A stretch of 60,477 nucleotides of DNA, taken from positions 1-60,477 of the forward strand of contig CANJPG010000012.1 in assembly GCA_947476065.1 (NCBI GenBank). The letters run 5' to 3'. Position numbers and translations under genes: made by a program. Below the pieces are notes generated by a model. That model was not told the DNA's origin and did no database searches. It was given only the letters and a program-made list of their open reading frames with translations. Shown in pieces: positions 1 through 60,477 of the stretch. How positions within the stretch are numbered: position 1 is the first letter of the stretch; every line of letters begins with the position of its first letter. This DNA is from Fidelibacterota bacterium (lineage in GTDB: Bacteria > Pseudomonadota > Alphaproteobacteria > Rhodospirillales > Rhodospirillaceae).

Positions 1-2
1 AC

Positions 3-914
3 GGCAAAGCCGAGCTGGTCACCACCTTTGCCGAGGGCTTCAAAATCCCTTACGGCATCGCTTTCGGAAAAGGTGCGGTTTACATCGGCGACAGTGCCGG
101 CGTCTGGCGCATTCCCTATAGCCCCGACGACACCAAGGCGCGTGAGAAGCAAACGCTGGTCACGCCCGAAGGCGCTTTCGGCGGCGGCGGCGGACATTCG
201 ACGCGCAACGTCAACCTCAGCCCCGATGGCACGAAGCTCTATGTCTCGATCGGCTCCCAGAGCAATATCGCCGAAGAGCCCACACCGCGCGCGACCATCC
301 AGGAATTCACCCTCGATGTCGCCGGCCTGAAGGCCGGCAACCAGCGCACCTATGCCAGCGGTTTGCGCAACGCTGTCGGAACTGCATTCTATCCCGGCAC
401 CAGCGACCTCTACACCGTCGTCAACGAGCGCGACACTTTGGGCGACGAACTGGTGCCCGACTATCTGACCAAGGTCGCCGACAACGGCTTCTACGGCTGG
501 CCCTACAGCTATCTCGGTAAGAATCCGCAAGCGGGCTACGCCGACAAGCGGCCCGACCTGATCGCCAAAGCCATCGTGCCCGATGTGCTGTTCCGCTCCC
601 ACTCGGCGCCCTTGGGTCTTGCGTTCTATACCGGCACCCAGTTCCCCAGCGAATACCAGGGCGGCGCCTTCGTCGCCCTCCACGGCTCGTGGAACGCCGC
701 CGAGCCGCGCGGCTATCAGGTGGCTTTTGTGCCCTTCGCCAGCAAACGCCCGGCGGGCGATTACGTTGTCTTCGCCAGCGGCTTCTGGTCGGGCCAGGGC
801 AATACGGCAGAAGTCTGGGGACGCCCCGCGGGTGTCGCCGTCGCCAAGGACGGTAGCCTCTTGATCTCCGATGACGTCGCCAACACCGTCTGGCGCGTCA
901 GCTACAATAAATAA
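3..914 (+). CDS. PQQ-dependent sugar dehydrogenase (sorbosone dehydrogenase family), 3' part
   Basis: The reading frame is open from the first bases of the window and ends at TAA 912-914, so the 5' end lies outside. The visible ~303 residues look like the beta-propeller of L-sorbosone/glucose dehydrogenases: repeated blade strands, a glycine run before HSTRNVN (about residue 65), an SGLRNAVGTAFYPGT blade, and the late motifs RSHSAPLGLAFY, FVALHGSWN and GRPAGVAVAKDGSLLISDD that are typical of the family. Such enzymes oxidise aldose or sorbosone-type sugars with PQQ, usually in the periplasm; the signal peptide, if present, is not in view. No PQQ synthesis genes occur in this window. The exact substrate cannot be read from the sequence. 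Confidence 0.85.
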   Translation, partial: GKAELVTTFAEGFKIPYGIAFGKGAVYIGDSAGVWRIPYSPDDTKAREKQTLVTPEGAFGGGGGHSTRNVNLSPDGTKLYVSIGSQSNIAEEPTPRATIQEFTLDVAGLKAGNQRTYASGLRNAVGTAFYPGTSDLYTVVNERDTLGDELVPDYLTKVADNGFYGWPYSYLGKNPQAGYADKRPDLIAKAIVPDVLFRSHSAPLGLAFYTGTQFPSEYQGGAFVALHGSWNAAEPRGYQVAFVPFASKRPAGDYVVFASGFWSGQGNTAEVWGRPAGVAVAKDGSLLISDDVANTVWRVSYNK

Positions 915-917
915 GCC

Positions 918-953
918 GCCTAAAGCGCCTTTCTAGCCTAAAGCGCCTTTCTA
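918..953. repeat. 18-bp perfect tandem duplication at the alkB 3' end
   Basis: The unit GCCTAAAGCGCCTTTCTA occurs twice in a row (918-935 and 936-953). On the minus strand the second copy encodes the last residues (RKAL) and stop of alkB, so the first copy is a duplicated, untranslated alkB terminus between two convergent genes. Confidence 0.85.
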
Positions 954-1597
954 AAAGTCAGACTGTAGCGCCCGGCCAGATCTGAGACCGGACTGGTGCC
1001 GGAGTGCACCTTGCGTACCCCATGAAACCGCATGCGGCTGGCGCCGCCCATCAGCAGCACGTCGCCGCTTCTAACCCGGAAGACCTGGGGCTTGTCGGCG
1101 CGTTTAAAGCCGCCAACCATGAAGTCGGCGGTATCGCCTAGGCAGACGGTGACAATGGGCTGACCGAAGTCGGCCTCGTCCTTGTCCTGGTGCAGGCCCA
1201 TCTTGGCACCCGGGCCGTAGAAGTTGATCAGGCAGGCGTCGGGACTGAACCCGGGCCACGGACTTTTCGCTGTAACCTTTTGAACTATATCGAGAAAGTC
1301 CTTTGGAATCGGTGGCCAGGGCTGGCCGGTGGCGGGGTTGCGCGGCTCATAGCGATAGCCTTTGGCGTCGCTCCACCAGCCCAGGGGCCCGCAATTAGTC
1401 ATGGCCGCCGAGGTCTGTCCGCCGCCTTTGACCCGGGTCGGAACCGGGGGTGCGGCGGCCAGGACCGCCTGCAAGGCCTGCCAGAGGCCCAGTTGGGCGC
1501 CGGCCTCGGCGGAGCCCGGCCTAATAATAAATCCATCCGGCAAATCGGGGGCCGGCGGGGGGTCGAGAAGGGGCAGTTGCAGGGCGGGCATGGCCAA
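938..1597 (-). CDS. alkB: AlkB, alpha-ketoglutarate-dependent DNA/RNA dealkylase
   Basis: The 219-residue product matches the E. coli AlkB length (216) and its C-terminal core. Visible features are the Fe(II) ligands in LHQDKDE (His136, Asp138) and RFHGVRK (His192), and the 2-oxoglutarate-binding arginines in the closing GRYSLTFRKAL (Arg210, Arg216). The family oxidatively removes methyl groups from 1-methyladenine and 3-methylcytosine in nucleic acids. It is convergent with the upstream sugar dehydrogenase and divergent from dnaK with a 248-bp spacer. There is no ada or alkA nearby, so this copy is not in an adaptive-response operon. The ATG used gives a Pro-rich N-terminus that is variable in the family. 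Confidence 0.93.
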   Translation of the reverse strand: MAMPALQLPLLDPPPAPDLPDGFIIRPGSAEAGAQLGLWQALQAVLAAAPPVPTRVKGGGQTSAAMTNCGPLGWWSDAKGYRYEPRNPATGQPWPPIPKDFLDIVQKVTAKSPWPGFSPDACLINFYGPGAKMGLHQDKDEADFGQPIVTVCLGDTADFMVGGFKRADKPQVFRVRSGDVLLMGGASRMRFHGVRKVHSGTSPVSDLAGRYSLTFRKAL

Positions 1598-1681
1598 TAA
1601 TATGGGCTTAAAAGCAGATCTTGGTCCTGAAATCCCATCCAGAATCCCGGAAAATCCCCAGAGAAAGAGTCAGTTGGGCCG

Positions 1682-1710
1682 TTGCAGGCCCAAAACGCCC
1701 CCCTTATATA
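1682..1710 (+). promoter_or_regulatory. Candidate dnaK promoter overlapping an inverted repeat
   Basis: TTGCAG (1682-1687) and TATATA (1705-1710) are separated by 17 bp, about 136 bp before the dnaK start. The -35 box sits in the loop of the inverted repeat TTGGGCC (1674-1680) / GGCCCAA (1687-1693). A second, sigma-32-like possibility (CTTG near 1744, then GTATTT) lies closer to the gene. Neither is experimentally known here. Confidence 0.45.
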
Positions 1711-1845
1711 CCCCTCCAAGTAATGAGGCCGTGGCGGGGGATGCTTGCGGTCTCTCAATGAAGCGTATTTTGAAACCTCATATTGGGGACATCCGGGGTG
1801 CCTTTCCGGGCTCCAGATGTTCGCCGCTGAAAGAAGGAATGAGAC

Positions 1846-3753
<1,908 letters not shown>

Positions 3754-3900
3754 CGCCGACCGCGCCACAGGGGGGGTCCTGTGATATTTAAGCGTGACTG
3801 TTTTTGCTAAACCGATGATCATCGCGCCCGGAGTATCAAAACCCCGGGCCATGATGGCCAGGGCCGCAACGCGGCCTATGGTGATGGAGCGTATCTGAGC

Positions 3901-5061
3901 ATGGCCGCTGTAAAGCAGTGCTATTACGAGGTTCTGCAGGTCGCCAAGACCGCGTCGGGGGACGATCTCAAGAAATCCTATCGCAAGTTGGCGATGGAAT
4001 TTCATCCCGACCGCAACCCCGGCAACAAGGAAGCCGAGCACAAGTTCAAGGTCCTCTCCGAGGCTTACGACATTCTACGCGACGAGCAAAAGCGCGCGGC
4101 CTACGACCGCTACGGCCATGCCGCCTTCGAGCAAGGCCAGGGCGGCGGCCAAGGCGGCTTCGGTTTTGATTTCGGCACCGGCTTTGCCGACATTTTCGAC
4201 GAGATGTTCGGCGACATGATGGGCCGGCGCGGGGGCGGCCGCGGCGGCCGTGGTCCGGCGCGCGGCCAAGACCTGCGCTACAACATGGAGATCTCGCTCG
4301 AAGAAGCGTTCTTCGGCAAGAAAGCCACCATCACCGTGCCGTCGTCGATCGTCTGTGACAAATGCAAAGGCTCCGGCAGCAAGGATGGCGCCGCACCCAC
4401 GACCTGCCCCGGCTGCAAAGGTGCGGGCAAAATCCGCGGGCAGCAGGGATTTTTCACGGTCGAGCGGGTCTGCCCCACCTGCCACGGCGGCGGCCAGGTG
4501 ATCACCGATCCTTGCCCCAAGTGCCAAGGCGCAGGCCGCACACGCAAAGAAAAGAACCTCGACGTCACCATTCCGCCGGGCGTTGAAGAGGGTACCCGTA
4601 TCCGTCTCGCCGGCGAAGGCGAGGCCGGCATGAACGGCGCACCCGCGGGCGACCTTTATATATTCCTCGCCATAGCACCCCACCGTATGTTCCAGCGCGA
4701 CGGCGCGAACCTGTTCATGCGTATGCCCATCCCCATGACCACCGCGGCTTTGGGCGGCGAAGTGGAAATGCCGGTGATCGACGGTTCCAAGATCAAAGTG
4801 CAAATCCCCAAAGGCTGCCAGAACGGCCACCGCTTCCGCCTGAAGAGCAAGGGCATGAGCGTGCTGCGCTCGACCGCACGCGGCGACATGTTCCTCGAAG
4901 CCGCCGTCGAAGTGCCCGTGAACCTCACCGACAAACAAAGGAAGCTGCTCGAGGATTTCGAGAAGGACAGCGAAGTCGCCACCTATAGCCCCGAATGCAC
5001 AAGCTTTCTGAGCAAGGTGAAGGAATTCATAGGCGCGGGGGCTGCGAAAGCGGCGAAATAG
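3901..5061 (+). CDS. dnaJ: Co-chaperone DnaJ (Hsp40)
   Basis: Class A J-protein of 386 residues. The J domain holds the HPD tripeptide in [10 protein letters not shown] (~residue 36); a Gly/Phe-rich linker follows (~75-120); then four zinc-binding CxxCxGxG repeats ([32 protein letters not shown], ~155-220) and the C-terminal substrate domains. It stimulates DnaK ATPase and delivers clients. It lies 147 bp after dnaK, probably co-transcribed, though the gap contains GC-rich inverted elements. GGAGCG ahead of ATG 3901 is the likely ribosome site. It is convergent with the SulP gene, 57 bp away. Confidence 0.97.
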
Positions 5062-5084
5062 CTTTTTATTGGTCGTGTTTTCGA

Positions 5085-5109
5085 CGCCGAACCGGCTTCC
5101 ACTTCGGCG
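5085..5109. terminator. Hairpin between convergent dnaJ and SulP gene
   Basis: CGCCGAA (5085-5091) and TTCGGCG (5103-5109) form a 7-bp stem around an 11-nt loop. It sits in the 57-bp convergent gap, a natural place for a shared terminator, but neither side has a proper T run. Confidence 0.35.
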
Positions 5110-5118
5110 GACAACATT

Positions 5119-7251
5119 CTAGCGGAACATCGTCAGCAGTTTGTTGGTGCGCGCCAGGGCCCGCGAGACTTTGCACACCACCATGTAGTCGAAGGCCGTA
5201 GCGATGCCGGGATGACCGGCGCGCAGGCGTACAAGCGCCGCTTTGCTCAGCACATAGACTGATGAGTCCACCACCGCCATGATCGAGGCCGTGCGCGCTT
5301 CGCCGGTATAAAAAGCGATCTCGCCGACCATCGCGCCCTTGTGCAGCTTGGCCAGTCGTAAAGGCGTGCGGCCCTGGGCGTCCTTGATCACCTCCAGGCT
5401 ACCACCCGCGATGAAAAACATCTCATCGGCCTGATCGTTTTCGGCGCAGAGCTGACCGCCATGCGGCACGTCGCGCAGTTCGCAATGGGCCGTGAAGACG
5501 GCGCGGTCGTCGTCGGTCAGAAAACCAAACAGCGTGTCCTCGCCGCCGCCGCCGGCCCAGGCGGCGATGATATCCTGCTCGGCGGTTTCGACGGCGTGAT
5601 CGAGGGAGGGAAACCAGGCGATGCGCGCGTTATGCTCCTGCCCAGCGCCGATCCGGCGCAGGACCGCATCGTTGTCGAGCGAGGTGACAAAATAAAACCG
5701 CGTCGGCCGGTTGCGATAGCGGCGCAAGATTCTCTGGAACACGCCGATGGCCGAGCTGTCGATGCCGCTGACCTTCGTGAAGTCGATCACCACGCCGTCG
5801 ATGCCGCCCTCGAGGTTCTGAAAGACCGAGTCAATTTTACTGGCCGAGCCGAAAAACACGTAGCCGCTCAGCCGATAGAGCAGCGTCTTGTCGCCGTTCT
5901 GGCGCAAGGTCTCGGCCTCGTGGTCGGGACGCACGACCGAGCTCGCAAACAGCGCGAGGTTGGTGGCAAGGTCGGCCAACGGAATGCGGCTGTAGGTGAG
6001 CACAAAGACGATGCAGGAAATCAGTAGCCCGGCAGCGAAGCCCACCAGGAAGCCGTAATTGGCGACCATGGCTAGGATGATGAATATCTGCACGAACTCT
6101 AGTCGGCTGGTGGTGTCCCGTCGGTCCCACAGCCATTGCTTGAGCATGGTCAAGCCCAGGTAGAGCACGAGCCCGCCCAAGGCGGGCTTGGGCATCAGCG
6201 CCACGATGGGCCCCGCGCCCAGCAGCATGGCCAGGCAGATGCCAGATGCGATGACGCCTGAGACCGCGCCGCCGCCGGCCTGGCGGTTGAGGGTGGTGCG
6301 GCCAATGGCGATGATGGCCACGAAGCCGCCCAACAGCGCCGACACACCGCCCAGCAGGGCGTGGGTCTTCAGCGTCTTGTTGAGATCGAACTCCTTGTGA
6401 AAGCTGAGTTCCAAACTCGCGACCGACAGCAGGATTGTCAGGAGGGCGACGAAACTCACCACCAGCATGGCCGGCAGGTTCGCGATCAGCACACTCACAT
6501 CGAGCTCGTCCCAGGCGATGTTCCAGGGCGCCAGCCACTGGGCCTCGTGCATTTTCGGAAACATCCAGGCGTCGCGGCTACAAGCGGCGGCGTGGCAGAG
6601 GCCGCTTTCCAGAAATAGGTTCACGCCCACGGCGGCGACGGCGATCACCGCCGGAATCAGCACCGCGCCCGAGACTCGCGGCGCCAGTACCAAAAGGACC
6701 ACGGCGACGAGTACGCCAAAAGCCAGCTGCGGCTGCAAAGGGTCGGAGATGAAGGCGTCAAAGCCGCCCAGCGTCAGGGTCATGCCGGAGATGATATTGA
6801 GCGCCCCGCTCGACATCAGCCAGCCGGTGGAGGCGAGAAAGCCCGCCATGACGGCAAACGGTATATAGCGCACAAGGCCCGGCAGGCGCGCGCGCACCAC
6901 CAAGGCAAAGGCCGCCGCGCAGAACAGCGAGGTCAAGGTCACCGTGGCCACCGCCATCTGCAGGGTATGGACGCCGGGCAGGGCGACGGCGCTCATGATC
7001 GTCAGCATGCTGGCCAGCACTGAAACCGTATTTGAATCCGGCCCGCTGAACAGCGTCTTTTCGTCGGACACGGCGCCAAAGAAGCCGCCGATGACGGCGG
7101 TGATCAATGTGATGGTGATGCCAAAGCCCACATAGGGGGCCAGCGGCCCCGAGAACAGCAGCGCACCGTAGGAGATGGCATAGATCACGGCACTCAAACC
7201 GACGATGATGCCGGCCGATGTCTGCCGGCCGATGACGGCGATGTATTTCAA
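5119..7251 (-). CDS. SulP-family anion transporter with STAS and cyclic-nucleotide-binding domains
   Basis: About 710 residues. The first ~400 are hydrophobic SulP membrane segments (for example GPLAPYVGFGITITLIT, LEFVQIFIILAMVANYGFLV). A STAS domain follows with the hallmark DFTKVSGIDSSAIGVF (~520), and the C-terminus is a CAP-like sensor domain with GAMVGEIAFYTGEARTASI (~650). I chose TTG 7251 because the hydrophobic protein begins there; the frame stays open further upstream but reads as the shadow of the racemase gene. The racemase stop and this TTG overlap as TTGA, implying translational coupling. SulP members move sulfate, bicarbonate or C4-dicarboxylates; E. coli DauA takes aspartate and succinate. 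Pairing with an Asp/Glu racemase hints at an amino-acid or dicarboxylate substrate (inference). Confidence 0.85.
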   Translation of the reverse strand: MKYIAVIGRQTSAGIIVGLSAVIYAISYGALLFSGPLAPYVGFGITITLITAVIGGFFGAVSDEKTLFSGPDSNTVSVLASMLTIMSAVALPGVHTLQMAVATVTLTSLFCAAAFALVVRARLPGLVRYIPFAVMAGFLASTGWLMSSGALNIISGMTLTLGGFDAFISDPLQPQLAFGVLVAVVLLVLAPRVSGAVLIPAVIAVAAVGVNLFLESGLCHAAACSRDAWMFPKMHEAQWLAPWNIAWDELDVSVLIANLPAMLVVSFVALLTILLSVASLELSFHKEFDLNKTLKTHALLGGVSALLGGFVAIIAIGRTTLNRQAGGGAVSGVIASGICLAMLLGAGPIVALMPKPALGGLVLYLGLTMLKQWLWDRRDTTSRLEFVQIFIILAMVANYGFLVGFAAGLLISCIVFVLTYSRIPLADLATNLALFASSVVRPDHEAETLRQNGDKTLLYRLSGYVFFGSASKIDSVFQNLEGGIDGVVIDFTKVSGIDSSAIGVFQRILRRYRNRPTRFYFVTSLDNDAVLRRIGAGQEHNARIAWFPSLDHAVETAEQDIIAAWAGGGGEDTLFGFLTDDDRAVFTAHCELRDVPHGGQLCAENDQADEMFFIAGGSLEVIKDAQGRTPLRLAKLHKGAMVGEIAFYTGEARTASIMAVVDSSVYVLSKAALVRLRAGHPGIATAFDYMVVCKVSRALARTNKLLTMFR

Positions 7252-7961
7252 TGCAGGCCCCGGCGCTGGCCGAAGAATTCGATGACGACATCGACCAGGG
7301 CGTCGTTGGAATCCACGAATTTGGACGGATTGGCGCGGCACTGCCGTTCCATGCCGAAGGGAATCTCGGTGCAGCCCAGCACGATGATCTCGGCGCCGCG
7401 CGCCACGAGATGTGTGGCAGCCTCGGCAAAGGTCACCTCGGCCTCTTGCCAGTTGTTGGCCTTGATCATGGCAATCGCCGGCGAAACAAACCGCTCGAAC
7501 TCCTCTACCGTCGGGCTGACCACGGTATAGCCAAGGTCCTTCAGGCTGCTCGTGTAGATGCCCATGGTATGGGTGCCGAAGGTCGACAGCACGCCGACCA
7601 TTTTGGCGGAAGGGTTCTTCTTGCGCACCTGGCTCGCACTCGCGCGCACGATATGCAGCAGCGGCACGGCCGAGGCCGCTTGCATCTCGTCGAACCAGCA
7701 ATGGGCGCTGTTGCAGGGAATGCAGATGGCCCTGGCGCCCGCCTGATTGAGGAAGCGGATGCCTTCGAGGAGTTGCGGCAAGGGCGATGGGCCGGCGCCG
7801 ACAATGCTGGCGGTGCGGTCTGGCGTGGTGCAGTCGCCGTACAGCAGCACCGGGATATGCTCCTGATCGACGCTGGCCTCGGTCTTTTTGACAAGCTTGC
7901 GCAGGAAGTCGGCCGTGGCCAACGGTCCCATGCCGCCTAAGACGCCGAGAAATTCCGTCAT
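7248..7961 (-). CDS. Aspartate/glutamate racemase family protein
   Basis: 237 residues from ATG 7961, preceded by the strong ribosome site GGAGGGGGATAC; a longer reading from 8024 adds a stretch not typical of the family. The start motif FLGVLGGMGPLAT and the two catalytic cysteine motifs, IPCNSAH (~residue 81) and VLGCTEIPF (~residue 193), identify the cofactor-independent Asp/Glu racemase superfamily (YgeA/RacX-like branch), which inverts alpha-carbons via two cysteines. Which amino acid is used cannot be told. The gene is translationally coupled to the downstream SulP transporter and diverges from dapB. A role in D-amino-acid scavenging or supply with that transporter is an inference. Confidence 0.88.
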   Translation of the reverse strand: MTEFLGVLGGMGPLATADFLRKLVKKTEASVDQEHIPVLLYGDCTTPDRTASIVGAGPSPLPQLLEGIRFLNQAGARAICIPCNSAHCWFDEMQAASAVPLLHIVRASASQVRKKNPSAKMVGVLSTFGTHTMGIYTSSLKDLGYTVVSPTVEEFERFVSPAIAMIKANNWQEAEVTFAEAATHLVARGAEIIVLGCTEIPFGMERQCRANPSKFVDSNDALVDVVIEFFGQRRGLH

Positions 7962-8065
7962 GTATCCCCCTCCGGCCGATCCTATCAGCTGACGATTCTC
8001 GCAGTGGTAGATTTTCGGGCGCAAATATCTATACTCCGCGCGAGATCGAAACGCCGGAGCTTCTT

Positions 8066-8863
8066 ATGAAAATCGGAATCGTCGGATGCGCCGGCCGCAT
8101 GGGCCGCATGCTCATCCAGGAAGTGCTGGCGACGCCAGGCGCCGAGCTTGCCGGCGGCGTCGAGCCGAGTGGCCCCGCCGTGGGCCAGGACCTGGGCACC
8201 CTGGTGGGAGCCAAGGCGGTGCGGATCGCTGTCGGCAGCGACATCAAGGCGCTGTTTGCCGCGAGCGACGCCGTGATCGATTTCACCTTGCCGTCGGCCA
8301 CCAAAATGCATGCCGAGCTCGCGGCCTCCATGGGCAAGGCGCTGGTGATCGGCACCACGGGTCTGACCGATGAGGTCAGAGCCGTGATCGCCACTGCCTC
8401 CAAGAAATCAGTCATCGTCCAGGCGCCCAACATGAGCGTCGGCGTCAACGTACTCTTGGCCCTGACCGAGAAGCTGGCGGCTGCGCTGGGCCCTGACTAC
8501 GACATCGATATTCTCGAGATGCATCACCGCCACAAGGTCGATGCACCTTCGGGCACGGCGCTTGGGCTGGGCGAAGCTGCCGCCAAAGGCCGCAAGGTCG
8601 CGCTGAAAGACGTCGCCAAGCATACCCGCGATGGCCAGGTCGGCGCGCGCCCCGTCGGCGAGATCGGCTTTGCAACCTTGCGCGGCGGCGACGTGGTCGG
8701 TGACCACACTGTCATTTTCGCAGCCAACGGCGAGCGCATCGAGATCACGCACAAAGCCTCCTCGCGCGAGATTTTCGCCAAGGGCGCCGTGCGGGCCGCC
8801 CTGTGGGCCGCCGGCAAAAAGCCCGGGCTTTATTCCATGCGTGATGTGCTGGGTCTCGGTTAG
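8066..8863 (+). CDS. dapB: 4-hydroxy-tetrahydrodipicolinate reductase DapB
   Basis: 265 residues. The N-terminal Rossmann motif is GIVGCAGRMGRML; the conserved GTTGLT loop appears near residue 95; the substrate/catalytic region LEMHHRHKVDAPSGTAL (~residue 150) is exact for DapB, and GEIGFATLRGGDVVGDHTV is the family block. It makes tetrahydrodipicolinate in lysine and meso-diaminopimelate synthesis. nth begins 3 bp after its stop, so the two are an operon. A TATACT hexamer at 8030-8035 is a possible -10 box in the divergent spacer shared with the racemase gene, with no clear -35. Confidence 0.97.
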   Translation: MKIGIVGCAGRMGRMLIQEVLATPGAELAGGVEPSGPAVGQDLGTLVGAKAVRIAVGSDIKALFAASDAVIDFTLPSATKMHAELAASMGKALVIGTTGLTDEVRAVIATASKKSVIVQAPNMSVGVNVLLALTEKLAAALGPDYDIDILEMHHRHKVDAPSGTALGLGEAAAKGRKVALKDVAKHTRDGQVGARPVGEIGFATLRGGDVVGDHTVIFAANGERIEITHKASSREIFAKGAVRAALWAAGKKPGLYSMRDVLGLG

Positions 8864-8866
8864 GCC

Positions 8867-9565
8867 ATGAAGCCCGCTGCTGTCGCGGAATTCTATCGCC
8901 GCCTGCGCGACCTCGAGCCCGTTCCCAAGACCGAGCTTAAATTCGTCAACGCCTATACGTTGCTGGTCGCTGTCGCCTTGTCGGCCCAGGCCACCGATGT
9001 CGGCGTCAACAAAGCCACCGGCCCGTTGTTCGCCAAGGTCGATACGCCCGAGAAGATGCTCAAGCTGGGCGAAGCTGGGCTCAAAAGTTACATCAAGACC
9101 ATCGGCCTGTTTAACACCAAGGCCAAGAACGTCATGGCGCTGTCGAAGATTCTGGTCGAGGAGCACGCCAGCCAAGTGCCGGCGACGCGCGAGGCGTTGG
9201 AGAAACTGCCGGGCGTCGGGCGCAAGACCGCCAACGTCGTGCTTAACGTCGCCTTCGGGCAACACACCATCGCCGTGGACACGCATATTTTCCGCGTCGG
9301 CAACCGCACCAAGATCGCGCCCGGCAAAAACCCGCTTGAGGTCGAAGCGAAGCTGGAAAAAGTCACGCCGGCGGAATTCAAGCAGCATGCCCACCACTGG
9401 CTGAGCCTGCATGGGCGCTACGTCTGCAAGGCGCGCACGCCCGAATGCTGGCGCTGCGTGGTGCGTGACCTGTGCCCCTTCACGCCAAAAACTCCGGCAC
9501 CAAAAAGCGCCGAAGCGGAAACAGCCAAAGCGAAGAAGAAAGCTGCGAAAAAGAAACGCGGCTAG
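8867..9565 (+). CDS. nth: Endonuclease III
   Basis: 232 residues. The helix-hairpin-helix LPGVGRKTANVVLN carries the catalytic Lys, the conserved catalytic Asp is in AVDTHIFRVGNRT, and the C-terminal 4Fe-4S ligands follow the C-x6-C-x2-C-x5-C spacing in CKARTPECWRCVVRDLC. It removes oxidised pyrimidines and nicks abasic sites. The last ~25 residues are a Lys/Ala-rich tail that is longer than in E. coli Nth (211 residues). Its stop TAG shares the four bases CTAG with the stop of the convergent bactofilin gene. Confidence 0.96.
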   Translation: MKPAAVAEFYRRLRDLEPVPKTELKFVNAYTLLVAVALSAQATDVGVNKATGPLFAKVDTPEKMLKLGEAGLKSYIKTIGLFNTKAKNVMALSKILVEEHASQVPATREALEKLPGVGRKTANVVLNVAFGQHTIAVDTHIFRVGNRTKIAPGKNPLEVEAKLEKVTPAEFKQHAHHWLSLHGRYVCKARTPECWRCVVRDLCPFTPKTPAPKSAEAETAKAKKKAAKKKRG

Positions 9566-10221
9566 CCAATGGTCTCGATGCTGCCGTGAATCTTGCCGCC
9601 GTTGGCGACGGCGATGGTCTTGTAGGACACGTTGCCCTTCACGACACCTGACGCGGCGACTTCGAGATGGCCGTGCACCTTGAGATTGCCGTCGTAGTGT
9701 CCGGCGATGACGGCGCTGTCGACTTCGGCATTGCCTGTGAAGCTGCCATTGGGCGTGACCTCGATGGATTTCACTTCGGTCAGATTGGCTTCGACCTTGC
9801 CTTCCACCAGCAGGCGCTCGCAGCCGGAAATTTCTCCGGACATCCTGATTTGTTTGCCGATGATCAGGCGCTTGCCGTCGGTCTCGGCTTCGGCGGCGCG
9901 CAGGCCGGTGAGGTTGGGGATGTCGGCGACGCGTTTGCTGATCTGCGGCGTGAAGGCCGCCATGCGGTCCGAGCTGAACTTGTCCGACATGATCTTTCCC
10001 CCAAGCTGCGTGCTGCTGAAAAACGGATTGCTCTTGAACGCGGTGCCGGCGGGACGTTTCGCACGGAAAGGCTTGGCCGGCGGGCGAACCGCCGGCGTGC
10101 GCCAATCGCGCGAGAAGTCGATATGCGGTGACTCGGCACTTGCTGTGCCGGATTCAACGCTGTCGCTGGCCGCCTTTGGTTTATCGTTCTCCACGCGGAT
10201 ATTGCCCCTTTTAGGGTCCAC
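9562..10221 (-). CDS. Bactofilin family cytoskeletal protein
   Basis: 219 residues. The C-terminal half (from about residue 110) is the bactofilin beta-helix: repeated short strands rich in Gly and Val, such as SGEISGCERLLVEGKVEA, VKSIEVTPNGSFTGNA, DSAVIAGHYDGNLKVHG and ASGVVKGNVSYKTIAV. Bactofilins polymerise without nucleotide and scaffold envelope or stalk synthesis in alphaproteobacteria. The N-terminal ~85 residues are polar and probably disordered. The annotated start is GTG 10221; internal GTG or ATG starts are possible, so the N-terminus is uncertain. It diverges from the PfkB gene (86-bp spacer) and overlaps nth by 4 bp at the stops. Confidence 0.88.
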   Translation of the reverse strand: MDPKRGNIRVENDKPKAASDSVESGTASAESPHIDFSRDWRTPAVRPPAKPFRAKRPAGTAFKSNPFFSSTQLGGKIMSDKFSSDRMAAFTPQISKRVADIPNLTGLRAAEAETDGKRLIIGKQIRMSGEISGCERLLVEGKVEANLTEVKSIEVTPNGSFTGNAEVDSAVIAGHYDGNLKVHGHLEVAASGVVKGNVSYKTIAVANGGKIHGSIETIG

Positions 10222-10307
10222 CCATCATAAGGCCAACCAAGCTATGCGGGCGGGGTTAATTTTTCGAATATACCCAGTATACTGCGCCCGAAACTGGGGA
10301 ATTTTAC

Positions 10308-11303
10308 ATGACTGAAGCACGTTACGACGTTCTGGGTATCGGCTCCGCCATCGTCGATATCATCGCCCGCACCGACGACGATTTCATCCGCACCCATGGC
10401 ATGATCAAGGGCACCATGGCGCTGACTGACGCCGCCCAGGCCAAGCGCATCTACGATGCCATGGGCCAGGCGGTAGAGATTTCCGGCGGCTCGGCGGCCA
10501 ATACCATGGCGGGCATCGCCTCCCTGGGCGGCGCGCCCTGTTTCATCGGCAAGGTCGGCAATGACAAACTGGGTGAAATCTTCGCCCATGAAATCCAGGC
10601 CGTGGGTGTGGACTTCCACCCCGGTGAGAGTCGCCCCACCAAGCTGCCCACGGCCACCTGCCTGATACTGGTGACCCCCGACGGCCAGCGCACCATGAAC
10701 ACCTTCCTCGGCGCCTGCACCGAGCTGGGCCCCAACGATCTGGATACCGAGCGGCTCAAAGCCGCCCACGTCACCTATATCGAGGGCTATCAGTGGGATA
10801 CCCCTGCGGCGAAGGACGCCATCCGCAAAGCCTGCCAGACAGTGAAAGGGGCGGGACGTAAAGTGGCCCTGTCCCTGTCGGACCCCTTTGTCGCCGACCG
10901 TCACCGCACCGAACTGCTGACCCTCATCCGCGACGACGTCGATATTCTGTTCGGCAATGAGGACGAGATCTTCAGCCTCTACCAGGCCGCCGACCTGGAA
11001 GGCGCCATCTCCCGTCTCCGGGAAGCCAAGGTCCTGGCCTGCATGACTCGGAGCGCCAAAGGCGTGGTGGTCTTCGACGGCCAGACCACCATCGCGGTCG
11101 AAGCCGCTCCCGTAACCAAGGTCGTGGACACGACCGGCGCCGGTGACCTGTTCGCCGCCGGCTTCCTCTATGGCTTCACCCACGGCCGCGAACTGACCAA
11201 CTGCGCCAAAATCGGCGCCATGGCGGCGGCCGAGGTCATCAGCCACATGGGGGCACGGCCGGAGGTGCCGCTGCGCGACCTCTTGGTGAAAAACGGGTTC
11301 TGA
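10308..11303 (+). CDS. PfkB-family sugar/adenosine kinase
   Basis: 331 residues, PfkB ribokinase fold. The first signature ISGGSAANTMAGIASLGG (~residue 63) and the second, VDTTGAGDLFAAGFLYG (~residue 272) with the catalytic Asp in GAGD, are complete. Overall layout (VLGIGSAIVDIIA start, GKVGNDKLGEIF, NEDEIFSLYQ) is that of the adenosine-kinase-like proteins widespread in alphaproteobacteria; the true substrate (adenosine, inosine or a sugar) is not provable. GGGGA precedes ATG 10308, and a TATACT hexamer at 10278-10283 is a candidate -10 box. Confidence 0.88.
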   Translation: MTEARYDVLGIGSAIVDIIARTDDDFIRTHGMIKGTMALTDAAQAKRIYDAMGQAVEISGGSAANTMAGIASLGGAPCFIGKVGNDKLGEIFAHEIQAVGVDFHPGESRPTKLPTATCLILVTPDGQRTMNTFLGACTELGPNDLDTERLKAAHVTYIEGYQWDTPAAKDAIRKACQTVKGAGRKVALSLSDPFVADRHRTELLTLIRDDVDILFGNEDEIFSLYQAADLEGAISRLREAKVLACMTRSAKGVVVFDGQTTIAVEAAPVTKVVDTTGAGDLFAAGFLYGFTHGRELTNCAKIGAMAAAEVISHMGARPEVPLRDLLVKNGF

Positions 11304-11367
11304 GTCGCCTAAGCGCTGAAAAACGCGGCTTTTTCGGCATATTTCACCGATTTCACCGCAGTGCACC

Positions 11368-11395
11368 TTGAACACCGGGGCCTTTTCAGTATATA
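11368..11395 (+). promoter_or_regulatory. Candidate typA promoter
   Basis: TTGAAC (11368-11373) and TATATA (11390-11395) are 16 bp apart, 174 bp upstream of typA. The predicted start of transcription near 11402 lies just before a terminator-like hairpin. Confidence 0.5.
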
Positions 11396-11413
11396 GAGCG
11401 CGCGTCTAAGGGA

Positions 11414-11440
11414 GCCGGGCGCGAACTGCGTCCGGCTTTT
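11414..11440 (+). terminator. Intrinsic terminator or attenuator in the typA leader
   Basis: A 9-bp stem (11414-11422 with 11428-11436, one G.U pair), loop GAACT, then TTTT at 11437-11440. It lies downstream of the candidate typA promoter, so it is either the terminator of the PfkB gene or an attenuator in the typA leader. Confidence 0.6.
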
Positions 11441-11488
11441 GCTTATATAAGGGCGGGATCGCCCCCAATTGAGCCCCCGTGACCGCCC

Positions 11489-11507
11489 GCGTGCGGCGGC
11501 CGCACGC
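11489..11507 (+). other. GC-rich hairpin in the typA leader
   Basis: GCGTGCGG (11489-11496) and CCGCACGC (11500-11507) form an 8-bp stem with loop CGG between the terminator-like hairpin and typA. No T run follows. Its role is unknown. Confidence 0.5.
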
Positions 11508-11568
11508 TAAGACGCTGTTATGTCAGCATTATTTGGAAGGTTGGGCCTTCGCGCCCAAGCGGTAGTTT

Positions 11569-13392
11569 ATGGAATTGCGTAACATCGCGATCATCGCGCA
11601 CGTCGACCACGGCAAGACCACCCTCGTCGATGCTTTCTTGAAGCAGTCCGGCGCCGTGCGCGCCAACGCCCGCATGGACGATTGCGCCATGGACTCCAAC
11701 GATCAGGAGCGCGAACGCGGTATCACCATTCTCGCCAAGTGCACGGCGGTTGAGTGGGGCGGTTTCAAGATCAACATCGTCGACACCCCCGGCCACGCCG
11801 ACTTCGGCGGCGAAGTGGAACGCATCCTGTCGATGGTGGACGGTGTCTGTTTGCTCGTCGATGCTTCGGAAGGCCCGCTGCCGCAAACCAAATTCGTGCT
11901 GTCGAAAGCGCTGGGCCTGGGCCTGCGCCCCATCGTCATCGTCAACAAGATCGACCGCCACGACGCCCGTCCCGATGAAGTGCATACCGAGATTTTCGAT
12001 CTCTTCGCCAACCTCGGCGCCACCGATGAACAGCTCGATTTCCCGACGCTGTTCGCCGTCGGCCGCGAAGGCTGGGCTGTGCGCAGCCTGGAGAACGAAG
12101 AGCGTAAGGACCTGACGCCGCTGTTTGAAACGATTGTCAAACATGTGCCGGCGCCAAAACGTAATCTCGACGCGCCGTTCACCATGCTGGCGACGACGCT
12201 GGAGTTCGACAACTTCCTCGGCCGTATTCTGACCGGGCGCATCGAAACCGGCATCGCCAAGGTCAACATGCCGCTCAAGGTTCTGAACCGCGAAGGCAAG
12301 GTGCTTGAAACCGGCCGCGCGACCAAACTTCTGACATTCCGCGGCCTCGAGCGCGTGCCGGTAGAAAGCGCCGAAGCCGGTGACATCATCGCCCTCGCGG
12401 GCATGACCAACGCCAACGTCGCCGACACCTTCTGCGCTCCGGAAGTCACCGAACCGTTGAAAGCCCGCCCGATCGATCCGCCGACGCTCGCCATGACCTT
12501 CTCGGTCAATGACTCGCCGTTCGCTGGCCTCGAAGGCGACAAACTCACCACCCGCGTCATCGCTGCCCGTCTGCACAAAGAGGCCGAAGGCAACGTCGCG
12601 ATCAAGATTTCCGAATCCAATCAGAAAGACGCCTTCGAAGTCGCGGGCCGCGGCGAATTGCAGCTGGGCGTGCTGATTGAAAACATGCGCCGCGAAGGTT
12701 TCGAGCTCTCAATCTCGCGCCCGCGCGTGCTCTTCCAGACCGACGAAAAAGGCAACAAGCTTGAGCCGATCGAAGAAGTTGTCATCGACGTCGATGAACA
12801 GCATTCGGGCATCGTCGTCGAGAAGATGTCCCAGCGCAAAGGCGAGTTGCAGGAACTCAAGCCGGCCGGCGGCGGCAAAACACGCATGGTGTTCTTAGCC
12901 CCCTCGCGCGGCCTCATCGGCTATCACGGCGAATTCCTCACCGACACCCGCGGCACCGGCGTCATGAACCGCCTGTTCCACTCCTTCGGACCCTACAAGG
13001 GCCCCGTGGCCTCGCGCCGCCAGGGCGTGCTCATCGCCACCGACACTGGTGAGGCTAACCAGTACGGCTTGTTCCACCTCATCGACCGCGGTCCGCAGTT
13101 CGTCCAGGCCGGTACCAAGATCTACATGGGCATGATCGTCGGCGAACATACCCGCGACAACGACCTGGAAGTGAACCCCTTGAAGTCCAAGGCGCTCACC
13201 AACTTCCGCACGGTCATGAAAGACGACAAGCAAGACCTGCCGCCGCCGCGCGTCATGACCCTGGAACAGGCCATCGCCTACATCCAGGACGACGAGCTGG
13301 TGGAAGTGACCCCCAAAGCCATCCGCCTGCGCAAGCGCTACCTCGACCAGAACGAGCGCAAGCGCATGTCGAAAGTCTCGGCGGCCTCCTAA
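11569..13392 (+). CDS. typA: Ribosome-associated GTPase TypA/BipA
   Basis: 607 residues, the usual length. GTPase motifs are complete: G1 AHVDHGKTTLVD (residue ~10), switch I RGITI, G3 DTPGHADF and G4 NKID. Domains II, III and V (EF-G-like) and the BipA-specific C-terminal domain (GLIGYHGEFLTDTRGTGVMN) follow. It binds ribosomes, helps 50S assembly, and matters in cold and other stress. The leader is long and structured (promoter near 11368, two hairpins). A 20-codon frame beginning at ATG 11520 ends 14 bp past the typA start, so a coupled leader peptide is possible but unproven. A strong hairpin follows the stop. Confidence 0.97.
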   Translation: MELRNIAIIAHVDHGKTTLVDAFLKQSGAVRANARMDDCAMDSNDQERERGITILAKCTAVEWGGFKINIVDTPGHADFGGEVERILSMVDGVCLLVDASEGPLPQTKFVLSKALGLGLRPIVIVNKIDRHDARPDEVHTEIFDLFANLGATDEQLDFPTLFAVGREGWAVRSLENEERKDLTPLFETIVKHVPAPKRNLDAPFTMLATTLEFDNFLGRILTGRIETGIAKVNMPLKVLNREGKVLETGRATKLLTFRGLERVPVESAEAGDIIALAGMTNANVADTFCAPEVTEPLKARPIDPPTLAMTFSVNDSPFAGLEGDKLTTRVIAARLHKEAEGNVAIKISESNQKDAFEVAGRGELQLGVLIENMRREGFELSISRPRVLFQTDEKGNKLEPIEEVVIDVDEQHSGIVVEKMSQRKGELQELKPAGGGKTRMVFLAPSRGLIGYHGEFLTDTRGTGVMNRLFHSFGPYKGPVASRRQGVLIATDTGEANQYGLFHLIDRGPQFVQAGTKIYMGMIVGEHTRDNDLEVNPLKSKALTNFRTVMKDDKQDLPPPRVMTLEQAIAYIQDDELVEVTPKAIRLRKRYLDQNERKRMSKVSAAS

Positions 13393-13402
13393 TACACGAC
13401 CA

Positions 13403-13430
13403 CCCGGCCAGGATTCACTTCCTGGCCGGG
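13403..13430. terminator. Strong hairpin after typA
   Basis: Perfect 10-bp stem CCCGGCCAGG (13403-13412) / CCTGGCCGGG (13421-13430) with an 8-nt loop, between typA and the ampG-like gene. There is no T run, so it could act as a Rho-independent terminator only weakly, or as an mRNA-stabilising hairpin. Confidence 0.5.
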
Positions 13431-13449
13431 ATGTGCGACAACAGCCGCC

Positions 13450-15120
13450 ATGGCTGACAGCGCACCCGTTCGTAACTGGCGGCAATCCTTCGCGGTTTAT
13501 CTTGAACGGCGCTCGGTCGTCATGCTGGGGCTCGGTTTTGCCTCGGGTCTGCCCTTCTGGTTGATCTTTGACACCCTCTCGGCTTGGCTGCGTAGTGTTG
13601 GGCTATCGCTCAACGTCATCGCCTTTTTCAGCCTTGCCACGCTGGCCTATGCCTTCAAATTCCTCTGGGCGCCGATTGTTGACCGCACAGCAATTCCCGG
13701 CCTGACGCGCTGGCTGGGTCATCGCCGCTCCTGGATGCTGGCGGCGCAAGGGTTGATCATGGTTGGCCTCGTGATGATCGCCATCACCGATCCGGTCGCG
13801 CATCTCTCCCTGACGGCTGCGCTGGCCGTACTCACGGGCTTCACGGGCGCCACGCAAGACATCGTCATGGATGCCTGGCGCATCGAAGTGGCCGAGGAAC
13901 GCGAACAGGGCGTGATGCTCGCGTCCTATCAGTGGGGCCATCGCATTGCTTATATTACCGCTGGCGCAGCGCCCTTGTTTCTCGCCGACGCCTTCAACTG
14001 GTCGGTGTCCTATTTCACCATGGCCGCGCTGATGGTGATTGGTGCGCTGGCCGTCATCATGGCGCCGCGCGAAAGGGCTCATAACATCCGTCCTATCCCG
14101 CGCATTGCCGGGGCGGCCAATCCCTGGCGTGAGCGCACAGAATGGGCCGTGCGCCTCGTCATCCTGGTGGTCGGCGCCTTGGTTCTCGGCTCCGGCCTTT
14201 CGGCACAAGTCGCACTCATCGCTGCGATGCTGCCGCACGATGCCGCTGCGGCGCTGACAACAGCCTGGGCGGCGCGGCCCCTCGGCGTCTTCCTGCAGCT
14301 CGCCGCTGTTGTCGTCGGCTTCGGGTTCATCGTCGCCTGTGCCTGGCCTTTGCCAGGGAAGCCGACGCAGCCGGGCTACTTCCTGTCCCATGTGTTCGGC
14401 GAACCGCTCGGTGACTTCTTCCGGCGCTTCGGCCGCACGGCCGGGCTGATCCTTGGCGTGATCTGCTTCTATCGCCTGTCGGAATTCGTGCTCAACATCA
14501 TGAACCCGTTTTATCTCGATCTCGGGTTCAGCCTGACGCAAATCGCCGAGGTGCGGAAAATCTACGGCGTCGCCTTGTCGATGATCGGCATCTTCATCGG
14601 CGGCTATTCCATCGTGCGCTGGGGCGTGATGAAGGCCCTTCTGGTGGGCGCGATCATTGCCCCTCTTAGCAATCTGATGTTCTCGTGGCTGGCAACCCAA
14701 GGCCCCGACGTATCTGCCTTGATCATCACCTTAGGCGTCAACAACATCTGCCAGAGCTTCGCCGGCACCTGCTTGCTGGCTTATATGTCGAGCCTGACCA
14801 GCGCCGGGTTCACCGCCACGCAATATGCGCTGTTCTCGTCGCTCTATGCCCTGCCAGATAAATTCATCGCCACGCAGTCGGGGCGCATCGTCGATGCCGC
14901 GTCGCAGTCAGCGGCCACCGGCGGATTGATCGCGCCCTTGCAGGCCTTCTTCGGCGGTCTTGATCCTGGCGCATTGGTCGCCGGCGCCAGCCGCACCGGC
15001 ATTTCAGTGGAAGCCCTAGGCGCTGGCTACTTCGCCTTCTTCATCTATACCTGCGTGATCGGCTTTGCCTCTGTGCCGCTGGTCCTCATCGTGACCCGCC
15101 GCCAGCGCAAGGCAATTTAG
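13450..15120 (+). CDS. AmpG-like muropeptide MFS permease
   Basis: 556 residues with about 12-14 hydrophobic segments. The N-terminus (VMLGLGFASGLPFWLIFDT then FFSLATLAYAFKFLWAPIVD and GHRRSWMLAAQ) is the AmpG signature; the amphipathic loop ATQDIVMDAWRIEV and QWGHRIAYITAG also fit. AmpG imports anhydromuropeptides for peptidoglycan recycling and feeds beta-lactamase regulation in some species; neither recycling enzymes nor ampR/ampC are in this window, so the substrate is inferred. The stop overlaps the stop of the convergent phoR-like gene by 4 bp. Confidence 0.82.
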   Translation: MADSAPVRNWRQSFAVYLERRSVVMLGLGFASGLPFWLIFDTLSAWLRSVGLSLNVIAFFSLATLAYAFKFLWAPIVDRTAIPGLTRWLGHRRSWMLAAQGLIMVGLVMIAITDPVAHLSLTAALAVLTGFTGATQDIVMDAWRIEVAEEREQGVMLASYQWGHRIAYITAGAAPLFLADAFNWSVSYFTMAALMVIGALAVIMAPRERAHNIRPIPRIAGAANPWRERTEWAVRLVILVVGALVLGSGLSAQVALIAAMLPHDAAAALTTAWAARPLGVFLQLAAVVVGFGFIVACAWPLPGKPTQPGYFLSHVFGEPLGDFFRRFGRTAGLILGVICFYRLSEFVLNIMNPFYLDLGFSLTQIAEVRKIYGVALSMIGIFIGGYSIVRWGVMKALLVGAIIAPLSNLMFSWLATQGPDVSALIITLGVNNICQSFAGTCLLAYMSSLTSAGFTATQYALFSSLYALPDKFIATQSGRIVDAASQSAATGGLIAPLQAFFGGLDPGALVAGASRTGISVEALGAGYFAFFIYTCVIGFASVPLVLIVTRRQRKAI

Positions 15121-16535
15121 CCCGCCACCGGCAGATAGACCGTAAAGGTCGCGCCCTTGCCGATGTCGCTGTCGATTACCAAGGCGCCGCGATGACGGTT
15201 GGTGATGTGCTTGACGATGGCCAAGCCCAAACCGGTTCCGCCCAGTTGCCGCGAGCGGGCGTTGTCGACGCGGTAGAAGCGCTCGGTCAAGCGGGGGATA
15301 TGTTCGCGGGCGAAGCCTTCGCCGAAATCGCGCACGGAGATTTTCAGGCAGGGGCCCTTGCCCGGCATGCCGGCGGGCCGCGTCTCGCTGACGTCGGCGT
15401 TTACCTCGACGCGGGAATTCTCGCCGCCGTACTTCAGCGCATTCGTCACCAGATTATGGAACACCTGACTCAGTTCCTGCGCGTCGCCCAGGGCCGGCGG
15501 GAGGCCGGGGGTCGCGGTGATCACGATGCTCGAGCGGCGCTCCTTGGCCTGGCGGTCGAGGAATTCCGAGGTGCCGCGCAGCACACCTTCGATGTCCACC
15601 GCTTCCGTGGGCCGGGTGTGTTCGCGCAGTTCAATCCGCGACAAGGACAATAGATCGTCGATCAGGCGCGCCATGCGGTTGGCCTGCTTGAGCATGATGT
15701 CGAGGAATTCGTCACGGGCCTTGGGATCGTCCTTGGCCGGACCGCGCAGGGTCTCCACAAAGCCCAGCACGCTTGAAAGCGGCGTGCGCAGTTCATGGCT
15801 GGCATTGGCGACAAAGTCGGCGCGCATGCGGTCCATCTTCATCCGTTCGGTGAAGTCGTTAAGGGCGACAATCAGTGCGGTGCCGTCCTGGGCCGTGGCG
15901 CTGAGAGGCACGATCAACGCGCCGAAAGTATACTCGACGGGGCCGGGCAGGGTGAATTGGGCCTCGGTCTTGCGGTTCTGCGCCAAAGCCAGATCGGCGG
16001 CCTCAAGCACCTTAGGATCGCGGATAACCCCGGCGAGATCGCGGCCCGCGAAACCCTGACCTCCACCTTCGGTAGGCCGCTCGAGCTCAAACAATTTGCG
16101 CGCGGCGGCGTTGGCGCTGATGACCCGCCGGCGCCGATCGAGCAGGAAAAAGGGGTCCGGCAGGCTGTCGAGAATGTCCTGGCGCGACTTGGCCAGGGCG
16201 TCGGCTTCGTCGCGGCGGTCGGCCCAGAGTTTGCGCAAGGCCGTCAGACTGCTGAGCAGCCGCTGCGCCGTGGCCGAGTGCTCGAGCAGCGGCGCCTGGG
16301 CATCGGGATTGGCCAACAGCTCCTCGGCGTAACGGATGATGCGGTCGAAGTCGGCCAGGCGCGCGAGCACAGCGCCCGCCATCAGCACAAACACCAAAAG
16401 GCAGCAGACGAAGGCTGTCGTCCAGTCCAGACGACCCACCAGCGCGAGGCCCAGCAGCACCGCCCAGGCCGGCAGGCACGGTCCCACCGCCCAGGCGACC
16501 AAGCGGCGCGCAGCGGCGGGAGAAAGTTGGGCCAT
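15117..16535 (-). CDS. phoR: PhoR-like sensor histidine kinase
   Basis: 472 residues. Two N-terminal membrane helices (~residues 12-60), a PAS domain around 115-220 (DSLPDPFFLLDRRRRVISAN), the HisKA phosphoacceptor in NASHELRTPLSSVLGFVETL (His ~245), then the HATPase with an N box (QVFHNLVTNALKYGG), G1 (VRDFGEGFA) and G2 (GGTGLGLAIVKHI). This matches PhoR, which senses phosphate limitation with PstSCAB-PhoU and phosphorylates PhoB. None of those partners is adjacent here, so the assignment rests on architecture. maeB lies 24 bp upstream in the same direction, so the two may be co-transcribed; AAGG precedes ATG 16535. Confidence 0.8.
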   Translation of the reverse strand: MAQLSPAAARRLVAWAVGPCLPAWAVLLGLALVGRLDWTTAFVCCLLVFVLMAGAVLARLADFDRIIRYAEELLANPDAQAPLLEHSATAQRLLSSLTALRKLWADRRDEADALAKSRQDILDSLPDPFFLLDRRRRVISANAAARKLFELERPTEGGGQGFAGRDLAGVIRDPKVLEAADLALAQNRKTEAQFTLPGPVEYTFGALIVPLSATAQDGTALIVALNDFTERMKMDRMRADFVANASHELRTPLSSVLGFVETLRGPAKDDPKARDEFLDIMLKQANRMARLIDDLLSLSRIELREHTRPTEAVDIEGVLRGTSEFLDRQAKERRSSIVITATPGLPPALGDAQELSQVFHNLVTNALKYGGENSRVEVNADVSETRPAGMPGKGPCLKISVRDFGEGFAREHIPRLTERFYRVDNARSRQLGGTGLGLAIVKHITNRHRGALVIDSDIGKGATFTVYLPVAG

Positions 16536-16559
16536 AGACGCCTTACTGTGTATGCGAAC

Positions 16560-18917
16560 TTAGAGCAGCTTGGGCGCGCTGGCGTGGGCCGCCATCAACG
16601 CCATCTGCACAAGATCTGAAACCGTGGCATCCATACTGACAATCTGCACCGGCTTGTCCAGACCCATGAGCATTGGACCGATGGTGGTGGCCGCGCCGAA
16701 GCGTTGCACCAGCCGGGTCGAGATATTGGCGGCATGTAGACCGGGCATCACGAGCACGTTGGCGGGGCCCGTCAGGGTGCAGAAGGGATAGATCTTGCTG
16801 CGCTCGGGATCGAGGGCCACGTCCACGCTCATCTCGCCGTCGAACTCGAAGTCGACAGCGCCGTCGTTGGCGGCGGCGTCGAGCAGGCGTTTGGCATCGC
16901 GCATGATGCCAGCCACCACGCCCGGCGGATTGCCGAAGTTGGAATAGGACAACAGGGCCACACGCGGCTCGTGGCCCAGGCGGCGCACGGCAGCAGCGCT
17001 GGCGATGGCGATATGGGCGAGTTCGTCGGCCGATGGACGCTCGTGAACAGAAGTATCTGCGATGAACAGCGTGCGCCCGCGCAGGATCATCATGGTCAGG
17101 CCGAAGATGACTTCGCGCGGCTGTTTGTCGATGACGCGGCGAACATCCGTCAAAGCTGAGTGATAGTTGCGCGTCAGACCGGTGACCATCGTATCGGCGT
17201 GGCCGAGCGCTACCATGCAGGCGGCGAAGACGTTGCGGTCCTGGCTGACCAGCCGCTCGCAGTCGCGCTGCAGGCGGCCGCGGCGCTGGTGGCGGCGGTA
17301 CAGGTGCTCGATATAAGCCGCCAGGTCCTTGGACTCGCGGGCATTGGTGATGGTGATGCCGTCAAGGTCCTCGGGTTTGACATTCAGCTCGGCCAGGCTC
17401 TGCTCGACCATGCGGCGGCGGGCAACTAAAATCGCCTTGCCGTAGCCGGCATTGCGGTAGGCAATGGCCGCACGGATCGAGCGTTCTTCCTCGCCTTCGG
17501 CAAAAACCACCGTCCGCGGCGAGCGCTTCACTTCGCTGGCGATGGTCGAGAGTGTCGCAACCGTCGGATCGCGGCGTTCGTCCAGCTGGCGGCGGTAGGC
17601 CTCCATGTCGGCGATGGGCTTGCGCGCCACACCTGAATCCATCGCGGCCTTTGCGACAGCCGGCGGCACGGTCGAGATCAGGCGCGGATCGAAGGGAACC
17701 GGGATGATGTATTCGCTGCCGTAGCGCAACTTGCGCCCAGCATAAGCGGCGGCCACTTCATCCGGTACGTTCTCACGCGCGAGGTCGGCCAAAGCCTGAG
17801 CAGCGGCCAGCTTCATTTCTTCGTTGATGGTGCGCGCGCGCACATCCAATGCGCCCCTGAAGATGAAGGGAAAGCCCAGCACGTTGTTGACCTGATTCGG
17901 ATAGTCAGACCGTCCGGTCGCGACAATGGCGTCGTCGCGCACCTCGGCGATTTCTTCCGGGGTGATCTCCGGGTCGGGGTTGGCCATGGCGAAGATGATC
18001 GGGTTCTTGGCCATGCTCTTGACCATCGCCGGAGTCGCCGCGCCTTTAACCGAGAGGCCAAGGAAGGCATCGGCGCCGTCCAGCGCTTCGGCCAGCGTGC
18101 GCCGGTCTGTGCGCACGGCGTGGGCCGACTTCCACTGGTTCATGCCTTCCGTGCGGCCCTGATAGATGACGCCCTTGGAGTCGACCATGATGGCGTTCTC
18201 GGCGCGCACGCCAAGGGCCTTGGCCAATTCGAGGCAGGAGATGGCGGCCGCACCCGCGCCATTCAGCACCAGCTTGAGCTCGGACATCTTGCGGCCCGTC
18301 AGGTCACAGGCGTTGATCAGACCGGCGGCGCAAATGATCGCCGTGCCGTGCTGGTCGTCGTGGAACACCGGAATGTCCATGATCTCGCGCAGGCGGCTTT
18401 CGATGACAAAGAACTCCGGCGCCTTGATGTCTTCCAGGTTGATGCCGCCGAAGCTCGGACCTAAGAGCCGCACACAGTTGATGAACTCCTCGACGTCGCG
18501 GGTATCGACCTCAAGGTCGATGCTGTCGACATCGGCGAAGCGCTTGAAAAGCACAGCCTTGCCTTCCATCACCGGCTTGCTTGCCAGCGCGCCAAGATCG
18601 CCGAGACCCAGAACTGCGGTGCCGTTCGAGATGACGGCGACCAAGTTACCCTTGGCGGTGTAGTCGTAGGCGGTCGAGGGATCGCGGGCGATCTCAAGGC
18701 ATGGGGCGGCCACGCCCGGCGAATAGGCCAGTGACAGGTCGTGGGCGGTGGTCAGCGGCTTGGTGGCAATGATCTCGATCTTGCCGGGCCGGCCAGTGGA
18801 ATGGAACGCCAGCGCCTCCTGATCGAAGTTGCGGCGCACGGCGGGCTGCACGGCTTTCTGCTCGGGTTTTTTGGACTCTGATTTTTTGCCCGGCGTACCA
18901 TTACCAATCTTGTTCAT
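16560..18917 (-). CDS. maeB: NADP-dependent malic enzyme (fused to a phosphotransacetylase-like domain)
   Basis: 785 residues, the length of MaeB/Tme. Residues ~1-440 are the malic enzyme, with [31 protein letters not shown], the catalytic FVIESRLRE / FHDDQHGTA block and the NADP Rossmann motif [19 protein letters not shown]. Residues ~455-785 are the phosphotransacetylase-like domain ([23 protein letters not shown]), thought to be regulatory. It decarboxylates malate to pyruvate, yielding NADPH. Placement beside mutS is common in alphaproteobacteria. A 292-bp divergent spacer separates it from mutS. Confidence 0.96.
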
Positions 18918-19209
18918 TTTTCCTGCTCAATGCCCTGGCCAGGCCGGCACGGTGTGCGCGTCCGAAGTCCCTTTCAGGCGTTTTCTATGCTGCATCAATG
19001 CTGCAGGTCGTATGCGATCCCTTATCGCGCGATCCTGCAGTTCTATTTTGCCGCAAATACCTTTGCTGCGCAAAGCGCGGTGGCCTTGAAATTACTCAAC
19101 TTTCACACGCTTTTCCAATCTTCTTCCAAGTGTCGCCAAGTTGTCGCCAAGGCAAGGCGGGTTGGTATAGTGTCGCGGCGTTTTAGCCAAGACAGCGGAA
19201 GAAAATTAC
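18918..19209. promoter_or_regulatory. Divergent maeB/mutS spacer
   Basis: No gene is visible. It holds a mildly AT-rich stretch (19080-19125), two tandem TGTCGCCAAG-like copies around 19130-19150, two close copies of ATGCTGCA near 18990-19004, and a possible mutS promoter TTGTCG (19141-19146) - TATAGT (19166-19171) with a long 19-bp spacing. Confidence 0.4.
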
Positions 19210-21963
19210 GTGCCCGATGAGACCAGCGATGAGCGTCTGCTGAGCCCCACCGACGCAGCATCCCCTGCTGCGGTGCAGGGTGATGTGACGCCGATGATGG
19301 CGCAATACCTCGCCGTCAAGGCGAACTATCGGGATGCCCTATTGTTTTATCGCATGGGCGATTTCTACGAGCTGTTCTTCGACGACGCAGTTGCAGCATC
19401 ACAGGCTCTGGACATCACGCTCACCAAACGCGGCCGCCACCAGGGCGACGACATCCCCATGTGTGGCGTGCCGGTCCATTCCCACGAAGGCTATCTGTCG
19501 CGGCTGATCCGCAAGGGCTTCAAGGTCGCCGTTTGCGAACAGATGGAAGATCCCGCGGAAGCCAAGAAGCGCGGGTCGAAGTCGGTGGTCAAACGCGACG
19601 TGGTGCGCCTGATCACCCCGGGCACGCTGACCGAAGACGCGCTGCTCGATGCGCGGTCGCATAACTATCTTGCAGCCCTGGCCCAAGTGAAAAGCGACCC
19701 GGCGCAGGAATTCGGCCTGGCTTGGCTCGATGTCTCCACCGGCGACTTCCAGGTGCAGCAGGTCAAGCGCATCAGCTTGGCAGCGGCCCTTGCGCGGCTC
19801 AACCCCGGCGAGCTCTTGTTGTCCGAGCGCCTGTTCGAAGATCCCGACCTGGCCGACACGCTGAGCTCTTGGAAAAACATCGCGAGCCCCTTGGCCTCGC
19901 CGCGGTTTGATTCCGACAATGCGCGCAAGCGGCTCGAGGCGCTCTATGCCGTCGGCACGCTCGATGCCTTTGGCGTCTTTAGCCGCGCCGAAACCGCGGC
20001 GGCTGGCGCCTTGGTCGATTACGTCGAGCTGACGCAAAAAGGCAAACTGCCGCGCCTGAAGCCTCCGCAGCGCCTCGCCCAAGGCGCGGTCCTGGAAATC
20101 GACGCGGCGACGCGGCGCAATCTCGAGCTTACGCAGACTCTGACCGGTGAAAAACGCGGCAGTCTGCTGAGCGTGTTGGATCGCACCGTCACCGGCGCAG
20201 GCGCACGCCTGTTGTCGGCGAGGTTGTCCGCGCCGCTTACCGATCCCCAGGCCATCAACGCGCGCTTCGATGCTGTCGCCTTTTTCGCCGGCGCGCCTGC
20301 GGCCCGCGACGGCGTGCGCGCGGCGTTGAAAGCCTGCCCCGACGTCGAGCGCGCCTTGTCGCGCATCACGCTGGGCCGCGGCGGTCCGCGCGATGTGGCC
20401 GCCATGCGCGACGGCCTCGCCCAAGGTCCGGTGCTGCGCAGCGCCATCGCTGACCTTGCAAAGAGTTTTCTGCCGCCGCCGCCAGAGGTCGCCACGGCCT
20501 TGCAGGACCTGGGACATCACGTAGCCCTGGTTGATCGCCTGACGCGGGCCTTGTCGCAGGATTTGCCGCTGCTGGCCCGCGACGGCGGTTTCATTGCCGA
20601 CGGTTACAACACCGCCCTCGACGAGCTGAAGACCCTGCGCGACGAAAGCCGCAAGTTGATCGCCGGTTTGCAGGCGAAATACGTCGATGCCAGCGGCATC
20701 GCCGCCTTGAAGATCCGCCACAACAACGTGCTCGGCTATTATATCGAGACGGCTGCCAAGCCCGGCGAGAAGCTGATGGACGACATCAGAGCGGGTGGAG
20801 CAGCGGCAATTTTCATCCATCGCCAGAGCATGGCCAATGCCATGCGCTTTACCACCGTCGAATTGTCCGAGCTGGAAGACCGCATCCGGTCCGCCGGCGA
20901 CAAGGCGCTGGCGCTCGAACTCACGCTGTTCACGGACCTCATCGGCGAGGTCATGGCCCATGTGGGCGAGATCGGCGCGGCTGCCGCTGCGATGGCAAAC
21001 CTGGATGTGATGACGGCCCTGGCCGAACTGGCAGTCGATTGCGATCACGTGCGGCCCGTGGTCGATGCCAGTACATCCTTCGACATCACGGGCGGTCGGC
21101 ATCCTGTTGTCGAACAGATGCTCAAAGCCCAGGGGCAGTCCTTCGTCGCCAACGGCTGCAACCTCAATGCAGACAATAGTCACGGCCGACTCTGGCTGAT
21201 CACCGGCCCCAACATGGCTGGCAAAAGCACCTTTTTGCGCCAGAACGCGCTGATCGCCCTGATGGCCCAGACCGGCGCCTTCGTGCCGGCGGCATCGGCT
21301 CACATCGGTGTCATCGACCGGTTGTTTAGCCGTGTGGGTGCCGCCGATGATCTGGCCCGCGGGCGGTCCACGTTTATGGTCGAGATGGTCGAGACCGCCG
21401 CCATCCTCAACCAGGCCACACCGCGCTCCTTTGTCATCCTCGATGAAATCGGCCGCGGCACGGCGACCTTCGACGGCCTGTCGATCGCGTGGGCGAGCCT
21501 CGAATACCTGCACGACGTCAATGGCTGCCGGGCGCTGTTCGCCACTCACTATCATGAGCTGACGGCCCTCTCGGCCCGTCTCGCCCAGCTCAAGCCCCAC
21601 ACTATGCGGGTCAAGGAATGGCAGGACGACGTGGTCTTCCTGCATGAAGTCGCCCCCGGCGCCGCCGACCGCTCCTACGGCATCCATGTGGGCCGGCTGG
21701 CTGGCTTGCCCGCAGCCGTGGTCGCTCGGGCAGAAGATGTGTTGAAGGTGCTGGAAAAGGGTGACCAGGCCGGGGCCGCTGCCAAGCTGGCCGATGACCT
21801 GCCGCTGTTCGCGGCCCAAGCCCGCCCCAAGGCCGGCATCGCCGCCAAAGGGCCGTCACCTGCCGAAATCGCCTTGGCCGCGGTCACACCCGACGCCTTG
21901 AGTCCCCGCGAAGCCCTTGAAACCCTTTACCGGCTCAAGGCGTTATTGGCGGAGCAGGCGTAA
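19210..21963 (+). CDS. mutS: DNA mismatch repair ATPase MutS
   Basis: 917 residues from GTG 19210. The mismatch-reading Phe-x-Glu motif is in [13 protein letters not shown] (~residue 52); the ABC-type ATPase has Walker [15 protein letters not shown] (~residue 665) and Walker [21 protein letters not shown]; the helix-turn-helix dimer region [25 protein letters not shown] also fits. It starts methyl-independent or MutL-directed mismatch repair. The first ~25 residues are an Ala/Pro-rich extension; the in-frame alternatives are later ATGs in TPMMAQYL. It begins the conserved mutS-glnD-murJ-trpS block. Confidence 0.97.
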
Positions 21964-22003
21964 GCCCCGGAAAAATCTGCTATAATGGCGGACGAGGCAG
22001 AGG

Positions 22004-22032
22004 GGCCTTATATATTCGCAAGAAATAAGGCC
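22004..22032 (+). promoter_or_regulatory. Leader hairpin before the small membrane protein gene
   Basis: GGCCTTAT (22004-22011) and ATAAGGCC (22025-22032) form an 8-bp stem with a 13-nt loop, ending 3 bp before the GGAGGTG ribosome site. A perfect TATAAT (21981-21986) lies just upstream, with no good -35 at 16-18 bp. Confidence 0.45.
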
Positions 22033-22047
22033 TCGCGGAGGTGCCAG

Positions 22048-22491
22048 ATGGTTTTTGAAATAGACCCCGATAAACCCGACATTCCGGCGCTGGCGCGTAT
22101 CCTCTCCGGCATGGGCATGCTCTGCCTCATCGGCAGCGTCATGGCCATTCTGTTGGCCTTTTCGCATTACGAATGGATCAACGAAGGTTACGCCATGGCC
22201 GGCGCGATAGCCGCCTTCCTTCTAGCGCTGGTTTTCGCGGGTCAGGCCAAGATCCTCGAGCTTCTGGCTGTGGTCACCGCGCGGACCAAATCGCGCTTTG
22301 CCATCGACAGCCTGGTTAAAAGCCAAATCCCGACCACCGGTGCATCCCCAGGAATGTCGTCGTCCGGCATGATGCCCGTGATTTCGCCGGGTGCGCCGGT
22401 TCGGTCAACGCCAATCACGCAGGCGGTCAAGGAGCGCATCATCCATGTGCCCGACGAACAGGCCCGTGAGCAGGGCTTCAAGGTGCGTTAG
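22048..22491 (+). CDS. Hypothetical two-helix membrane protein
   Basis: 147 residues from ATG 22048, chosen because GGAGGTG sits 6 bp before it; a 21-residue upstream extension from 21985 has no such site. The N-terminus is acidic and Pro-rich (EIDPDKPDIP), followed by two membrane helices (~14-37 and ~45-72: LCLIGSVMAILLAF and AGAIAAFLLALVFAGQ). After a basic stretch comes a Ser/Pro/Gly/Met-rich linker (~95-120), then a conserved-looking end, IIHVPDEQAREQGF. No known domain is recognised. It lies 11 bp ahead of glnD and 84 bp after mutS, so it probably shares a transcript with glnD. Confidence 0.7.
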   Translation: MVFEIDPDKPDIPALARILSGMGMLCLIGSVMAILLAFSHYEWINEGYAMAGAIAAFLLALVFAGQAKILELLAVVTARTKSRFAIDSLVKSQIPTTGASPGMSSSGMMPVISPGAPVRSTPITQAVKERIIHVPDEQAREQGFKVR

Positions 22492-22502
22492 GCCGATCAT
22501 CC

Positions 22503-25349
22503 GTGAACGCCATTTACCAACCCCGCCAAATCATCGACCGCCGCCAGATCAGTGCGGCGCTGGATGCTATGGGTGACGCTAAAGGCGAAGCCGGCAAACG
22601 CAGTCAGTTGGTCGAGGAAATCAAAGCCGCCTACAAGACGGGCTTCGATGTCATCCGCACACGCTTTGAACAAGGCAAAGCCAGCGGCGAGGATACCGTC
22701 GCCGCTCATAGCTACCTGATGGATCAGGTCATCCGTATTCTGTTCGATGCGGCCACGGCCCATTTCGTACGCCGTGGCGTGCCGACCACCGGCGAGCGTG
22801 TGAGCGTCGTGGCCATCGGCGGCTACGGACGCGGCGAGCTGGCCCCCTTGTCCGACGTCGATCTTCTGTTCCTGCTGCCCTACAAGCCGACGCCGTTCTC
22901 CGAGCAGCTGGTGGAGTTCATGCTCTATCTGCTGTGGGACCTGGGCCTCAAGGTCGGCCATGCCGTGCGCTCGGTGAATGAGAACATCACCCACGCCAAA
23001 GCCGACATGACCATCCGCACGACGCTGCTCGACGCGCGCTGGATCTGGGGCGATCAGGAGCTGGCGGCCGAACTGATTTCACGCTTCAAGAAGGAAGTGC
23101 AGAAGGGCACCGCGCCCGAATTCGTGCAAGCCAAACTGACCGAACGCGACGAACGTCATTCCAAGCTCGGTGACTCACGCTATCGTCTGGAGCCCAATGT
23201 CAAGGAAGACAAGGGCGGCTTGCGCGATCTGCACACGCTGTACTGGATCGCCAAGTACATTTACGGCGTCTCGGACGTGCGCAAGCTCGCCGACCGCGGC
23301 ATCATCGACGACGAAGCCGCCGCGCGCTTCATCAAGGCCCACGACTTTCTGTCGACGGTGCGCTGCCACATGCACTACATCACAGGACGCACCGACAATC
23401 GCCTGACCTTCGACCTGCAGCGCGAAATTGCGCCCAAGCTGGGCTATGTCGATCGCGCCGGAGCGACAGCGGTTGAGCGCTTCATGAAGCATTATTTCCT
23501 GGTGGCGCGCGACGTCGGCGACCTGACGCGCATTTTCTGCACGCTGCTGGAAGAAACCGGCACGCAAAAGAAACGTTCGATCTTCCGCCTGCCCATGAAG
23601 CTGCGCCAACGCAACATCGACGGCTTCATCGTCGAGCGCGGGCGGATCGGCATCGCCGACGAAAGCGTGTTCACCAAGGATCCGGTCAAGCTGCTCAGCA
23701 TTTTCCGCACCGCCCAGGAACACGAACTCGATTTCCAGCCGAGCGTCTTGCGCATCATCGCGCAATTGGCGCGCCGCGTGACCTATCTGCGCCGCGATCC
23801 GGAAGCCAACCGCGTCTTCATGGATATCCTCACCTCGCGCAAAGGGCCAGAAACGACGCTGCGGCTGATGAGCGAGTGCGGCATCTTCGGGCGTTTTATC
23901 CCCGACTTCGGACGTGTTGTCGCGCAGATGCAGTACGACATGTACCATGTCTATACCACCGACGAGCACACCATCCGCGCCATAGGAATTCTGCACCGCA
24001 TCGAGCAGGGCAAGCTCAAGGAAGCGCTGCCGGTGGCCTCGGACGTGGTGCAAAAGATTCAATCCCGCCGCGCGTTGTATGTGGCAGTGCTGCTGCATGA
24101 TATCGCCAAGGGCCGAGGTGGCGATCACTCCGACCTCGGCGCCGATGTTGCGATGCAGCTTTGCCCCCGCCTTGGGCTTTCGGCCGAAGAAACCGAAACC
24201 GTCGCCTGGCTGGTGCGACATCATCTTAAGATGAGCAACACCGCCTTCAAACGCGACCTCGACGATCCCCAGACCATATCCAAGTTCTGCGACCTCGTGC
24301 AGTCGCCGGAGCGTTTGAAACTTCTATTGGTCCTGACCTGCGCCGATATCCGCGCGGTGGGCCCTGCGGTCTGGAACAACTGGAAAGCCACACTGTTGCG
24401 CGACCTCTACCGGCGCACCGACGATGTGCTCCGCGGCGGCCAGACCGGCGCCATCGACGCCCGCGTGCTTGCGGCCAAGGCGGTCCTGGCGGAACGCCTG
24501 AACGACTGGCCGGAAAAAATGCGCGAAAGCATCCTCAGTCTGGGTTCGCGCGCCTTCTGGCTGTCGAACGACACCGACACCCACGAACGCCTGGCGCATT
24601 TCATGCGCGCCGCTGAAGAGGTCGGCGAGAAGATTGCAATCGATTTCACCATCGACAGCTACCGCGATGTCACCCACATGGTCATCTACACGCCGGACCA
24701 TCCGGGCCTGTTCGCCAAGATCGCCGGCGCCCTGGCCATCGCCGGCGTGTCGGTGGTCGACGCCAACATCCTGACGCTGTCCAACAGCATGGCGCTCGAT
24801 ACCTTCTCGCTGCAGGACTTCGAAGGCCATGCCATCCCCGATAACCGCTTCGCGCGCATCAAATCGCGCATCATCTCGGCCTTGGAAGGCCGGCTCCGCC
24901 TGAATCAAGAGTTGCCCAAGGCCGGCTCGCGCCTGCCCAGCCGCGTCAACGCGCTGGAGGTGCCGCCACGCGTGATCATCGACAACAACGCCTCCAAGGT
25001 CTGCAGCGTGGTCGAAATCAACGGCCACGACCGGCCAGGCTTCCTGTCGGATGTCACCAAGGCTATCGCTGACCTGGGCCTGCAGATCTTCTCCGCCCAT
25101 ATCTCGACCTATGGCGAGCGGGTGGTCGACGTGTTCTATGTCAAAGACGTCTTCGGCATGAAGATCGAGCATGGCACCAAGATCCGTCAGATTCGCGAGG
25201 CCCTGGGCAAGGCCATCGGCGTCACCGCCGATGCCGTGCACGTTACACAACCCGATAAGGCCAAGCCTGCGCCGGCCAAGGCCGAGAAGGCCGCAGAGAA
25301 GGCCTCAGAAAAATCCGGCGATAAAGCCAAGATCAAAGCCGCCGAATAG
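22503..25349 (+). CDS. glnD: Bifunctional [PII] uridylyltransferase / uridylyl-removing enzyme GlnD
   Basis: 948 residues from GTG 22503. The nucleotidyltransferase motif VAIGGYGRGELAPLSDVDL is near residue 102, the HD hydrolase motif LLHDIAKGRGGDHSDLG near residue 530, and two C-terminal ACT domains begin at MVIYTPDHPGLFAKIAG (~730) and SVVEINGHDRPGFLSDV (~840). GlnD senses glutamine and adds or removes UMP on PII proteins, controlling nitrogen assimilation. The last ~35 residues are an Ala/Lys/Glu-rich tail (KAEKAAEKASEKSGDKAK) that looks unstructured. murJ starts 80 bp later. Confidence 0.97.
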   Translation: MNAIYQPRQIIDRRQISAALDAMGDAKGEAGKRSQLVEEIKAAYKTGFDVIRTRFEQGKASGEDTVAAHSYLMDQVIRILFDAATAHFVRRGVPTTGERVSVVAIGGYGRGELAPLSDVDLLFLLPYKPTPFSEQLVEFMLYLLWDLGLKVGHAVRSVNENITHAKADMTIRTTLLDARWIWGDQELAAELISRFKKEVQKGTAPEFVQAKLTERDERHSKLGDSRYRLEPNVKEDKGGLRDLHTLYWIAKYIYGVSDVRKLADRGIIDDEAAARFIKAHDFLSTVRCHMHYITGRTDNRLTFDLQREIAPKLGYVDRAGATAVERFMKHYFLVARDVGDLTRIFCTLLEETGTQKKRSIFRLPMKLRQRNIDGFIVERGRIGIADESVFTKDPVKLLSIFRTAQEHELDFQPSVLRIIAQLARRVTYLRRDPEANRVFMDILTSRKGPETTLRLMSECGIFGRFIPDFGRVVAQMQYDMYHVYTTDEHTIRAIGILHRIEQGKLKEALPVASDVVQKIQSRRALYVAVLLHDIAKGRGGDHSDLGADVAMQLCPRLGLSAEETETVAWLVRHHLKMSNTAFKRDLDDPQTISKFCDLVQSPERLKLLLVLTCADIRAVGPAVWNNWKATLLRDLYRRTDDVLRGGQTGAIDARVLAAKAVLAERLNDWPEKMRESILSLGSRAFWLSNDTDTHERLAHFMRAAEEVGEKIAIDFTIDSYRDVTHMVIYTPDHPGLFAKIAGALAIAGVSVVDANILTLSNSMALDTFSLQDFEGHAIPDNRFARIKSRIISALEGRLRLNQELPKAGSRLPSRVNALEVPPRVIIDNNASKVCSVVEINGHDRPGFLSDVTKAIADLGLQIFSAHISTYGERVVDVFYVKDVFGMKIEHGTKIRQIREALGKAIGVTADAVHVTQPDKAKPAPAKAEKAAEKASEKSGDKAKIKAAE

Positions 25350-25429
25350 ACGCGTTGGGTTGACCATTCTTCCGCCGTAAAGTCGCAGGATGGATTCACA
25401 GCCTGCTGCGAATACGGTAAACCACATCC

Positions 25430-27073
25430 ATGTCCAGCCCCGATCCCACGGCGCAGCCGCCTGCCCCTCACATGCCGGGGAGGCCGCCATCCTTGTTCCG
25501 CGCCTTCGCCACGGTCGGCGGCTACACCATGCTCAGCCGCATCACCGGCTTCGTGCGGGAAATCCTGACCGCGACATTCCTCGGCGCGGGCGCGGTCTCG
25601 GACGCCTTTTTCATCGCCTTCCAGCTGCCCAACCTGTTTCGAAGTCTTTTTGCCGAAGGCGCCTTTTCGGCGGGCTTCGTGCCGATCTTTGCCCAGCGCC
25701 TCGAGCAGGACGGCAAAGAACGCGCCAAGGCCTTCGCCGACCAGGCCTTCGCCATGCTGGGCATGGTGCTGTTGGCCTTCACGGTGTTGATGATTCTGTT
25801 CATGCCGGCGGTCTTGTATCTCATGGCCCCCGGCTTCGACCGCGTACCGGGCCAGATGGAGCGCGCCACCGACCTCGCGCGCATCGCATTTCCCTATCTG
25901 CTGTTTGTCTCGCTGACCATGTTGCAGTCGGGCGTGCTCAATGCGCTCAACCACTACGCCGTGGCGGCGGCGGCCCCTGTACTGCTGAACATCACGCTGA
26001 TCGCGGCCCTGCTCATCGGCGTCGGCGCCGACGGCGACCGGGCGGTGTTTCTGGCCTGGGGCGTGTTTGCGGCCGGCGTGGTGCAGTTCATCTGGCTGGC
26101 GGCCGAGTGCCGGCGCATCGGCATGCAGTTCAAACTGGTCCGCCCGCGTCTGACGCCCGACGTGAAACTTCTGCTCGCTCGCATGCTGCCCGTGGCCTTC
26201 GGCGCAGGCATTTATCAAATAAACCTGGTTGTGAACAAAAACATCGCCTCGCTCGTGGGCGAAGGCGCGGTGTCGTGGATCAACTACGCCGACCGCGTCA
26301 ATCTCTTGCCGGTGGGCATCTTCGGCGTGGCTATCGGCATCGCCCTTCTGCCGCTGCTCGCGCGCCAAATCCAGGCCGGCAATGACGCGGGGGCCATCGC
26401 CAACCAGAACCGCGCCATCGAAGTGAGTTTGCTTCTGACCATTCCCTCGGCCGCCGGCATCGCCATGCTGGCCGAGCCCATCACGTCCGTGCTGTTCGAG
26501 CACGGCGCCTTCACGCCCCGTGACCGCGAAGCCGTTGCGGCCGCGCTGTTGGCATTTTCCTTCGGCTTGCCGGCTTATGTGCTCAACAAGGCCCTGACCC
26601 CCGGCTTCTTCGGTCGCCACGACACCAAAACGCCGGTGAAGGCATCGGTTGTGGCCCTGCTCGTCAACATCGTCATCGCTATCGCTCTGATGCGCTCCTT
26701 CGGCCATGTGGGCATTGCGCTGGCCACGTCCATCTCCGCCTGGCTCAACGCCGCGCTGCTGACGGTGATCCTCTATCGCCGCAAACACCTGATTCCTGAC
26801 GCGCGCCTCCTGCGCCGTCTGCCGCGGGTGATTTTGGCGACACTGCTGATGACGGCTGCTCTCTGGGGCGGGCTTATACTGGTGGAGGATCATTTCTGGG
26901 CGCTGTTCGGCGCGCCGGGTGCCGCCTCGGGCAACAACCTCGTGCGGGGCCTTGCGCTCCTTGTGCTGATCGGTGGCGGCGGGCTGGTGTTCGCCGTCAG
27001 CGCGGTGGTCCTGGGCGCGGCCCAGCGCAGCGACCTCGATAGCTTCCGGCGCCGCAAGACGCCCGCTGCTTAA
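25430..27073 (+). CDS. murJ: Lipid II flippase MurJ (MviN)
   Basis: 547 residues, hydrophobic throughout, ~14 membrane helices. The start FATVGGYTMLSRITGFVREI followed by DAFFIAFQLPNLFRSLFAEG is the MurJ hallmark, and EPITSVLFEHGAF, KALTPGFFGRHDTKTPVK are further conserved blocks. It flips lipid-linked peptidoglycan precursor across the inner membrane. Its place between glnD and trpS is the standard alphaproteobacterial order. Confidence 0.96.
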   Translation: MSSPDPTAQPPAPHMPGRPPSLFRAFATVGGYTMLSRITGFVREILTATFLGAGAVSDAFFIAFQLPNLFRSLFAEGAFSAGFVPIFAQRLEQDGKERAKAFADQAFAMLGMVLLAFTVLMILFMPAVLYLMAPGFDRVPGQMERATDLARIAFPYLLFVSLTMLQSGVLNALNHYAVAAAAPVLLNITLIAALLIGVGADGDRAVFLAWGVFAAGVVQFIWLAAECRRIGMQFKLVRPRLTPDVKLLLARMLPVAFGAGIYQINLVVNKNIASLVGEGAVSWINYADRVNLLPVGIFGVAIGIALLPLLARQIQAGNDAGAIANQNRAIEVSLLLTIPSAAGIAMLAEPITSVLFEHGAFTPRDREAVAAALLAFSFGLPAYVLNKALTPGFFGRHDTKTPVKASVVALLVNIVIAIALMRSFGHVGIALATSISAWLNAALLTVILYRRKHLIPDARLLRRLPRVILATLLMTAALWGGLILVEDHFWALFGAPGAASGNNLVRGLALLVLIGGGGLVFAVSAVVLGAAQRSDLDSFRRRKTPAA

Positions 27074-27118
27074 GCCAGCCCGCTTGACCTAATACAGGAC
27101 CCGGGCTACCACCCTCGC

Positions 27119-27138
27119 GTCCGGCGTTGGAGCCGGAC
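27119..27138 (+). terminator. Hairpin between murJ and trpS
   Basis: GTCCGGC (27119-27125) and GCCGGAC (27132-27138) form a perfect 7-bp stem with loop GTTGGA in the 114-bp gap. No T run follows, so termination is uncertain. Confidence 0.35.
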
Positions 27139-27187
27139 TACGGGTGACTCCAAGCACGCCGTTCAACACATATTGGGATTATCCCCC

Positions 27188-28222
27188 ATGACCAGCGGGT
27201 CCACACCGCAGCCCCTGCAGGGCCGCATCCTCTCGGGCATTCAGCCAACCGGAAATCTCCACCTCGGCAACTATTTGGGCGCGATCCGCAACTGGGTCGC
27301 GCTGCAGAAAGACTTCGAGTGCTTATTCTGCATCGTCGATCTGCACGCCATCACCGTCTGGCAGGATCCCAAGGAACTCTCGCGCTCCACCCGTGAAGTC
27401 GCCGCCGGCATGATTGCCGCCGGCATCGATCCGGCGACCAACGCGCTGTTCGTGCAAAGCCACGTGCCGGCTCATGCTGAATTGGCCTGGGTGTTCAACT
27501 GCGTCGCGCGTCTCGGTTGGCTCAACCGCATGACCCAGTTCAAGGACAAGGCCGGCAAGAACCGCGAGGCCGCCTCGGCGGGGCTTTACGTCTATCCGAA
27601 CCTCATGGCCGCCGACATCCTGGTTTACAAGGCGACCCACGTGCCCGTGGGCGAAGACCAGAAGCAGCACCTGGAACTGGCCCGCGACATCGCCCAGAAG
27701 TTCAACAACGACTACGGCGTCGAACTCTTCCCGCTTCCCGAGCCGGTGATTCGCGGGCCCGGCATGCGCGTGATGTCCTTGCGTGACGGGTCAAAGAAGA
27801 TGTCGAAGTCCGACCCTTCCGACTTCTCGCGTCTCAACATGACCGACGACGCCGACGCCATCGCCGGCAAGGTGCGCAAAGCCACCACCGACCCCCACCC
27901 CCTGCCCGACTCGGCGGCGGGGCTCGAGGGCCGAGCCGAGGCCGCCAACCTTCTCAACATCTATGCTGCGCTCACCGACCGCAGCCTGGACGAGGTCATC
28001 GCCGAGCAGGCGGGCACCCAGTTCAGCCAGTTCAAGGCGAGGCTCACCGATAAGGCGGTTTCGGTTCTGGGGCCGATCAACGCCGAGATGAAGCGCCTGA
28101 TGGATGACCCCGCGGAAATCGACCGGGTTTTGAAGCGGGGTGCCGATAAAGCCAATAGCATCGCCGAGCCGGTGCTGGCCGAGGTCTATAAGACCGTGGG
28201 CTTCCTGCCCGCGGGACGCTAA
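27188..28222 (+). CDS. trpS: Tryptophanyl-tRNA synthetase
   Basis: 344 residues from ATG 27188; a TTG 15 bp upstream is an alternative, and neither has a clear ribosome site. Class I motifs are present: the HIGH-type signature [14 protein letters not shown] (~residue 20) and the KMSKS loop [12 protein letters not shown] (~residue 202). It charges tRNA-Trp. The gene is convergent with the RHH/RAMA-like gene; the 93-bp gap contains competing inverted repeats. Confidence 0.96.
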
Positions 28223-28242
28223 CATACTGAAATATATGATTT

Positions 28243-28315
28243 TGCTGCAAGGTTTAGTGCAGCATAAAGTGCAGCAAACGCCCATTATGCTGCACACATT
28301 GCTGCAGCATAAAGC
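28243..28315. repeat. Cluster of TGCAGCA/TGCTGCA repeats with two alternative hairpins
   Basis: TGCAGCATAA occurs directly at 28258-28267 and 28303-28312, and inverted (TTATGCTGCA) at 28285-28294. The inverted copy can pair with either partner: stem 28258-28267/28285-28294 (17-nt loop) or 28285-28294/28303-28312 (8-nt loop). Two partial copies, TGCTGCA (28243-28249) and TGCAGCA (28270-28276), lie alongside. It fills the gap between the convergent trpS and RHH/RAMA-like genes. There is no T run on either strand. Confidence 0.8.
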
Positions 28316-29017
28316 CTAGCGCAGCGCCCAGAATCCCGCGCCTTTGCCGTAGGGCATCGCAAAATGGTCGGCGCCGCCCTTGAACGCGTCGCTGTCTGAA
28401 GAGCTCTCCTCGAGAATGCGCAGCACCGTGGCTTTCGCAGCCACCGGCCAATCTCGACCCTGCGCCCGCCGCACCTGTTCGACGGCCTTATATATGTCGT
28501 CTAAAAGCCCACGGCCGTCCTCGATGGCGGCAAGGCCGGCGCGCACGTCGGCCAGCCAAAGGGCGTCTTCGGAGAGCGGTCCTGCCGGTCTGGCCTTGCG
28601 CCGGACCACGGCCGTCGGGTCGCGCAGGGTCGAGATCTGCTGGCGGCGGCCGTCGGGCCCCAGGAAGAACCAGGAGGCCCAGGCGTTTTCCGTGCCGGCG
28701 CCGACCCCGCGGCTGAGTTCGTTGAGGCTGCCATAAAGGGCGCCGCTGCCCTTCAGCACCCACCTGCCGCCGCTAGCCCGCGCTCTGACATCCTCGCCCT
28801 TCAGCGAGCGGAAGATCTCAAAACCTTCGGGGAAGAGAACACCGTGACGTAGGTCCCTGAAGCCTGGCGAGGCCTGGGCCTCACTATAATTCTCTACTTT
28901 CTGGGTGGGGGCTTGGGTGAGAAGACGCGCCAGAATATCATTCTCGGTTTCTTCGCCGGCTTCGCGTAAAGCCCATATTTTTGCGAAGATTTCCACCGAA
29001 ACGGCAATTTGGCGCAT
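28316..29017 (-). CDS. Ribbon-helix-helix / RAMA-like domain protein
   Basis: 233 residues, no firmly known family. Residues ~1-35 (IAVSVEIFAKIWALREAG then EETENDILARLL) resemble a ribbon-helix-helix like the SeqA N-terminus. Residues ~63-132 have the spacing of the RAMA domain of adenine methylases such as CcrM: a strand with RARASGGRWVLKGSG, then YGSLNELSRGV, then ENAWASWFF and GRRQQISTLR. The C-terminal ~80 residues are helical (DDIYKAVEQVRRAQGRDW) and end KGAGFWALR, perhaps a winged helix. All this points to a DNA-binding, possibly modification-reading protein (inference). It interrupts the usual trpS-to-nfu order, has an AT-rich palindrome right upstream of its ATG and inverted repeats directly past its stop. 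Confidence 0.6.
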   Translation of the reverse strand: MRQIAVSVEIFAKIWALREAGEETENDILARLLTQAPTQKVENYSEAQASPGFRDLRHGVLFPEGFEIFRSLKGEDVRARASGGRWVLKGSGALYGSLNELSRGVGAGTENAWASWFFLGPDGRRQQISTLRDPTAVVRRKARPAGPLSEDALWLADVRAGLAAIEDGRGLLDDIYKAVEQVRRAQGRDWPVAAKATVLRILEESSSDSDAFKGGADHFAMPYGKGAGFWALR

Positions 29018-29035
29018 ATCTAGTTCCCACTATGA

Positions 29036-29064
29036 TTATCTATAATATATAGAATTATAGATAA
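29036..29064. promoter_or_regulatory. AT-rich palindrome, probable operator of the RHH/RAMA-like gene
   Basis: TTATCTATAA (29036-29045) and its exact complement TTATAGATAA (29055-29064) flank a 9-bp AT-only-but-one spacer. It ends 18 bp upstream of the minus-strand ATG (29017) and contains several -10-like hexamers (TATAAT, TATATT). In this GC-rich sequence a 29-bp AT tract with perfect dyad symmetry is a likely binding site, plausibly for the encoded ribbon-helix-helix protein itself. Confidence 0.65.
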
Positions 29065-29118
29065 ATAAAGTGGCAATTAGAGAATCTGGCAGGCCTGTTC
29101 GAAGGACAGGCGCGGCAG

Positions 29119-29676
29119 TCAGGCGAAAACCTTCTGCCCGTCGCCGTAACCGATGTTGCAGAGGAAGTTGGCTTTGACCCGGCCATCCGGAAAGAAGGCG
29201 GCATTCACCCTGCCGGCATCGAAGCCGCTCATGGGGCCGCAGTCCAGACCTAGGGACCGGGCCGCCAGCATCAGATAGGCACCCTGAAGACTGCCATTGC
29301 GCAGGGCCCCGAGCTCGATCTCGGTGTCGGGCTTCCCCACAAACCAGGCCCGGGCGTCCACATGGGGAAACAGGGTCGGCAGGTGGTCATAGAACTTCAT
29401 GTCGTAACCGACGATGACATTCACCGGGGCGGCCATGGTCTTGTCGACATTGTTGGCCGCCAGGGCCGGGCGCAGTTTTTCTTTGGCCTCTTTAGAGATG
29501 ACGAAGACGAAGCGCGCCGGCGTGGAGTTGACCGCCGTAGGTCCCCACTTGGCCAGGTCATAGACCTGGCGCAGCAGCTGCTCTGACACCGCCTCGGGTG
29601 TCCAGCTGTTCTGGCTGCGGGCCTCGCGGAACAGCAGATCGAGCTCAGCCTCGCTGGCCTGGCCGCGCGTGGGCAT
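29119..29676 (-). CDS. rutE: Malonic semialdehyde reductase RutE-like nitroreductase
   Basis: 185 residues. The sequence fits the small RutE/HadB branch of the nitroreductase fold: FREARSQNSWTPEAVSEQLL, the FMN-region LAKWGPTAVNSTPARFVFV, and ARSLGLDCGPMSGFD near residue 140. RutE reduces malonic semialdehyde to 3-hydroxypropionate in pyrimidine breakdown, but no other rut gene is present, so a more general quinone or aldehyde reductase role is possible. Its ATG overlaps the stop of the Nfu gene (TAATG), so translation is coupled. Confidence 0.85.
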   Translation of the reverse strand: MPTRGQASEAELDLLFREARSQNSWTPEAVSEQLLRQVYDLAKWGPTAVNSTPARFVFVISKEAKEKLRPALAANNVDKTMAAPVNVIVGYDMKFYDHLPTLFPHVDARAWFVGKPDTEIELGALRNGSLQGAYLMLAARSLGLDCGPMSGFDAGRVNAAFFPDGRVKANFLCNIGYGDGQKVFA

Positions 29677-30236
29677 TAGGCGACGGCTTCCACCTGCAGG
29701 ACTTCGGGTACGTAGTGCTTGAGCATGTTCTCGATGCCCATTTTCAAAGTAGCGGTGGAACTGGGGCAGCCGGCGCAGGAGCCTCGCATATTCAAGTAAA
29801 CCGTGCCGTTCTTGAAACCCTTGTAGACGATATCACCACCGTCCTGAGCCACAGCCGGGCGAACGCGGGTCTCAATCAGCTCTTTGATCTGGGAAATGAT
29901 CTCGCCGTCGACGCCGTCGTCGTTGAATTCCTCTTCGGCGGCGTCATCGCCGGCGTCCATCACCGCGGCCCCCGAGGTGAAGTGATCCATCACGGCACCC
30001 AGGACCATGGGTTTTAGAACCTGCCAGCTTTTGTCGCCGGCCTTGGTGACGGTGACAAAGTCGCTGCCCAGGAATACACCGGCCACGCCGTCAATCTCGA
30101 ACAGCAGACGCGCGAGGGGCGAGCGCTGGGCGGCATCGCGGCTGGTGAAGTCGGCCACGCCCGAGTCGAGGACCGCGCGGCCCGGCAGGAACTTGAGGGC
30201 GGCGGGATTGGGGGTATCTTCAGTTTGGATAAACAT
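29676..30236 (-). CDS. Nfu-type iron-sulfur cluster carrier (NifU-like)
   Basis: 186 residues with the Nfu N-terminal domain (FIQTEDTPNPAALKFLPG start, VFLGSDFVTVTK) and a C-terminal NifU domain holding the cluster-binding CxxC in RGSCAGCPSSTATLK (~residue 157). An acidic linker (~110-125) joins them. Such proteins deliver 4Fe-4S clusters to apo-enzymes. GGAGA lies 7 bp before ATG 30236. It leads a coupled pair with the RutE-like gene and probably has its own promoter. Confidence 0.94.
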   Translation of the reverse strand: MFIQTEDTPNPAALKFLPGRAVLDSGVADFTSRDAAQRSPLARLLFEIDGVAGVFLGSDFVTVTKAGDKSWQVLKPMVLGAVMDHFTSGAAVMDAGDDAAEEEFNDDGVDGEIISQIKELIETRVRPAVAQDGGDIVYKGFKNGTVYLNMRGSCAGCPSSTATLKMGIENMLKHYVPEVLQVEAVA

Positions 30237-30262
30237 CGGGGTTCTCCATCAAATGTGAGCCC

Positions 30263-30291
30263 TAAATAGGACTAATATGGTCCCCGAGCAA
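30263..30291 (-). promoter_or_regulatory. Candidate nfu-rutE promoter
   Basis: On the minus strand TTGCTC (30291-30286) and TATTTA (30268-30263) are exactly 17 bp apart, about 27 bp upstream of the Nfu start codon. Confidence 0.6.
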
Positions 30292-30296
30292 GGCAC

Positions 30297-30803
30297 CTAG
30301 GTGAGGGCGTCGATGCGCTCCTCGCTCATATCGCCCGGCACGATTGTCACCGGAATATCGAGCTTTCCCGCAAGCTTGCCGGAAATGGCCGAGATGATCG
30401 GGCCGGGCCCATCCGGGCCGGCATTGGCCCCCAACACCAGCATCGAAATCTCCGGGTTCTCGCCGATCACCTTCTGCAGCTCGGGCAGGGTGTCGCCTTG
30501 GCGCAAATGCAGGTCGGGGAACTTGCCCGTCTGGCGGTGCACGTCGGCGGCGACTTGTTGCAGCAAGCGCTCGGCCTCGGTCTTAGCCTCGTGGTTCATC
30601 AGCTCGGCGACGGTGGAGAAGTGCTGGAACTCAATGTAGGGCACGGCGTGAAACAGCGCGACGGTCCCGCCGCTGTTGACCACGCGTCGGCAGGCAAAGC
30701 GCAATGCGGTGCGCAGCTCTTCGGACTTGTCGACGACCACGAGAAACGTGCGCGCGGCGTCGTTCTCGGGCATCGGGGTTTCGGGGACGGGGCGCTCGTT
30801 CAT
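30297..30803 (-). CDS. Universal stress protein (UspA family)
   Basis: 168 residues from ATG 30803, one base after the stop of the preceding gene. A single Usp domain: FLVVVDKSEELRTALRFAC at the start, VALFHAVPYIEF, and the ATP-binding-type end MLVLGANAGPDGPGPIISAISGKLAGKLDIPVTIVPG, although the classic GxxGxxxxxxxxG(S/T) loop is only approximate. Function in stress survival is inferred from the family. It lies in the order TauE/SafE permease - TIGR02186-like - Usp, all tightly spaced; the nfu gene follows but has its own likely promoter. Confidence 0.87.
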   Translation of the reverse strand: MNERPVPETPMPENDAARTFLVVVDKSEELRTALRFACRRVVNSGGTVALFHAVPYIEFQHFSTVAELMNHEAKTEAERLLQQVAADVHRQTGKFPDLHLRQGDTLPELQKVIGENPEISMLVLGANAGPDGPGPIISAISGKLAGKLDIPVTIVPGDMSEERIDALT

Positions 30804-30804
30804 C

Positions 30805-31548
30805 TCAGACGCGCCGGAACACGGCGCCCGCAACCCAGCCGGCGCCGCCAGCCAGGATGATGGTCAGCAAACCGTAGAGGAACGCGAACCGGCCGTGAGC
30901 GAAGTCGAAGATATCCGCGCCGATGCCGATTTTGGAAATCGTCAGCGGCACAATCTCGCCGCTGGTGATCTGGCCGTCGCGGAAGAGATAGACCTCGACC
31001 ATATATGTACCCGTCGGCACGTTGGCGGGAAAATGCAGCGCCGTGCGGAACAGGCGGTTGGACATCAAGGTGATGTCACCCACGCCCTGGTCGTATAGGT
31101 CGTCGTCGGTTTTCAGGCGTACGAGAGCCTTGCGGAAATCGGCCATCTCGGCGGCCGGCACGGTCTCCTCCGCGCCGCCGATACGGATACTGTCGATTCC
31201 GATCTGGCGGCTGGCGAGCAAGGTCTCGGGGGCGAACTCGCTCAAGGGGCGGCTGGAGGCGACGCGATAATAAGTCGGTACGTCGCGGAAGGTGACGTTG
31301 TCGGCATTAGCCCAGATGGGCCCGAAGCGGCCCTTGCGGCGCACGATCTCTTGCTTTGTCGGTCCCCGCACAACCACAACGATGTCGCCGGGGCCGTTGG
31401 TGGCGCCGAACAACAGCACGTCGGTGCCGGTAAAGCCCGTAGTAATGGCAACGAGATGGTTCGACAGATCAGCCACTAGCGGCACATCTTGCGCACGCGC
31501 CGACGCTACGAAGCCCAGCGCGAAGAGTGCAACCAGCAGACGCCTCAT
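30805..31548 (-). CDS. TIGR02186-like membrane-anchored periplasmic protein
   Basis: 247 residues. A signal peptide (residues 1-19, LLVALFALGFVASARA, cut before QDVPLVADLSNH) precedes a predicted periplasmic domain, and one C-terminal helix (FLYGLLTIILAGGAGWVAGAV) anchors it with a short basic tail. The NHLVAITTGFTGTDVLLFGA opening matches the alphaproteobacterial TIGR02186 family of unknown function, which is usually next to a TauE/SafE permease, as here: the two genes overlap by ATGA. An accessory role in that permease's export is an inference. Confidence 0.8.
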   Translation of the reverse strand: MRRLLVALFALGFVASARAQDVPLVADLSNHLVAITTGFTGTDVLLFGATNGPGDIVVVVRGPTKQEIVRRKGRFGPIWANADNVTFRDVPTYYRVASSRPLSEFAPETLLASRQIGIDSIRIGGAEETVPAAEMADFRKALVRLKTDDDLYDQGVGDITLMSNRLFRTALHFPANVPTGTYMVEVYLFRDGQITSGEIVPLTISKIGIGADIFDFAHGRFAFLYGLLTIILAGGAGWVAGAVFRRV

Positions 31549-32471
31549 TGGGCGTCTCCACTGCCAAGAGAGAAAATTTCAGACGGCGGAATGACCAGAT
31601 CAAGCGCAAGACGAAGGGCCACCGCAAGGACGATGAAGGCCAGCATGATGCGCAGGTATTCGCCTTTGACCTTCACCGAAAGCCGCGCACCGATCTGCGC
31701 GCCGATGACGCCGATGACAAGCAGCAAGAGTGCAAGTACGGCATCCACAGACTGGTTGACGGTGGCTTGCAGCAACGCCGTGCCTGCCGTGACGAAGGTG
31801 ATCTGGAATAGCGACGTGCCGATGACCACCTGCGTGGGCATCCCGAGCAGGTAGATCATCGCCGGCACCATCAGGAAGCCGCCGCCCACGCCCATCATGG
31901 CGACGAGCAGGCCCACCAGTACACCGATGGCCAGCGGCAGCAAGGCGGAGACATAAAGTTTTGAGCGCTTAAAACGAATTTTGAACGGCAGGCCGTGCAT
32001 CCACATGTGGCGACCCGGTCCGCGCGCGGCCAGGGCCAGGGCCGCCGGCCTGCGCCGCAACACGCCCAGCAGGCTTTCGGCCATCATGAAGCCGCCGACG
32101 ACGCCTAAGAAGGTGACGTAGCCCAGCGAAATGGTCAGGTCGATGTGGCCGGCGTATTTCAACACGTTGAATAACCAGACGCCGATGCCCGAGCCGACAA
32201 AGCCGCCGGCGGTCAGCACGGCGCCCATCATGAAGTCGACGTTGCCGCGGCGCATATGAGCGGTCACACCCGAGACCGACGAGGCCACGGTTTGCGCGGC
32301 CTGGGTGCCCACGGCGACGGCCGGCGGCACGCCGATGAAAATCAACAGGGGCGTCATGAGGAATCCGCCGCCCACGCCAAACAGCCCCGAGAGCAAACCG
32401 ATGGCGCCCCCCAGGCCAAGGACCAGGAAGATATTCACCGACATCTCGGCAATGGGCAGGTAGATCTGCAT
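31545..32471 (-). CDS. TauE/SafE (TSUP) family sulfite/organic anion permease
   Basis: 308 residues, about 8 membrane helices in two halves, each carrying the family motif: GLFGVGGGFLMTPLLIFIG (~residue 28) and MMGVGGGFLMVPAMIYLLG (~residue 190), each followed by a conserved GT(Q/S) segment. Members export sulfite, sulfoacetate or other small anions. The substrate is not evident. Its end overlaps the TIGR02186-like gene's start by 4 bp. Confidence 0.9.
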   Translation of the reverse strand: MQIYLPIAEMSVNIFLVLGLGGAIGLLSGLFGVGGGFLMTPLLIFIGVPPAVAVGTQAAQTVASSVSGVTAHMRRGNVDFMMGAVLTAGGFVGSGIGVWLFNVLKYAGHIDLTISLGYVTFLGVVGGFMMAESLLGVLRRRPAALALAARGPGRHMWMHGLPFKIRFKRSKLYVSALLPLAIGVLVGLLVAMMGVGGGFLMVPAMIYLLGMPTQVVIGTSLFQITFVTAGTALLQATVNQSVDAVLALLLLVIGVIGAQIGARLSVKVKGEYLRIMLAFIVLAVALRLALDLVIPPSEIFSLGSGDAQ

Positions 32472-32552
32472 GGGGCAGCGTGGCCTTAAAGGCTAAGGGC
32501 CTCAAGGCTTTGTAGAAGCAGGCTTCCGGCTGTTCAAGGCTAATTGCCGGCT

Positions 32553-33509
32553 TTAATTCCCGGTGGGCGCGGTGGCGGCGTTCTTGCGGTACCAGTCGTA
32601 GGCCTTGGCGATGCCCTCTTTGAGGCCCGTCGCCGGCTTCCAGCCCATGGCGTTGAGCTTGGAACTGTCGAGCAGCTTCTTGGGCATGCCGTCGGGCTTG
32701 GTGCTGTCGTAGGTCAGCGTGCCCTTGAAGCCGACAACCTCGGCGACGGTCTCGGCCAGCTCGCGGATGGTAACGTCGCTGCCGAAGCCGACGTTGACGT
32801 GTTCCTCGCCCGAATAGGTCTTCATGAGGAAGACGCAAGCGTCCGCCAGGTCATCGACATAGAGGAATTCGCGCAAGGGTTTGCCGCTGCCCCACAGCGT
32901 CATGCTCTTGTCGCCGGCCAGTTTGGCGAGATGGGCTTTGACGATCAGCGCCGGCAGCACGTGGCTCGACTGCAAATCGAAATTGTCGCCGGTCCCGTAA
33001 AGATTGGTCGGCATGGCGCTGATGTAGTCGCGGCCGAACTGACGTCGGTAGGCCTGGCACTGCATGATGCCGGAGATTTTGGCGATGGCGTACCACTGGT
33101 TGGTGGGCTCCAAGGGGCCGGTCAGCAGCATGTTCTCGGGCATGGGCTGGGGCGCGAGACGCGGATAGATGCATGAGGAGCCCAGAAACATCAGCTTCTG
33201 CACATCGACTTTGTGCGCGGTTGCGATGATGTTGTTCTGGATGGCCAGGTTGTCGGTGAGAAAATCCACCGGCCGCGTGTCGTTAGCCAGGATGCCGCCG
33301 ACGCGGGCGGCAGCGATAAACACGACCTCGGGTTTTTTCGCCGCCATCCAGGCTTCCACCTCAGCCTGACGGGTGAGGTCGAGTTCCGTTCGCGAGGCGG
33401 TGATGATCTCGCAATCTTCAGTGGCCAAACGGCGCACGATGCCCGAGCCCACCATGCCGCGGTGACCGGCGACCCAAACACGTTTGCCCTTCAACGAGAA
33501 TGTGGTCAT
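32553..33509 (-). CDS. fcl: GDP-L-fucose synthase
   Basis: 318 residues, extended SDR epimerase/reductase. NADP motif GHRGMVGSGIVRRL at residue 15, the conserved FLGSSCIYP and PLEPTNQWYAIAKISGI (catalytic Tyr and Lys), and NLYGTGDNFD. It converts GDP-4-keto-6-deoxymannose to GDP-L-fucose. It lies 6 bp after gmd in the same operon, completing the two-step pathway from GDP-mannose. Fucose here would go to surface polysaccharide or glycoprotein. Confidence 0.96.
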   Translation of the reverse strand: MTTFSLKGKRVWVAGHRGMVGSGIVRRLATEDCEIITASRTELDLTRQAEVEAWMAAKKPEVVFIAAARVGGILANDTRPVDFLTDNLAIQNNIIATAHKVDVQKLMFLGSSCIYPRLAPQPMPENMLLTGPLEPTNQWYAIAKISGIMQCQAYRRQFGRDYISAMPTNLYGTGDNFDLQSSHVLPALIVKAHLAKLAGDKSMTLWGSGKPLREFLYVDDLADACVFLMKTYSGEEHVNVGFGSDVTIRELAETVAEVVGFKGTLTYDSTKPDGMPKKLLDSSKLNAMGWKPATGLKEGIAKAYDWYRKNAATAPTGN

Positions 33510-33515
33510 GGGATG

Positions 33516-34592
33516 TTACTCGTCGCGGCCGAAGCGCATGGCCTCGGCTTTCACGGTGGCGAAGTCCGACTGGACCATTTCCGTGACCATCTGACGGAAG
33601 GTGGTCTTGTGTTTCCAGCCCAGGACTTTGTGGGCTTTGCGCGGGTCACCCAGCAGCAGCTCAACTTCCGTCGGGCGGAAATAACGCGGATCGACTTCCA
33701 CCAGCGTCTTGCCGGTTTTGGCATCGATGCCCTTTTCATCGACGCCCTTGCCCTTCCATTTGATCTTGCGGCCCACTTCGGCGAATGAGAGTTCAACGAA
33801 CTCGCGCACTTCGTGGGTTTCGCCGGTGGCCAGCACAAAATCGTCGGCCTTTTTCTGCTGCACGATTTTCCACATGCCCTCTACGTAATCACGGGCATGG
33901 CCCCAGTCGCGCTTGGCGTCGAGATTGCCGAGGTAGAGTTTTTCTTGAAGTCCCAGCTCGATGGAGGCGACCGCACGCGTGATCTTGCGGGTCACGAAGG
34001 TCTCGCCGCGCAAGGGGCTCTCGTGGTTGAACAGAATGCCGTTGGAGGCGTGATAGCCGTAAGCCTCGCGATAATTCACCGTGATCCAGTAGCCGTAGAG
34101 TTTCGCGGCGGCATAGGGCGAACGCGGATAGAACGGCGTCGTTTCCGACTGGGGAATCTCCTGTACCTTGCCGTACAGCTCCGAGGTCGAGGCCTGGTAG
34201 AACTTGGTCTTCTTGCTGAGATCGAGGATACGGATGGCTTCCAGCAGACGTAGCGTGCCCATTCCGTCGGCGTTGGCGGTGTACTCGGGTGTCTCGAAGC
34301 TGACCTGCACGTGGCTCTGGGCGGCGAGGTTGTAGATTTCGTCGGGCTGAACCTCTTGCACCAATCTGATCAGGTTGGTGGCGTCGGTCATGTCGCCGTA
34401 ATGCAGGAAGAACTTCACGCCGGTCTTGTGGGTGTCCTGGTAGAGGTGGTCGATGCGCCCGGTGTTGAAGGACGACGAGCGCCGCTTCACGCCGTGCACG
34501 ACGTAGCCCTTCTTCAGCAGGAACTCGGCCAGATAGGCCCCGTCCTGACCGGTGACGCCGGTGATCAGGGCAACCTTCGGATTTTTGGGCAT
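33516..34592 (-). CDS. gmd: GDP-mannose 4,6-dehydratase
   Basis: 358 residues from ATG 34592; a longer 5' frame adds an unrelated Arg-rich stretch. NADP motif [16 protein letters not shown], the GMD-specific [38 protein letters not shown] and [12 protein letters not shown] (Tyr-x3-Lys) are all present. It makes GDP-4-keto-6-deoxymannose, feeding fcl. The closing block [15 protein letters not shown] is also exact. It diverges from the CapD-like gene across 203 bp. Confidence 0.97.
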
Positions 34593-34795
34593 CGGAAACC
34601 TTGTGCAGAGACTTCGGGAGAAGAGGCGGCAGTTATAAGTGGCGCGCTTTGGAATCGGCAATGCTTAGCTTGCCGGGCCAGGGGGCGCTACCCGACAAAT
34701 TCCGATAAGCCTTTGAAGCAACACATTTTTATTGCTTTGCCGCAACCTTCGTCTATGATTGGCGTTCATACCCGACGCAACACGCGCGAGGCTTC
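34593..34795. promoter_or_regulatory. Divergent gmd / capD-like spacer
   Basis: 203 bp without a gene. It contains an AT-rich stretch (34720-34737) and a TATGAT hexamer (34754-34759) 37 bp before the capD-like start; no -35 at normal spacing is clear. Nothing else is recognised. Confidence 0.35.
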
Positions 34796-36706
34796 GTGCC
34801 GCTCTCTCCCGATCTGTTTTCCCGCGGCGGTCTCATCCACCGCCTGCGCCAGCCGCGCAACCTCCTGGTCTTTGGCCACGACGTGGTCATGGCCTTCGCG
34901 GCATTTCTGACTTCGTTTTTCCTGCGCCTGGGCCCCGATTTCCTGAGCGAACGCGACGACGTGCTACAGATGGCCGCGACCTTCGCGGCCGTGGCGGCGG
35001 TGACCTATATGTTCACCAACCTCTACCGCCATGTTTGGGAATACGTCTCGGCCAAGGACGCCGTCAACATCCTGCGCACGGCGACGATCGTCGTGCTGGT
35101 GTTCCTGCCGGCCTGGTTTTTCCTCACCCGACTTGAATCCCTGCCGCGCTCGCTGCCCTTCATCAGCTGGCTGGTGCTGGTCGGCTTTCTCGCGGGGCCG
35201 CGCCTGTTATTCCGCATGTTCAAGGATCGCGGCGGCCACAGCACGCGGGTCTCGCCCGATGCCATGCCGATCCTTCTGATCGGCGCCGGACCCGAGGCCG
35301 AGCATTTCATCAGGAAGCCTTCGCCCATCTACCGTATTGTCGGAATGGTTACCGCCCGCGACGACCGCGTCGGTCAGCAGATCCGCGGCGTCGAGGTGCT
35401 GGGGCGCAACGAGGACTTGGCCCGTGTGGTGGGCGCCCTTGACACCAAAGGCCAGCGCCCGGAAAAACTGATCCTGGTGGGCCGCGATATCACGGGCGAT
35501 ACGGTGCAGAAGCTGCTCAACAGCGCGAGCGCGTTGGGCATTCCGCTGGAACGCGTGCGCGCGGAGGGCAATGAACTCACGCCGAGCCCCATTGCCATTG
35601 AAGATCTGCTGGGCCGCCCGCAAAGCAACCTCGACCGCGCCGCCATGGCCGAAATGATCCGCCGCCGCCGCATCCTGGTGACCGGGGCCGGAGGCTCCAT
35701 CGGGACTGAGTTGGTGCGCCAGATCTGCTCCGGCGGTCCTGCGCATATCACCCTGGTCGATAACGGCGAGTTCAATCTCTACAGCGTCGACATGGTCGTG
35801 CGGCAGCGCCACGCCGGTATGTCCTGCGCCACCATTCTTGCCGACGTGCGCGACGGCGCCCTGATGCGCGACATCATCGCCCGTGAAAAACCCGATGTGG
35901 TGTTCCATGCCGCTGCGCTGAAGCATGTGCCCATGGTCGAGCTCAATCCGCTCGAAGGCTTGCTCACCAATGCCATTGGCGCCCGCAACATCGCCGACGC
36001 CTGCGTCGCCGCCAACGTCGCGACGGTGGTGTTGATTTCAACCGACAAAGCGGTCAACCCCTCGAACGTCATGGGCGCCAGTAAGCGCGTGGCGGAGATC
36101 TACTGCCAGGCGATGGACTTGCGCGGGCTGGGCACGCGCTTCATCACCGTTCGCTTCGGCAACGTTTTGGGTTCGGCAGGCTCTGTCGTGCCCTTGTTCC
36201 AGAAACAGTTGGCCGCAGGCGGTCCGCTGACCGTCACCCATGCCGACATCAAACGCTTTTTCATGACCGTGCATGAGGCCGTGGAATTGGTGCTCGAAGC
36301 CGCCGCCTTGGGCCCCGGCCGCAACGACGAGGGTGCGATCTATGTGCTGGATATGGGCATGCCGGTGCGCATCATCGATCTCGCGCGCCAGATGATCGTG
36401 CTAGCCGGCAAGGTTCCCGATGTGGATGTGGCCATCCATGTCACCGGCCTGCGTCCCGGCGAAAAACTCTCGGAAGAGCTGTTCCACGACGAAGAGCCAA
36501 CGATGCCCACGGACATGGCCGGCGTGCTGATCGCGCGGCCGCGCACCGTGGATCACGCTGTGATCGCGGCCAAATTAGCCGCCCTCGACGACGCCTGCCG
36601 CCGCCGTGACGAGCCGGCGGCTTTGGCCCTGGTGGCCGATCTGGTGCCCGAGTTGCGGCGCACGCAGGCCGTCGCGTCGAAGGCCCATCTCAAGGTCATC
36701 AAGTAA
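34796..36706 (+). CDS. Membrane nucleoside-diphosphate-sugar 4,6-dehydratase (CapD/WbpM-like)
   Basis: 636 residues from GTG 34796 (GAGG just upstream). Four membrane helices (~22-120) precede a CoA-binding-like Rossmann region (~150-280, ILLIGAGPEAEHF) and the C-terminal SDR dehydratase (VTGAGGSIGTELVRQI at ~298). In the catalytic motif the usual Tyr-x3-Lys reads MGASK in VNPSNVMGASKRVAE; Met in place of Tyr is characteristic of the WbpM/FlaA1/CapD group. It probably makes UDP-4-keto-6-deoxy-HexNAc for polysaccharide or lipid-linked glycan. purH follows 133 bp downstream behind its own riboswitch. Confidence 0.93.
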   Translation: MPLSPDLFSRGGLIHRLRQPRNLLVFGHDVVMAFAAFLTSFFLRLGPDFLSERDDVLQMAATFAAVAAVTYMFTNLYRHVWEYVSAKDAVNILRTATIVVLVFLPAWFFLTRLESLPRSLPFISWLVLVGFLAGPRLLFRMFKDRGGHSTRVSPDAMPILLIGAGPEAEHFIRKPSPIYRIVGMVTARDDRVGQQIRGVEVLGRNEDLARVVGALDTKGQRPEKLILVGRDITGDTVQKLLNSASALGIPLERVRAEGNELTPSPIAIEDLLGRPQSNLDRAAMAEMIRRRRILVTGAGGSIGTELVRQICSGGPAHITLVDNGEFNLYSVDMVVRQRHAGMSCATILADVRDGALMRDIIAREKPDVVFHAAALKHVPMVELNPLEGLLTNAIGARNIADACVAANVATVVLISTDKAVNPSNVMGASKRVAEIYCQAMDLRGLGTRFITVRFGNVLGSAGSVVPLFQKQLAAGGPLTVTHADIKRFFMTVHEAVELVLEAAALGPGRNDEGAIYVLDMGMPVRIIDLARQMIVLAGKVPDVDVAIHVTGLRPGEKLSEELFHDEEPTMPTDMAGVLIARPRTVDHAVIAAKLAALDDACRRRDEPAALALVADLVPELRRTQAVASKAHLKVIK

Positions 36707-36740
36707 ACTTGCCCGCATTATTTCGGTACGCTATAACGCC

Positions 36741-36839
36741 GGTGTTGCGCGACTGGCGAGCTAGGATGGATTGACCATCGGGGAGCGCAGCATGAGACCG
36801 CCGCGCGCCTGGGCACCAACCTCTACATAAGGTGCCCTC
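36741..36839 (+). promoter_or_regulatory. ZTP (pfl) riboswitch controlling purH
   Basis: The RNA carries the ZTP aptamer core: GCGCGACTGGCG (36747-36758), a TGGA...CCA hairpin (36767-36777), CGGGGAGCGC (36779-36788) whose GCGC pairs with the first GCGC, and the 3' CGCGCCTGGGCA (36804-36815) whose CGCC can form the pseudoknot with GGCG (36755-36758). GGGCACC (36811-36817), overlapping the aptamer end, can also pair with GGTGCCC (36831-36837), which holds the purH ribosome site AAGGTG. Ligand binding should break that hairpin and free the site: a translational ON switch for the ZTP/ZMP that PurH consumes. Identified by motif recall, not by covariance search. Confidence 0.85.
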
Positions 36840-38414
36840 ATGTCTCGCCCCATTCGCCGCGCGCTTCTCTCCGTCTCCGACAAATCTGGCCTGCTGGAAT
36901 TCGCCACGTTCCTGCATGAGTCCCAGGTCGAACTCCTCTCCACCGGCGGCACCGCGAAGGCCATCCGGGACGCGGGCATTCCGGTGAAGGACGTCTCGGC
37001 GCACACCGGCTTTCCCGAAATGCTGGACGGCCGGGTCAAGACCTTGCACCCGATGATTCATGGCGGCCTGCTTGGCGTGCGCGGCAATGCCGAACACGAA
37101 AGCACCATGGCCGCCCACAACATCACGCCTATCGATCTTATTGTCGTCAATCTCTACCCCTTCGAAGAAACCATCGCCAAGGGCGCGGACTTCGACACGT
37201 GCATCGAAAACATCGACATCGGCGGACCGGCCATGATCCGTTCGGCGGCCAAGAACCATGCCGGCGTGACGGTGGTGGTGGACCCGGTGGACTACGGCGT
37301 GGTCATCGCCGACATGAAGATCAACGGCAATGCTGTGTCCGATCTCACGCGCCGCCAGCTGGCCGCGCGGGCCTTCGCGCGGACCGCCTCCTATGACGCC
37401 GCCATTTCCACATGGTTCGCCGGCCAACTGGGCGATGAGTTCCCGCGCTGGCTCAGCTTCGCCGGAAAATTAAAACAGACGCTGCGCTACGGCGAGAATC
37501 CGCATCAGACCGCGGCCCTCTACGTCACCGGCGAAAAGCGCGCGGGCGTGGCGGCGGCCTTGCAGGTCCAGGGCAAGGAGCTCAGCTACAACAACATCAA
37601 TGACACCGACGCCGCCTATGAGCTGGTGGCCGAGTTCTCCCAGCCGGCCTGCGCCATCATCAAACACGCCAATCCCTGCGGCGTGGCGCTCGGTACCGAT
37701 TGCCTCGACGCCTATACCAAGGCCCTGGTCTGCGATCCGGTCTCGGCCTTCGGCGGCATCATCGCCCTCAACCGGCCCATCGACGGCCGCACCGCCGCCA
37801 AGATCACCGAACTGTTTACCGAAGTGGTGATCGCCCCCGGCGCCGACGACGAAGCCAAGGCCTTCTTCGCCAAGAAGAAGAACCTCCGCCTCTTGATCAC
37901 CGATGGCCTGCCGGATCCGTCTTTGCCGGGCCGTACCGTGCGCAACGTCGCCGGCGGATATCTGGTGCAGGGCCGCGACAATGGGCGCGTCACCAAGGCC
38001 GATCTGAAGATCGTCACCAAGGTGAAGCCGACCGATCAGCAGATGGACGACTTGCTGCTGGCCTTCACCATCTGCAAACACGTCAAATCAAACGCCATCG
38101 TCTATGTGAAGAACGGCGCCACTGTTGGTATTGGCGCGGGGCAAATGAGCCGTATCGATTCTGCGCGCATCGCCCACAGCAAATCAAAGGACGCCGCGCA
38201 GGCGCTGGGTCAGCAGGGCGCGCTGACGGCGGGTTCAGTTGTCGCTTCGGATGCTTTCTTCCCGTTCCCCGATGGTTTGTTAGTGACCGCCGAGGCCGGC
38301 GCCGTCGCGGTGATTCAGCCAGGCGGCTCGATCAAAGACGAAGACGTCATCAAGGCCGCCGACGATGAAGGCCTCGCCATGGTGTTTACGGGGATGCGTC
38401 ACTTCCGGCACTAG
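36840..38414 (+). CDS. purH: Bifunctional AICAR transformylase / IMP cyclohydrolase
   Basis: 524 residues. The N-terminal MGS-like cyclohydrolase holds [25 protein letters not shown] and [16 protein letters not shown]; the C-terminal AICARFT domain has [13 protein letters not shown], the catalytic [11 protein letters not shown] (~residue 277) and [20 protein letters not shown]. It carries out the last two steps of IMP synthesis, using AICAR (ZMP). Its ribosome site is masked by the riboswitch hairpin just upstream. Its last 29 bp overlap the 3' end of the convergent UMF1-type transporter gene. Confidence 0.98.
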
Positions 38415-39681
38415 CGTCTTCCTTCACGCCCCTCAGTAATATCAAGCCAACCGCCAGAAAAATCAGCACCGTCGACATGCCGAGGCGGTAGCTGCCCGTT
38501 GCCAGCGTCACCCAGCCGACGAGCGCGGGGCCTGCGAAGGCGGTAACTTTTCCCGACAACGCGAACAGGCCGAACATCTCGCCGCGCATAGCGGGCGGCG
38601 ACAGGCGCGCCATCAAGGTGCGGCTGGCCGCCTGGACGGGTCCGAAGAAGGTGCTCATGGCCAAGGCAGCGATCCAGAAGGTGTTTTTATCCTGCGCCGC
38701 CATCACCACGGCGCTGGTCGCAAGCAAAGCCACTAGACTGATGACGATGGTGGGCTTCGAGCCGATTTTATCGTCGACCCAGCCGAACAGGAACGCGCCC
38801 AGGCCGGCGGTGACGTTCAGGCTGATGCCCAACATAATGATCTCTTCGGTCTTCATGCCGAAAGTGATGCCGGCGTAAACGCCGCCCAGAGCAAACACGG
38901 TATGCACGCCGTCGGAATAGATCATGGCGGCGATGAGGTAGCGAAAGACATTGGCGTGGTTGCGCGCGTTGCGCAGTGAAACGACAAGCTGGTTCAGGCC
39001 CTGACGCACTGCGAGGCCCATGGGAATGCCCGGCGCGTCGGGCTCTTTTACGAATAGGAATAGCGGCAGCGCGAAGATGGCGAACCAGCCGGCTACCAAG
39101 AGAGATGTGGCGCGCACATGTTCGGCTTGGCTTTTATCGAGGCCAAAGGGTGCAGGATCCGCCTGCACCAAACCAAACAACGCGAGTGCCAAACATAAGA
39201 GCCCGCCGGCATAACCAACGCCCCAGGCCCAGCCCGAGATGCGGCCCATGGTTTCAGGCGTCGCCACCGTCGGCAGCAGCGCGTTGTAGAACAGCATGCC
39301 GATCTCAAATCCGATAGTGGCGACGACCACCCAGGTCAGGGCCCAGGGTGCGTCCTCGGGATTGGGCCGCACGTACCACAGCAGCGCCGTAGCGACGATG
39401 CAGATCAAGGAGATCACCAGCACCCATATCTTGCGTCTGCCCGTCTGGTCGGCGATGGCGCCGAAGATGGGGCTCAGCACGGCAATGATGATGCCTGCGA
39501 GGGCCATCGCGAAACTCCACTGCGCGCCGCCGGTGGTGGGATCGGCGGCGACGGCCGTGGTGAAATAGGTCGCGAAGACGAAAGTGACGACGATGGTGGT
39601 GAAGGCCGAATTGGCGAAGTCGTACAGGCAGAAGGCAACGATGGCCTTCAGATCGCGCGGGACTGCGGGGGCTTCGCTCAT
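38386..39681 (-). CDS. UMF1-type MFS transporter
   Basis: 431 residues, about 12 membrane helices. The start [23 protein letters not shown] and [14 protein letters not shown] are characteristic of the UMF1/Atg22-like branch of the major facilitator superfamily. Substrate unknown; Atg22 in yeast exports vacuolar amino acids, but that does not transfer safely. It is third in a minus-strand series after the aminotransferase and oxidoreductase genes (19-bp gap) and overlaps the end of purH by 29 bp. Confidence 0.85.
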
Positions 39682-39700
39682 GAAGCGATCCTAGCCGATT

Positions 39701-40594
39701 TTAGACTTGCAGGCCTAACGCCGCCTCGATGCGCCAGGCGAGCTTCATAACCTCGAGGGCGGCTTCGCCGGTGACGCGCGGCAAGCTTTTGGCGGCAATA
39801 GAGCCCATGAAATGCTTGAGCTGCGCGCCCAGCGCATCACCCGCGAATACTTCGGCGGGCTGGCCGCGAGCCGTAAGGCTGCGGGTGAGATAGTCCAGGT
39901 GATAGCGGCCATGCACGGTGTCGATGGCAAGATCGCGGATGCGTTCCGATGAGGTGCGGCTAGCGGTCAAGGTGGCAACGGCGCCGTCGGCAAAGGTCAG
40001 TTTCGCCTCGGCGTGATCGCGCCCGCCGTTGGCCTCGACGCCGGTCACCGCGACAGGCTTCAACGCCAAGATCGCATCAAGGTCGTGCACCATCAGGTCG
40101 GCGACAACGCTGACATCGGTGATGCGCGCGCTGGCCGGACCCATGCGTCGGGCGGTCAGCGCGGTCATGTGGGCCGGATTGATGGCATGGCCTGCAAGGG
40201 CTTCCATGGCGGGATTGAACCGCTCGATATGGCCGACCTGCAGCACCGCACCCCCGATGGCGGCGGCCTCGATCAGGCGGCGGCATTCGGACTCGTTCGA
40301 CGCGAAAGGCTTTTCCACCAGGCAATGCACGCCGTCCTGCAGCAGCGGAAAGGCCATGATGCCGTGGACTGCGGTCGGCACCGCGATCACGGCGGCATCG
40401 AGGTCGTGCAAATTGGTCAGCACGTCGACGCCGAATTCACCGGCGATGTCGCGGGCCTGCTGGGTGTTGACGTCGGCAATGCCGGCGATCTCGATGCCCA
40501 TCAGCTTGGCGACACGCAGGTGGTTGCGCCCCATCACGCCGGCGCCAATGATGGCCAGGCGGACGGGCGGGGCTCCCGAAACGGATTTCAGCAC
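39701..40594 (-). CDS. Gfo/Idh/MocA-family oxidoreductase
   Basis: 297 residues from GTG 40594, directly following the aminotransferase stop. Rossmann motif AIIGAGVMGRNHLRVAKL at residue ~13, and the family Lys motif VEKPFASNESE (~residue 92). Family members oxidise or reduce sugars and sugar nucleotides with NAD(P). Coupled to a DegT aminotransferase, a 3-keto- or 2,3-diamino-sugar route like WlbA/WlbC is plausible, but the acyltransferase of such routes is missing here. Confidence 0.85.
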   Translation of the reverse strand: MLKSVSGAPPVRLAIIGAGVMGRNHLRVAKLMGIEIAGIADVNTQQARDIAGEFGVDVLTNLHDLDAAVIAVPTAVHGIMAFPLLQDGVHCLVEKPFASNESECRRLIEAAAIGGAVLQVGHIERFNPAMEALAGHAINPAHMTALTARRMGPASARITDVSVVADLMVHDLDAILALKPVAVTGVEANGGRDHAEAKLTFADGAVATLTASRTSSERIRDLAIDTVHGRYHLDYLTRSLTARGQPAEVFAGDALGAQLKHFMGSIAAKSLPRVTGEAALEVMKLAWRIEAALGLQV

Positions 40595-41746
40595 TTAAAC
40601 CAGCGCGGCGCGCACGGCGGCAATGACGCGGCCCTGCGCGTCGGCCGTGAGATACGGATGCATGGGCAGGCTGATGACATCCTGAGCCAGGCGTTCAGTT
40701 ACGGGCAAGCCGCCGCTGGCCACCGGGAAGCCGCGATAGGGCGGCTGGGTGTGGATGGGCTTGGGGTAGAAGATCGCCGTCGGGATCTGATGGGCCTTCA
40801 AGGTGGCGGCGATCCGGTCGCGGCGCGGCGAGGTGATGGTGTACTGGGCCCAGACCGAGCTGCAGCCGTCGCGCACCACAGGCACGGTCACAACGTCTCG
40901 CAAGCCTGCAGCATAGCGGTCGGCGATCACATTGCGCGCAGCACATTCCTCGTCGAAGATCGCGAGCTTTTCCAGAAGCACCGCCGCCTGGATCGAGTCA
41001 AAGCGCCCGGTCAGGCCGATGCGCACGTTCTCATTGCGGTCGTGACCCTGGCCATGTACGCGCACTTGGCGCAATTTCTTGGCGGTCTCGTCGTCGTCGG
41101 TGAAGATCGCGCCGCCGTCGCCGTAGCAGCCCAAGGGCTTCGACGGATAGAAGCTGGTGGCGGTGATGTCGGCGCAAGTACCCAGTGCCCGGCCCTTATA
41201 ATGAGCGCCGAAGCTTTGCGCGGCGTCGCCCAAGACCCACATGCCGTGGGCCTTGGCGATGGCGTTGATGGCGTCGTAATCAGCGGGCTGTCCGAACAGA
41301 TCAACGGGAATGACACTGGCTAGACGCAGACCCGTTTGCTTGGCGACGGCGATGGCGCGCTCAAGGCTCGCGGGATCCAGATCGAAGGTGTCGGGCAGCA
41401 CGTCGACGAAGATGGGCGTCGCGCCGAGAATGGCCGGGGCCTCGGCGGTGGCGGTAAAGGTAAAGGACGGCAGGAAGACTGCGTCGCCGCGTCCGACCTC
41501 GTAGGCCATCAGCGCCATGACGATGGCGGTGGTGCCGCTCGAGCAGCTAATGACATGCTTGGCGCCGCAGCGGGCCGCTAGCTTGCGTTCCGCCTCGGCC
41601 ACTTCAGGTCCCATGATGAAGCCGCCGTGGGCCAGCACGCGCGCGATGGCGGCGTCCATGCGCGCGCCGATGCGCGCCCGCTGCGCCTGCAGGTCGATGA
41701 ACGCGACCGCGGAGAGGTCGCTTGGGGCCGTCGCTGTATCACGCAT
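40595..41746 (-). CDS. DegT/DnrJ/EryC1/StrS family sugar aminotransferase
   Basis: 383 residues, PLP-dependent fold type I. The catalytic Lys is in TSFYPSKPLGCYGDGGAIF (~residue 194); HVISCSSGTTAIVMALMA and WVLGDAAQSFGAHYKG, with the PLP-binding Asp, also fit. It transfers an amino group to a keto-sugar nucleotide for glycan or secondary metabolite synthesis. It heads a minus-strand operon with the Gfo/Idh/MocA gene. ATG 41746 is used; the 321-bp divergent spacer to the ABC exporter is upstream. Confidence 0.9.
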   Translation of the reverse strand: MRDTATAPSDLSAVAFIDLQAQRARIGARMDAAIARVLAHGGFIMGPEVAEAERKLAARCGAKHVISCSSGTTAIVMALMAYEVGRGDAVFLPSFTFTATAEAPAILGATPIFVDVLPDTFDLDPASLERAIAVAKQTGLRLASVIPVDLFGQPADYDAINAIAKAHGMWVLGDAAQSFGAHYKGRALGTCADITATSFYPSKPLGCYGDGGAIFTDDDETAKKLRQVRVHGQGHDRNENVRIGLTGRFDSIQAAVLLEKLAIFDEECAARNVIADRYAAGLRDVVTVPVVRDGCSSVWAQYTITSPRRDRIAATLKAHQIPTAIFYPKPIHTQPPYRGFPVASGGLPVTERLAQDVISLPMHPYLTADAQGRVIAAVRAALV

Positions 41747-42067
41747 GCGAAGAGAGATCCTGATGGCCGGCCGTACATGCCGGAACGATGGAAGGGGCTG
41801 AAAAAATGGAAGTGAAGCTGTCCGTTGCCCGGTCTAAGTGAGGTCTAAACCTACCTTCCCCGAACCTAAACCCTGGTTACAACGCTTGCAAATGGAATGG
41901 GTTGCGGGTGCAGGGAGCTAGGGGGGACCGACGCCGGATCCACCCGGCACCGTTTCGCCCGGGCCACAGGGCGGACCGGGCGGGGGCCTCGCCTGGACAA
42001 GCACCGGAGTGCGGCGTTAAGTGTCTGGTGTTGCTCTATTCACTCTGCCTCTTTTGATGGCTGGCCC
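41747..42067. promoter_or_regulatory. 321-bp divergent spacer before the MsbA-like gene
   Basis: No coding gene is convincing. It has GGTCTAA twice (around 41833 and 41842), a C-rich tract, TTGCAA near 41886, and from about 41930 a very GC-rich stretch with a perfect 7-bp stem CGCCCGG (41956-41962) / CCGGGCG (41976-41982). It may hold two promoters and a structured leader of the exporter gene; no known RNA family was recognised. Confidence 0.4.
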
Positions 42068-43861
42068 ATGGCTGCGTCCGACCCCTCGATAGGCGTTCTT
42101 TCAGAAGGCCCGGCATCAACCGGCGTCCTCTACCGCCGCCTTTTGCGGGAAGCGGTGGCGCCCTATGTGGGGCGATTCATGTTGGCGGGGCTGTGCATGG
42201 TGGCCGTGGCGTTATCGACCGCGGCTTTGGCGTGGCTGATGGACCCGGTGGTCAATCGCGTCTTTGTCGAGCGCCGCGCCGACCTGCTCTGGCCCGTGGG
42301 CCTGGCCGTATTTGCGACCTTCGCCGTCAAAGGCATCGGGGCCTACGGTCAAAGCATCATCATGACCCGGGTCGGCCAGACCGTCCTGACCGATCTGCAG
42401 AACCGGCTGTTCCGGCATTTGCTGCAGATGGACCTCGGCTTCTTCGCTGCCCACCGCACCGGCACGCTGATCTCGCGCCTGACCACCGACATCGCCGCCA
42501 TGCGTATGGCGGTCTCGACCGCGCTGACCGGCCTGGGGCGCGAGGCGCTGTCCATCGTGTTCCTGGTGGCGGTGATGTTCTATCAGGACTGGCTGCTGGC
42601 TTCGGTGGCTTTCGTGGCCTTTCCCGCGACGGTGATTCCCATCGCCACCCTGGGGCGGCGTCTGCGGCGTGTCACCGCCAACACCCAGGCCCAGACCGGC
42701 GCCTTCATGACCCTGGTGGAGCAAAGCCTCTCGGGCATCAGGTTGGTCAAAGCCTACCGCATGGAAACCTACGAGGCCGACCGGGCCCAGGTGCTGACCA
42801 CAACCATCCGCAACACCGTCATCAAGGCCGAGCGCGTCAAGGCACTGGCGAGCCCGCTGATGGAAACCTTGGGCGGTGTCGCGGTGACCATCGTCATCGT
42901 CTACGGCGGTTGGCGGGTGATCAACGGCGACACCTCAGCGGGCGCTTTTTTCTCGTTCATCACCGCGCTGCTGTCGGCTTATCGCCCGATGAAGGCCCTT
43001 GCGAACGCCAATGCCAGCGTCAACGAAGGCCTGGCCGGAGCGCAGCGTCTGTTCGCGGTGCTCGATACGGCGCCGGCCATGGCCGAAAAGCCGGACGCAT
43101 CGGCATTGCAGGTTACCCGCGGCGAAGTGCGCTTCGAGGACGTCGCCTTCTCCTACGGCGGTGCGCTGGAAGCCTTGAAAGGCGTCGCCTTCACCGCACC
43201 CGCCGGCAGGACCACAGCCCTGGTGGGGCCCTCGGGGGCCGGCAAAACCACCATCCTCAATCTCATTCCCCGGTTCTACGACGTCAGCGCCGGCGCCATC
43301 CTGATCGACGGCACCAATATCGCCGACGTTACGCTGGCCTCGCTGCGTGACGCTATCGCCCTGGTCAGCCAGGACGTGGTGCTGTTCGACGACAGCATCC
43401 GCGCCAATATCCGCTATGGCCGACCAAACGCATCGGACGCCGAGGTGGAAGAAGCCGCCCGCACCGCCGGCGCCCACGACTTCATCCAGGCGTTATCCGA
43501 GGGCTACGCCACCATGGTCGGCGAACGCGGGCAGACTCTGTCGGGCGGCCAGCGCCAGCGCATTGCCATTGCCCGCGCCGTGTTGAAAAATGCGCCGATC
43601 CTGCTACTCGATGAAGCCACCAGTGCGCTGGACGCGGAAACCGAACGTCAGGTGCAGGCCGCGCTGGAACGCTTGAAGCAGGGACGCACGACATTGGTCA
43701 TCGCACACAGACTATCAACCGTGGCCTCGGCCGATCAGATCTGTGTGATCGATCAGGGCCGCGTGGTCGAGACTGGCGACCACGGCGCGCTGATCGCCAG
43801 GGACGGCACATATGCCCGGCTGCATGCGCTACAGTTCTCCTCCGGCATCGCGGCGGACTAG
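42068..43861 (+). CDS. MsbA-like ABC exporter (membrane plus ATPase)
   Basis: 597 residues from ATG 42068; a longer 5' frame from 41897 lacks membrane character. Six helices (~30-310) are followed by the ATPase: Walker A VGPSGAGKTTILNL (~residue 390), signature TLSGGQRQRIAIARAV, Walker B ILLLDEATSALDAETE and the switch His in IAHRLSTV. The DLGFFAAHRTGTLISRLTTD segment is typical of MsbA. It probably flips lipid A or another lipid-linked glycan. The GT41 gene starts 5 bp after its stop, so the two are one operon. Confidence 0.9.
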   Translation: MAASDPSIGVLSEGPASTGVLYRRLLREAVAPYVGRFMLAGLCMVAVALSTAALAWLMDPVVNRVFVERRADLLWPVGLAVFATFAVKGIGAYGQSIIMTRVGQTVLTDLQNRLFRHLLQMDLGFFAAHRTGTLISRLTTDIAAMRMAVSTALTGLGREALSIVFLVAVMFYQDWLLASVAFVAFPATVIPIATLGRRLRRVTANTQAQTGAFMTLVEQSLSGIRLVKAYRMETYEADRAQVLTTTIRNTVIKAERVKALASPLMETLGGVAVTIVIVYGGWRVINGDTSAGAFFSFITALLSAYRPMKALANANASVNEGLAGAQRLFAVLDTAPAMAEKPDASALQVTRGEVRFEDVAFSYGGALEALKGVAFTAPAGRTTALVGPSGAGKTTILNLIPRFYDVSAGAILIDGTNIADVTLASLRDAIALVSQDVVLFDDSIRANIRYGRPNASDAEVEEAARTAGAHDFIQALSEGYATMVGERGQTLSGGQRQRIAIARAVLKNAPILLLDEATSALDAETERQVQAALERLKQGRTTLVIAHRLSTVASADQICVIDQGRVVETGDHGALIARDGTYARLHALQFSSGIAAD

Positions 43862-43866
43862 GATCT

Positions 43867-45921
43867 ATGGTGCCCACTTTCGATCAAGCCGTCGCGCGCT
43901 ACCAGGCCGGCGACCGAGCCGCCGCCAAGGCGGAAGCCCAGGGCATCCTCGCGCGGGCGCCGAAAAACGCCGACGCCTTCAACCTGCTGGCGGTCATCGC
44001 CCAGGACGAAGGCATGCAGGCGGAAGCCGAAGCCTTCGCGCGCAAAGCCGTGAAGGTTGCGCCCGACAATCCACTTTACCTCAACACGCTGGGCAACGGA
44101 CTTCTCGCCCAGGGCCGCAGCGCCGAAGCGGTGGAGGCCCTGAAGCTTGCCCATGCCGCGGCCCCCGACCAGGCCGACATCCTGTTCAACTTGGGCAACG
44201 CCCAGCGCCAGGCCGGCATGTACGACGCCGCGACGCAAAGTTTTCGCCGCACCACCGAACTGCGCCCCGGCCATATCGGCGCTTACAACAATCTCGCACT
44301 GATGCTGAAGTCCATCGGCGATCCCGAAAGTGCGGCGACGGTGCTGATCGAAGCGGTCGGCTATGCCCCCAAATCTGCCGAGCTGCGCTTCAACCTCGGC
44401 AATGCGTTACATGCCGCCGGGCGGCTGGGTGCTGCGGAAGCCGCCTACCGCAAAGCCATCGAGCTTTCCCCGCGCCACGCCGAAGCCTACGTCAACCTGG
44501 GCGTCGTGCTGGAAGAGGGCGGCCTCAAGGACAAAGCCGAAGCGGCCTTCCGCCAGGCGATCGCAATCAATCCCAATCTGGCGCCGGCCTATGTGGGCCT
44601 TGCCGATCTGGTGGACGACGGCAGCTTGGATGCCGTGGCCCACCGCCGCGCGGTGCTGGCCTTGAAACCCGATCTGGCCGCCATCCGCTCGAGCCTGCTG
44701 ATGTGCATGCATTACGCGCCCTATGTGACGCGGCAGGACCTGTTCCTTGCGCATAGGGAGTTCGGCCTGCTGCACAAAAATCCGGCGGCGCCGGTATTCA
44801 ATCCCAAACACGATTTGTCGCCGAGCAAGCGCCTCAAGATCGGTTTTGTCTCGGGCGACTTCCGTTTCCACGCCATGCTGTTTTTCGCCCTGCCGCTGAT
44901 CGAGGCGCGCGACAAAAGTGCCTTCGAGGTTTTCTGCTACTCCACCACCGCCAAGATTGATCCCTATACACCCGACTTCCGGGCCGCCGCCGACCAGTGG
45001 CGCGATGTGCGCGCGCTATCGACCGACGATCTCGCCCAGCTCATCGTGCATGACGGCATTGATATCCTCATCGACCTTTCGGGCCACGCGCCCCACAACC
45101 GTCTACCGGTCTTCGCCGCCAAGCCGGCGCCCCTGCAGGTAGCCTGGGGCGACTACGTCGATACACGCGGGCTCGATACCATCGACGTGCTGCTGGGCGA
45201 TGCGATTCATACGCCCGAAAGTGAAGACGCGTTATTCACCGAGCGTCTCGTGCGTTTCGCGCCGGACTATGTTTGCTATCGTCCGCCGGGTTATGCGCCG
45301 CCGGTCGCCGAAGCGCCGTGCCTGGCCAAAGGCTACGCCACCTTCGGCACCTTCAGCGAGGTCACCAAGATCGGTCCGGCCTCGGTCTTGCAATGGGCGG
45401 CGGTGCTGAAAGCCGTGCCCGGATCGAAATTTTTGCTGAACGGGTATCTTCTGGCCGACGCCGCGCGCCAGGGGCGTATCGTCAGCGCTTTCATGGACCA
45501 GGGCATCTTGGCCGACCGGCTGGTGTTCAAGAACGGCGGCCTGCACGCGGCTTTCCTCGCGCAATATGCCGAGGTGGATGTCATCCTCGACACGGCACCC
45601 TATTCGGGCGGACTGACGACCTGCGAGGCGCTGCTGATGGGTGTGCCGGTGCTGACCGTTGCGGGCGACAGATTCTGCAGCCGCCACGCCACGGCCCATC
45701 TGACCAACGGCGGCTATCCGGAGGGTGTCGCGTCTTCCACCTCCGACCTCGTCGCCAAGGCCAAGGCGCTCGCTGCCGATTCCAAAGGGCTCAGCACCCT
45801 GCGCCACAAATTGCGCAGCGTGTTCCAGGCGTCACGGGTCTGCGACGTGAACGCCTTCGCCGCCGACTTCTACGGCGCGCTGCGCAAAGAGTGGAAAGCA
45901 CTCAGCAAGAGGACGACCTAG
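43867..45921 (+). CDS. TPR protein with GT41 (O-GlcNAc-transferase-like) domain
   Basis: 684 residues. Residues ~1-290 are about eight TPR units (for example NAEAYVNLGVVLEEGGLKDK after PRHAEA). Residues ~320-675 are the GT41 domain: KIGFVSGDFRFHAMLFFALP, DLSGHAPHNRLPVFAAKPAP, YATFGTFSEVTKIGPASVLQ, and LDTAPYSGGLTTCEALLMGVPV. GT41 enzymes transfer a sugar from a nucleotide donor to Ser/Thr or glycans; in bacteria some modify flagellins or adhesins. The tryptophan-glycine WGDYVDTRGL replaces the more usual WLGYPNT. It is transcribed with the MsbA-like exporter, which suggests a glycan role. Acceptor and donor are unknown. Confidence 0.88.
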   Translation: MVPTFDQAVARYQAGDRAAAKAEAQGILARAPKNADAFNLLAVIAQDEGMQAEAEAFARKAVKVAPDNPLYLNTLGNGLLAQGRSAEAVEALKLAHAAAPDQADILFNLGNAQRQAGMYDAATQSFRRTTELRPGHIGAYNNLALMLKSIGDPESAATVLIEAVGYAPKSAELRFNLGNALHAAGRLGAAEAAYRKAIELSPRHAEAYVNLGVVLEEGGLKDKAEAAFRQAIAINPNLAPAYVGLADLVDDGSLDAVAHRRAVLALKPDLAAIRSSLLMCMHYAPYVTRQDLFLAHREFGLLHKNPAAPVFNPKHDLSPSKRLKIGFVSGDFRFHAMLFFALPLIEARDKSAFEVFCYSTTAKIDPYTPDFRAAADQWRDVRALSTDDLAQLIVHDGIDILIDLSGHAPHNRLPVFAAKPAPLQVAWGDYVDTRGLDTIDVLLGDAIHTPESEDALFTERLVRFAPDYVCYRPPGYAPPVAEAPCLAKGYATFGTFSEVTKIGPASVLQWAAVLKAVPGSKFLLNGYLLADAARQGRIVSAFMDQGILADRLVFKNGGLHAAFLAQYAEVDVILDTAPYSGGLTTCEALLMGVPVLTVAGDRFCSRHATAHLTNGGYPEGVASSTSDLVAKAKALAADSKGLSTLRHKLRSVFQASRVCDVNAFAADFYGALRKEWKALSKRTT

Positions 45922-45980
45922 CCAGTTGTCGTCCGCTGCGCGGCCGCTTAAATTTTGACGACTAGCTTTAGCCAGTTGTC
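45911..45980. repeat. Stop-codon repeat and hairpin between two convergent genes
   Basis: TAGCCAGTTGTC is repeated exactly at 45919-45930 and 45969-45980, each preceded by GACGAC within a few bases. The first copy carries the GT41 stop, the second the minus-strand stop of the glutamate dehydrogenase. GGACGAC (45911-45917) and GTCGTCC (45928-45934) form a 7-bp stem, a possible terminator of the GT41 gene. Confidence 0.6.
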
Positions 45981-48900
45981 ATGGCGCTGAGTTGCCGATT
46001 GGCGACCGTCAACATCGACAGGCTCAAGGAATCCGCGGCGCGCACTTCGGCGAAGACCTGATCGTAACGATCGATGCGCGCCTTGTGCTGCGTCACCCAG
46101 GACTCCAGTGCCTTTTCACCGGCCAGCTTGCCTTTGGACGCGGCGATTACGCGCTGCGCGATGCCGCGCTGGTGGGCGAATAGTTCCTCGATGGCGGCCG
46201 AGACCGCCAGCTTGTCCCAATGGCTGACGGTGGCGAAACCTTCGGTGCGTGCCCGCAGCGCGCCAAGCCCGAAGCGCTCGCCGACAAGATAGTACAGCCG
46301 CGCCGCGTCGGGCACCGCCTGCTTCGAGGTCGCGGCGATGGTGGTGATGTCGTTGGCGGCTGCCAGACGATATATGGACGCCACGTCCATCGCCAGTTTC
46401 GCCGGCACGCCCTTGCTTTGGTAAAGCTCCGACTGGCGCTTGATGTAGCCGGCAACCTCGTCGGACCAGACATTGGGCAGACATTTGCGCAGCTCGTCGA
46501 CGCCCGGCTTCAGGAGCCCGATCTGCTTAGTAATGTCCATGGGCGTCGGAACATGGCGCAGCAACCACTGCACGCTGCGCTCCAGCATGCGGCTGACTTC
46601 GATCAGCATCTCCAGCTGCACGGCGGCCGGCACCTTGTTGTCCAGGGCCTCGATACCGCTCCAGATGCCACGCAGGCTGTAGGCGGTTTCGGTGACTGTA
46701 TAAGCGCGGGCCACATCCACCGGTCCGTGGCCGGTGCGCTCCATCAGCGTGGTGATGAACGAGGGGCCGACGCGGTTGATGAAATTATTTGTCACCACCG
46801 TGCCGATGATCTCGCGGCGCAGCTTATGCTTGGAAATTGCCTGGGCGTATTTCTTCTGCAAGGGCTGGGGGAAATAGGTCTGCAGGTCATCCTCGGTGGT
46901 CGGATCGTCAGGCAGATCACTGCCGATGATCTTGTCGTAGAGCCACATCTTGCCGTAGGGCAGGAACACCGCGAGCTCGGGGCGCGTCAGGCCCTGGCCG
47001 GCCGCCATGCGCTCCTGGATCTCTTCGTCGTTGGGCAGGAACTCGATGTCGCGGTTGAGCAGGCCTTCACGTTCGAAGACTTTCATGGTGCGCTGCTGGG
47101 CATCGAGCAGCTGGGGTCCGCGGACCTGCAACATGCTGATGGTCTGGCTTTGCTGGTAGTTGTCACGCAGCACCAAATTACCGACTTCATCGGTCATCTC
47201 GGCGAGCAGTTTGTTGCGCGCGGGCAAGGCCAGTTTGCCCATGCTCATCTGCACGTTCAGCAGGATTTTGATATTGACCTCATGGTCCGAACAATCGACG
47301 CCAGCCGAGTTGTCGATGGCGTCGGTGTTAAGGCGCGTGCCGTTTTTGGCCGCTTCGATGCGTCCGCGCTGGGTCATGCCGAGATTGGCACCCTCGCCGA
47401 CGACCTTGGCGCGCAGTTGGCCGCCGTTGACGCGGATGGCGTCGTTGGCTTTGTCCGAGGCTTCGGCGTGGGCTTCGCTCGAACTTTTCACATAGGTGCC
47501 GATGCCGCCGAAGAACAGAAGATCGACATTGGCCTTCAAGATCGCGTTCATGATCTCGGCGGGCGTGGCTTCGGCCTTGCTGATCTCCAGCAGCGTTTTC
47601 ATTTCCGGAGTCAGCTTGATGGTCTTGGCGCTGCGCTCGAAAACGCCGCCGCCTTTAGAAATCAGCTTGGCGTTGTAGTCGGTCCAGTTGGAGCGCGGCA
47701 GTTTGAACATGCGCTCGCGTTCGGCAAAGCTCTTGGCCGGATCGGCGGGGTTCGGGTCGATGAAGATGTGCAGGTGGTTGAAGGCGGCCAGCAGCTTGGT
47801 GTGCTTGGACATCAGCATGCCATTGCCGAACACATCACCCGACATGTCGCCAACGCCGACACATGTGAAGTCCTGCGCCTGGGTATCGACGCCCATCTCG
47901 CGGAAGTGGCGTTTAACGCATTCCCAAGCGCCGCGGGCGGTGATGCCCATGGCCTTGTGGTCATAGCCGACCGAGCCGCCCGAAGCATAGGCGTCGCCCA
48001 GCCAAAAATTGTATTCAGCCGAGACGCCGTTGGCGATGTCGGAGAAGGTGGCCGTGCCTTTGTCGGCGGCGACGACGAGATAGGGATCGTCCTCGTCTTT
48101 GCGCACCACATCGACCGGCGGCACCAGCTTGTCGTTGACGATGTTGTCGGTGATGTCGAGCAGGCCGCGCTGCAGGGTCTTGTAGCATTCGATGCCTTCG
48201 GCCTGGAACGCTTCGCGCCCGCCCGTGGTCGGCGGACGTTTTACGACAAAGCCGCCCTTGGAGCCCGTCGGCACGATGACGGCGTTTTTCACCATCTGAG
48301 CTTTAACCAGGCCCAGCACTTCCGAGCGGAAATCCTCGCGCCGGTCGGACCAGCGGATGCCGCCGCGGGCGACCTTGCCGCCGCGCAGGTGGATGGCTTC
48401 AACGCGCGGTGCGTAGACGAACACCTCCACGTTCATGCGCGGCAACGGCAAGTCTTCGATGGTGCGGCTGTTGAGCTTGTAGGAGGTATAGGTCTTGGCC
48501 TGGCCGTCGGCGCCCTTCTGGAAATAGTTGGTGCGCAGGGTCGAATCCAACAGGTTGAGATAGCGCCTGAGGATGCGGTCTTCATCGGCATTAGTGACGG
48601 CGTCGAGGGCGGCGATGATTTCGCCGCGGATGGCGGTAGCTTTCGCCGCCGACGCCTTGGCCTTGGCTCCCGTATTCAGCGCCGGATCGAAAATGACCAG
48701 GAACATCTCGACCAGCAGCTTGGCCACCTTGGGATGGGCGGCAAAGGCGTTCTCGATATAGGCCTGCGAGAACGGGAAGGCGGCCTGGCGCAGATATTTG
48801 GCATAGGCGCGCAGGATGGTGACTTCACGCCAGCCCAGGTCGGCAAGGGCCACGAGGCGGTTGAAGCCGTCGCTTTCCATCTCGCCGGCCCAAACGCGGC

Positions 48901-50827
48901 GGAAGGCTTCTTCAATCGCCTCGCGGGCCGCAGCGATATCGATCGGCGCGTTGCTCGAGACAACCATGCTGAAATTCTGCAGCCAGACCGGGCTGCGTCC
49001 GCCGCCTTGGGGCGAGACTTGGAAGGGCTCTTCTCCGAGCACTTTGAAGCCCATGTGCTCGAGCACGGGCATGACGTCCGATAGCGGCAAAGGTGCGCCG
49101 GCGTTGTAGATCTTAATGCACACCGTGCCGCCGGTGCCGCCCTGGGGCTGGTAGACGTGAATGCCGACTTGCTTGGTCTCGAGGGTCTGGTCGATCAGCG
49201 CAATATCGCCGACCGCCGTCGCTGCCTCGAAATGCTCGCGGTAGGAAATCGGGAAAGCGTTGACATAGGCGTCCGACTGGCGCGCACCTTCGCGTTCGCC
49301 ATATTTCTTCACCAGGGCCGCGCGAAGGTCGTCGGTCCAGGCGCGGGCGGCCTTGACCACCTGGGCTTCAATGGCCTTGGCGTCGACATCGGGCACATGA
49401 CCCGGGCGGGTGGCGATGATGTAGTGGATGCGCGCGAGCGCGCTATCGCTCACCTGGGTATAGAAGGACGACAGCCGGCCGTCGAAGGCCTTCGTCAAAA
49501 TGTCGCCGATGGACAACCGCAAAGCCGTGTCGAAGCGGTCGCGCGGCACATACACCAGGATCGACACAAAGCGCTCGAACTGATCCTGGCGCACAAATAA
49601 CGCCGTATGGGGGCGCTGCTGCAGGTGGAGGATGCCGACGGCGGTCTCCATCAACTGGCTGTCGGAGGTTTCGAACAGCTCGTCGCGCGGCAGGTTCTCC
49701 ATGACGTTCTGCAGAATCTTGTCGTCATGGCTATGTTTGCGGAAGCCAACCCGCTCGCGGATACGCTCGAGCTTGTTGCGCAGCACGGGTACGAAATTTG
49801 GGCTGTTAGTGTAGACGTCGGCGGTGAACAGACCTACCAGCATATGGATGCCGGTGACGGCGCCCTTGTCGTCGATGATCTTCACGGCGACCACGTCGAA
49901 GTGCACACGGCGGTGCACGGTCGAGCGCTGATTGGCCTTGAGGATCAGCAGAATGTTCTTGCTGTCGAGGAATTCGGCGAACTGCGGCGGCACCGGTGCG
50001 CCGTCGGCCACACCGTCGAAAATCGCCAGCCGCGCTTTGGTCAGCACGCCGAGGCTATGCTGGTTCTCGACGGCGAAGCTGCGGGTCTTGCCGGTTCCTT
50101 TAAGATGCAAAAGGCGGTAGCCGAGATATGTGAAGTGGTCGTCGTTCAGCCAGTGCAGGAAATCGACGACCTCCTTGGTGCGCGCGGGCTTCACGCCGGC
50201 CACCGGCCCGTCGAAGTCGGCGGCGAAGTGACCGGTGACGCGGCGCATCGCCGCCCAATCGCGCACAGCCAGGCGGATATCGTTCAACACCGACTTGAGA
50301 TTGTCGGCGATGCGGGATGTGTCGCCGTCGCTAGGACTGGGAATCTCAATGTACATCAGCGACTCAAAGGCATCGCCGCGCTTCTTGCCGCTGTTCTCGT
50401 CGGAGCCGGCGCGCAGTTCGACGAGGTTGCCGTCGACGTCGCGCTGCACCGTCAGCACGGGGTGGATCACCAGCAGCGAGCCCAGGTCCATGCGCTCGAG
50501 CTCGCAGATGGTCGAGCTGACCAGGAACGGCATGTCGTCGTTGACCACCTGGATGACCGCGCGTTCGCCGGCGGCGGCCACGCTCACCTTGGCCGAGCCG
50601 GCCTTGTGAGTCTGGAAAAAATCCCAGGCGGCGGCGGCCATGTCGGCCAGCGCTTCGGGCGTGCGCCCGGCCAGTTCGTCGGGAGGACTGCCGGCAAAGA
50701 ATTGGCGCACGAAACGCGCGAACAGCTGAGCGTTCTGAGGGGCTTTTTTCCCGGCAGCGCGTTTGTCGGCAACGGCCACGACCGCGGCGATGATATCGGC
50801 CGCAGGGGCCACGACATCCATGGCCAT
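45968..50827 (-). CDS. NAD-specific glutamate dehydrogenase (large, ~180 kDa class)
   Basis: 1619 residues from ATG 50827, chosen for GGGGGAG 8 bp upstream; ATG 50881 is an alternative. The size and the blocks GGKVARGGIRWSDRREDFR, LVKAQMVKNAVIVPTGSKGGF (catalytic Lys) and VGVGDMSGDVFGNGML are those of the L_180 class found in Streptomyces, Pseudomonas and Caulobacter. The N-terminal ~600 residues are ACT-like regulatory domains. It deaminates glutamate to 2-oxoglutarate for catabolism, using NAD. It is downstream of the DUF1993 gene, separated by a strong terminator, so it has its own promoter in the 278-bp spacer. Confidence 0.96.
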   Translation of the reverse strand: MAMDVVAPAADIIAAVVAVADKRAAGKKAPQNAQLFARFVRQFFAGSPPDELAGRTPEALADMAAAAWDFFQTHKAGSAKVSVAAAGERAVIQVVNDDMPFLVSSTICELERMDLGSLLVIHPVLTVQRDVDGNLVELRAGSDENSGKKRGDAFESLMYIEIPSPSDGDTSRIADNLKSVLNDIRLAVRDWAAMRRVTGHFAADFDGPVAGVKPARTKEVVDFLHWLNDDHFTYLGYRLLHLKGTGKTRSFAVENQHSLGVLTKARLAIFDGVADGAPVPPQFAEFLDSKNILLILKANQRSTVHRRVHFDVVAVKIIDDKGAVTGIHMLVGLFTADVYTNSPNFVPVLRNKLERIRERVGFRKHSHDDKILQNVMENLPRDELFETSDSQLMETAVGILHLQQRPHTALFVRQDQFERFVSILVYVPRDRFDTALRLSIGDILTKAFDGRLSSFYTQVSDSALARIHYIIATRPGHVPDVDAKAIEAQVVKAARAWTDDLRAALVKKYGEREGARQSDAYVNAFPISYREHFEAATAVGDIALIDQTLETKQVGIHVYQPQGGTGGTVCIKIYNAGAPLPLSDVMPVLEHMGFKVLGEEPFQVSPQGGGRSPVWLQNFSMVVSSNAPIDIAAAREAIEEAFRRVWAGEMESDGFNRLVALADLGWREVTILRAYAKYLRQAAFPFSQAYIENAFAAHPKVAKLLVEMFLVIFDPALNTGAKAKASAAKATAIRGEIIAALDAVTNADEDRILRRYLNLLDSTLRTNYFQKGADGQAKTYTSYKLNSRTIEDLPLPRMNVEVFVYAPRVEAIHLRGGKVARGGIRWSDRREDFRSEVLGLVKAQMVKNAVIVPTGSKGGFVVKRPPTTGGREAFQAEGIECYKTLQRGLLDITDNIVNDKLVPPVDVVRKDEDDPYLVVAADKGTATFSDIANGVSAEYNFWLGDAYASGGSVGYDHKAMGITARGAWECVKRHFREMGVDTQAQDFTCVGVGDMSGDVFGNGMLMSKHTKLLAAFNHLHIFIDPNPADPAKSFAERERMFKLPRSNWTDYNAKLISKGGGVFERSAKTIKLTPEMKTLLEISKAEATPAEIMNAILKANVDLLFFGGIGTYVKSSSEAHAEASDKANDAIRVNGGQLRAKVVGEGANLGMTQRGRIEAAKNGTRLNTDAIDNSAGVDCSDHEVNIKILLNVQMSMGKLALPARNKLLAEMTDEVGNLVLRDNYQQSQTISMLQVRGPQLLDAQQRTMKVFEREGLLNRDIEFLPNDEEIQERMAAGQGLTRPELAVFLPYGKMWLYDKIIGSDLPDDPTTEDDLQTYFPQPLQKKYAQAISKHKLRREIIGTVVTNNFINRVGPSFITTLMERTGHGPVDVARAYTVTETAYSLRGIWSGIEALDNKVPAAVQLEMLIEVSRMLERSVQWLLRHVPTPMDITKQIGLLKPGVDELRKCLPNVWSDEVAGYIKRQSELYQSKGVPAKLAMDVASIYRLAAANDITTIAATSKQAVPDAARLYYLVGERFGLGALRARTEGFATVSHWDKLAVSAAIEELFAHQRGIAQRVIAASKGKLAGEKALESWVTQHKARIDRYDQVFAEVRAADSLSLSMLTVANRQLSAMTTG

Positions 50828-51053
50828 ATCCGGTACTCCCCCAGAAGGGTGGCGGGCGTCCGCTGACCGGGCGTCGTGCACCCTCGATAGTATTTTTTTA
50901 ACAGGCCCGCGGGAGAGAAGTGACTCCCAAGGCCTTCACAAACCTAGCATATCCGCCGCGCAGCGGGTTGCCAACCGGACTCCCGCCGCTGGGGCGGGAA
51001 AGGCCCCCGCGAAAGCCGCGATTTTGCTGCACAGCGAAATGGGAGATGGCGAT

Positions 51054-51087
51054 AAAAAAGGGGGGCAGCCACGGCCGCCCCCCTTTT
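51054..51087 (-). terminator. Intrinsic terminator of the DUF1993 gene
   Basis: An 11-bp perfect stem (51056-51066 with 51077-51087: AAAAGGGGGGC and its complement) with a 10-nt loop. Read on the minus strand it ends in TTTTTTAT, a proper U tract, 19 bp after the DUF1993 stop. It also has a shorter T run on the plus strand. Confidence 0.85.
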
Positions 51088-51105
51088 GGGTAGGTGAAAA
51101 ACGGT

Positions 51106-51609
51106 CTAGGCGCCGAGGAAGTCGCCCTTGCCGATCGGCACGCCGCAATGACGCAGGATGGCGTACGCGGTGGTGACGTGGAAATAGAAGTTCGGCAGAA
51201 CCCATGTCGTCAGATAAGTGCCGCCTTTAAAGGTACGGTCCTCGCCGCCGACCTTGAAGGTGATCTCTTTGTCTTCGGTGCCGTCGATCTGCGCCGGTGT
51301 GAAGGATTTAAGATGCGCGACGGTCTTGGCGATGCGCGCCTTCAGGTCATCGAAGGTGACTTCGGTATCGGGGAACTTGGGTACTTCGGTGCCGCTGACG
51401 CGGCTGGCAAAGTTCTTCGCCATGTCGCTGGCGATCTGCACCTGGGCCGAGAAGGGCAGCATGTTGGGATGCAGGCGATAACCGATCATGACTTCGGGCT
51501 TGATCTTGTTGGCTTCGCCGTAAGCCACGGCCTTGTCGATGATAGCCGACAGATTGGTCATGGCCTTGATAAGGGCCGGGACGCTGGCTTGGTACATGGA
51601 AAATGTCAT
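51106..51609 (-). CDS. DUF1993 domain protein
   Basis: 167 residues, whole-length DUF1993. It begins MTFSMYQASVPALIKAMTNL, has RLHPNMLPFSAQVQIASDMA in the middle and ends HVTTAYAILRHCGVPIGKGD, the pattern of this uncharacterised family, which is distantly related to DinB-like four-helix bundles. GGAG stands 8 bp before ATG 51609. It is monocistronic as judged by the terminator after it. Function unknown. Confidence 0.9.
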   Translation of the reverse strand: MTFSMYQASVPALIKAMTNLSAIIDKAVAYGEANKIKPEVMIGYRLHPNMLPFSAQVQIASDMAKNFASRVSGTEVPKFPDTEVTFDDLKARIAKTVAHLKSFTPAQIDGTEDKEITFKVGGEDRTFKGGTYLTTWVLPNFYFHVTTAYAILRHCGVPIGKGDFLGA

Positions 51610-51866
51610 CGCTGTATCTCCTAAAGGTTCATAGAAATGGGAACGACTGAAGACAAGCTGACATGCCCCCGGCCTGGCCGCTCAAAACGCGAATGCTGAA
51701 AGCGCCCGTCCCCCACTTGGATGGGGAGCATGTGGTGCTGCAAAGCCAAAAAGCGAGGGGCGACTTAAAAGTTTTTTGCTGCGCCGTGGAGGCTCGAGGT
51801 GTCCGCATAGGCGGCGGAAAACCGGTCTGAATTTCCGCCAGAAGCCACTGTAAATAAAGGAATGAG
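51610..51866. other. Spacer between DUF1993 and methyltransferase genes
   Basis: 257 bp with no gene. It has a hairpin GGCGGAAA (51813-51820) / TTTCCGCC (51832-51839) just downstream of the methyltransferase stop on the minus strand, and an AT-rich run (51767-51779) that could be part of the DUF1993 promoter. Confidence 0.45.
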
Positions 51867-53078
51867 CTAATCGGATCCGGCACCCCAGAGGGGCGCGAGC
51901 AAGCCGTGCTGCCACAAGACTCCGAGTTCCTTCTCCAGGACGTCCGCCACATCCCGCACGCTGACGCGCCGCGCCGCCAGGCTGCGCGTGACGGCGGCGC
52001 TGATGTCGGCCCAGCCCGCGGGGCCCGATGCGAGAAGATCGAGCAGGGCTTCGACGACAACATTGGCAGTCACGCTGAGGCCAAGCTCGGCGTCGCGGAA
52101 GGTCGCGGGCCCGGCTGGCGCTGTCCGCGCAAGGCGTGTCCGCCAGCGCACCTTTGGCGCCCGCATATCGGCGGCCCGCAACGGATCGCATTTACCGAAG
52201 ACCGCGTAGTGATAGCCGCCGCCGGCAAGGTCGAAGGCATCGGCGGCAATCGCCCGCTCCCGCGCCGGCGTTATGGAGCCCAGGGGGCCCGGCGCCGTCC
52301 AATTGAGGAAGTGCACACCCTGGGGCGCCAGTGCCGCTTCAAGCGACGCTGTCGAGATGGCGGTGAAATTCTGATTGAGCAGTTCGTGAAAGAAAATCGA
52401 ATCGCTGCGCGCGTTGGCCTGCTGCAGCACCGCCAGCATCGCCCGGTGATCGCCGCCCTGCCGCGAGAGGCCCGACGCGATGTCCTGAATGCGCCGGCGT
52501 GCTTTAGCCACCTGCGCTAGGGGTTCCGCCGCCGGATCGGCACTTAGGCGCAGCAGATGCTGTAGCCCGGACATCAATAAAATGCTGGGGCCGAAATAAT
52601 AACTGATGACGGCGACGCCGCCCGGTTTCAGACAGCCGGCGATGAGCTTGAGCAAATGCCGTTGGACTTCCGGCGGCGTGACGTAAAAAACGCCGACATG
52701 ATAGATCAAATCGAACGTTCCCAGCCGCGCCGCGTCGAGGTCGAGAAAATCGGCGCAGATGACGCTGGCGCGCTCACTAAACACTGCGCAGCGTTTCTCG
52801 GCCAGCGCACAAGCCGACTGCGACAGGTCGGTGCCGACGATGCGACCCTGTGTCAGCGCGCCGACCCGCGCCAGCTGGCCGCCGGTGCCGCAGCCGAGGT
52901 CGAGCACGTCGTACGCTGCCGACGCGGGCCCGCCGCCATGCAGCGCCGCCAAGCCCAACACGAGGTCGGGATCTATGCCGGGAATCGCGACCGGATCGTA
53001 AGGCACCTGATCATAGGCAACCGCGATCTTCGCATTCAGCACACGCAGATCGGCGTCATCGCTTGGTTGTGAAGCCAT
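51867..53078 (-). CDS. Class I SAM methyltransferase with a regulatory C-terminal domain
   Basis: 403 residues. The N-terminus AYDQVPYDPVAIPGIDPDLV precedes the SAM motif I VLDLGCGTGGQLARVG (~residue 60) and motif II/III DFLDLDAARLGTFDLIYHVG. The C-terminal half has the Phe-rich SIFFHELLNQNFTAIST block of the predicted methyltransferase-regulatory domain (PF10119-type). Substrate unknown; related genes are in natural-product and polysaccharide clusters. It diverges from an MFS gene with only 78 bp between the starts, so a shared regulated promoter and a linked role are plausible. Confidence 0.8.
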   Translation of the reverse strand: MASQPSDDADLRVLNAKIAVAYDQVPYDPVAIPGIDPDLVLGLAALHGGGPASAAYDVLDLGCGTGGQLARVGALTQGRIVGTDLSQSACALAEKRCAVFSERASVICADFLDLDAARLGTFDLIYHVGVFYVTPPEVQRHLLKLIAGCLKPGGVAVISYYFGPSILLMSGLQHLLRLSADPAAEPLAQVAKARRRIQDIASGLSRQGGDHRAMLAVLQQANARSDSIFFHELLNQNFTAISTASLEAALAPQGVHFLNWTAPGPLGSITPARERAIAADAFDLAGGGYHYAVFGKCDPLRAADMRAPKVRWRTRLARTAPAGPATFRDAELGLSVTANVVVEALLDLLASGPAGWADISAAVTRSLAARRVSVRDVADVLEKELGVLWQHGLLAPLWGAGSD

Positions 53079-53156
53079 GTCGGTTTTCTGTCCCGGCAGA
53101 AGGCTAGCCCCAGGGGAAAAGGTCGTCTATGGGAAAGCACCACATGAAAAGGCAGC

Positions 53157-54296
53157 ATGGCCTACTTCCGCAACACCGCCATCAATCTTTTGAATCTCCA
53201 CTACGGGATTCACGCCACCGCACAATTCGGCGGTGGTGCATTCTACCTGGTTTTCATGCTCAAACAGGGCATTTCCGTGCCGTTGGCGCTGGTCGCCATG
53301 GCCTCGATCCTGGCCGGACGCTTTTTGATTCGCCCCGCCGTGCTGCCCTTGGCGGTGCGCTTCGGACTGAGGCCCTTGCTGGTGGCGGGCACACTGGCCA
53401 GTGCGCTGCAGTTTCCGTTCATCGCTGAAGTCGACGGCACAAGCGCAGCGCTATTTGCTTTTTGCGCCATCGCCTCGCTCAGCGACACATTTTACTGGAC
53501 GACTTATCACGCCTATTTCGCCAGCCTCGGTGACGCCCAGCATCGCGGTCATCAGCTTGGCTTGCGCGAAGCCGTCGTGGCGCTGGTCGGTATCGTCAGT
53601 CCGTTGCTGACCGCCTGGGCCTTGGTGACCTGGGGGCCGCGCGTGGCTTTTGGTATGTCGGCAGTGATTCAACTCGCCGCTGCGCTGCCGCTTTTCCTGA
53701 CGCCGAATGTCACGGTGGCGCCCCACGTGCCCGGCGCCTTCAAAGCCGGCCTGCGGGGCACAATTCTGTTCATCACCGACGGCTGGATCGGCGCCTGCTA
53801 CGTTTTTGTCTGGCAACTGGCGTTGTTCCTGTCGCTGGGAGAAAGCTTCATGAGTTATGGCGGCGCCCTGGCCATAGCGGCGCTGGTGGGTGCTGCCGGA
53901 AGTTTGGTGCTCGGGCGGCATATCGACGCCGGTCACGGCGGCCGCGCGGTGTGGATTGCCGGCGGCCTGCTCGCCCTTACAATTTTGCTGCGCGGTGCGG
54001 CTGTTGGCCACGCGACATTGGCGATCATCGCCAATGCCCTGGGCGCATTGGTCGCGGCCATCTATACGCCGACCCTCATGACCGCGGTCTACAATCTCGC
54101 CAAGGCCTCGCCCTGTGCGCTGCGCTTTCACGTGGCGACCGAAGGCGGCTGGGATGCCGGCGGATCGCTGGGGTGCTTGGTCGCAGCCTTACTCATATAT
54201 ATGGGCGCACCCCTTGGGGCCGTGATCTCCCTCGCACTACTTGGCGTGGCGGCCTCGTCCATCCTGCTGCGGCGGTACTACGCCGGTCAAAGTTAG
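53157..54296 (+). CDS. MFS transporter
   Basis: 379 residues, about 10-12 membrane helices, few charged residues between them. The start FRNTAINLLNLHYGIHATAQ leads into FGGGAFYLVFMLKQGISVP, and the loop GHQLGLREAVVALVG is MFS-like. No substrate signature is recognised. It diverges from the methyltransferase gene and is convergent with tRNA-Gly. A clear SD is not seen; GGAAAG lies 25 bp upstream and the start could be one of several Met codons. Confidence 0.75.
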   Translation: MAYFRNTAINLLNLHYGIHATAQFGGGAFYLVFMLKQGISVPLALVAMASILAGRFLIRPAVLPLAVRFGLRPLLVAGTLASALQFPFIAEVDGTSAALFAFCAIASLSDTFYWTTYHAYFASLGDAQHRGHQLGLREAVVALVGIVSPLLTAWALVTWGPRVAFGMSAVIQLAAALPLFLTPNVTVAPHVPGAFKAGLRGTILFITDGWIGACYVFVWQLALFLSLGESFMSYGGALAIAALVGAAGSLVLGRHIDAGHGGRAVWIAGGLLALTILLRGAAVGHATLAIIANALGALVAAIYTPTLMTAVYNLAKASPCALRFHVATEGGWDAGGSLGCLVAALLIYMGAPLGAVISLALLGVAASSILLRRYYAGQS

Positions 54297-54310
54297 GCAC
54301 AGACGGAATT

Positions 54311-54457
54311 CGCAGACAAAAACATCGAGGGTTGGAAGGTGGTTGTGAAACGCCGCCCGCGCCGCAAACGACCCCCGCGCGGCGTTTATGCCGCGCAGAC
54401 AAAAACATCGAGGGTTGGAAGGTGGTTGTGAAACGCCGCCCGTGCCGCAAACGACCC
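54311..54457. repeat. Two 64-bp direct repeats beside tRNA-Gly
   Basis: Copies at 54311-54374 and 54394-54457 differ at one base (C to T in the CGCCGCCCG segment) and are 19 bp apart. The spacer after copy 1 contains a 7-bp hairpin (GCGCGGC 54377-54383 / GCCGCGC 54390-54396). Copy 2 is followed by another hairpin. Two copies, each ~64 bp, do not make a CRISPR array. Confidence 0.9.
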
Positions 54458-54466
54458 TGGCGGGAG

Positions 54467-54488
54467 ATTTTGCCGCGAAGCGGCAAAA

Positions 54489-54489
<1 letters not shown>
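54467..54489. terminator. Hairpin directly downstream of tRNA-Gly
   Basis: A perfect 10-bp stem, ATTTTGCCGC (54467-54476) / GCGGCAAAAT (54480-54489), loop GAA, touching the CCA end of the minus-strand tRNA. It probably helps form or protect the tRNA 3' end; the T run is inside the stem, so it is not a standard terminator. Confidence 0.5.
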
Positions 54490-54563
<74 letters not shown>

Positions 54564-54872
54564 TCGCTTTGGCGTGTGGCGAAGACCGTAAGTGTGGGGG
54601 TGTGCCGGACCCCCCCGGCCCTCGCGAAGGGCGGGACTATACCGTTTTAACCTGCCATTGCAAGGGCCCGCGCAGGTCTTGGCGAGGACCGAAAAAAGCC
54701 CGTTGGCCTGTCTTTGCAAGGCCTTGGCGCTTAGGGCAAATTCCAGCCCCGATTGAAATCCCTTGCCTTCCGGGTCTTGCCGCCACATGTAACCAGGGCC
54801 CGCGAGGGAGTATGCGCTGCCGGACCCAGGAACCCATGGGCGCCGGCCCCGCCAGGACAGGACAGTTTCAGT
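54564..54872. promoter_or_regulatory. Divergent spacer: tRNA-Gly promoter and the cnoX-like leader
   Basis: 309 bp. On the minus strand TTGCAA (54663-54658) and TATAGT (54641-54636) are 16 bp apart and 72 bp before tRNA-Gly. A T6 run on the minus strand follows a weak GC stem near 54690-54710. The rest is GC-rich with no recognisable gene; no convincing promoter for the plus-strand gene was found. Confidence 0.6.
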
Positions 54873-55790
54873 ATGCTTATCGGACAGCCCGGCACCGCCG
54901 GCGGCGCAACGCCCGCCGCAGACCTTATCAAAGAGACCGATACCGCCTGCTTTATGGCCGATGTCATCGAGGCCTCGGCCACGACGCCGGTGATTGTCGA
55001 CTTCTGGGCCCCTTGGTGCGGCCCCTGCAAACAGCTGACGCCGCTCATTGAAAAGCTGGTCAAGCAGTACAGCGGCAAGGTCAAGCTGGTGAAGATCAAC
55101 GTCGATGAGAACCAGGAACTGGCGCAGCAGTTCCGCGTGCAATCGATCCCGGCGGTCTACGGCTTCAAGGGCGGACGCCCGGTCGACGGCTTCATGGGCG
55201 CGGTGCCCGAAAGCCAGATCAAGCAATTCATCGACCGCCTGACGGGCGGCGCCGGCTCGCCTTTGGACGACGCCCTGGCCGAAGCCGAAGCGGCGATGCA
55301 AGAGGGCCATAACGACGAAGCGCTCGGCATCTTCCAGGAAATCCTCGCGCAGGACCCAACGCATGTAAAAGCGCTCGCGGGCGCTCTGCGCTGCTACATG
55401 GCGCTGGACCAGGACGACATGGCGCGCCAACTGATTGAAAAACTGCCGGCGCCGATCAAGAACAGCGCCGAGGTCCAGGGCGTGCAAGCGGCCCTCGATC
55501 TCAAGGCCGCCACCGCCAATACCGGCAACGCCGAGGTCGAGAAATTAGAGGCGCAAGTCGCCGCCGATCCCAAGGACATGCAATCGCGCCTCGATCTCGC
55601 CATGGCGCGTTACGGCGCCGGCGACAAAGCCAAGGCGGTCGATGACCTGCTGGCCATGATCAAGGCTGACCGCGCCTGGAATGAACAAGCCGCTCGCAAA
55701 CAGCTGGTCAAGTTTTTCGAGGCCTTTGGTCCTGCGGATCCGCTGACCTTGACCGGCCGGCGGCGCCTCTCGGCGATTCTGTTCTCATAA
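54873..55790 (+). CDS. Thioredoxin-TPR co-chaperone, CnoX/YbbN-like
   Basis: 305 residues from ATG 54873; a longer 5' frame is low-quality sequence. Residues ~15-125 are a thioredoxin domain with an intact active site, FWAPWCGPCKQL (Cys49, Cys52); residues ~130-300 are helical TPR-like repeats (DEALGIFQEILAQDPTHVKAL). E. coli YbbN lacks this CxxC, whereas the Caulobacter CnoX is redox-active. The protein likely protects unfolding proteins and passes them to GroEL or DnaK. It heads a tight plus-strand operon (19-bp gap to the LON gene). Confidence 0.9.
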   Translation: MLIGQPGTAGGATPAADLIKETDTACFMADVIEASATTPVIVDFWAPWCGPCKQLTPLIEKLVKQYSGKVKLVKINVDENQELAQQFRVQSIPAVYGFKGGRPVDGFMGAVPESQIKQFIDRLTGGAGSPLDDALAEAEAAMQEGHNDEALGIFQEILAQDPTHVKALAGALRCYMALDQDDMARQLIEKLPAPIKNSAEVQGVQAALDLKAATANTGNAEVEKLEAQVAADPKDMQSRLDLAMARYGAGDKAKAVDDLLAMIKADRAWNEQAARKQLVKFFEAFGPADPLTLTGRRRLSAILFS

Positions 55791-55809
55791 GGGACGGCAC
55801 GGGGTGTCC

Positions 55810-56502
55810 ATGCGCAGCCCGATCCAGACTCGCTTCGAAGATCTGCCGGAGGAGATCAGCATCTTTCCGCTGAGCGGCGCCTTGCTGCTGCCCTGGGGCC
55901 GCTTGCCGCTCAATATCTTCGAGCCGCGCTATCTCAACATGACGCTCGACGCGCTCAAGACCGGGCGCATCTTCGGCATGGTGCAGCCCGACTACGACAA
56001 GACGCCAAAGGACAGAATCCCCGCCGACCGCATGACGCCGGAAAGCGAGCCGGCGGTGTATGGCGTCGGCTGCGCGGGGCGCATCGCGTCTTTTGAAGAA
56101 ACCGACGACGGCCGCCTGTTGATTCTGCTCAAGGGCCTAGCGCGCTTTCGCATCGTCAAGGAACTCGAAGGCCGCAACGGCTATCGGCGCGTGCGCGCCA
56201 ACTACGATGACTTCGAAGACGATCTGGAGCCGCCGCCGAAATTCGAACTCAACCGCGAACATCTGATGACCTATCTCAGGCCGTACCTTGAAATGCAGAG
56301 CATATCGATCAACCTCGACGTGCTCAAAGGCCTGACCGATGGAAGTCTTATTACCTCCATGTGCATGATCTGCCCCTTCGATCCGCGCGAAAAACAGGCG
56401 CTGCTGGAAGCCGAAACCATGAGCGAGCGTGCCGCCGCCCTGGTAAAATTGCTGCAGATGGGCGTCTTCGACGCCGGCAAACCCGACGCGCCCAAACAAT
56501 AG
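55810..56502 (+). CDS. LON-substrate-binding-domain protein
   Basis: About 230 residues from ATG 55810; GTG 55804 is an equally possible start. It consists only of the Lon N-terminal (substrate-binding) domain: [26 protein letters not shown] at the start, [27 protein letters not shown] in the middle, and a helical end. There is no AAA or protease part. Function unknown; the domain is expected to bind unfolded protein, which fits its redox-chaperone neighbour. Confidence 0.92.
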
Positions 56503-56510
56503 GAACCGCC

Positions 56511-56711
56511 ATGTCCAACGCTGCGCCCAACGCCGCCGGCGAGATCGATCCCAAGCTGCTTGAAATCCTGGTCTGCCCGCTCACCAAAGGGCCGCTGGAA
56601 TACGACCGTGCGGCGGGCGAACTGGTAAGCCGCAAGGCCGGGCTCGCTTATCCGGTGCGCGACGGCATCCCAATCATGCTACCCGACGAAGCGCGCCGCC
56701 TCGATGACTGA
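56511..56711 (+). CDS. Trm112 family protein
   Basis: 66 residues from ATG 56511, 8 bp after the LON gene. [19 protein letters not shown] and [20 protein letters not shown] are diagnostic of the bacterial Trm112/UPF0434 small zinc-ribbon-like proteins. The usual second Cys pair is reduced, as in many alphaproteobacterial members, so zinc binding is doubtful. In eukaryotes Trm112 partners methyltransferases; the bacterial partner is unknown. The DUF971 gene begins inside its last 8 bp. Confidence 0.93.
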
Positions 56712-57078
56712 CGCGAACGCCGGCGCGCCTTGGCCCACGGCGATTACCTACGAACCATCCGCCAACACCCTGCACATCGCTTTCGACAGCGGCGAGCATT
56801 TTGATCTGCCGGCGGAATACCTGCGCGTCGAAAGCCCATCGGCGGAAGTGCAGGGACATAATCCGTCCGAGAAAAAAATCGTGCCTGGCCGCAGCAAGGT
56901 CGGCATCATGAACATCGAGCCGGTGGGCAACTATGCCGTCAAGCTGGTCTTCGATGACTTGCACGACACGGGCATCTATTCCTGGCGCTATCTGCACGAG
57001 CTTGGAAAAGAGTATGCGGCGCGCTGGGAGAAATATGTCGCGGAACTGGCCAAGCGCGGGTTGAGCCGAGACCCCTAA
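56704..57078 (+). CDS. DUF971 domain protein
   Basis: 124 residues. [32 protein letters not shown], then [21 protein letters not shown] are the pattern of DUF971, a domain also found at the N-terminus of gamma-butyrobetaine hydroxylases and in Fe-S cluster carriers (Mrp-type) in other proteins. Stand-alone copies are of unknown function. It overlaps the Trm112 gene by 8 bp and the convergent UbiH gene by 4 bp at the stops. Confidence 0.92.
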
Positions 57079-58325
57079 GTCAGGCTTTCGCCACGCATCA
57101 ACCGCGGCAGATCGCCGACCGTTCCCATTGCATGGCGCATCAAAAGCTTTTTCACCGGCGGCAGTTTGTTGACGATCCCCAGCCCAACGTCGCGCGCCAT
57201 GCGCAGGGGCGTCACATCATTGGAGAACAGCCGGTTCAACACATCGGTGACGCCGGCCATGATCAGGTTGTCGCTGCGCCGCCAGCGCTGATAGCGCGCC
57301 ATGCCTTCGGGATGAGCGAGATCAAGGCCCAACTGTTTTGCATCGACAATGATCTCGGTCAGAGCTGCCACATCGCGCAAGCCCAAGTTCAAACCCTGTC
57401 CGGCGATGGGGTGGATGCCGTGGGCTGCGTCGCCGGCCAGCACCAGGCGTCCCTTTGAATATTGTGCGGCGAACTGCAGACCCAGCGGATGGCTGAAGCG
57501 CGGCCCGATCAAAGAAAGGTCACCGAGAAATCCGCCGACGCGTTCCTGAATTTCACCCAAGAAGGCATCGTCAGACAGCGCGAGATAGCCCGCGGCCAAT
57601 TCGGCACGTTCCGTCCAGACCAGAGATGAACGATGTACATTCTTTTCATCAGGCAGCGGCAAAATCGCGAAGGGCCCGGCGGGCAGGAAATGTTCATGGG
57701 CGATGCCGTCGTGGGGCCGGGCATGGCCGATGGTGGCGACGATTGCCACCTGCGGATAGGTCCAGCCGGTGACGCCGATGCCGGCGAGCGTACGCAGCTT
57801 GGCGTCGCGGCCTTCGGCGCTGACTACCAGCGATGCCCTGACCGCGCGGCCGTCCGCGAGCGTCAACGTGACGGCGTCGGCTGTTTGCGACATGGCGGTG
57901 ACGGCGGCGGGGGCCAGTACCAAGGGTGGGGCGTCCTGGGCCCGCAGCTCGGCGGCGATGGCGGCACGCAAGTGGCGGTTCTCGGCCATGAAGCCCAAAG
58001 GCGCGTCGCCCACCTCCGCGTGATCATAGTGCAGGAAGAAGGGCGAGCTGCCGTCGGAGACGCGGATTTCGCGGATCGGTTCGTTCTGCGTGGCCAGATG
58101 GGGCCAGATGCCGATAGCGCTGAGGAAGCGCTGGCCGCTCAAGGCCACCGCCGAGGCGCGGCCGTCGAAGTCGGCAGCAATCGTGGCGGCAGGCTCGAGG
58201 CGGTCGATGACCACGGTCTTGACCCCGAAGCGGGCCAGGGCTGCGGCCAAGGTGCCGCCGACAAGCCCGGCGCCCACGATGGCGACCTCAGCGGTTATCT
58301 CGCGTCCGGGTAAGGCTTTATTCAT
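57075..58325 (-). CDS. UbiH/UbiF/VisC/COQ6 family FAD monooxygenase
   Basis: 416 residues. FAD motif VAIVGAGLVGGTLAAALARFG (residue ~16), the NADPH/FAD motif LVVSAEGRDAKLR (~residue 165), and the second FAD motif VLAGDAAHGIHPIAGQGLNLGLRDV (~residue 300) are complete. It hydroxylates the quinone ring in ubiquinone synthesis; which position (UbiH, UbiF or alphaproteobacterial UbiL/UbiM type) cannot be set by reading. It sits opposite the Trm112-DUF971 pair, whose final gene it overlaps by 4 bp. Confidence 0.92.
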   Translation of the reverse strand: MNKALPGREITAEVAIVGAGLVGGTLAAALARFGVKTVVIDRLEPAATIAADFDGRASAVALSGQRFLSAIGIWPHLATQNEPIREIRVSDGSSPFFLHYDHAEVGDAPLGFMAENRHLRAAIAAELRAQDAPPLVLAPAAVTAMSQTADAVTLTLADGRAVRASLVVSAEGRDAKLRTLAGIGVTGWTYPQVAIVATIGHARPHDGIAHEHFLPAGPFAILPLPDEKNVHRSSLVWTERAELAAGYLALSDDAFLGEIQERVGGFLGDLSLIGPRFSHPLGLQFAAQYSKGRLVLAGDAAHGIHPIAGQGLNLGLRDVAALTEIIVDAKQLGLDLAHPEGMARYQRWRRSDNLIMAGVTDVLNRLFSNDVTPLRMARDVGLGIVNKLPPVKKLLMRHAMGTVGDLPRLMRGESLT

Positions 58326-58375
58326 GGCCCCAATGATAGGCCAATTGGGCCGTTGCTCCTATCTTGCACTCATTC

Positions 58376-58404
58376 TTGCAAGGGGCGGCTGAACCGCCTA
58401 TGTT
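58376..58404 (+). promoter_or_regulatory. tRNA-Thr promoter
   Basis: TTGCAA (58376-58381), 17 bp, TATGTT (58399-58404), 51 bp before the tRNA. The -35 box is identical to that of the tRNA-Gly candidate promoter. Confidence 0.6.
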
Positions 58405-58455
58405 CCGCCGCCAATTCCGGGCCCCCTTGGGTATTCAAGGGACAGGCCACTAGGC

Positions 58456-58530
<75 letters not shown>

Positions 58531-58560
58531 TTTAAAATCAATGACTTAGTCTAAAAATAG

Positions 58561-58728
58561 GCACTCGACGAGCGTGGTCGAAATGCCAATAGCAACCACC
58601 AGGCAACCACCGGCAGGCGCGGCGACCTCATGGAGAAGCGCAAACGCATGATGGACGAGTGGGCGAAGTTTTGCGGCACAGTCGCTAAGGCGGGGAATGT
58701 GGTGGCGATTAATAAAAAAGGACGATAG
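58561..58728 (+). pseudogene. Tyrosine integrase C-terminal remnant
   Basis: After an in-frame TAG at 58558, codons 58561-58728 read to a TAG and encode, from ~58621, GDLMEKRKRMMDEWAKFCG followed by VVAINKKGR. This is the tail pattern of phage-type integrases (DL..KRR.LM..WA.Y). The catalytic part is missing. Lying 30 bp past an intact tRNA, it marks an old integration site. Upstream residues of this frame do not match integrases. Recognised by eye. Confidence 0.65.
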
Positions 58729-58940
58729 CCAGAGAAAGATGGAATCACCGGCGCCACTTTCCGACCCCCATCCCCCCGAAACCGGCAGGGGGGGGTATGC
58801 TCAATGCGGGGGCCCCAGCCATGCATGCCGCGTCGGGGTTTTTAATTACGCTTGGCGGTGAGTGGTCGCAGGGCGGGGCTGGTAGCCGAGGAGGCCGCTG
58901 GCAATGTGACAATTCCATCACGACTGGTACAGAAAATCGG
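58729..58940. other. Unassigned spacer in the island edge
   Basis: 212 bp with no supported gene. It holds a G7 tract (58790-58797), C-rich and G-rich runs at 58745-58815 and a mildly AT-rich AATTACG stretch (58843-58852). The CCGGCGCCACTTTCCGACCC segment (58751-58770) resembles ends of IS21/IS66-type elements, but only loosely. Confidence 0.4.
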
Positions 58941-60332
58941 TCAGGTCACTCCCGGAAGGCGTTGATCTGCCGGACTAAAGCTGTCGCCTCGAACCCCCTC
59001 ACGGATGATGTTTGTTTTCTCGCCGCCCTTTAACGTCCAAATTAGGCTGTCATGACGATAGTGTTCCGACCAATCGATTGTGTTCTGCGGCATATTTTTG
59101 ATGATCACGCCGGCAGCATTGTTGTTAAACCAAGCGCGCGCCGACACGATCGCTAGCTGGTCCAGGAACCATTGTGACGTGCCCAGGCTGTCAAAATGAA
59201 GAATATAGGCCGCCAGAAATTGGGCGAAGTCGCGACCGCCGGTTGTTGGAGAAAGCGCTATCACTCCGGCACTGACCATTTGGTTGGCGAAGGGCTCCCT
59301 TTCACGGGGATACAGCGCGACGTCAAAGGCGCCGAGCTCACCAAGGGCTAATGAGGCGTCACCGTTAAATACAGAATCGACGTCCACCGCCATAAACCTC
59401 TGCTCCACGCCAAGAATAAATTGCGCGAGACGAACGAAACGTCGCGTGGAATAGAGGGTTTTCGGGCAATCTCCAATGTCCTCAAAGGACCACGTTAGTC
59501 GCGACTTCGGAAATCCGCCTAGCGCCTCAGCCGCATCGTAGCCGGCGGGATTCATGACATGCAGGTGGACTGCAGCATCCGGTGATTTGGACAATACCGA
59601 GCTCACGAAGTCTTGCGCGAATATCTCGGCATAATCCCCGCTCGCTGCGGCATAGATAACGGGTCCGGTATCCGGTCGGGGCCATGCACCTTTCAGCGCA
59701 GGTAGCTCTGCAAGTCGTGCGTCCAGGTCGGGCTTATAAAAGCGCGACAAACTATCGTATGGGAGCGTGTTAAATTTGGGGGACGTGAACGAAAATGCCT
59801 TCTCGGGGAGATTAAGCGTTAAGGCCGCCCACATCTTCATGGCGACATCGGCACGTTTGGTAGCAGGAATTTGGATCATCCGATGCAGAGTTTCGGCAGG
59901 AGAATGGCCCGAAAGGTTTTCCGCTAGGGCTAACTGCCCAAGTGTATTCATGTCGTCTGGATCCAATGCCGACGCTCGACGGTGAAATACGACGCTGCCC
60001 CCCCATGCGCCGACCTTACCCAAAAGGTCACCCAGTTTTGAGAGTACTCGCGGTTGCACAGGATTGGATGCAAGTGACTTACGATAGGTTTCCGCCGCTT
60101 CGTCGTGATGTCCCTGGCGACCGAGTAAGTCTCCCAAAGCATTTAGGGTTTCGACATGATTGGTTTCCAGCGCTAAGGCACTTTTATAGGCGCAGACGGC
60201 TTCCTCGTCTTTACCTTGATCAAAAAGAAACGTGCCGAGATTTTGCAGCGTCTGAAAATTTTTAGGATGTATTTCTAAGGCTGTCTTAAGCATCTCTACG
60301 CCATCGTCAACGCGTCCATGCTTGCGATAGAT
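58941..60332 (-). pseudogene. TPR-glycosyltransferase gene truncated at its 5' end by an IS
   Basis: The frame is open from the IS boundary (60332) through a possible restart ATG at 60293 to TGA 58941-58943. Residues just past the boundary (IYRKHGRVDDGVEMLKTAL) are the middle of a TPR unit, so more TPRs once lay upstream. After ~4 TPRs comes a GT-A-like glycosyltransferase with FMAVDVDSVF (Asp-x-Asp) and ERFAN-type downstream blocks. In frame, the IS end brings a TAA, so the original start is cut off; a shortened 450-residue protein from 60293 could still be made. Base composition is lower in GC than the neighbours, suggesting acquisition. Confidence 0.8.
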
Positions 60333-60477
60333 TGAGCTGGTCCCAGGAAATCGGACAGGGTGTTAAGGTGTATTCCCTCGGTAACGGAGGGATTGGCTAT
60401 GACGACACGGCGACGGTTTACGGGCGAGTTCAAGGCGCGTGTGGCGCTTGAGGCTCTACGGGGCGACAAGACGGTCC
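60333..60477 (+). mobile_element. IS3-family insertion sequence, left end
   Basis: The element starts at about 60333 with TGAGCTGGTCCCAGGAAATC, an IS3-type terminal inverted repeat beginning TG, and interrupts the TPR-glycosyltransferase frame. A transposase frame opens inside it. The right end, target duplication and OrfB are beyond the window. Confidence 0.8.
60399..60477 (+). CDS. IS3-family transposase OrfA, N-terminus
   Basis: ATG 60399 is preceded by GGAGG with 7-8 bp spacing. The first 26 residues, RRRFTGEFKARVALEALRGD after MTT, are the start of the IS3-family OrfA helix-turn-helix protein. It runs off the window. OrfA with OrfB (by frameshift) forms the DDE transposase. Confidence 0.88.
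   Translation, partial: MTTRRRFTGEFKARVALEALRGDKTV

Follow-up and report, generated by a model that had tools for sequence, protein, structure and literature searches.

In the stretch of DNA analysed here (the window; 60,477 nt), one gene encodes a protein of 233 residues (P0001) in which, as predicted by the profiles of its relatives and a structure model, three modules that are found separately in methylation biology are joined without an enzyme: a SeqA_N-like domain, a RAMA-like domain and a forkhead-like winged helix (wH) (Table 1). The domain call of an earlier note on this DNA, a SeqA-type N-terminus followed by a RAMA-like module, largely holds. P0001 is on balance probably a regulator without enzymatic activity that binds DNA sequence-specifically and controls the promoter from which it is transcribed, and a likely operator lies directly upstream of the gene. 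In the mechanism proposed, the SeqA_N/ribbon-helix-helix-like domain would dimerise and may grip the operator, the basic RAMA domain would hold the DNA backbone, and the wH would provide a second recognition surface, possibly one that, like the wH in certain wH endonucleases, senses methylated adenine.

Table 1. Features of the P0001 gene and its upstream region, in window coordinates.
Feature	Position	Strand	Basis or remark
SeqA_N-RAMA-wH gene, 233 aa	28316..29017	-	ATG frame, congener conservation, alignments, model
SeqA_N-like / ribbon-helix-helix-like N-domain, residues 1-36	28910..29017	-	A6 profile, SeqA_N matches in relatives
RAMA-like domain, residues 52-140	28598..28864	-	Foldseek ranks 1-2 (placement by inference), PF18755 in relatives
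Forkhead-like winged helix (wH), residues 150-233	28319..28570	-	Most Foldseek matches from rank 3 on (placed likewise), A5 alignment
Perfect inverted repeat, 11-bp arms, 7-bp spacer	29036..29064	-	At -47 to -19 from start; 1/200 dinucleotide shuffles as good
CTATA-N11-TATAG inside the inverted repeat	29040-29060	-	At -43 to -23 of gene

The 233-residue reading frame proposed in the earlier note is a real ATG frame and lies on the minus strand, which that note did not state. Its start codon is supported by six full-length rows of alignment A2 and by E. coli SeqA, all of which align from residue 1. Membership of a known family was rejected: P0001 alone has no match in Pfam or NCBIfam, even at E 10, and none in PADLOC (0 families at E 0.1) or PHROGs; no nuclease family match was found in any of these four collections. 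The protein contains no cysteine, and its net charge is +5 in the RAMA domain and -3 in the acidic wH. The domains were recognised through relatives collected in alignment A3 (35 proteins: 7 three-part proteins, 1 SeqA_N-wH protein, 22 N-half proteins and 5 longer proteins that begin with the wH). A near copy of L037 (L039), two fragments (L042, L045), three small wH-like proteins (L066, L077, L082), a DUF2924 protein (L079) and a CcrM (L081) were omitted from A3. The titles and abstract openings found in the literature, a partial coverage, describe no SeqA-RAMA or RAMA-wH protein.

The earlier note had read the N-terminal half as a SeqA-type N-terminus joined to a RAMA-like module, and both parts are backed by the relatives' profiles and the fold comparison. 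In searches of PDB sequences with the N-half profile (A6), the best matches are SeqA structures (1xrx, E 1.9e-4; 3fmt, E 2.1e-3), aligned from residue 1. When the A3 proteins were scanned singly, SeqA_N matched 6 of the 35 (best 1.4e-5), DUF7557 nine, HNH four and VAPB_antitox two. Among six distant members scanned with coordinates, SeqA_N stands at the start of three and DUF7557 at that of two; of the close members scanned in the same way, L014 and L072 gave no match and L012 a weak one to DUF7557 alone. One-to-one comparison of A2 with E. coli SeqA is weak (P 0.001, prob 21.5). In SeqA, the N-terminal domain is chiefly an oligomerisation domain, and the C-terminal domain binds hemimethylated GATC. 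The latter was not found in P0001, where the alignment of A2 with SeqA stops at residue 36. Because the SeqA alignment ends there and the rest resembles RAMA and wH, P0001 was not filed as a SeqA.

The RAMA model PF18755 matches 10 of the 35 A3 proteins scanned singly (best 2.8e-9), and RAMA lies in the second half of all six distant members scanned with coordinates, L047 alone exceeding the cut-off. In the PDB sequence search with A6, CcrM (E 0.18) and MPND (E 0.51) appear in the expected place but amid unrelated chains, antibodies and a designed barrel (E 0.034) among them. Comparison of A2 with the CcrM of the window's genome is likewise weak (prob 0.8, E 0.074), and in the class search A2 matched the CcrM of another genome at E 9e-4 (L081). 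The phylum search with A6 gave matches in 15 of 398 genomes at E 1e-6, including nuclease-like-plus-RAMA proteins and DUF2924-type proteins, as judged from translations; in L120-L122 and L125, proteins of about 350 aa read as having a RAMA domain at the C-terminus behind a nuclease-like N-terminal part. Trp113 and Trp116 are invariant across the 27 A6 rows. In MPND, Ser113, Ser115 and Trp135 are reported to contact the DNA backbone (PMC9963953); by motif context, these contacts would map to Ser97, Asn99 (not Ser) and Trp113 of P0001.

The AlphaFold2 model, built from 31 rows, has a mean pLDDT of 90.2 and a pTM of 0.56, with pLDDT below 50 only at residues 37-45. Among the best 50 of 483 Foldseek matches in the PDB, MPND bound to DNA ranks first (7ydw, E 6.8e-3, prob 1.00) and CcrM second (6pbd, E 0.084, prob 0.92, rmsd 13.8), and winged helices of forkheads make up most of the matches from rank 3 onward (E 0.10 or higher, prob at most 0.99). 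The Foldseek listing carries no query ranges, and we infer which matches belong to the RAMA domain and which to the wH; none of those listed reaches E 1e-3. Against viral structure models, no match at E 1e-3 or lower was obtained. For residues 60-135, where another fold would have spoken against the original domain call, the fold comparison gave RAMA (MPND, CcrM), and the call was not refuted.

The C-terminal part, which the earlier note had left unnamed, is a third domain, a forkhead-like wH shared with HNH nucleases. In the 13 wH rows of alignment A5, W, F and G.G.W are invariant and R, E, S, D, G and L near-invariant. The same module stands at the start of two proteins annotated as HNH (L006, L007), of one that matches HNH_2 (L044) and of one that matches the mREase_IV model (L043). 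Such wH-HNH proteins are encoded in one genome of the same order (G217) and one of the same family (G032), the latter sharing its genus with G277, a carrier of the three-domain form, and plasmid matches in Priestia and Ligilactobacillus are annotated as HNH endonucleases. In sequence, the module is only marginally similar to forkheads, with a Pfam match at E 0.006 in one row of the 13 and a PDB match at E 0.22. PDB sequence matches to T4 lysozyme and to a lectin were dropped as seeming chance; the lectin had the best E in these searches (1.4e-5), from repeated weak stretches. Two stand-alone proteins of 146 and 137 aa (L077:7120-7560 and L082:360-773) have a wH-like C-terminal half.

Seven three-domain copies were found (those of four congeners including the window, L012, L032 and L069), of which L012 was an additional copy among the 6 loci obtained when the collection of named genomes was scanned with a pattern. 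Other relatives carry SeqA_N-RAMA alone (L013, L014, L070-L072) or SeqA_N joined straight to the wH, with RAMA absent (L067, from a viral collection; L068 is the same stretch). Since SeqA_N-RAMA, SeqA_N-wH and wH-HNH (L043, L044, L006, L007) all exist, the parts occur in different combinations. In its own genome, P0001 matches only itself at E 1. Full-length matches were obtained in 4 of 61 genomes (own plus relatives), 4 of 297 (order), 5 of 73 (family) and 2 of 385 (class), in sets that overlap. A Pro-tailed SeqA_N-RAMA form is present in one further genus, in 9 of its 10 genomes, in most loci near msrB-like and chemotaxis-like genes as judged by eye. IMG/VR yielded three related loci, two of which are one stretch without RAMA. 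The idea of a phage gene was rejected, P0001 having no match in 50,697 phage records.

The candidate operator is a perfect inverted repeat that contains the motif CTATA-N11-TATAG. This motif has a single exact match in the 3.26 Mb genome, at the window gene (a reversed-pattern control gave 5). With a spacer of N11/12, each of the three other congeneric carriers (G014, G015, G016) has a single match, always at its copy of the gene, just upstream of the start; of seven non-carriers, two have one match each, elsewhere, and five have none, the controls giving 3-11 per genome. The motif was derived from the promoters of the four carriers, so that its presence there is by construction and its absence elsewhere is the independent observation. 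The upstream alignment of the four carriers contains a common element, against which the window's perfect repeat is shifted. Upstream inverted repeats reach p <= 0.05 in 5 of 30 regions (1.5 expected): those of the window, L002, L012, L069 and L013. Of these, L012 (0/200 shuffles as good) and L069 (p 0.035) are other three-domain genes. The upstream repeats of L003, L004, L032 and L067 miss p 0.05, and none is significant in the eight upstream regions of the Pro-tailed lineage. Six of the regions (L013, L014, L036, L040, L074, L080) are shifted because the assumed start is not a start codon. A sigma-70 scan of the promoter gave no match on the strand of the gene. This result counts against the regulator reading, as do the acidity of the wH, the modest Foldseek E-values with the high rmsd of the CcrM match, the marginal forkhead similarity and the chiefly oligomerising role of the N-terminal domain in SeqA.

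Because P0001 consists of DNA-binding modules, known elsewhere from a replication regulator, DNA methylases and DNA-cutting enzymes, with no recognisable cutting part, a self-controlled reader of marked DNA is possible, and the protein is perhaps, and plausibly, a reader of 6mA. That its main task is to read 6mA on incoming or chromosomal DNA, in a SeqA-like sequestration or silencing with autoregulation secondary, is unlikely, though it deserves to be weighed. SeqA and RAMA are each linked to adenine methylation, and the C-terminal module is common to wH-HNH proteins, among which several genes are reported to be toxic in Dam+ cells, published wH fusion endonucleases sensing 6mA in GATC; in the table of that paper, no wH-HNH protein is marked active in vitro (PMC11037411). 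In Rhizobium phage RHph_X2_26, a SeqA_N-RAMA-like protein is encoded directly after a DNA adenine methylase gene of Dam type (L114:3015-4534), and in the window's own genome there is a CcrM-like methylase that ends in a RAMA domain (PF18755, 58.4 bits). Against this, the methyl-binding C-domain of SeqA is absent from P0001, the wH matches among the best 50 of 483 are forkheads, and 6mA reading by RAMA is disputed in the published accounts (PMC9963953, PMC11037411), the RAMA domain of MPND being reported to bind DNA regardless of 6mA (PMC9963953). The promoter motif contains neither GANTC nor GATC. Within 150 nt upstream, GANTC occurs once at the window gene (-69) and at -48 in L012, and it is missing from the congeners L002-L004 and from L069. 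The proposal that P0001 reads GANTC specifically therefore finds no support: the methylase is there, but the gene is patchy (4/19 congeners) and the upstream GANTC is not conserved. The window as a whole contains few GANTC sites (96, or 1.6 per kb) and many GATC sites (350). A stronger version, in which P0001 would be a SeqA analogue made from other parts, a reader that oligomerises, limits itself and uses RAMA and the nuclease-shared wH to coat DNA methylated or hemimethylated at adenine, is less likely still.

The reading as a self-controlling regulator has also to be set against a role in defence. Some two-domain relatives may regulate a defence system or belong to it as an accessory part; that P0001 itself does so for a system encoded elsewhere in its genome is improbable. 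A survey of homologues and their neighbours, as the earlier note had suggested, found defence or methylation genes near 7 of 20 two-domain relatives and none at the four congener copies. The contexts were those of L005, L008, L013, L014, L046, L047, L070-L076, L080 and L109-L114, of which L112 and L113 begin to match only around residue 24-28; the Pro-tailed L033-L042, the viral L066 and the late matches L118 and L119 were left out. Type I RM genes (hsdM-hsdS) adjoin L014, L005 and L047 (the last by eye), the L072 relative lies between McrBC and GajA-GajB, that of L013 is 2.6 kb from a ThsB-like gene, that of L111 adjoins DUF499, and that of L114 follows the Dam-type gene. In L072 (229-8280), the SeqA_N-RAMA gene stands 63 bp before GajA-GajB and after McrBC on one strand, and is possibly a regulator of the Gabija operon. 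The RAMA part of 8 of the 35 A3 proteins matches the PADLOC candidate PDC-S14, and small repressors of Type I RM systems are known, as RptR is reported to act at palindromes in its own promoter (PMC12255303). However, these are only 7 of 20 contexts, with no matched control rate, and no defence or methylation genes were seen in the other 13 (in L109, WYL and mazF genes lie 3-5 kb away). The four congener copies lie, by eye, in surroundings of housekeeping genes, no PADLOC model matches P0001, and the motif has no second exact match in the genome. The three-domain copy L012 has a recombinase near it and, by eye, a MazF-like gene; around L032 and L069, the called frames are mostly unreadable.

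The position of the gene between trpS and the rutE/nfu pair was borne out, and the congener carriers have it in the same place. Its order had been described as otherwise conserved: the housekeeping genes around the slot are common to the carriers (glnD, murJ, trpS, nfu and nucleotide-sugar genes, by eye over 17-22 kb), but the slot itself is variable in the genus. Counting the window's own, 19 genomes of the genus were covered, and four of them have the gene, with 64-70% identity to the window copy, and all four carriers among the 61 genomes belong to this genus. Of the 17 same-genus genomes with a rutE match, four carry the gene, two have a bare trpS-rutE gap (G009 and G018; 114 and 119 bp), six have another ORF there (G013, G001, G003, G012, G006, G002) and five have no trpS inside the fetched 1.5 kb; the slot, being empty, gene-bearing or otherwise filled, is thus variable. 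Presence and absence require four changes on the rutE tree and two on the trpS tree, so that a single gain with losses and several gains are indistinguishable. Among the carriers, pN is 0.19-0.28 and pS 0.67-0.76, with synonymous sites near saturation. By part, pN is 0.13-0.33 in SeqA_N, 0.14-0.27 in RAMA and wH, and 0.31-0.79 in the linkers; all three domains are constrained and the linkers diverge. That the gene is mobile-element cargo or a remnant kept by chance in a variable slot, as its patchiness, the empty or otherwise filled slots and the recombinases near L012 and L070 might suggest, is very improbable given that pN is well below pS in all three domains, that the frames are intact in 4/4 congeners and that the promoter motif is common to the four carriers.

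A cluster of TGCTGCA repeats between trpS and the gene was dropped as a part of the system, since it is also present in bare slots. The sequence TATGCTGCA has 5 copies in the window against 0.3 expected (0/100 shuffles reach 5), at 28258-28311, 18986 and 40907; TGCTGCA clusters follow trpS in congeners too, and the genus possibly has a repeat dispersed among its intergenic regions. The rutE-like gene (29080-29676, minus strand) ends at an in-frame stop about 13 codons earlier than its relatives do, which is either real or an assembly error.

As a prokaryotic RAMA protein that has a predicted natural site but neither a methylase nor a nuclease part, the putative regulator P0001 would make the disputed reading of 6mA testable. 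Its relatives may form a candidate regulator class, encoded in some cases next to Type I RM or Gabija genes, and the SeqA analogue, if true, would be an alphaproteobacterial silencing or sequestration system without an enzyme.

Among known systems, E. coli SeqA (1xrx, 3fmt) is alike in its N-terminal 36-43 residues, which align with P0001 from residue 1, and unlike in its C-terminal domain, in whose place P0001 has RAMA and wH. RAMA proteins (PF18755; the CcrM C-terminus, MPND) provide the top two Foldseek matches and a model that relatives match, but this model misses P0001 itself, to which no methyltransferase or MPN domain is attached. The relatives' match to PDC-S14 spans about the last third of that model, and P0001 has none. 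RptR, as described in PMC12255303, resembles the putative regulator P0001 as a small protein that represses its own gene, whose promoter contains palindromes; it is encoded close to Type I RM genes, a setting shared by some two-domain relatives. It differs in its four-helix fold, and no RM gene adjoins the window gene. The wH fusion endonucleases described in PMC11037411, which include wH-HNH proteins and a nuclease-less NTD-wH-NTPase, use the wH as a module, as do the wH-HNH relatives L043 and L044, whereas P0001 has no nuclease or NTPase match and carries its wH at the C-terminus, after SeqA_N-RAMA.
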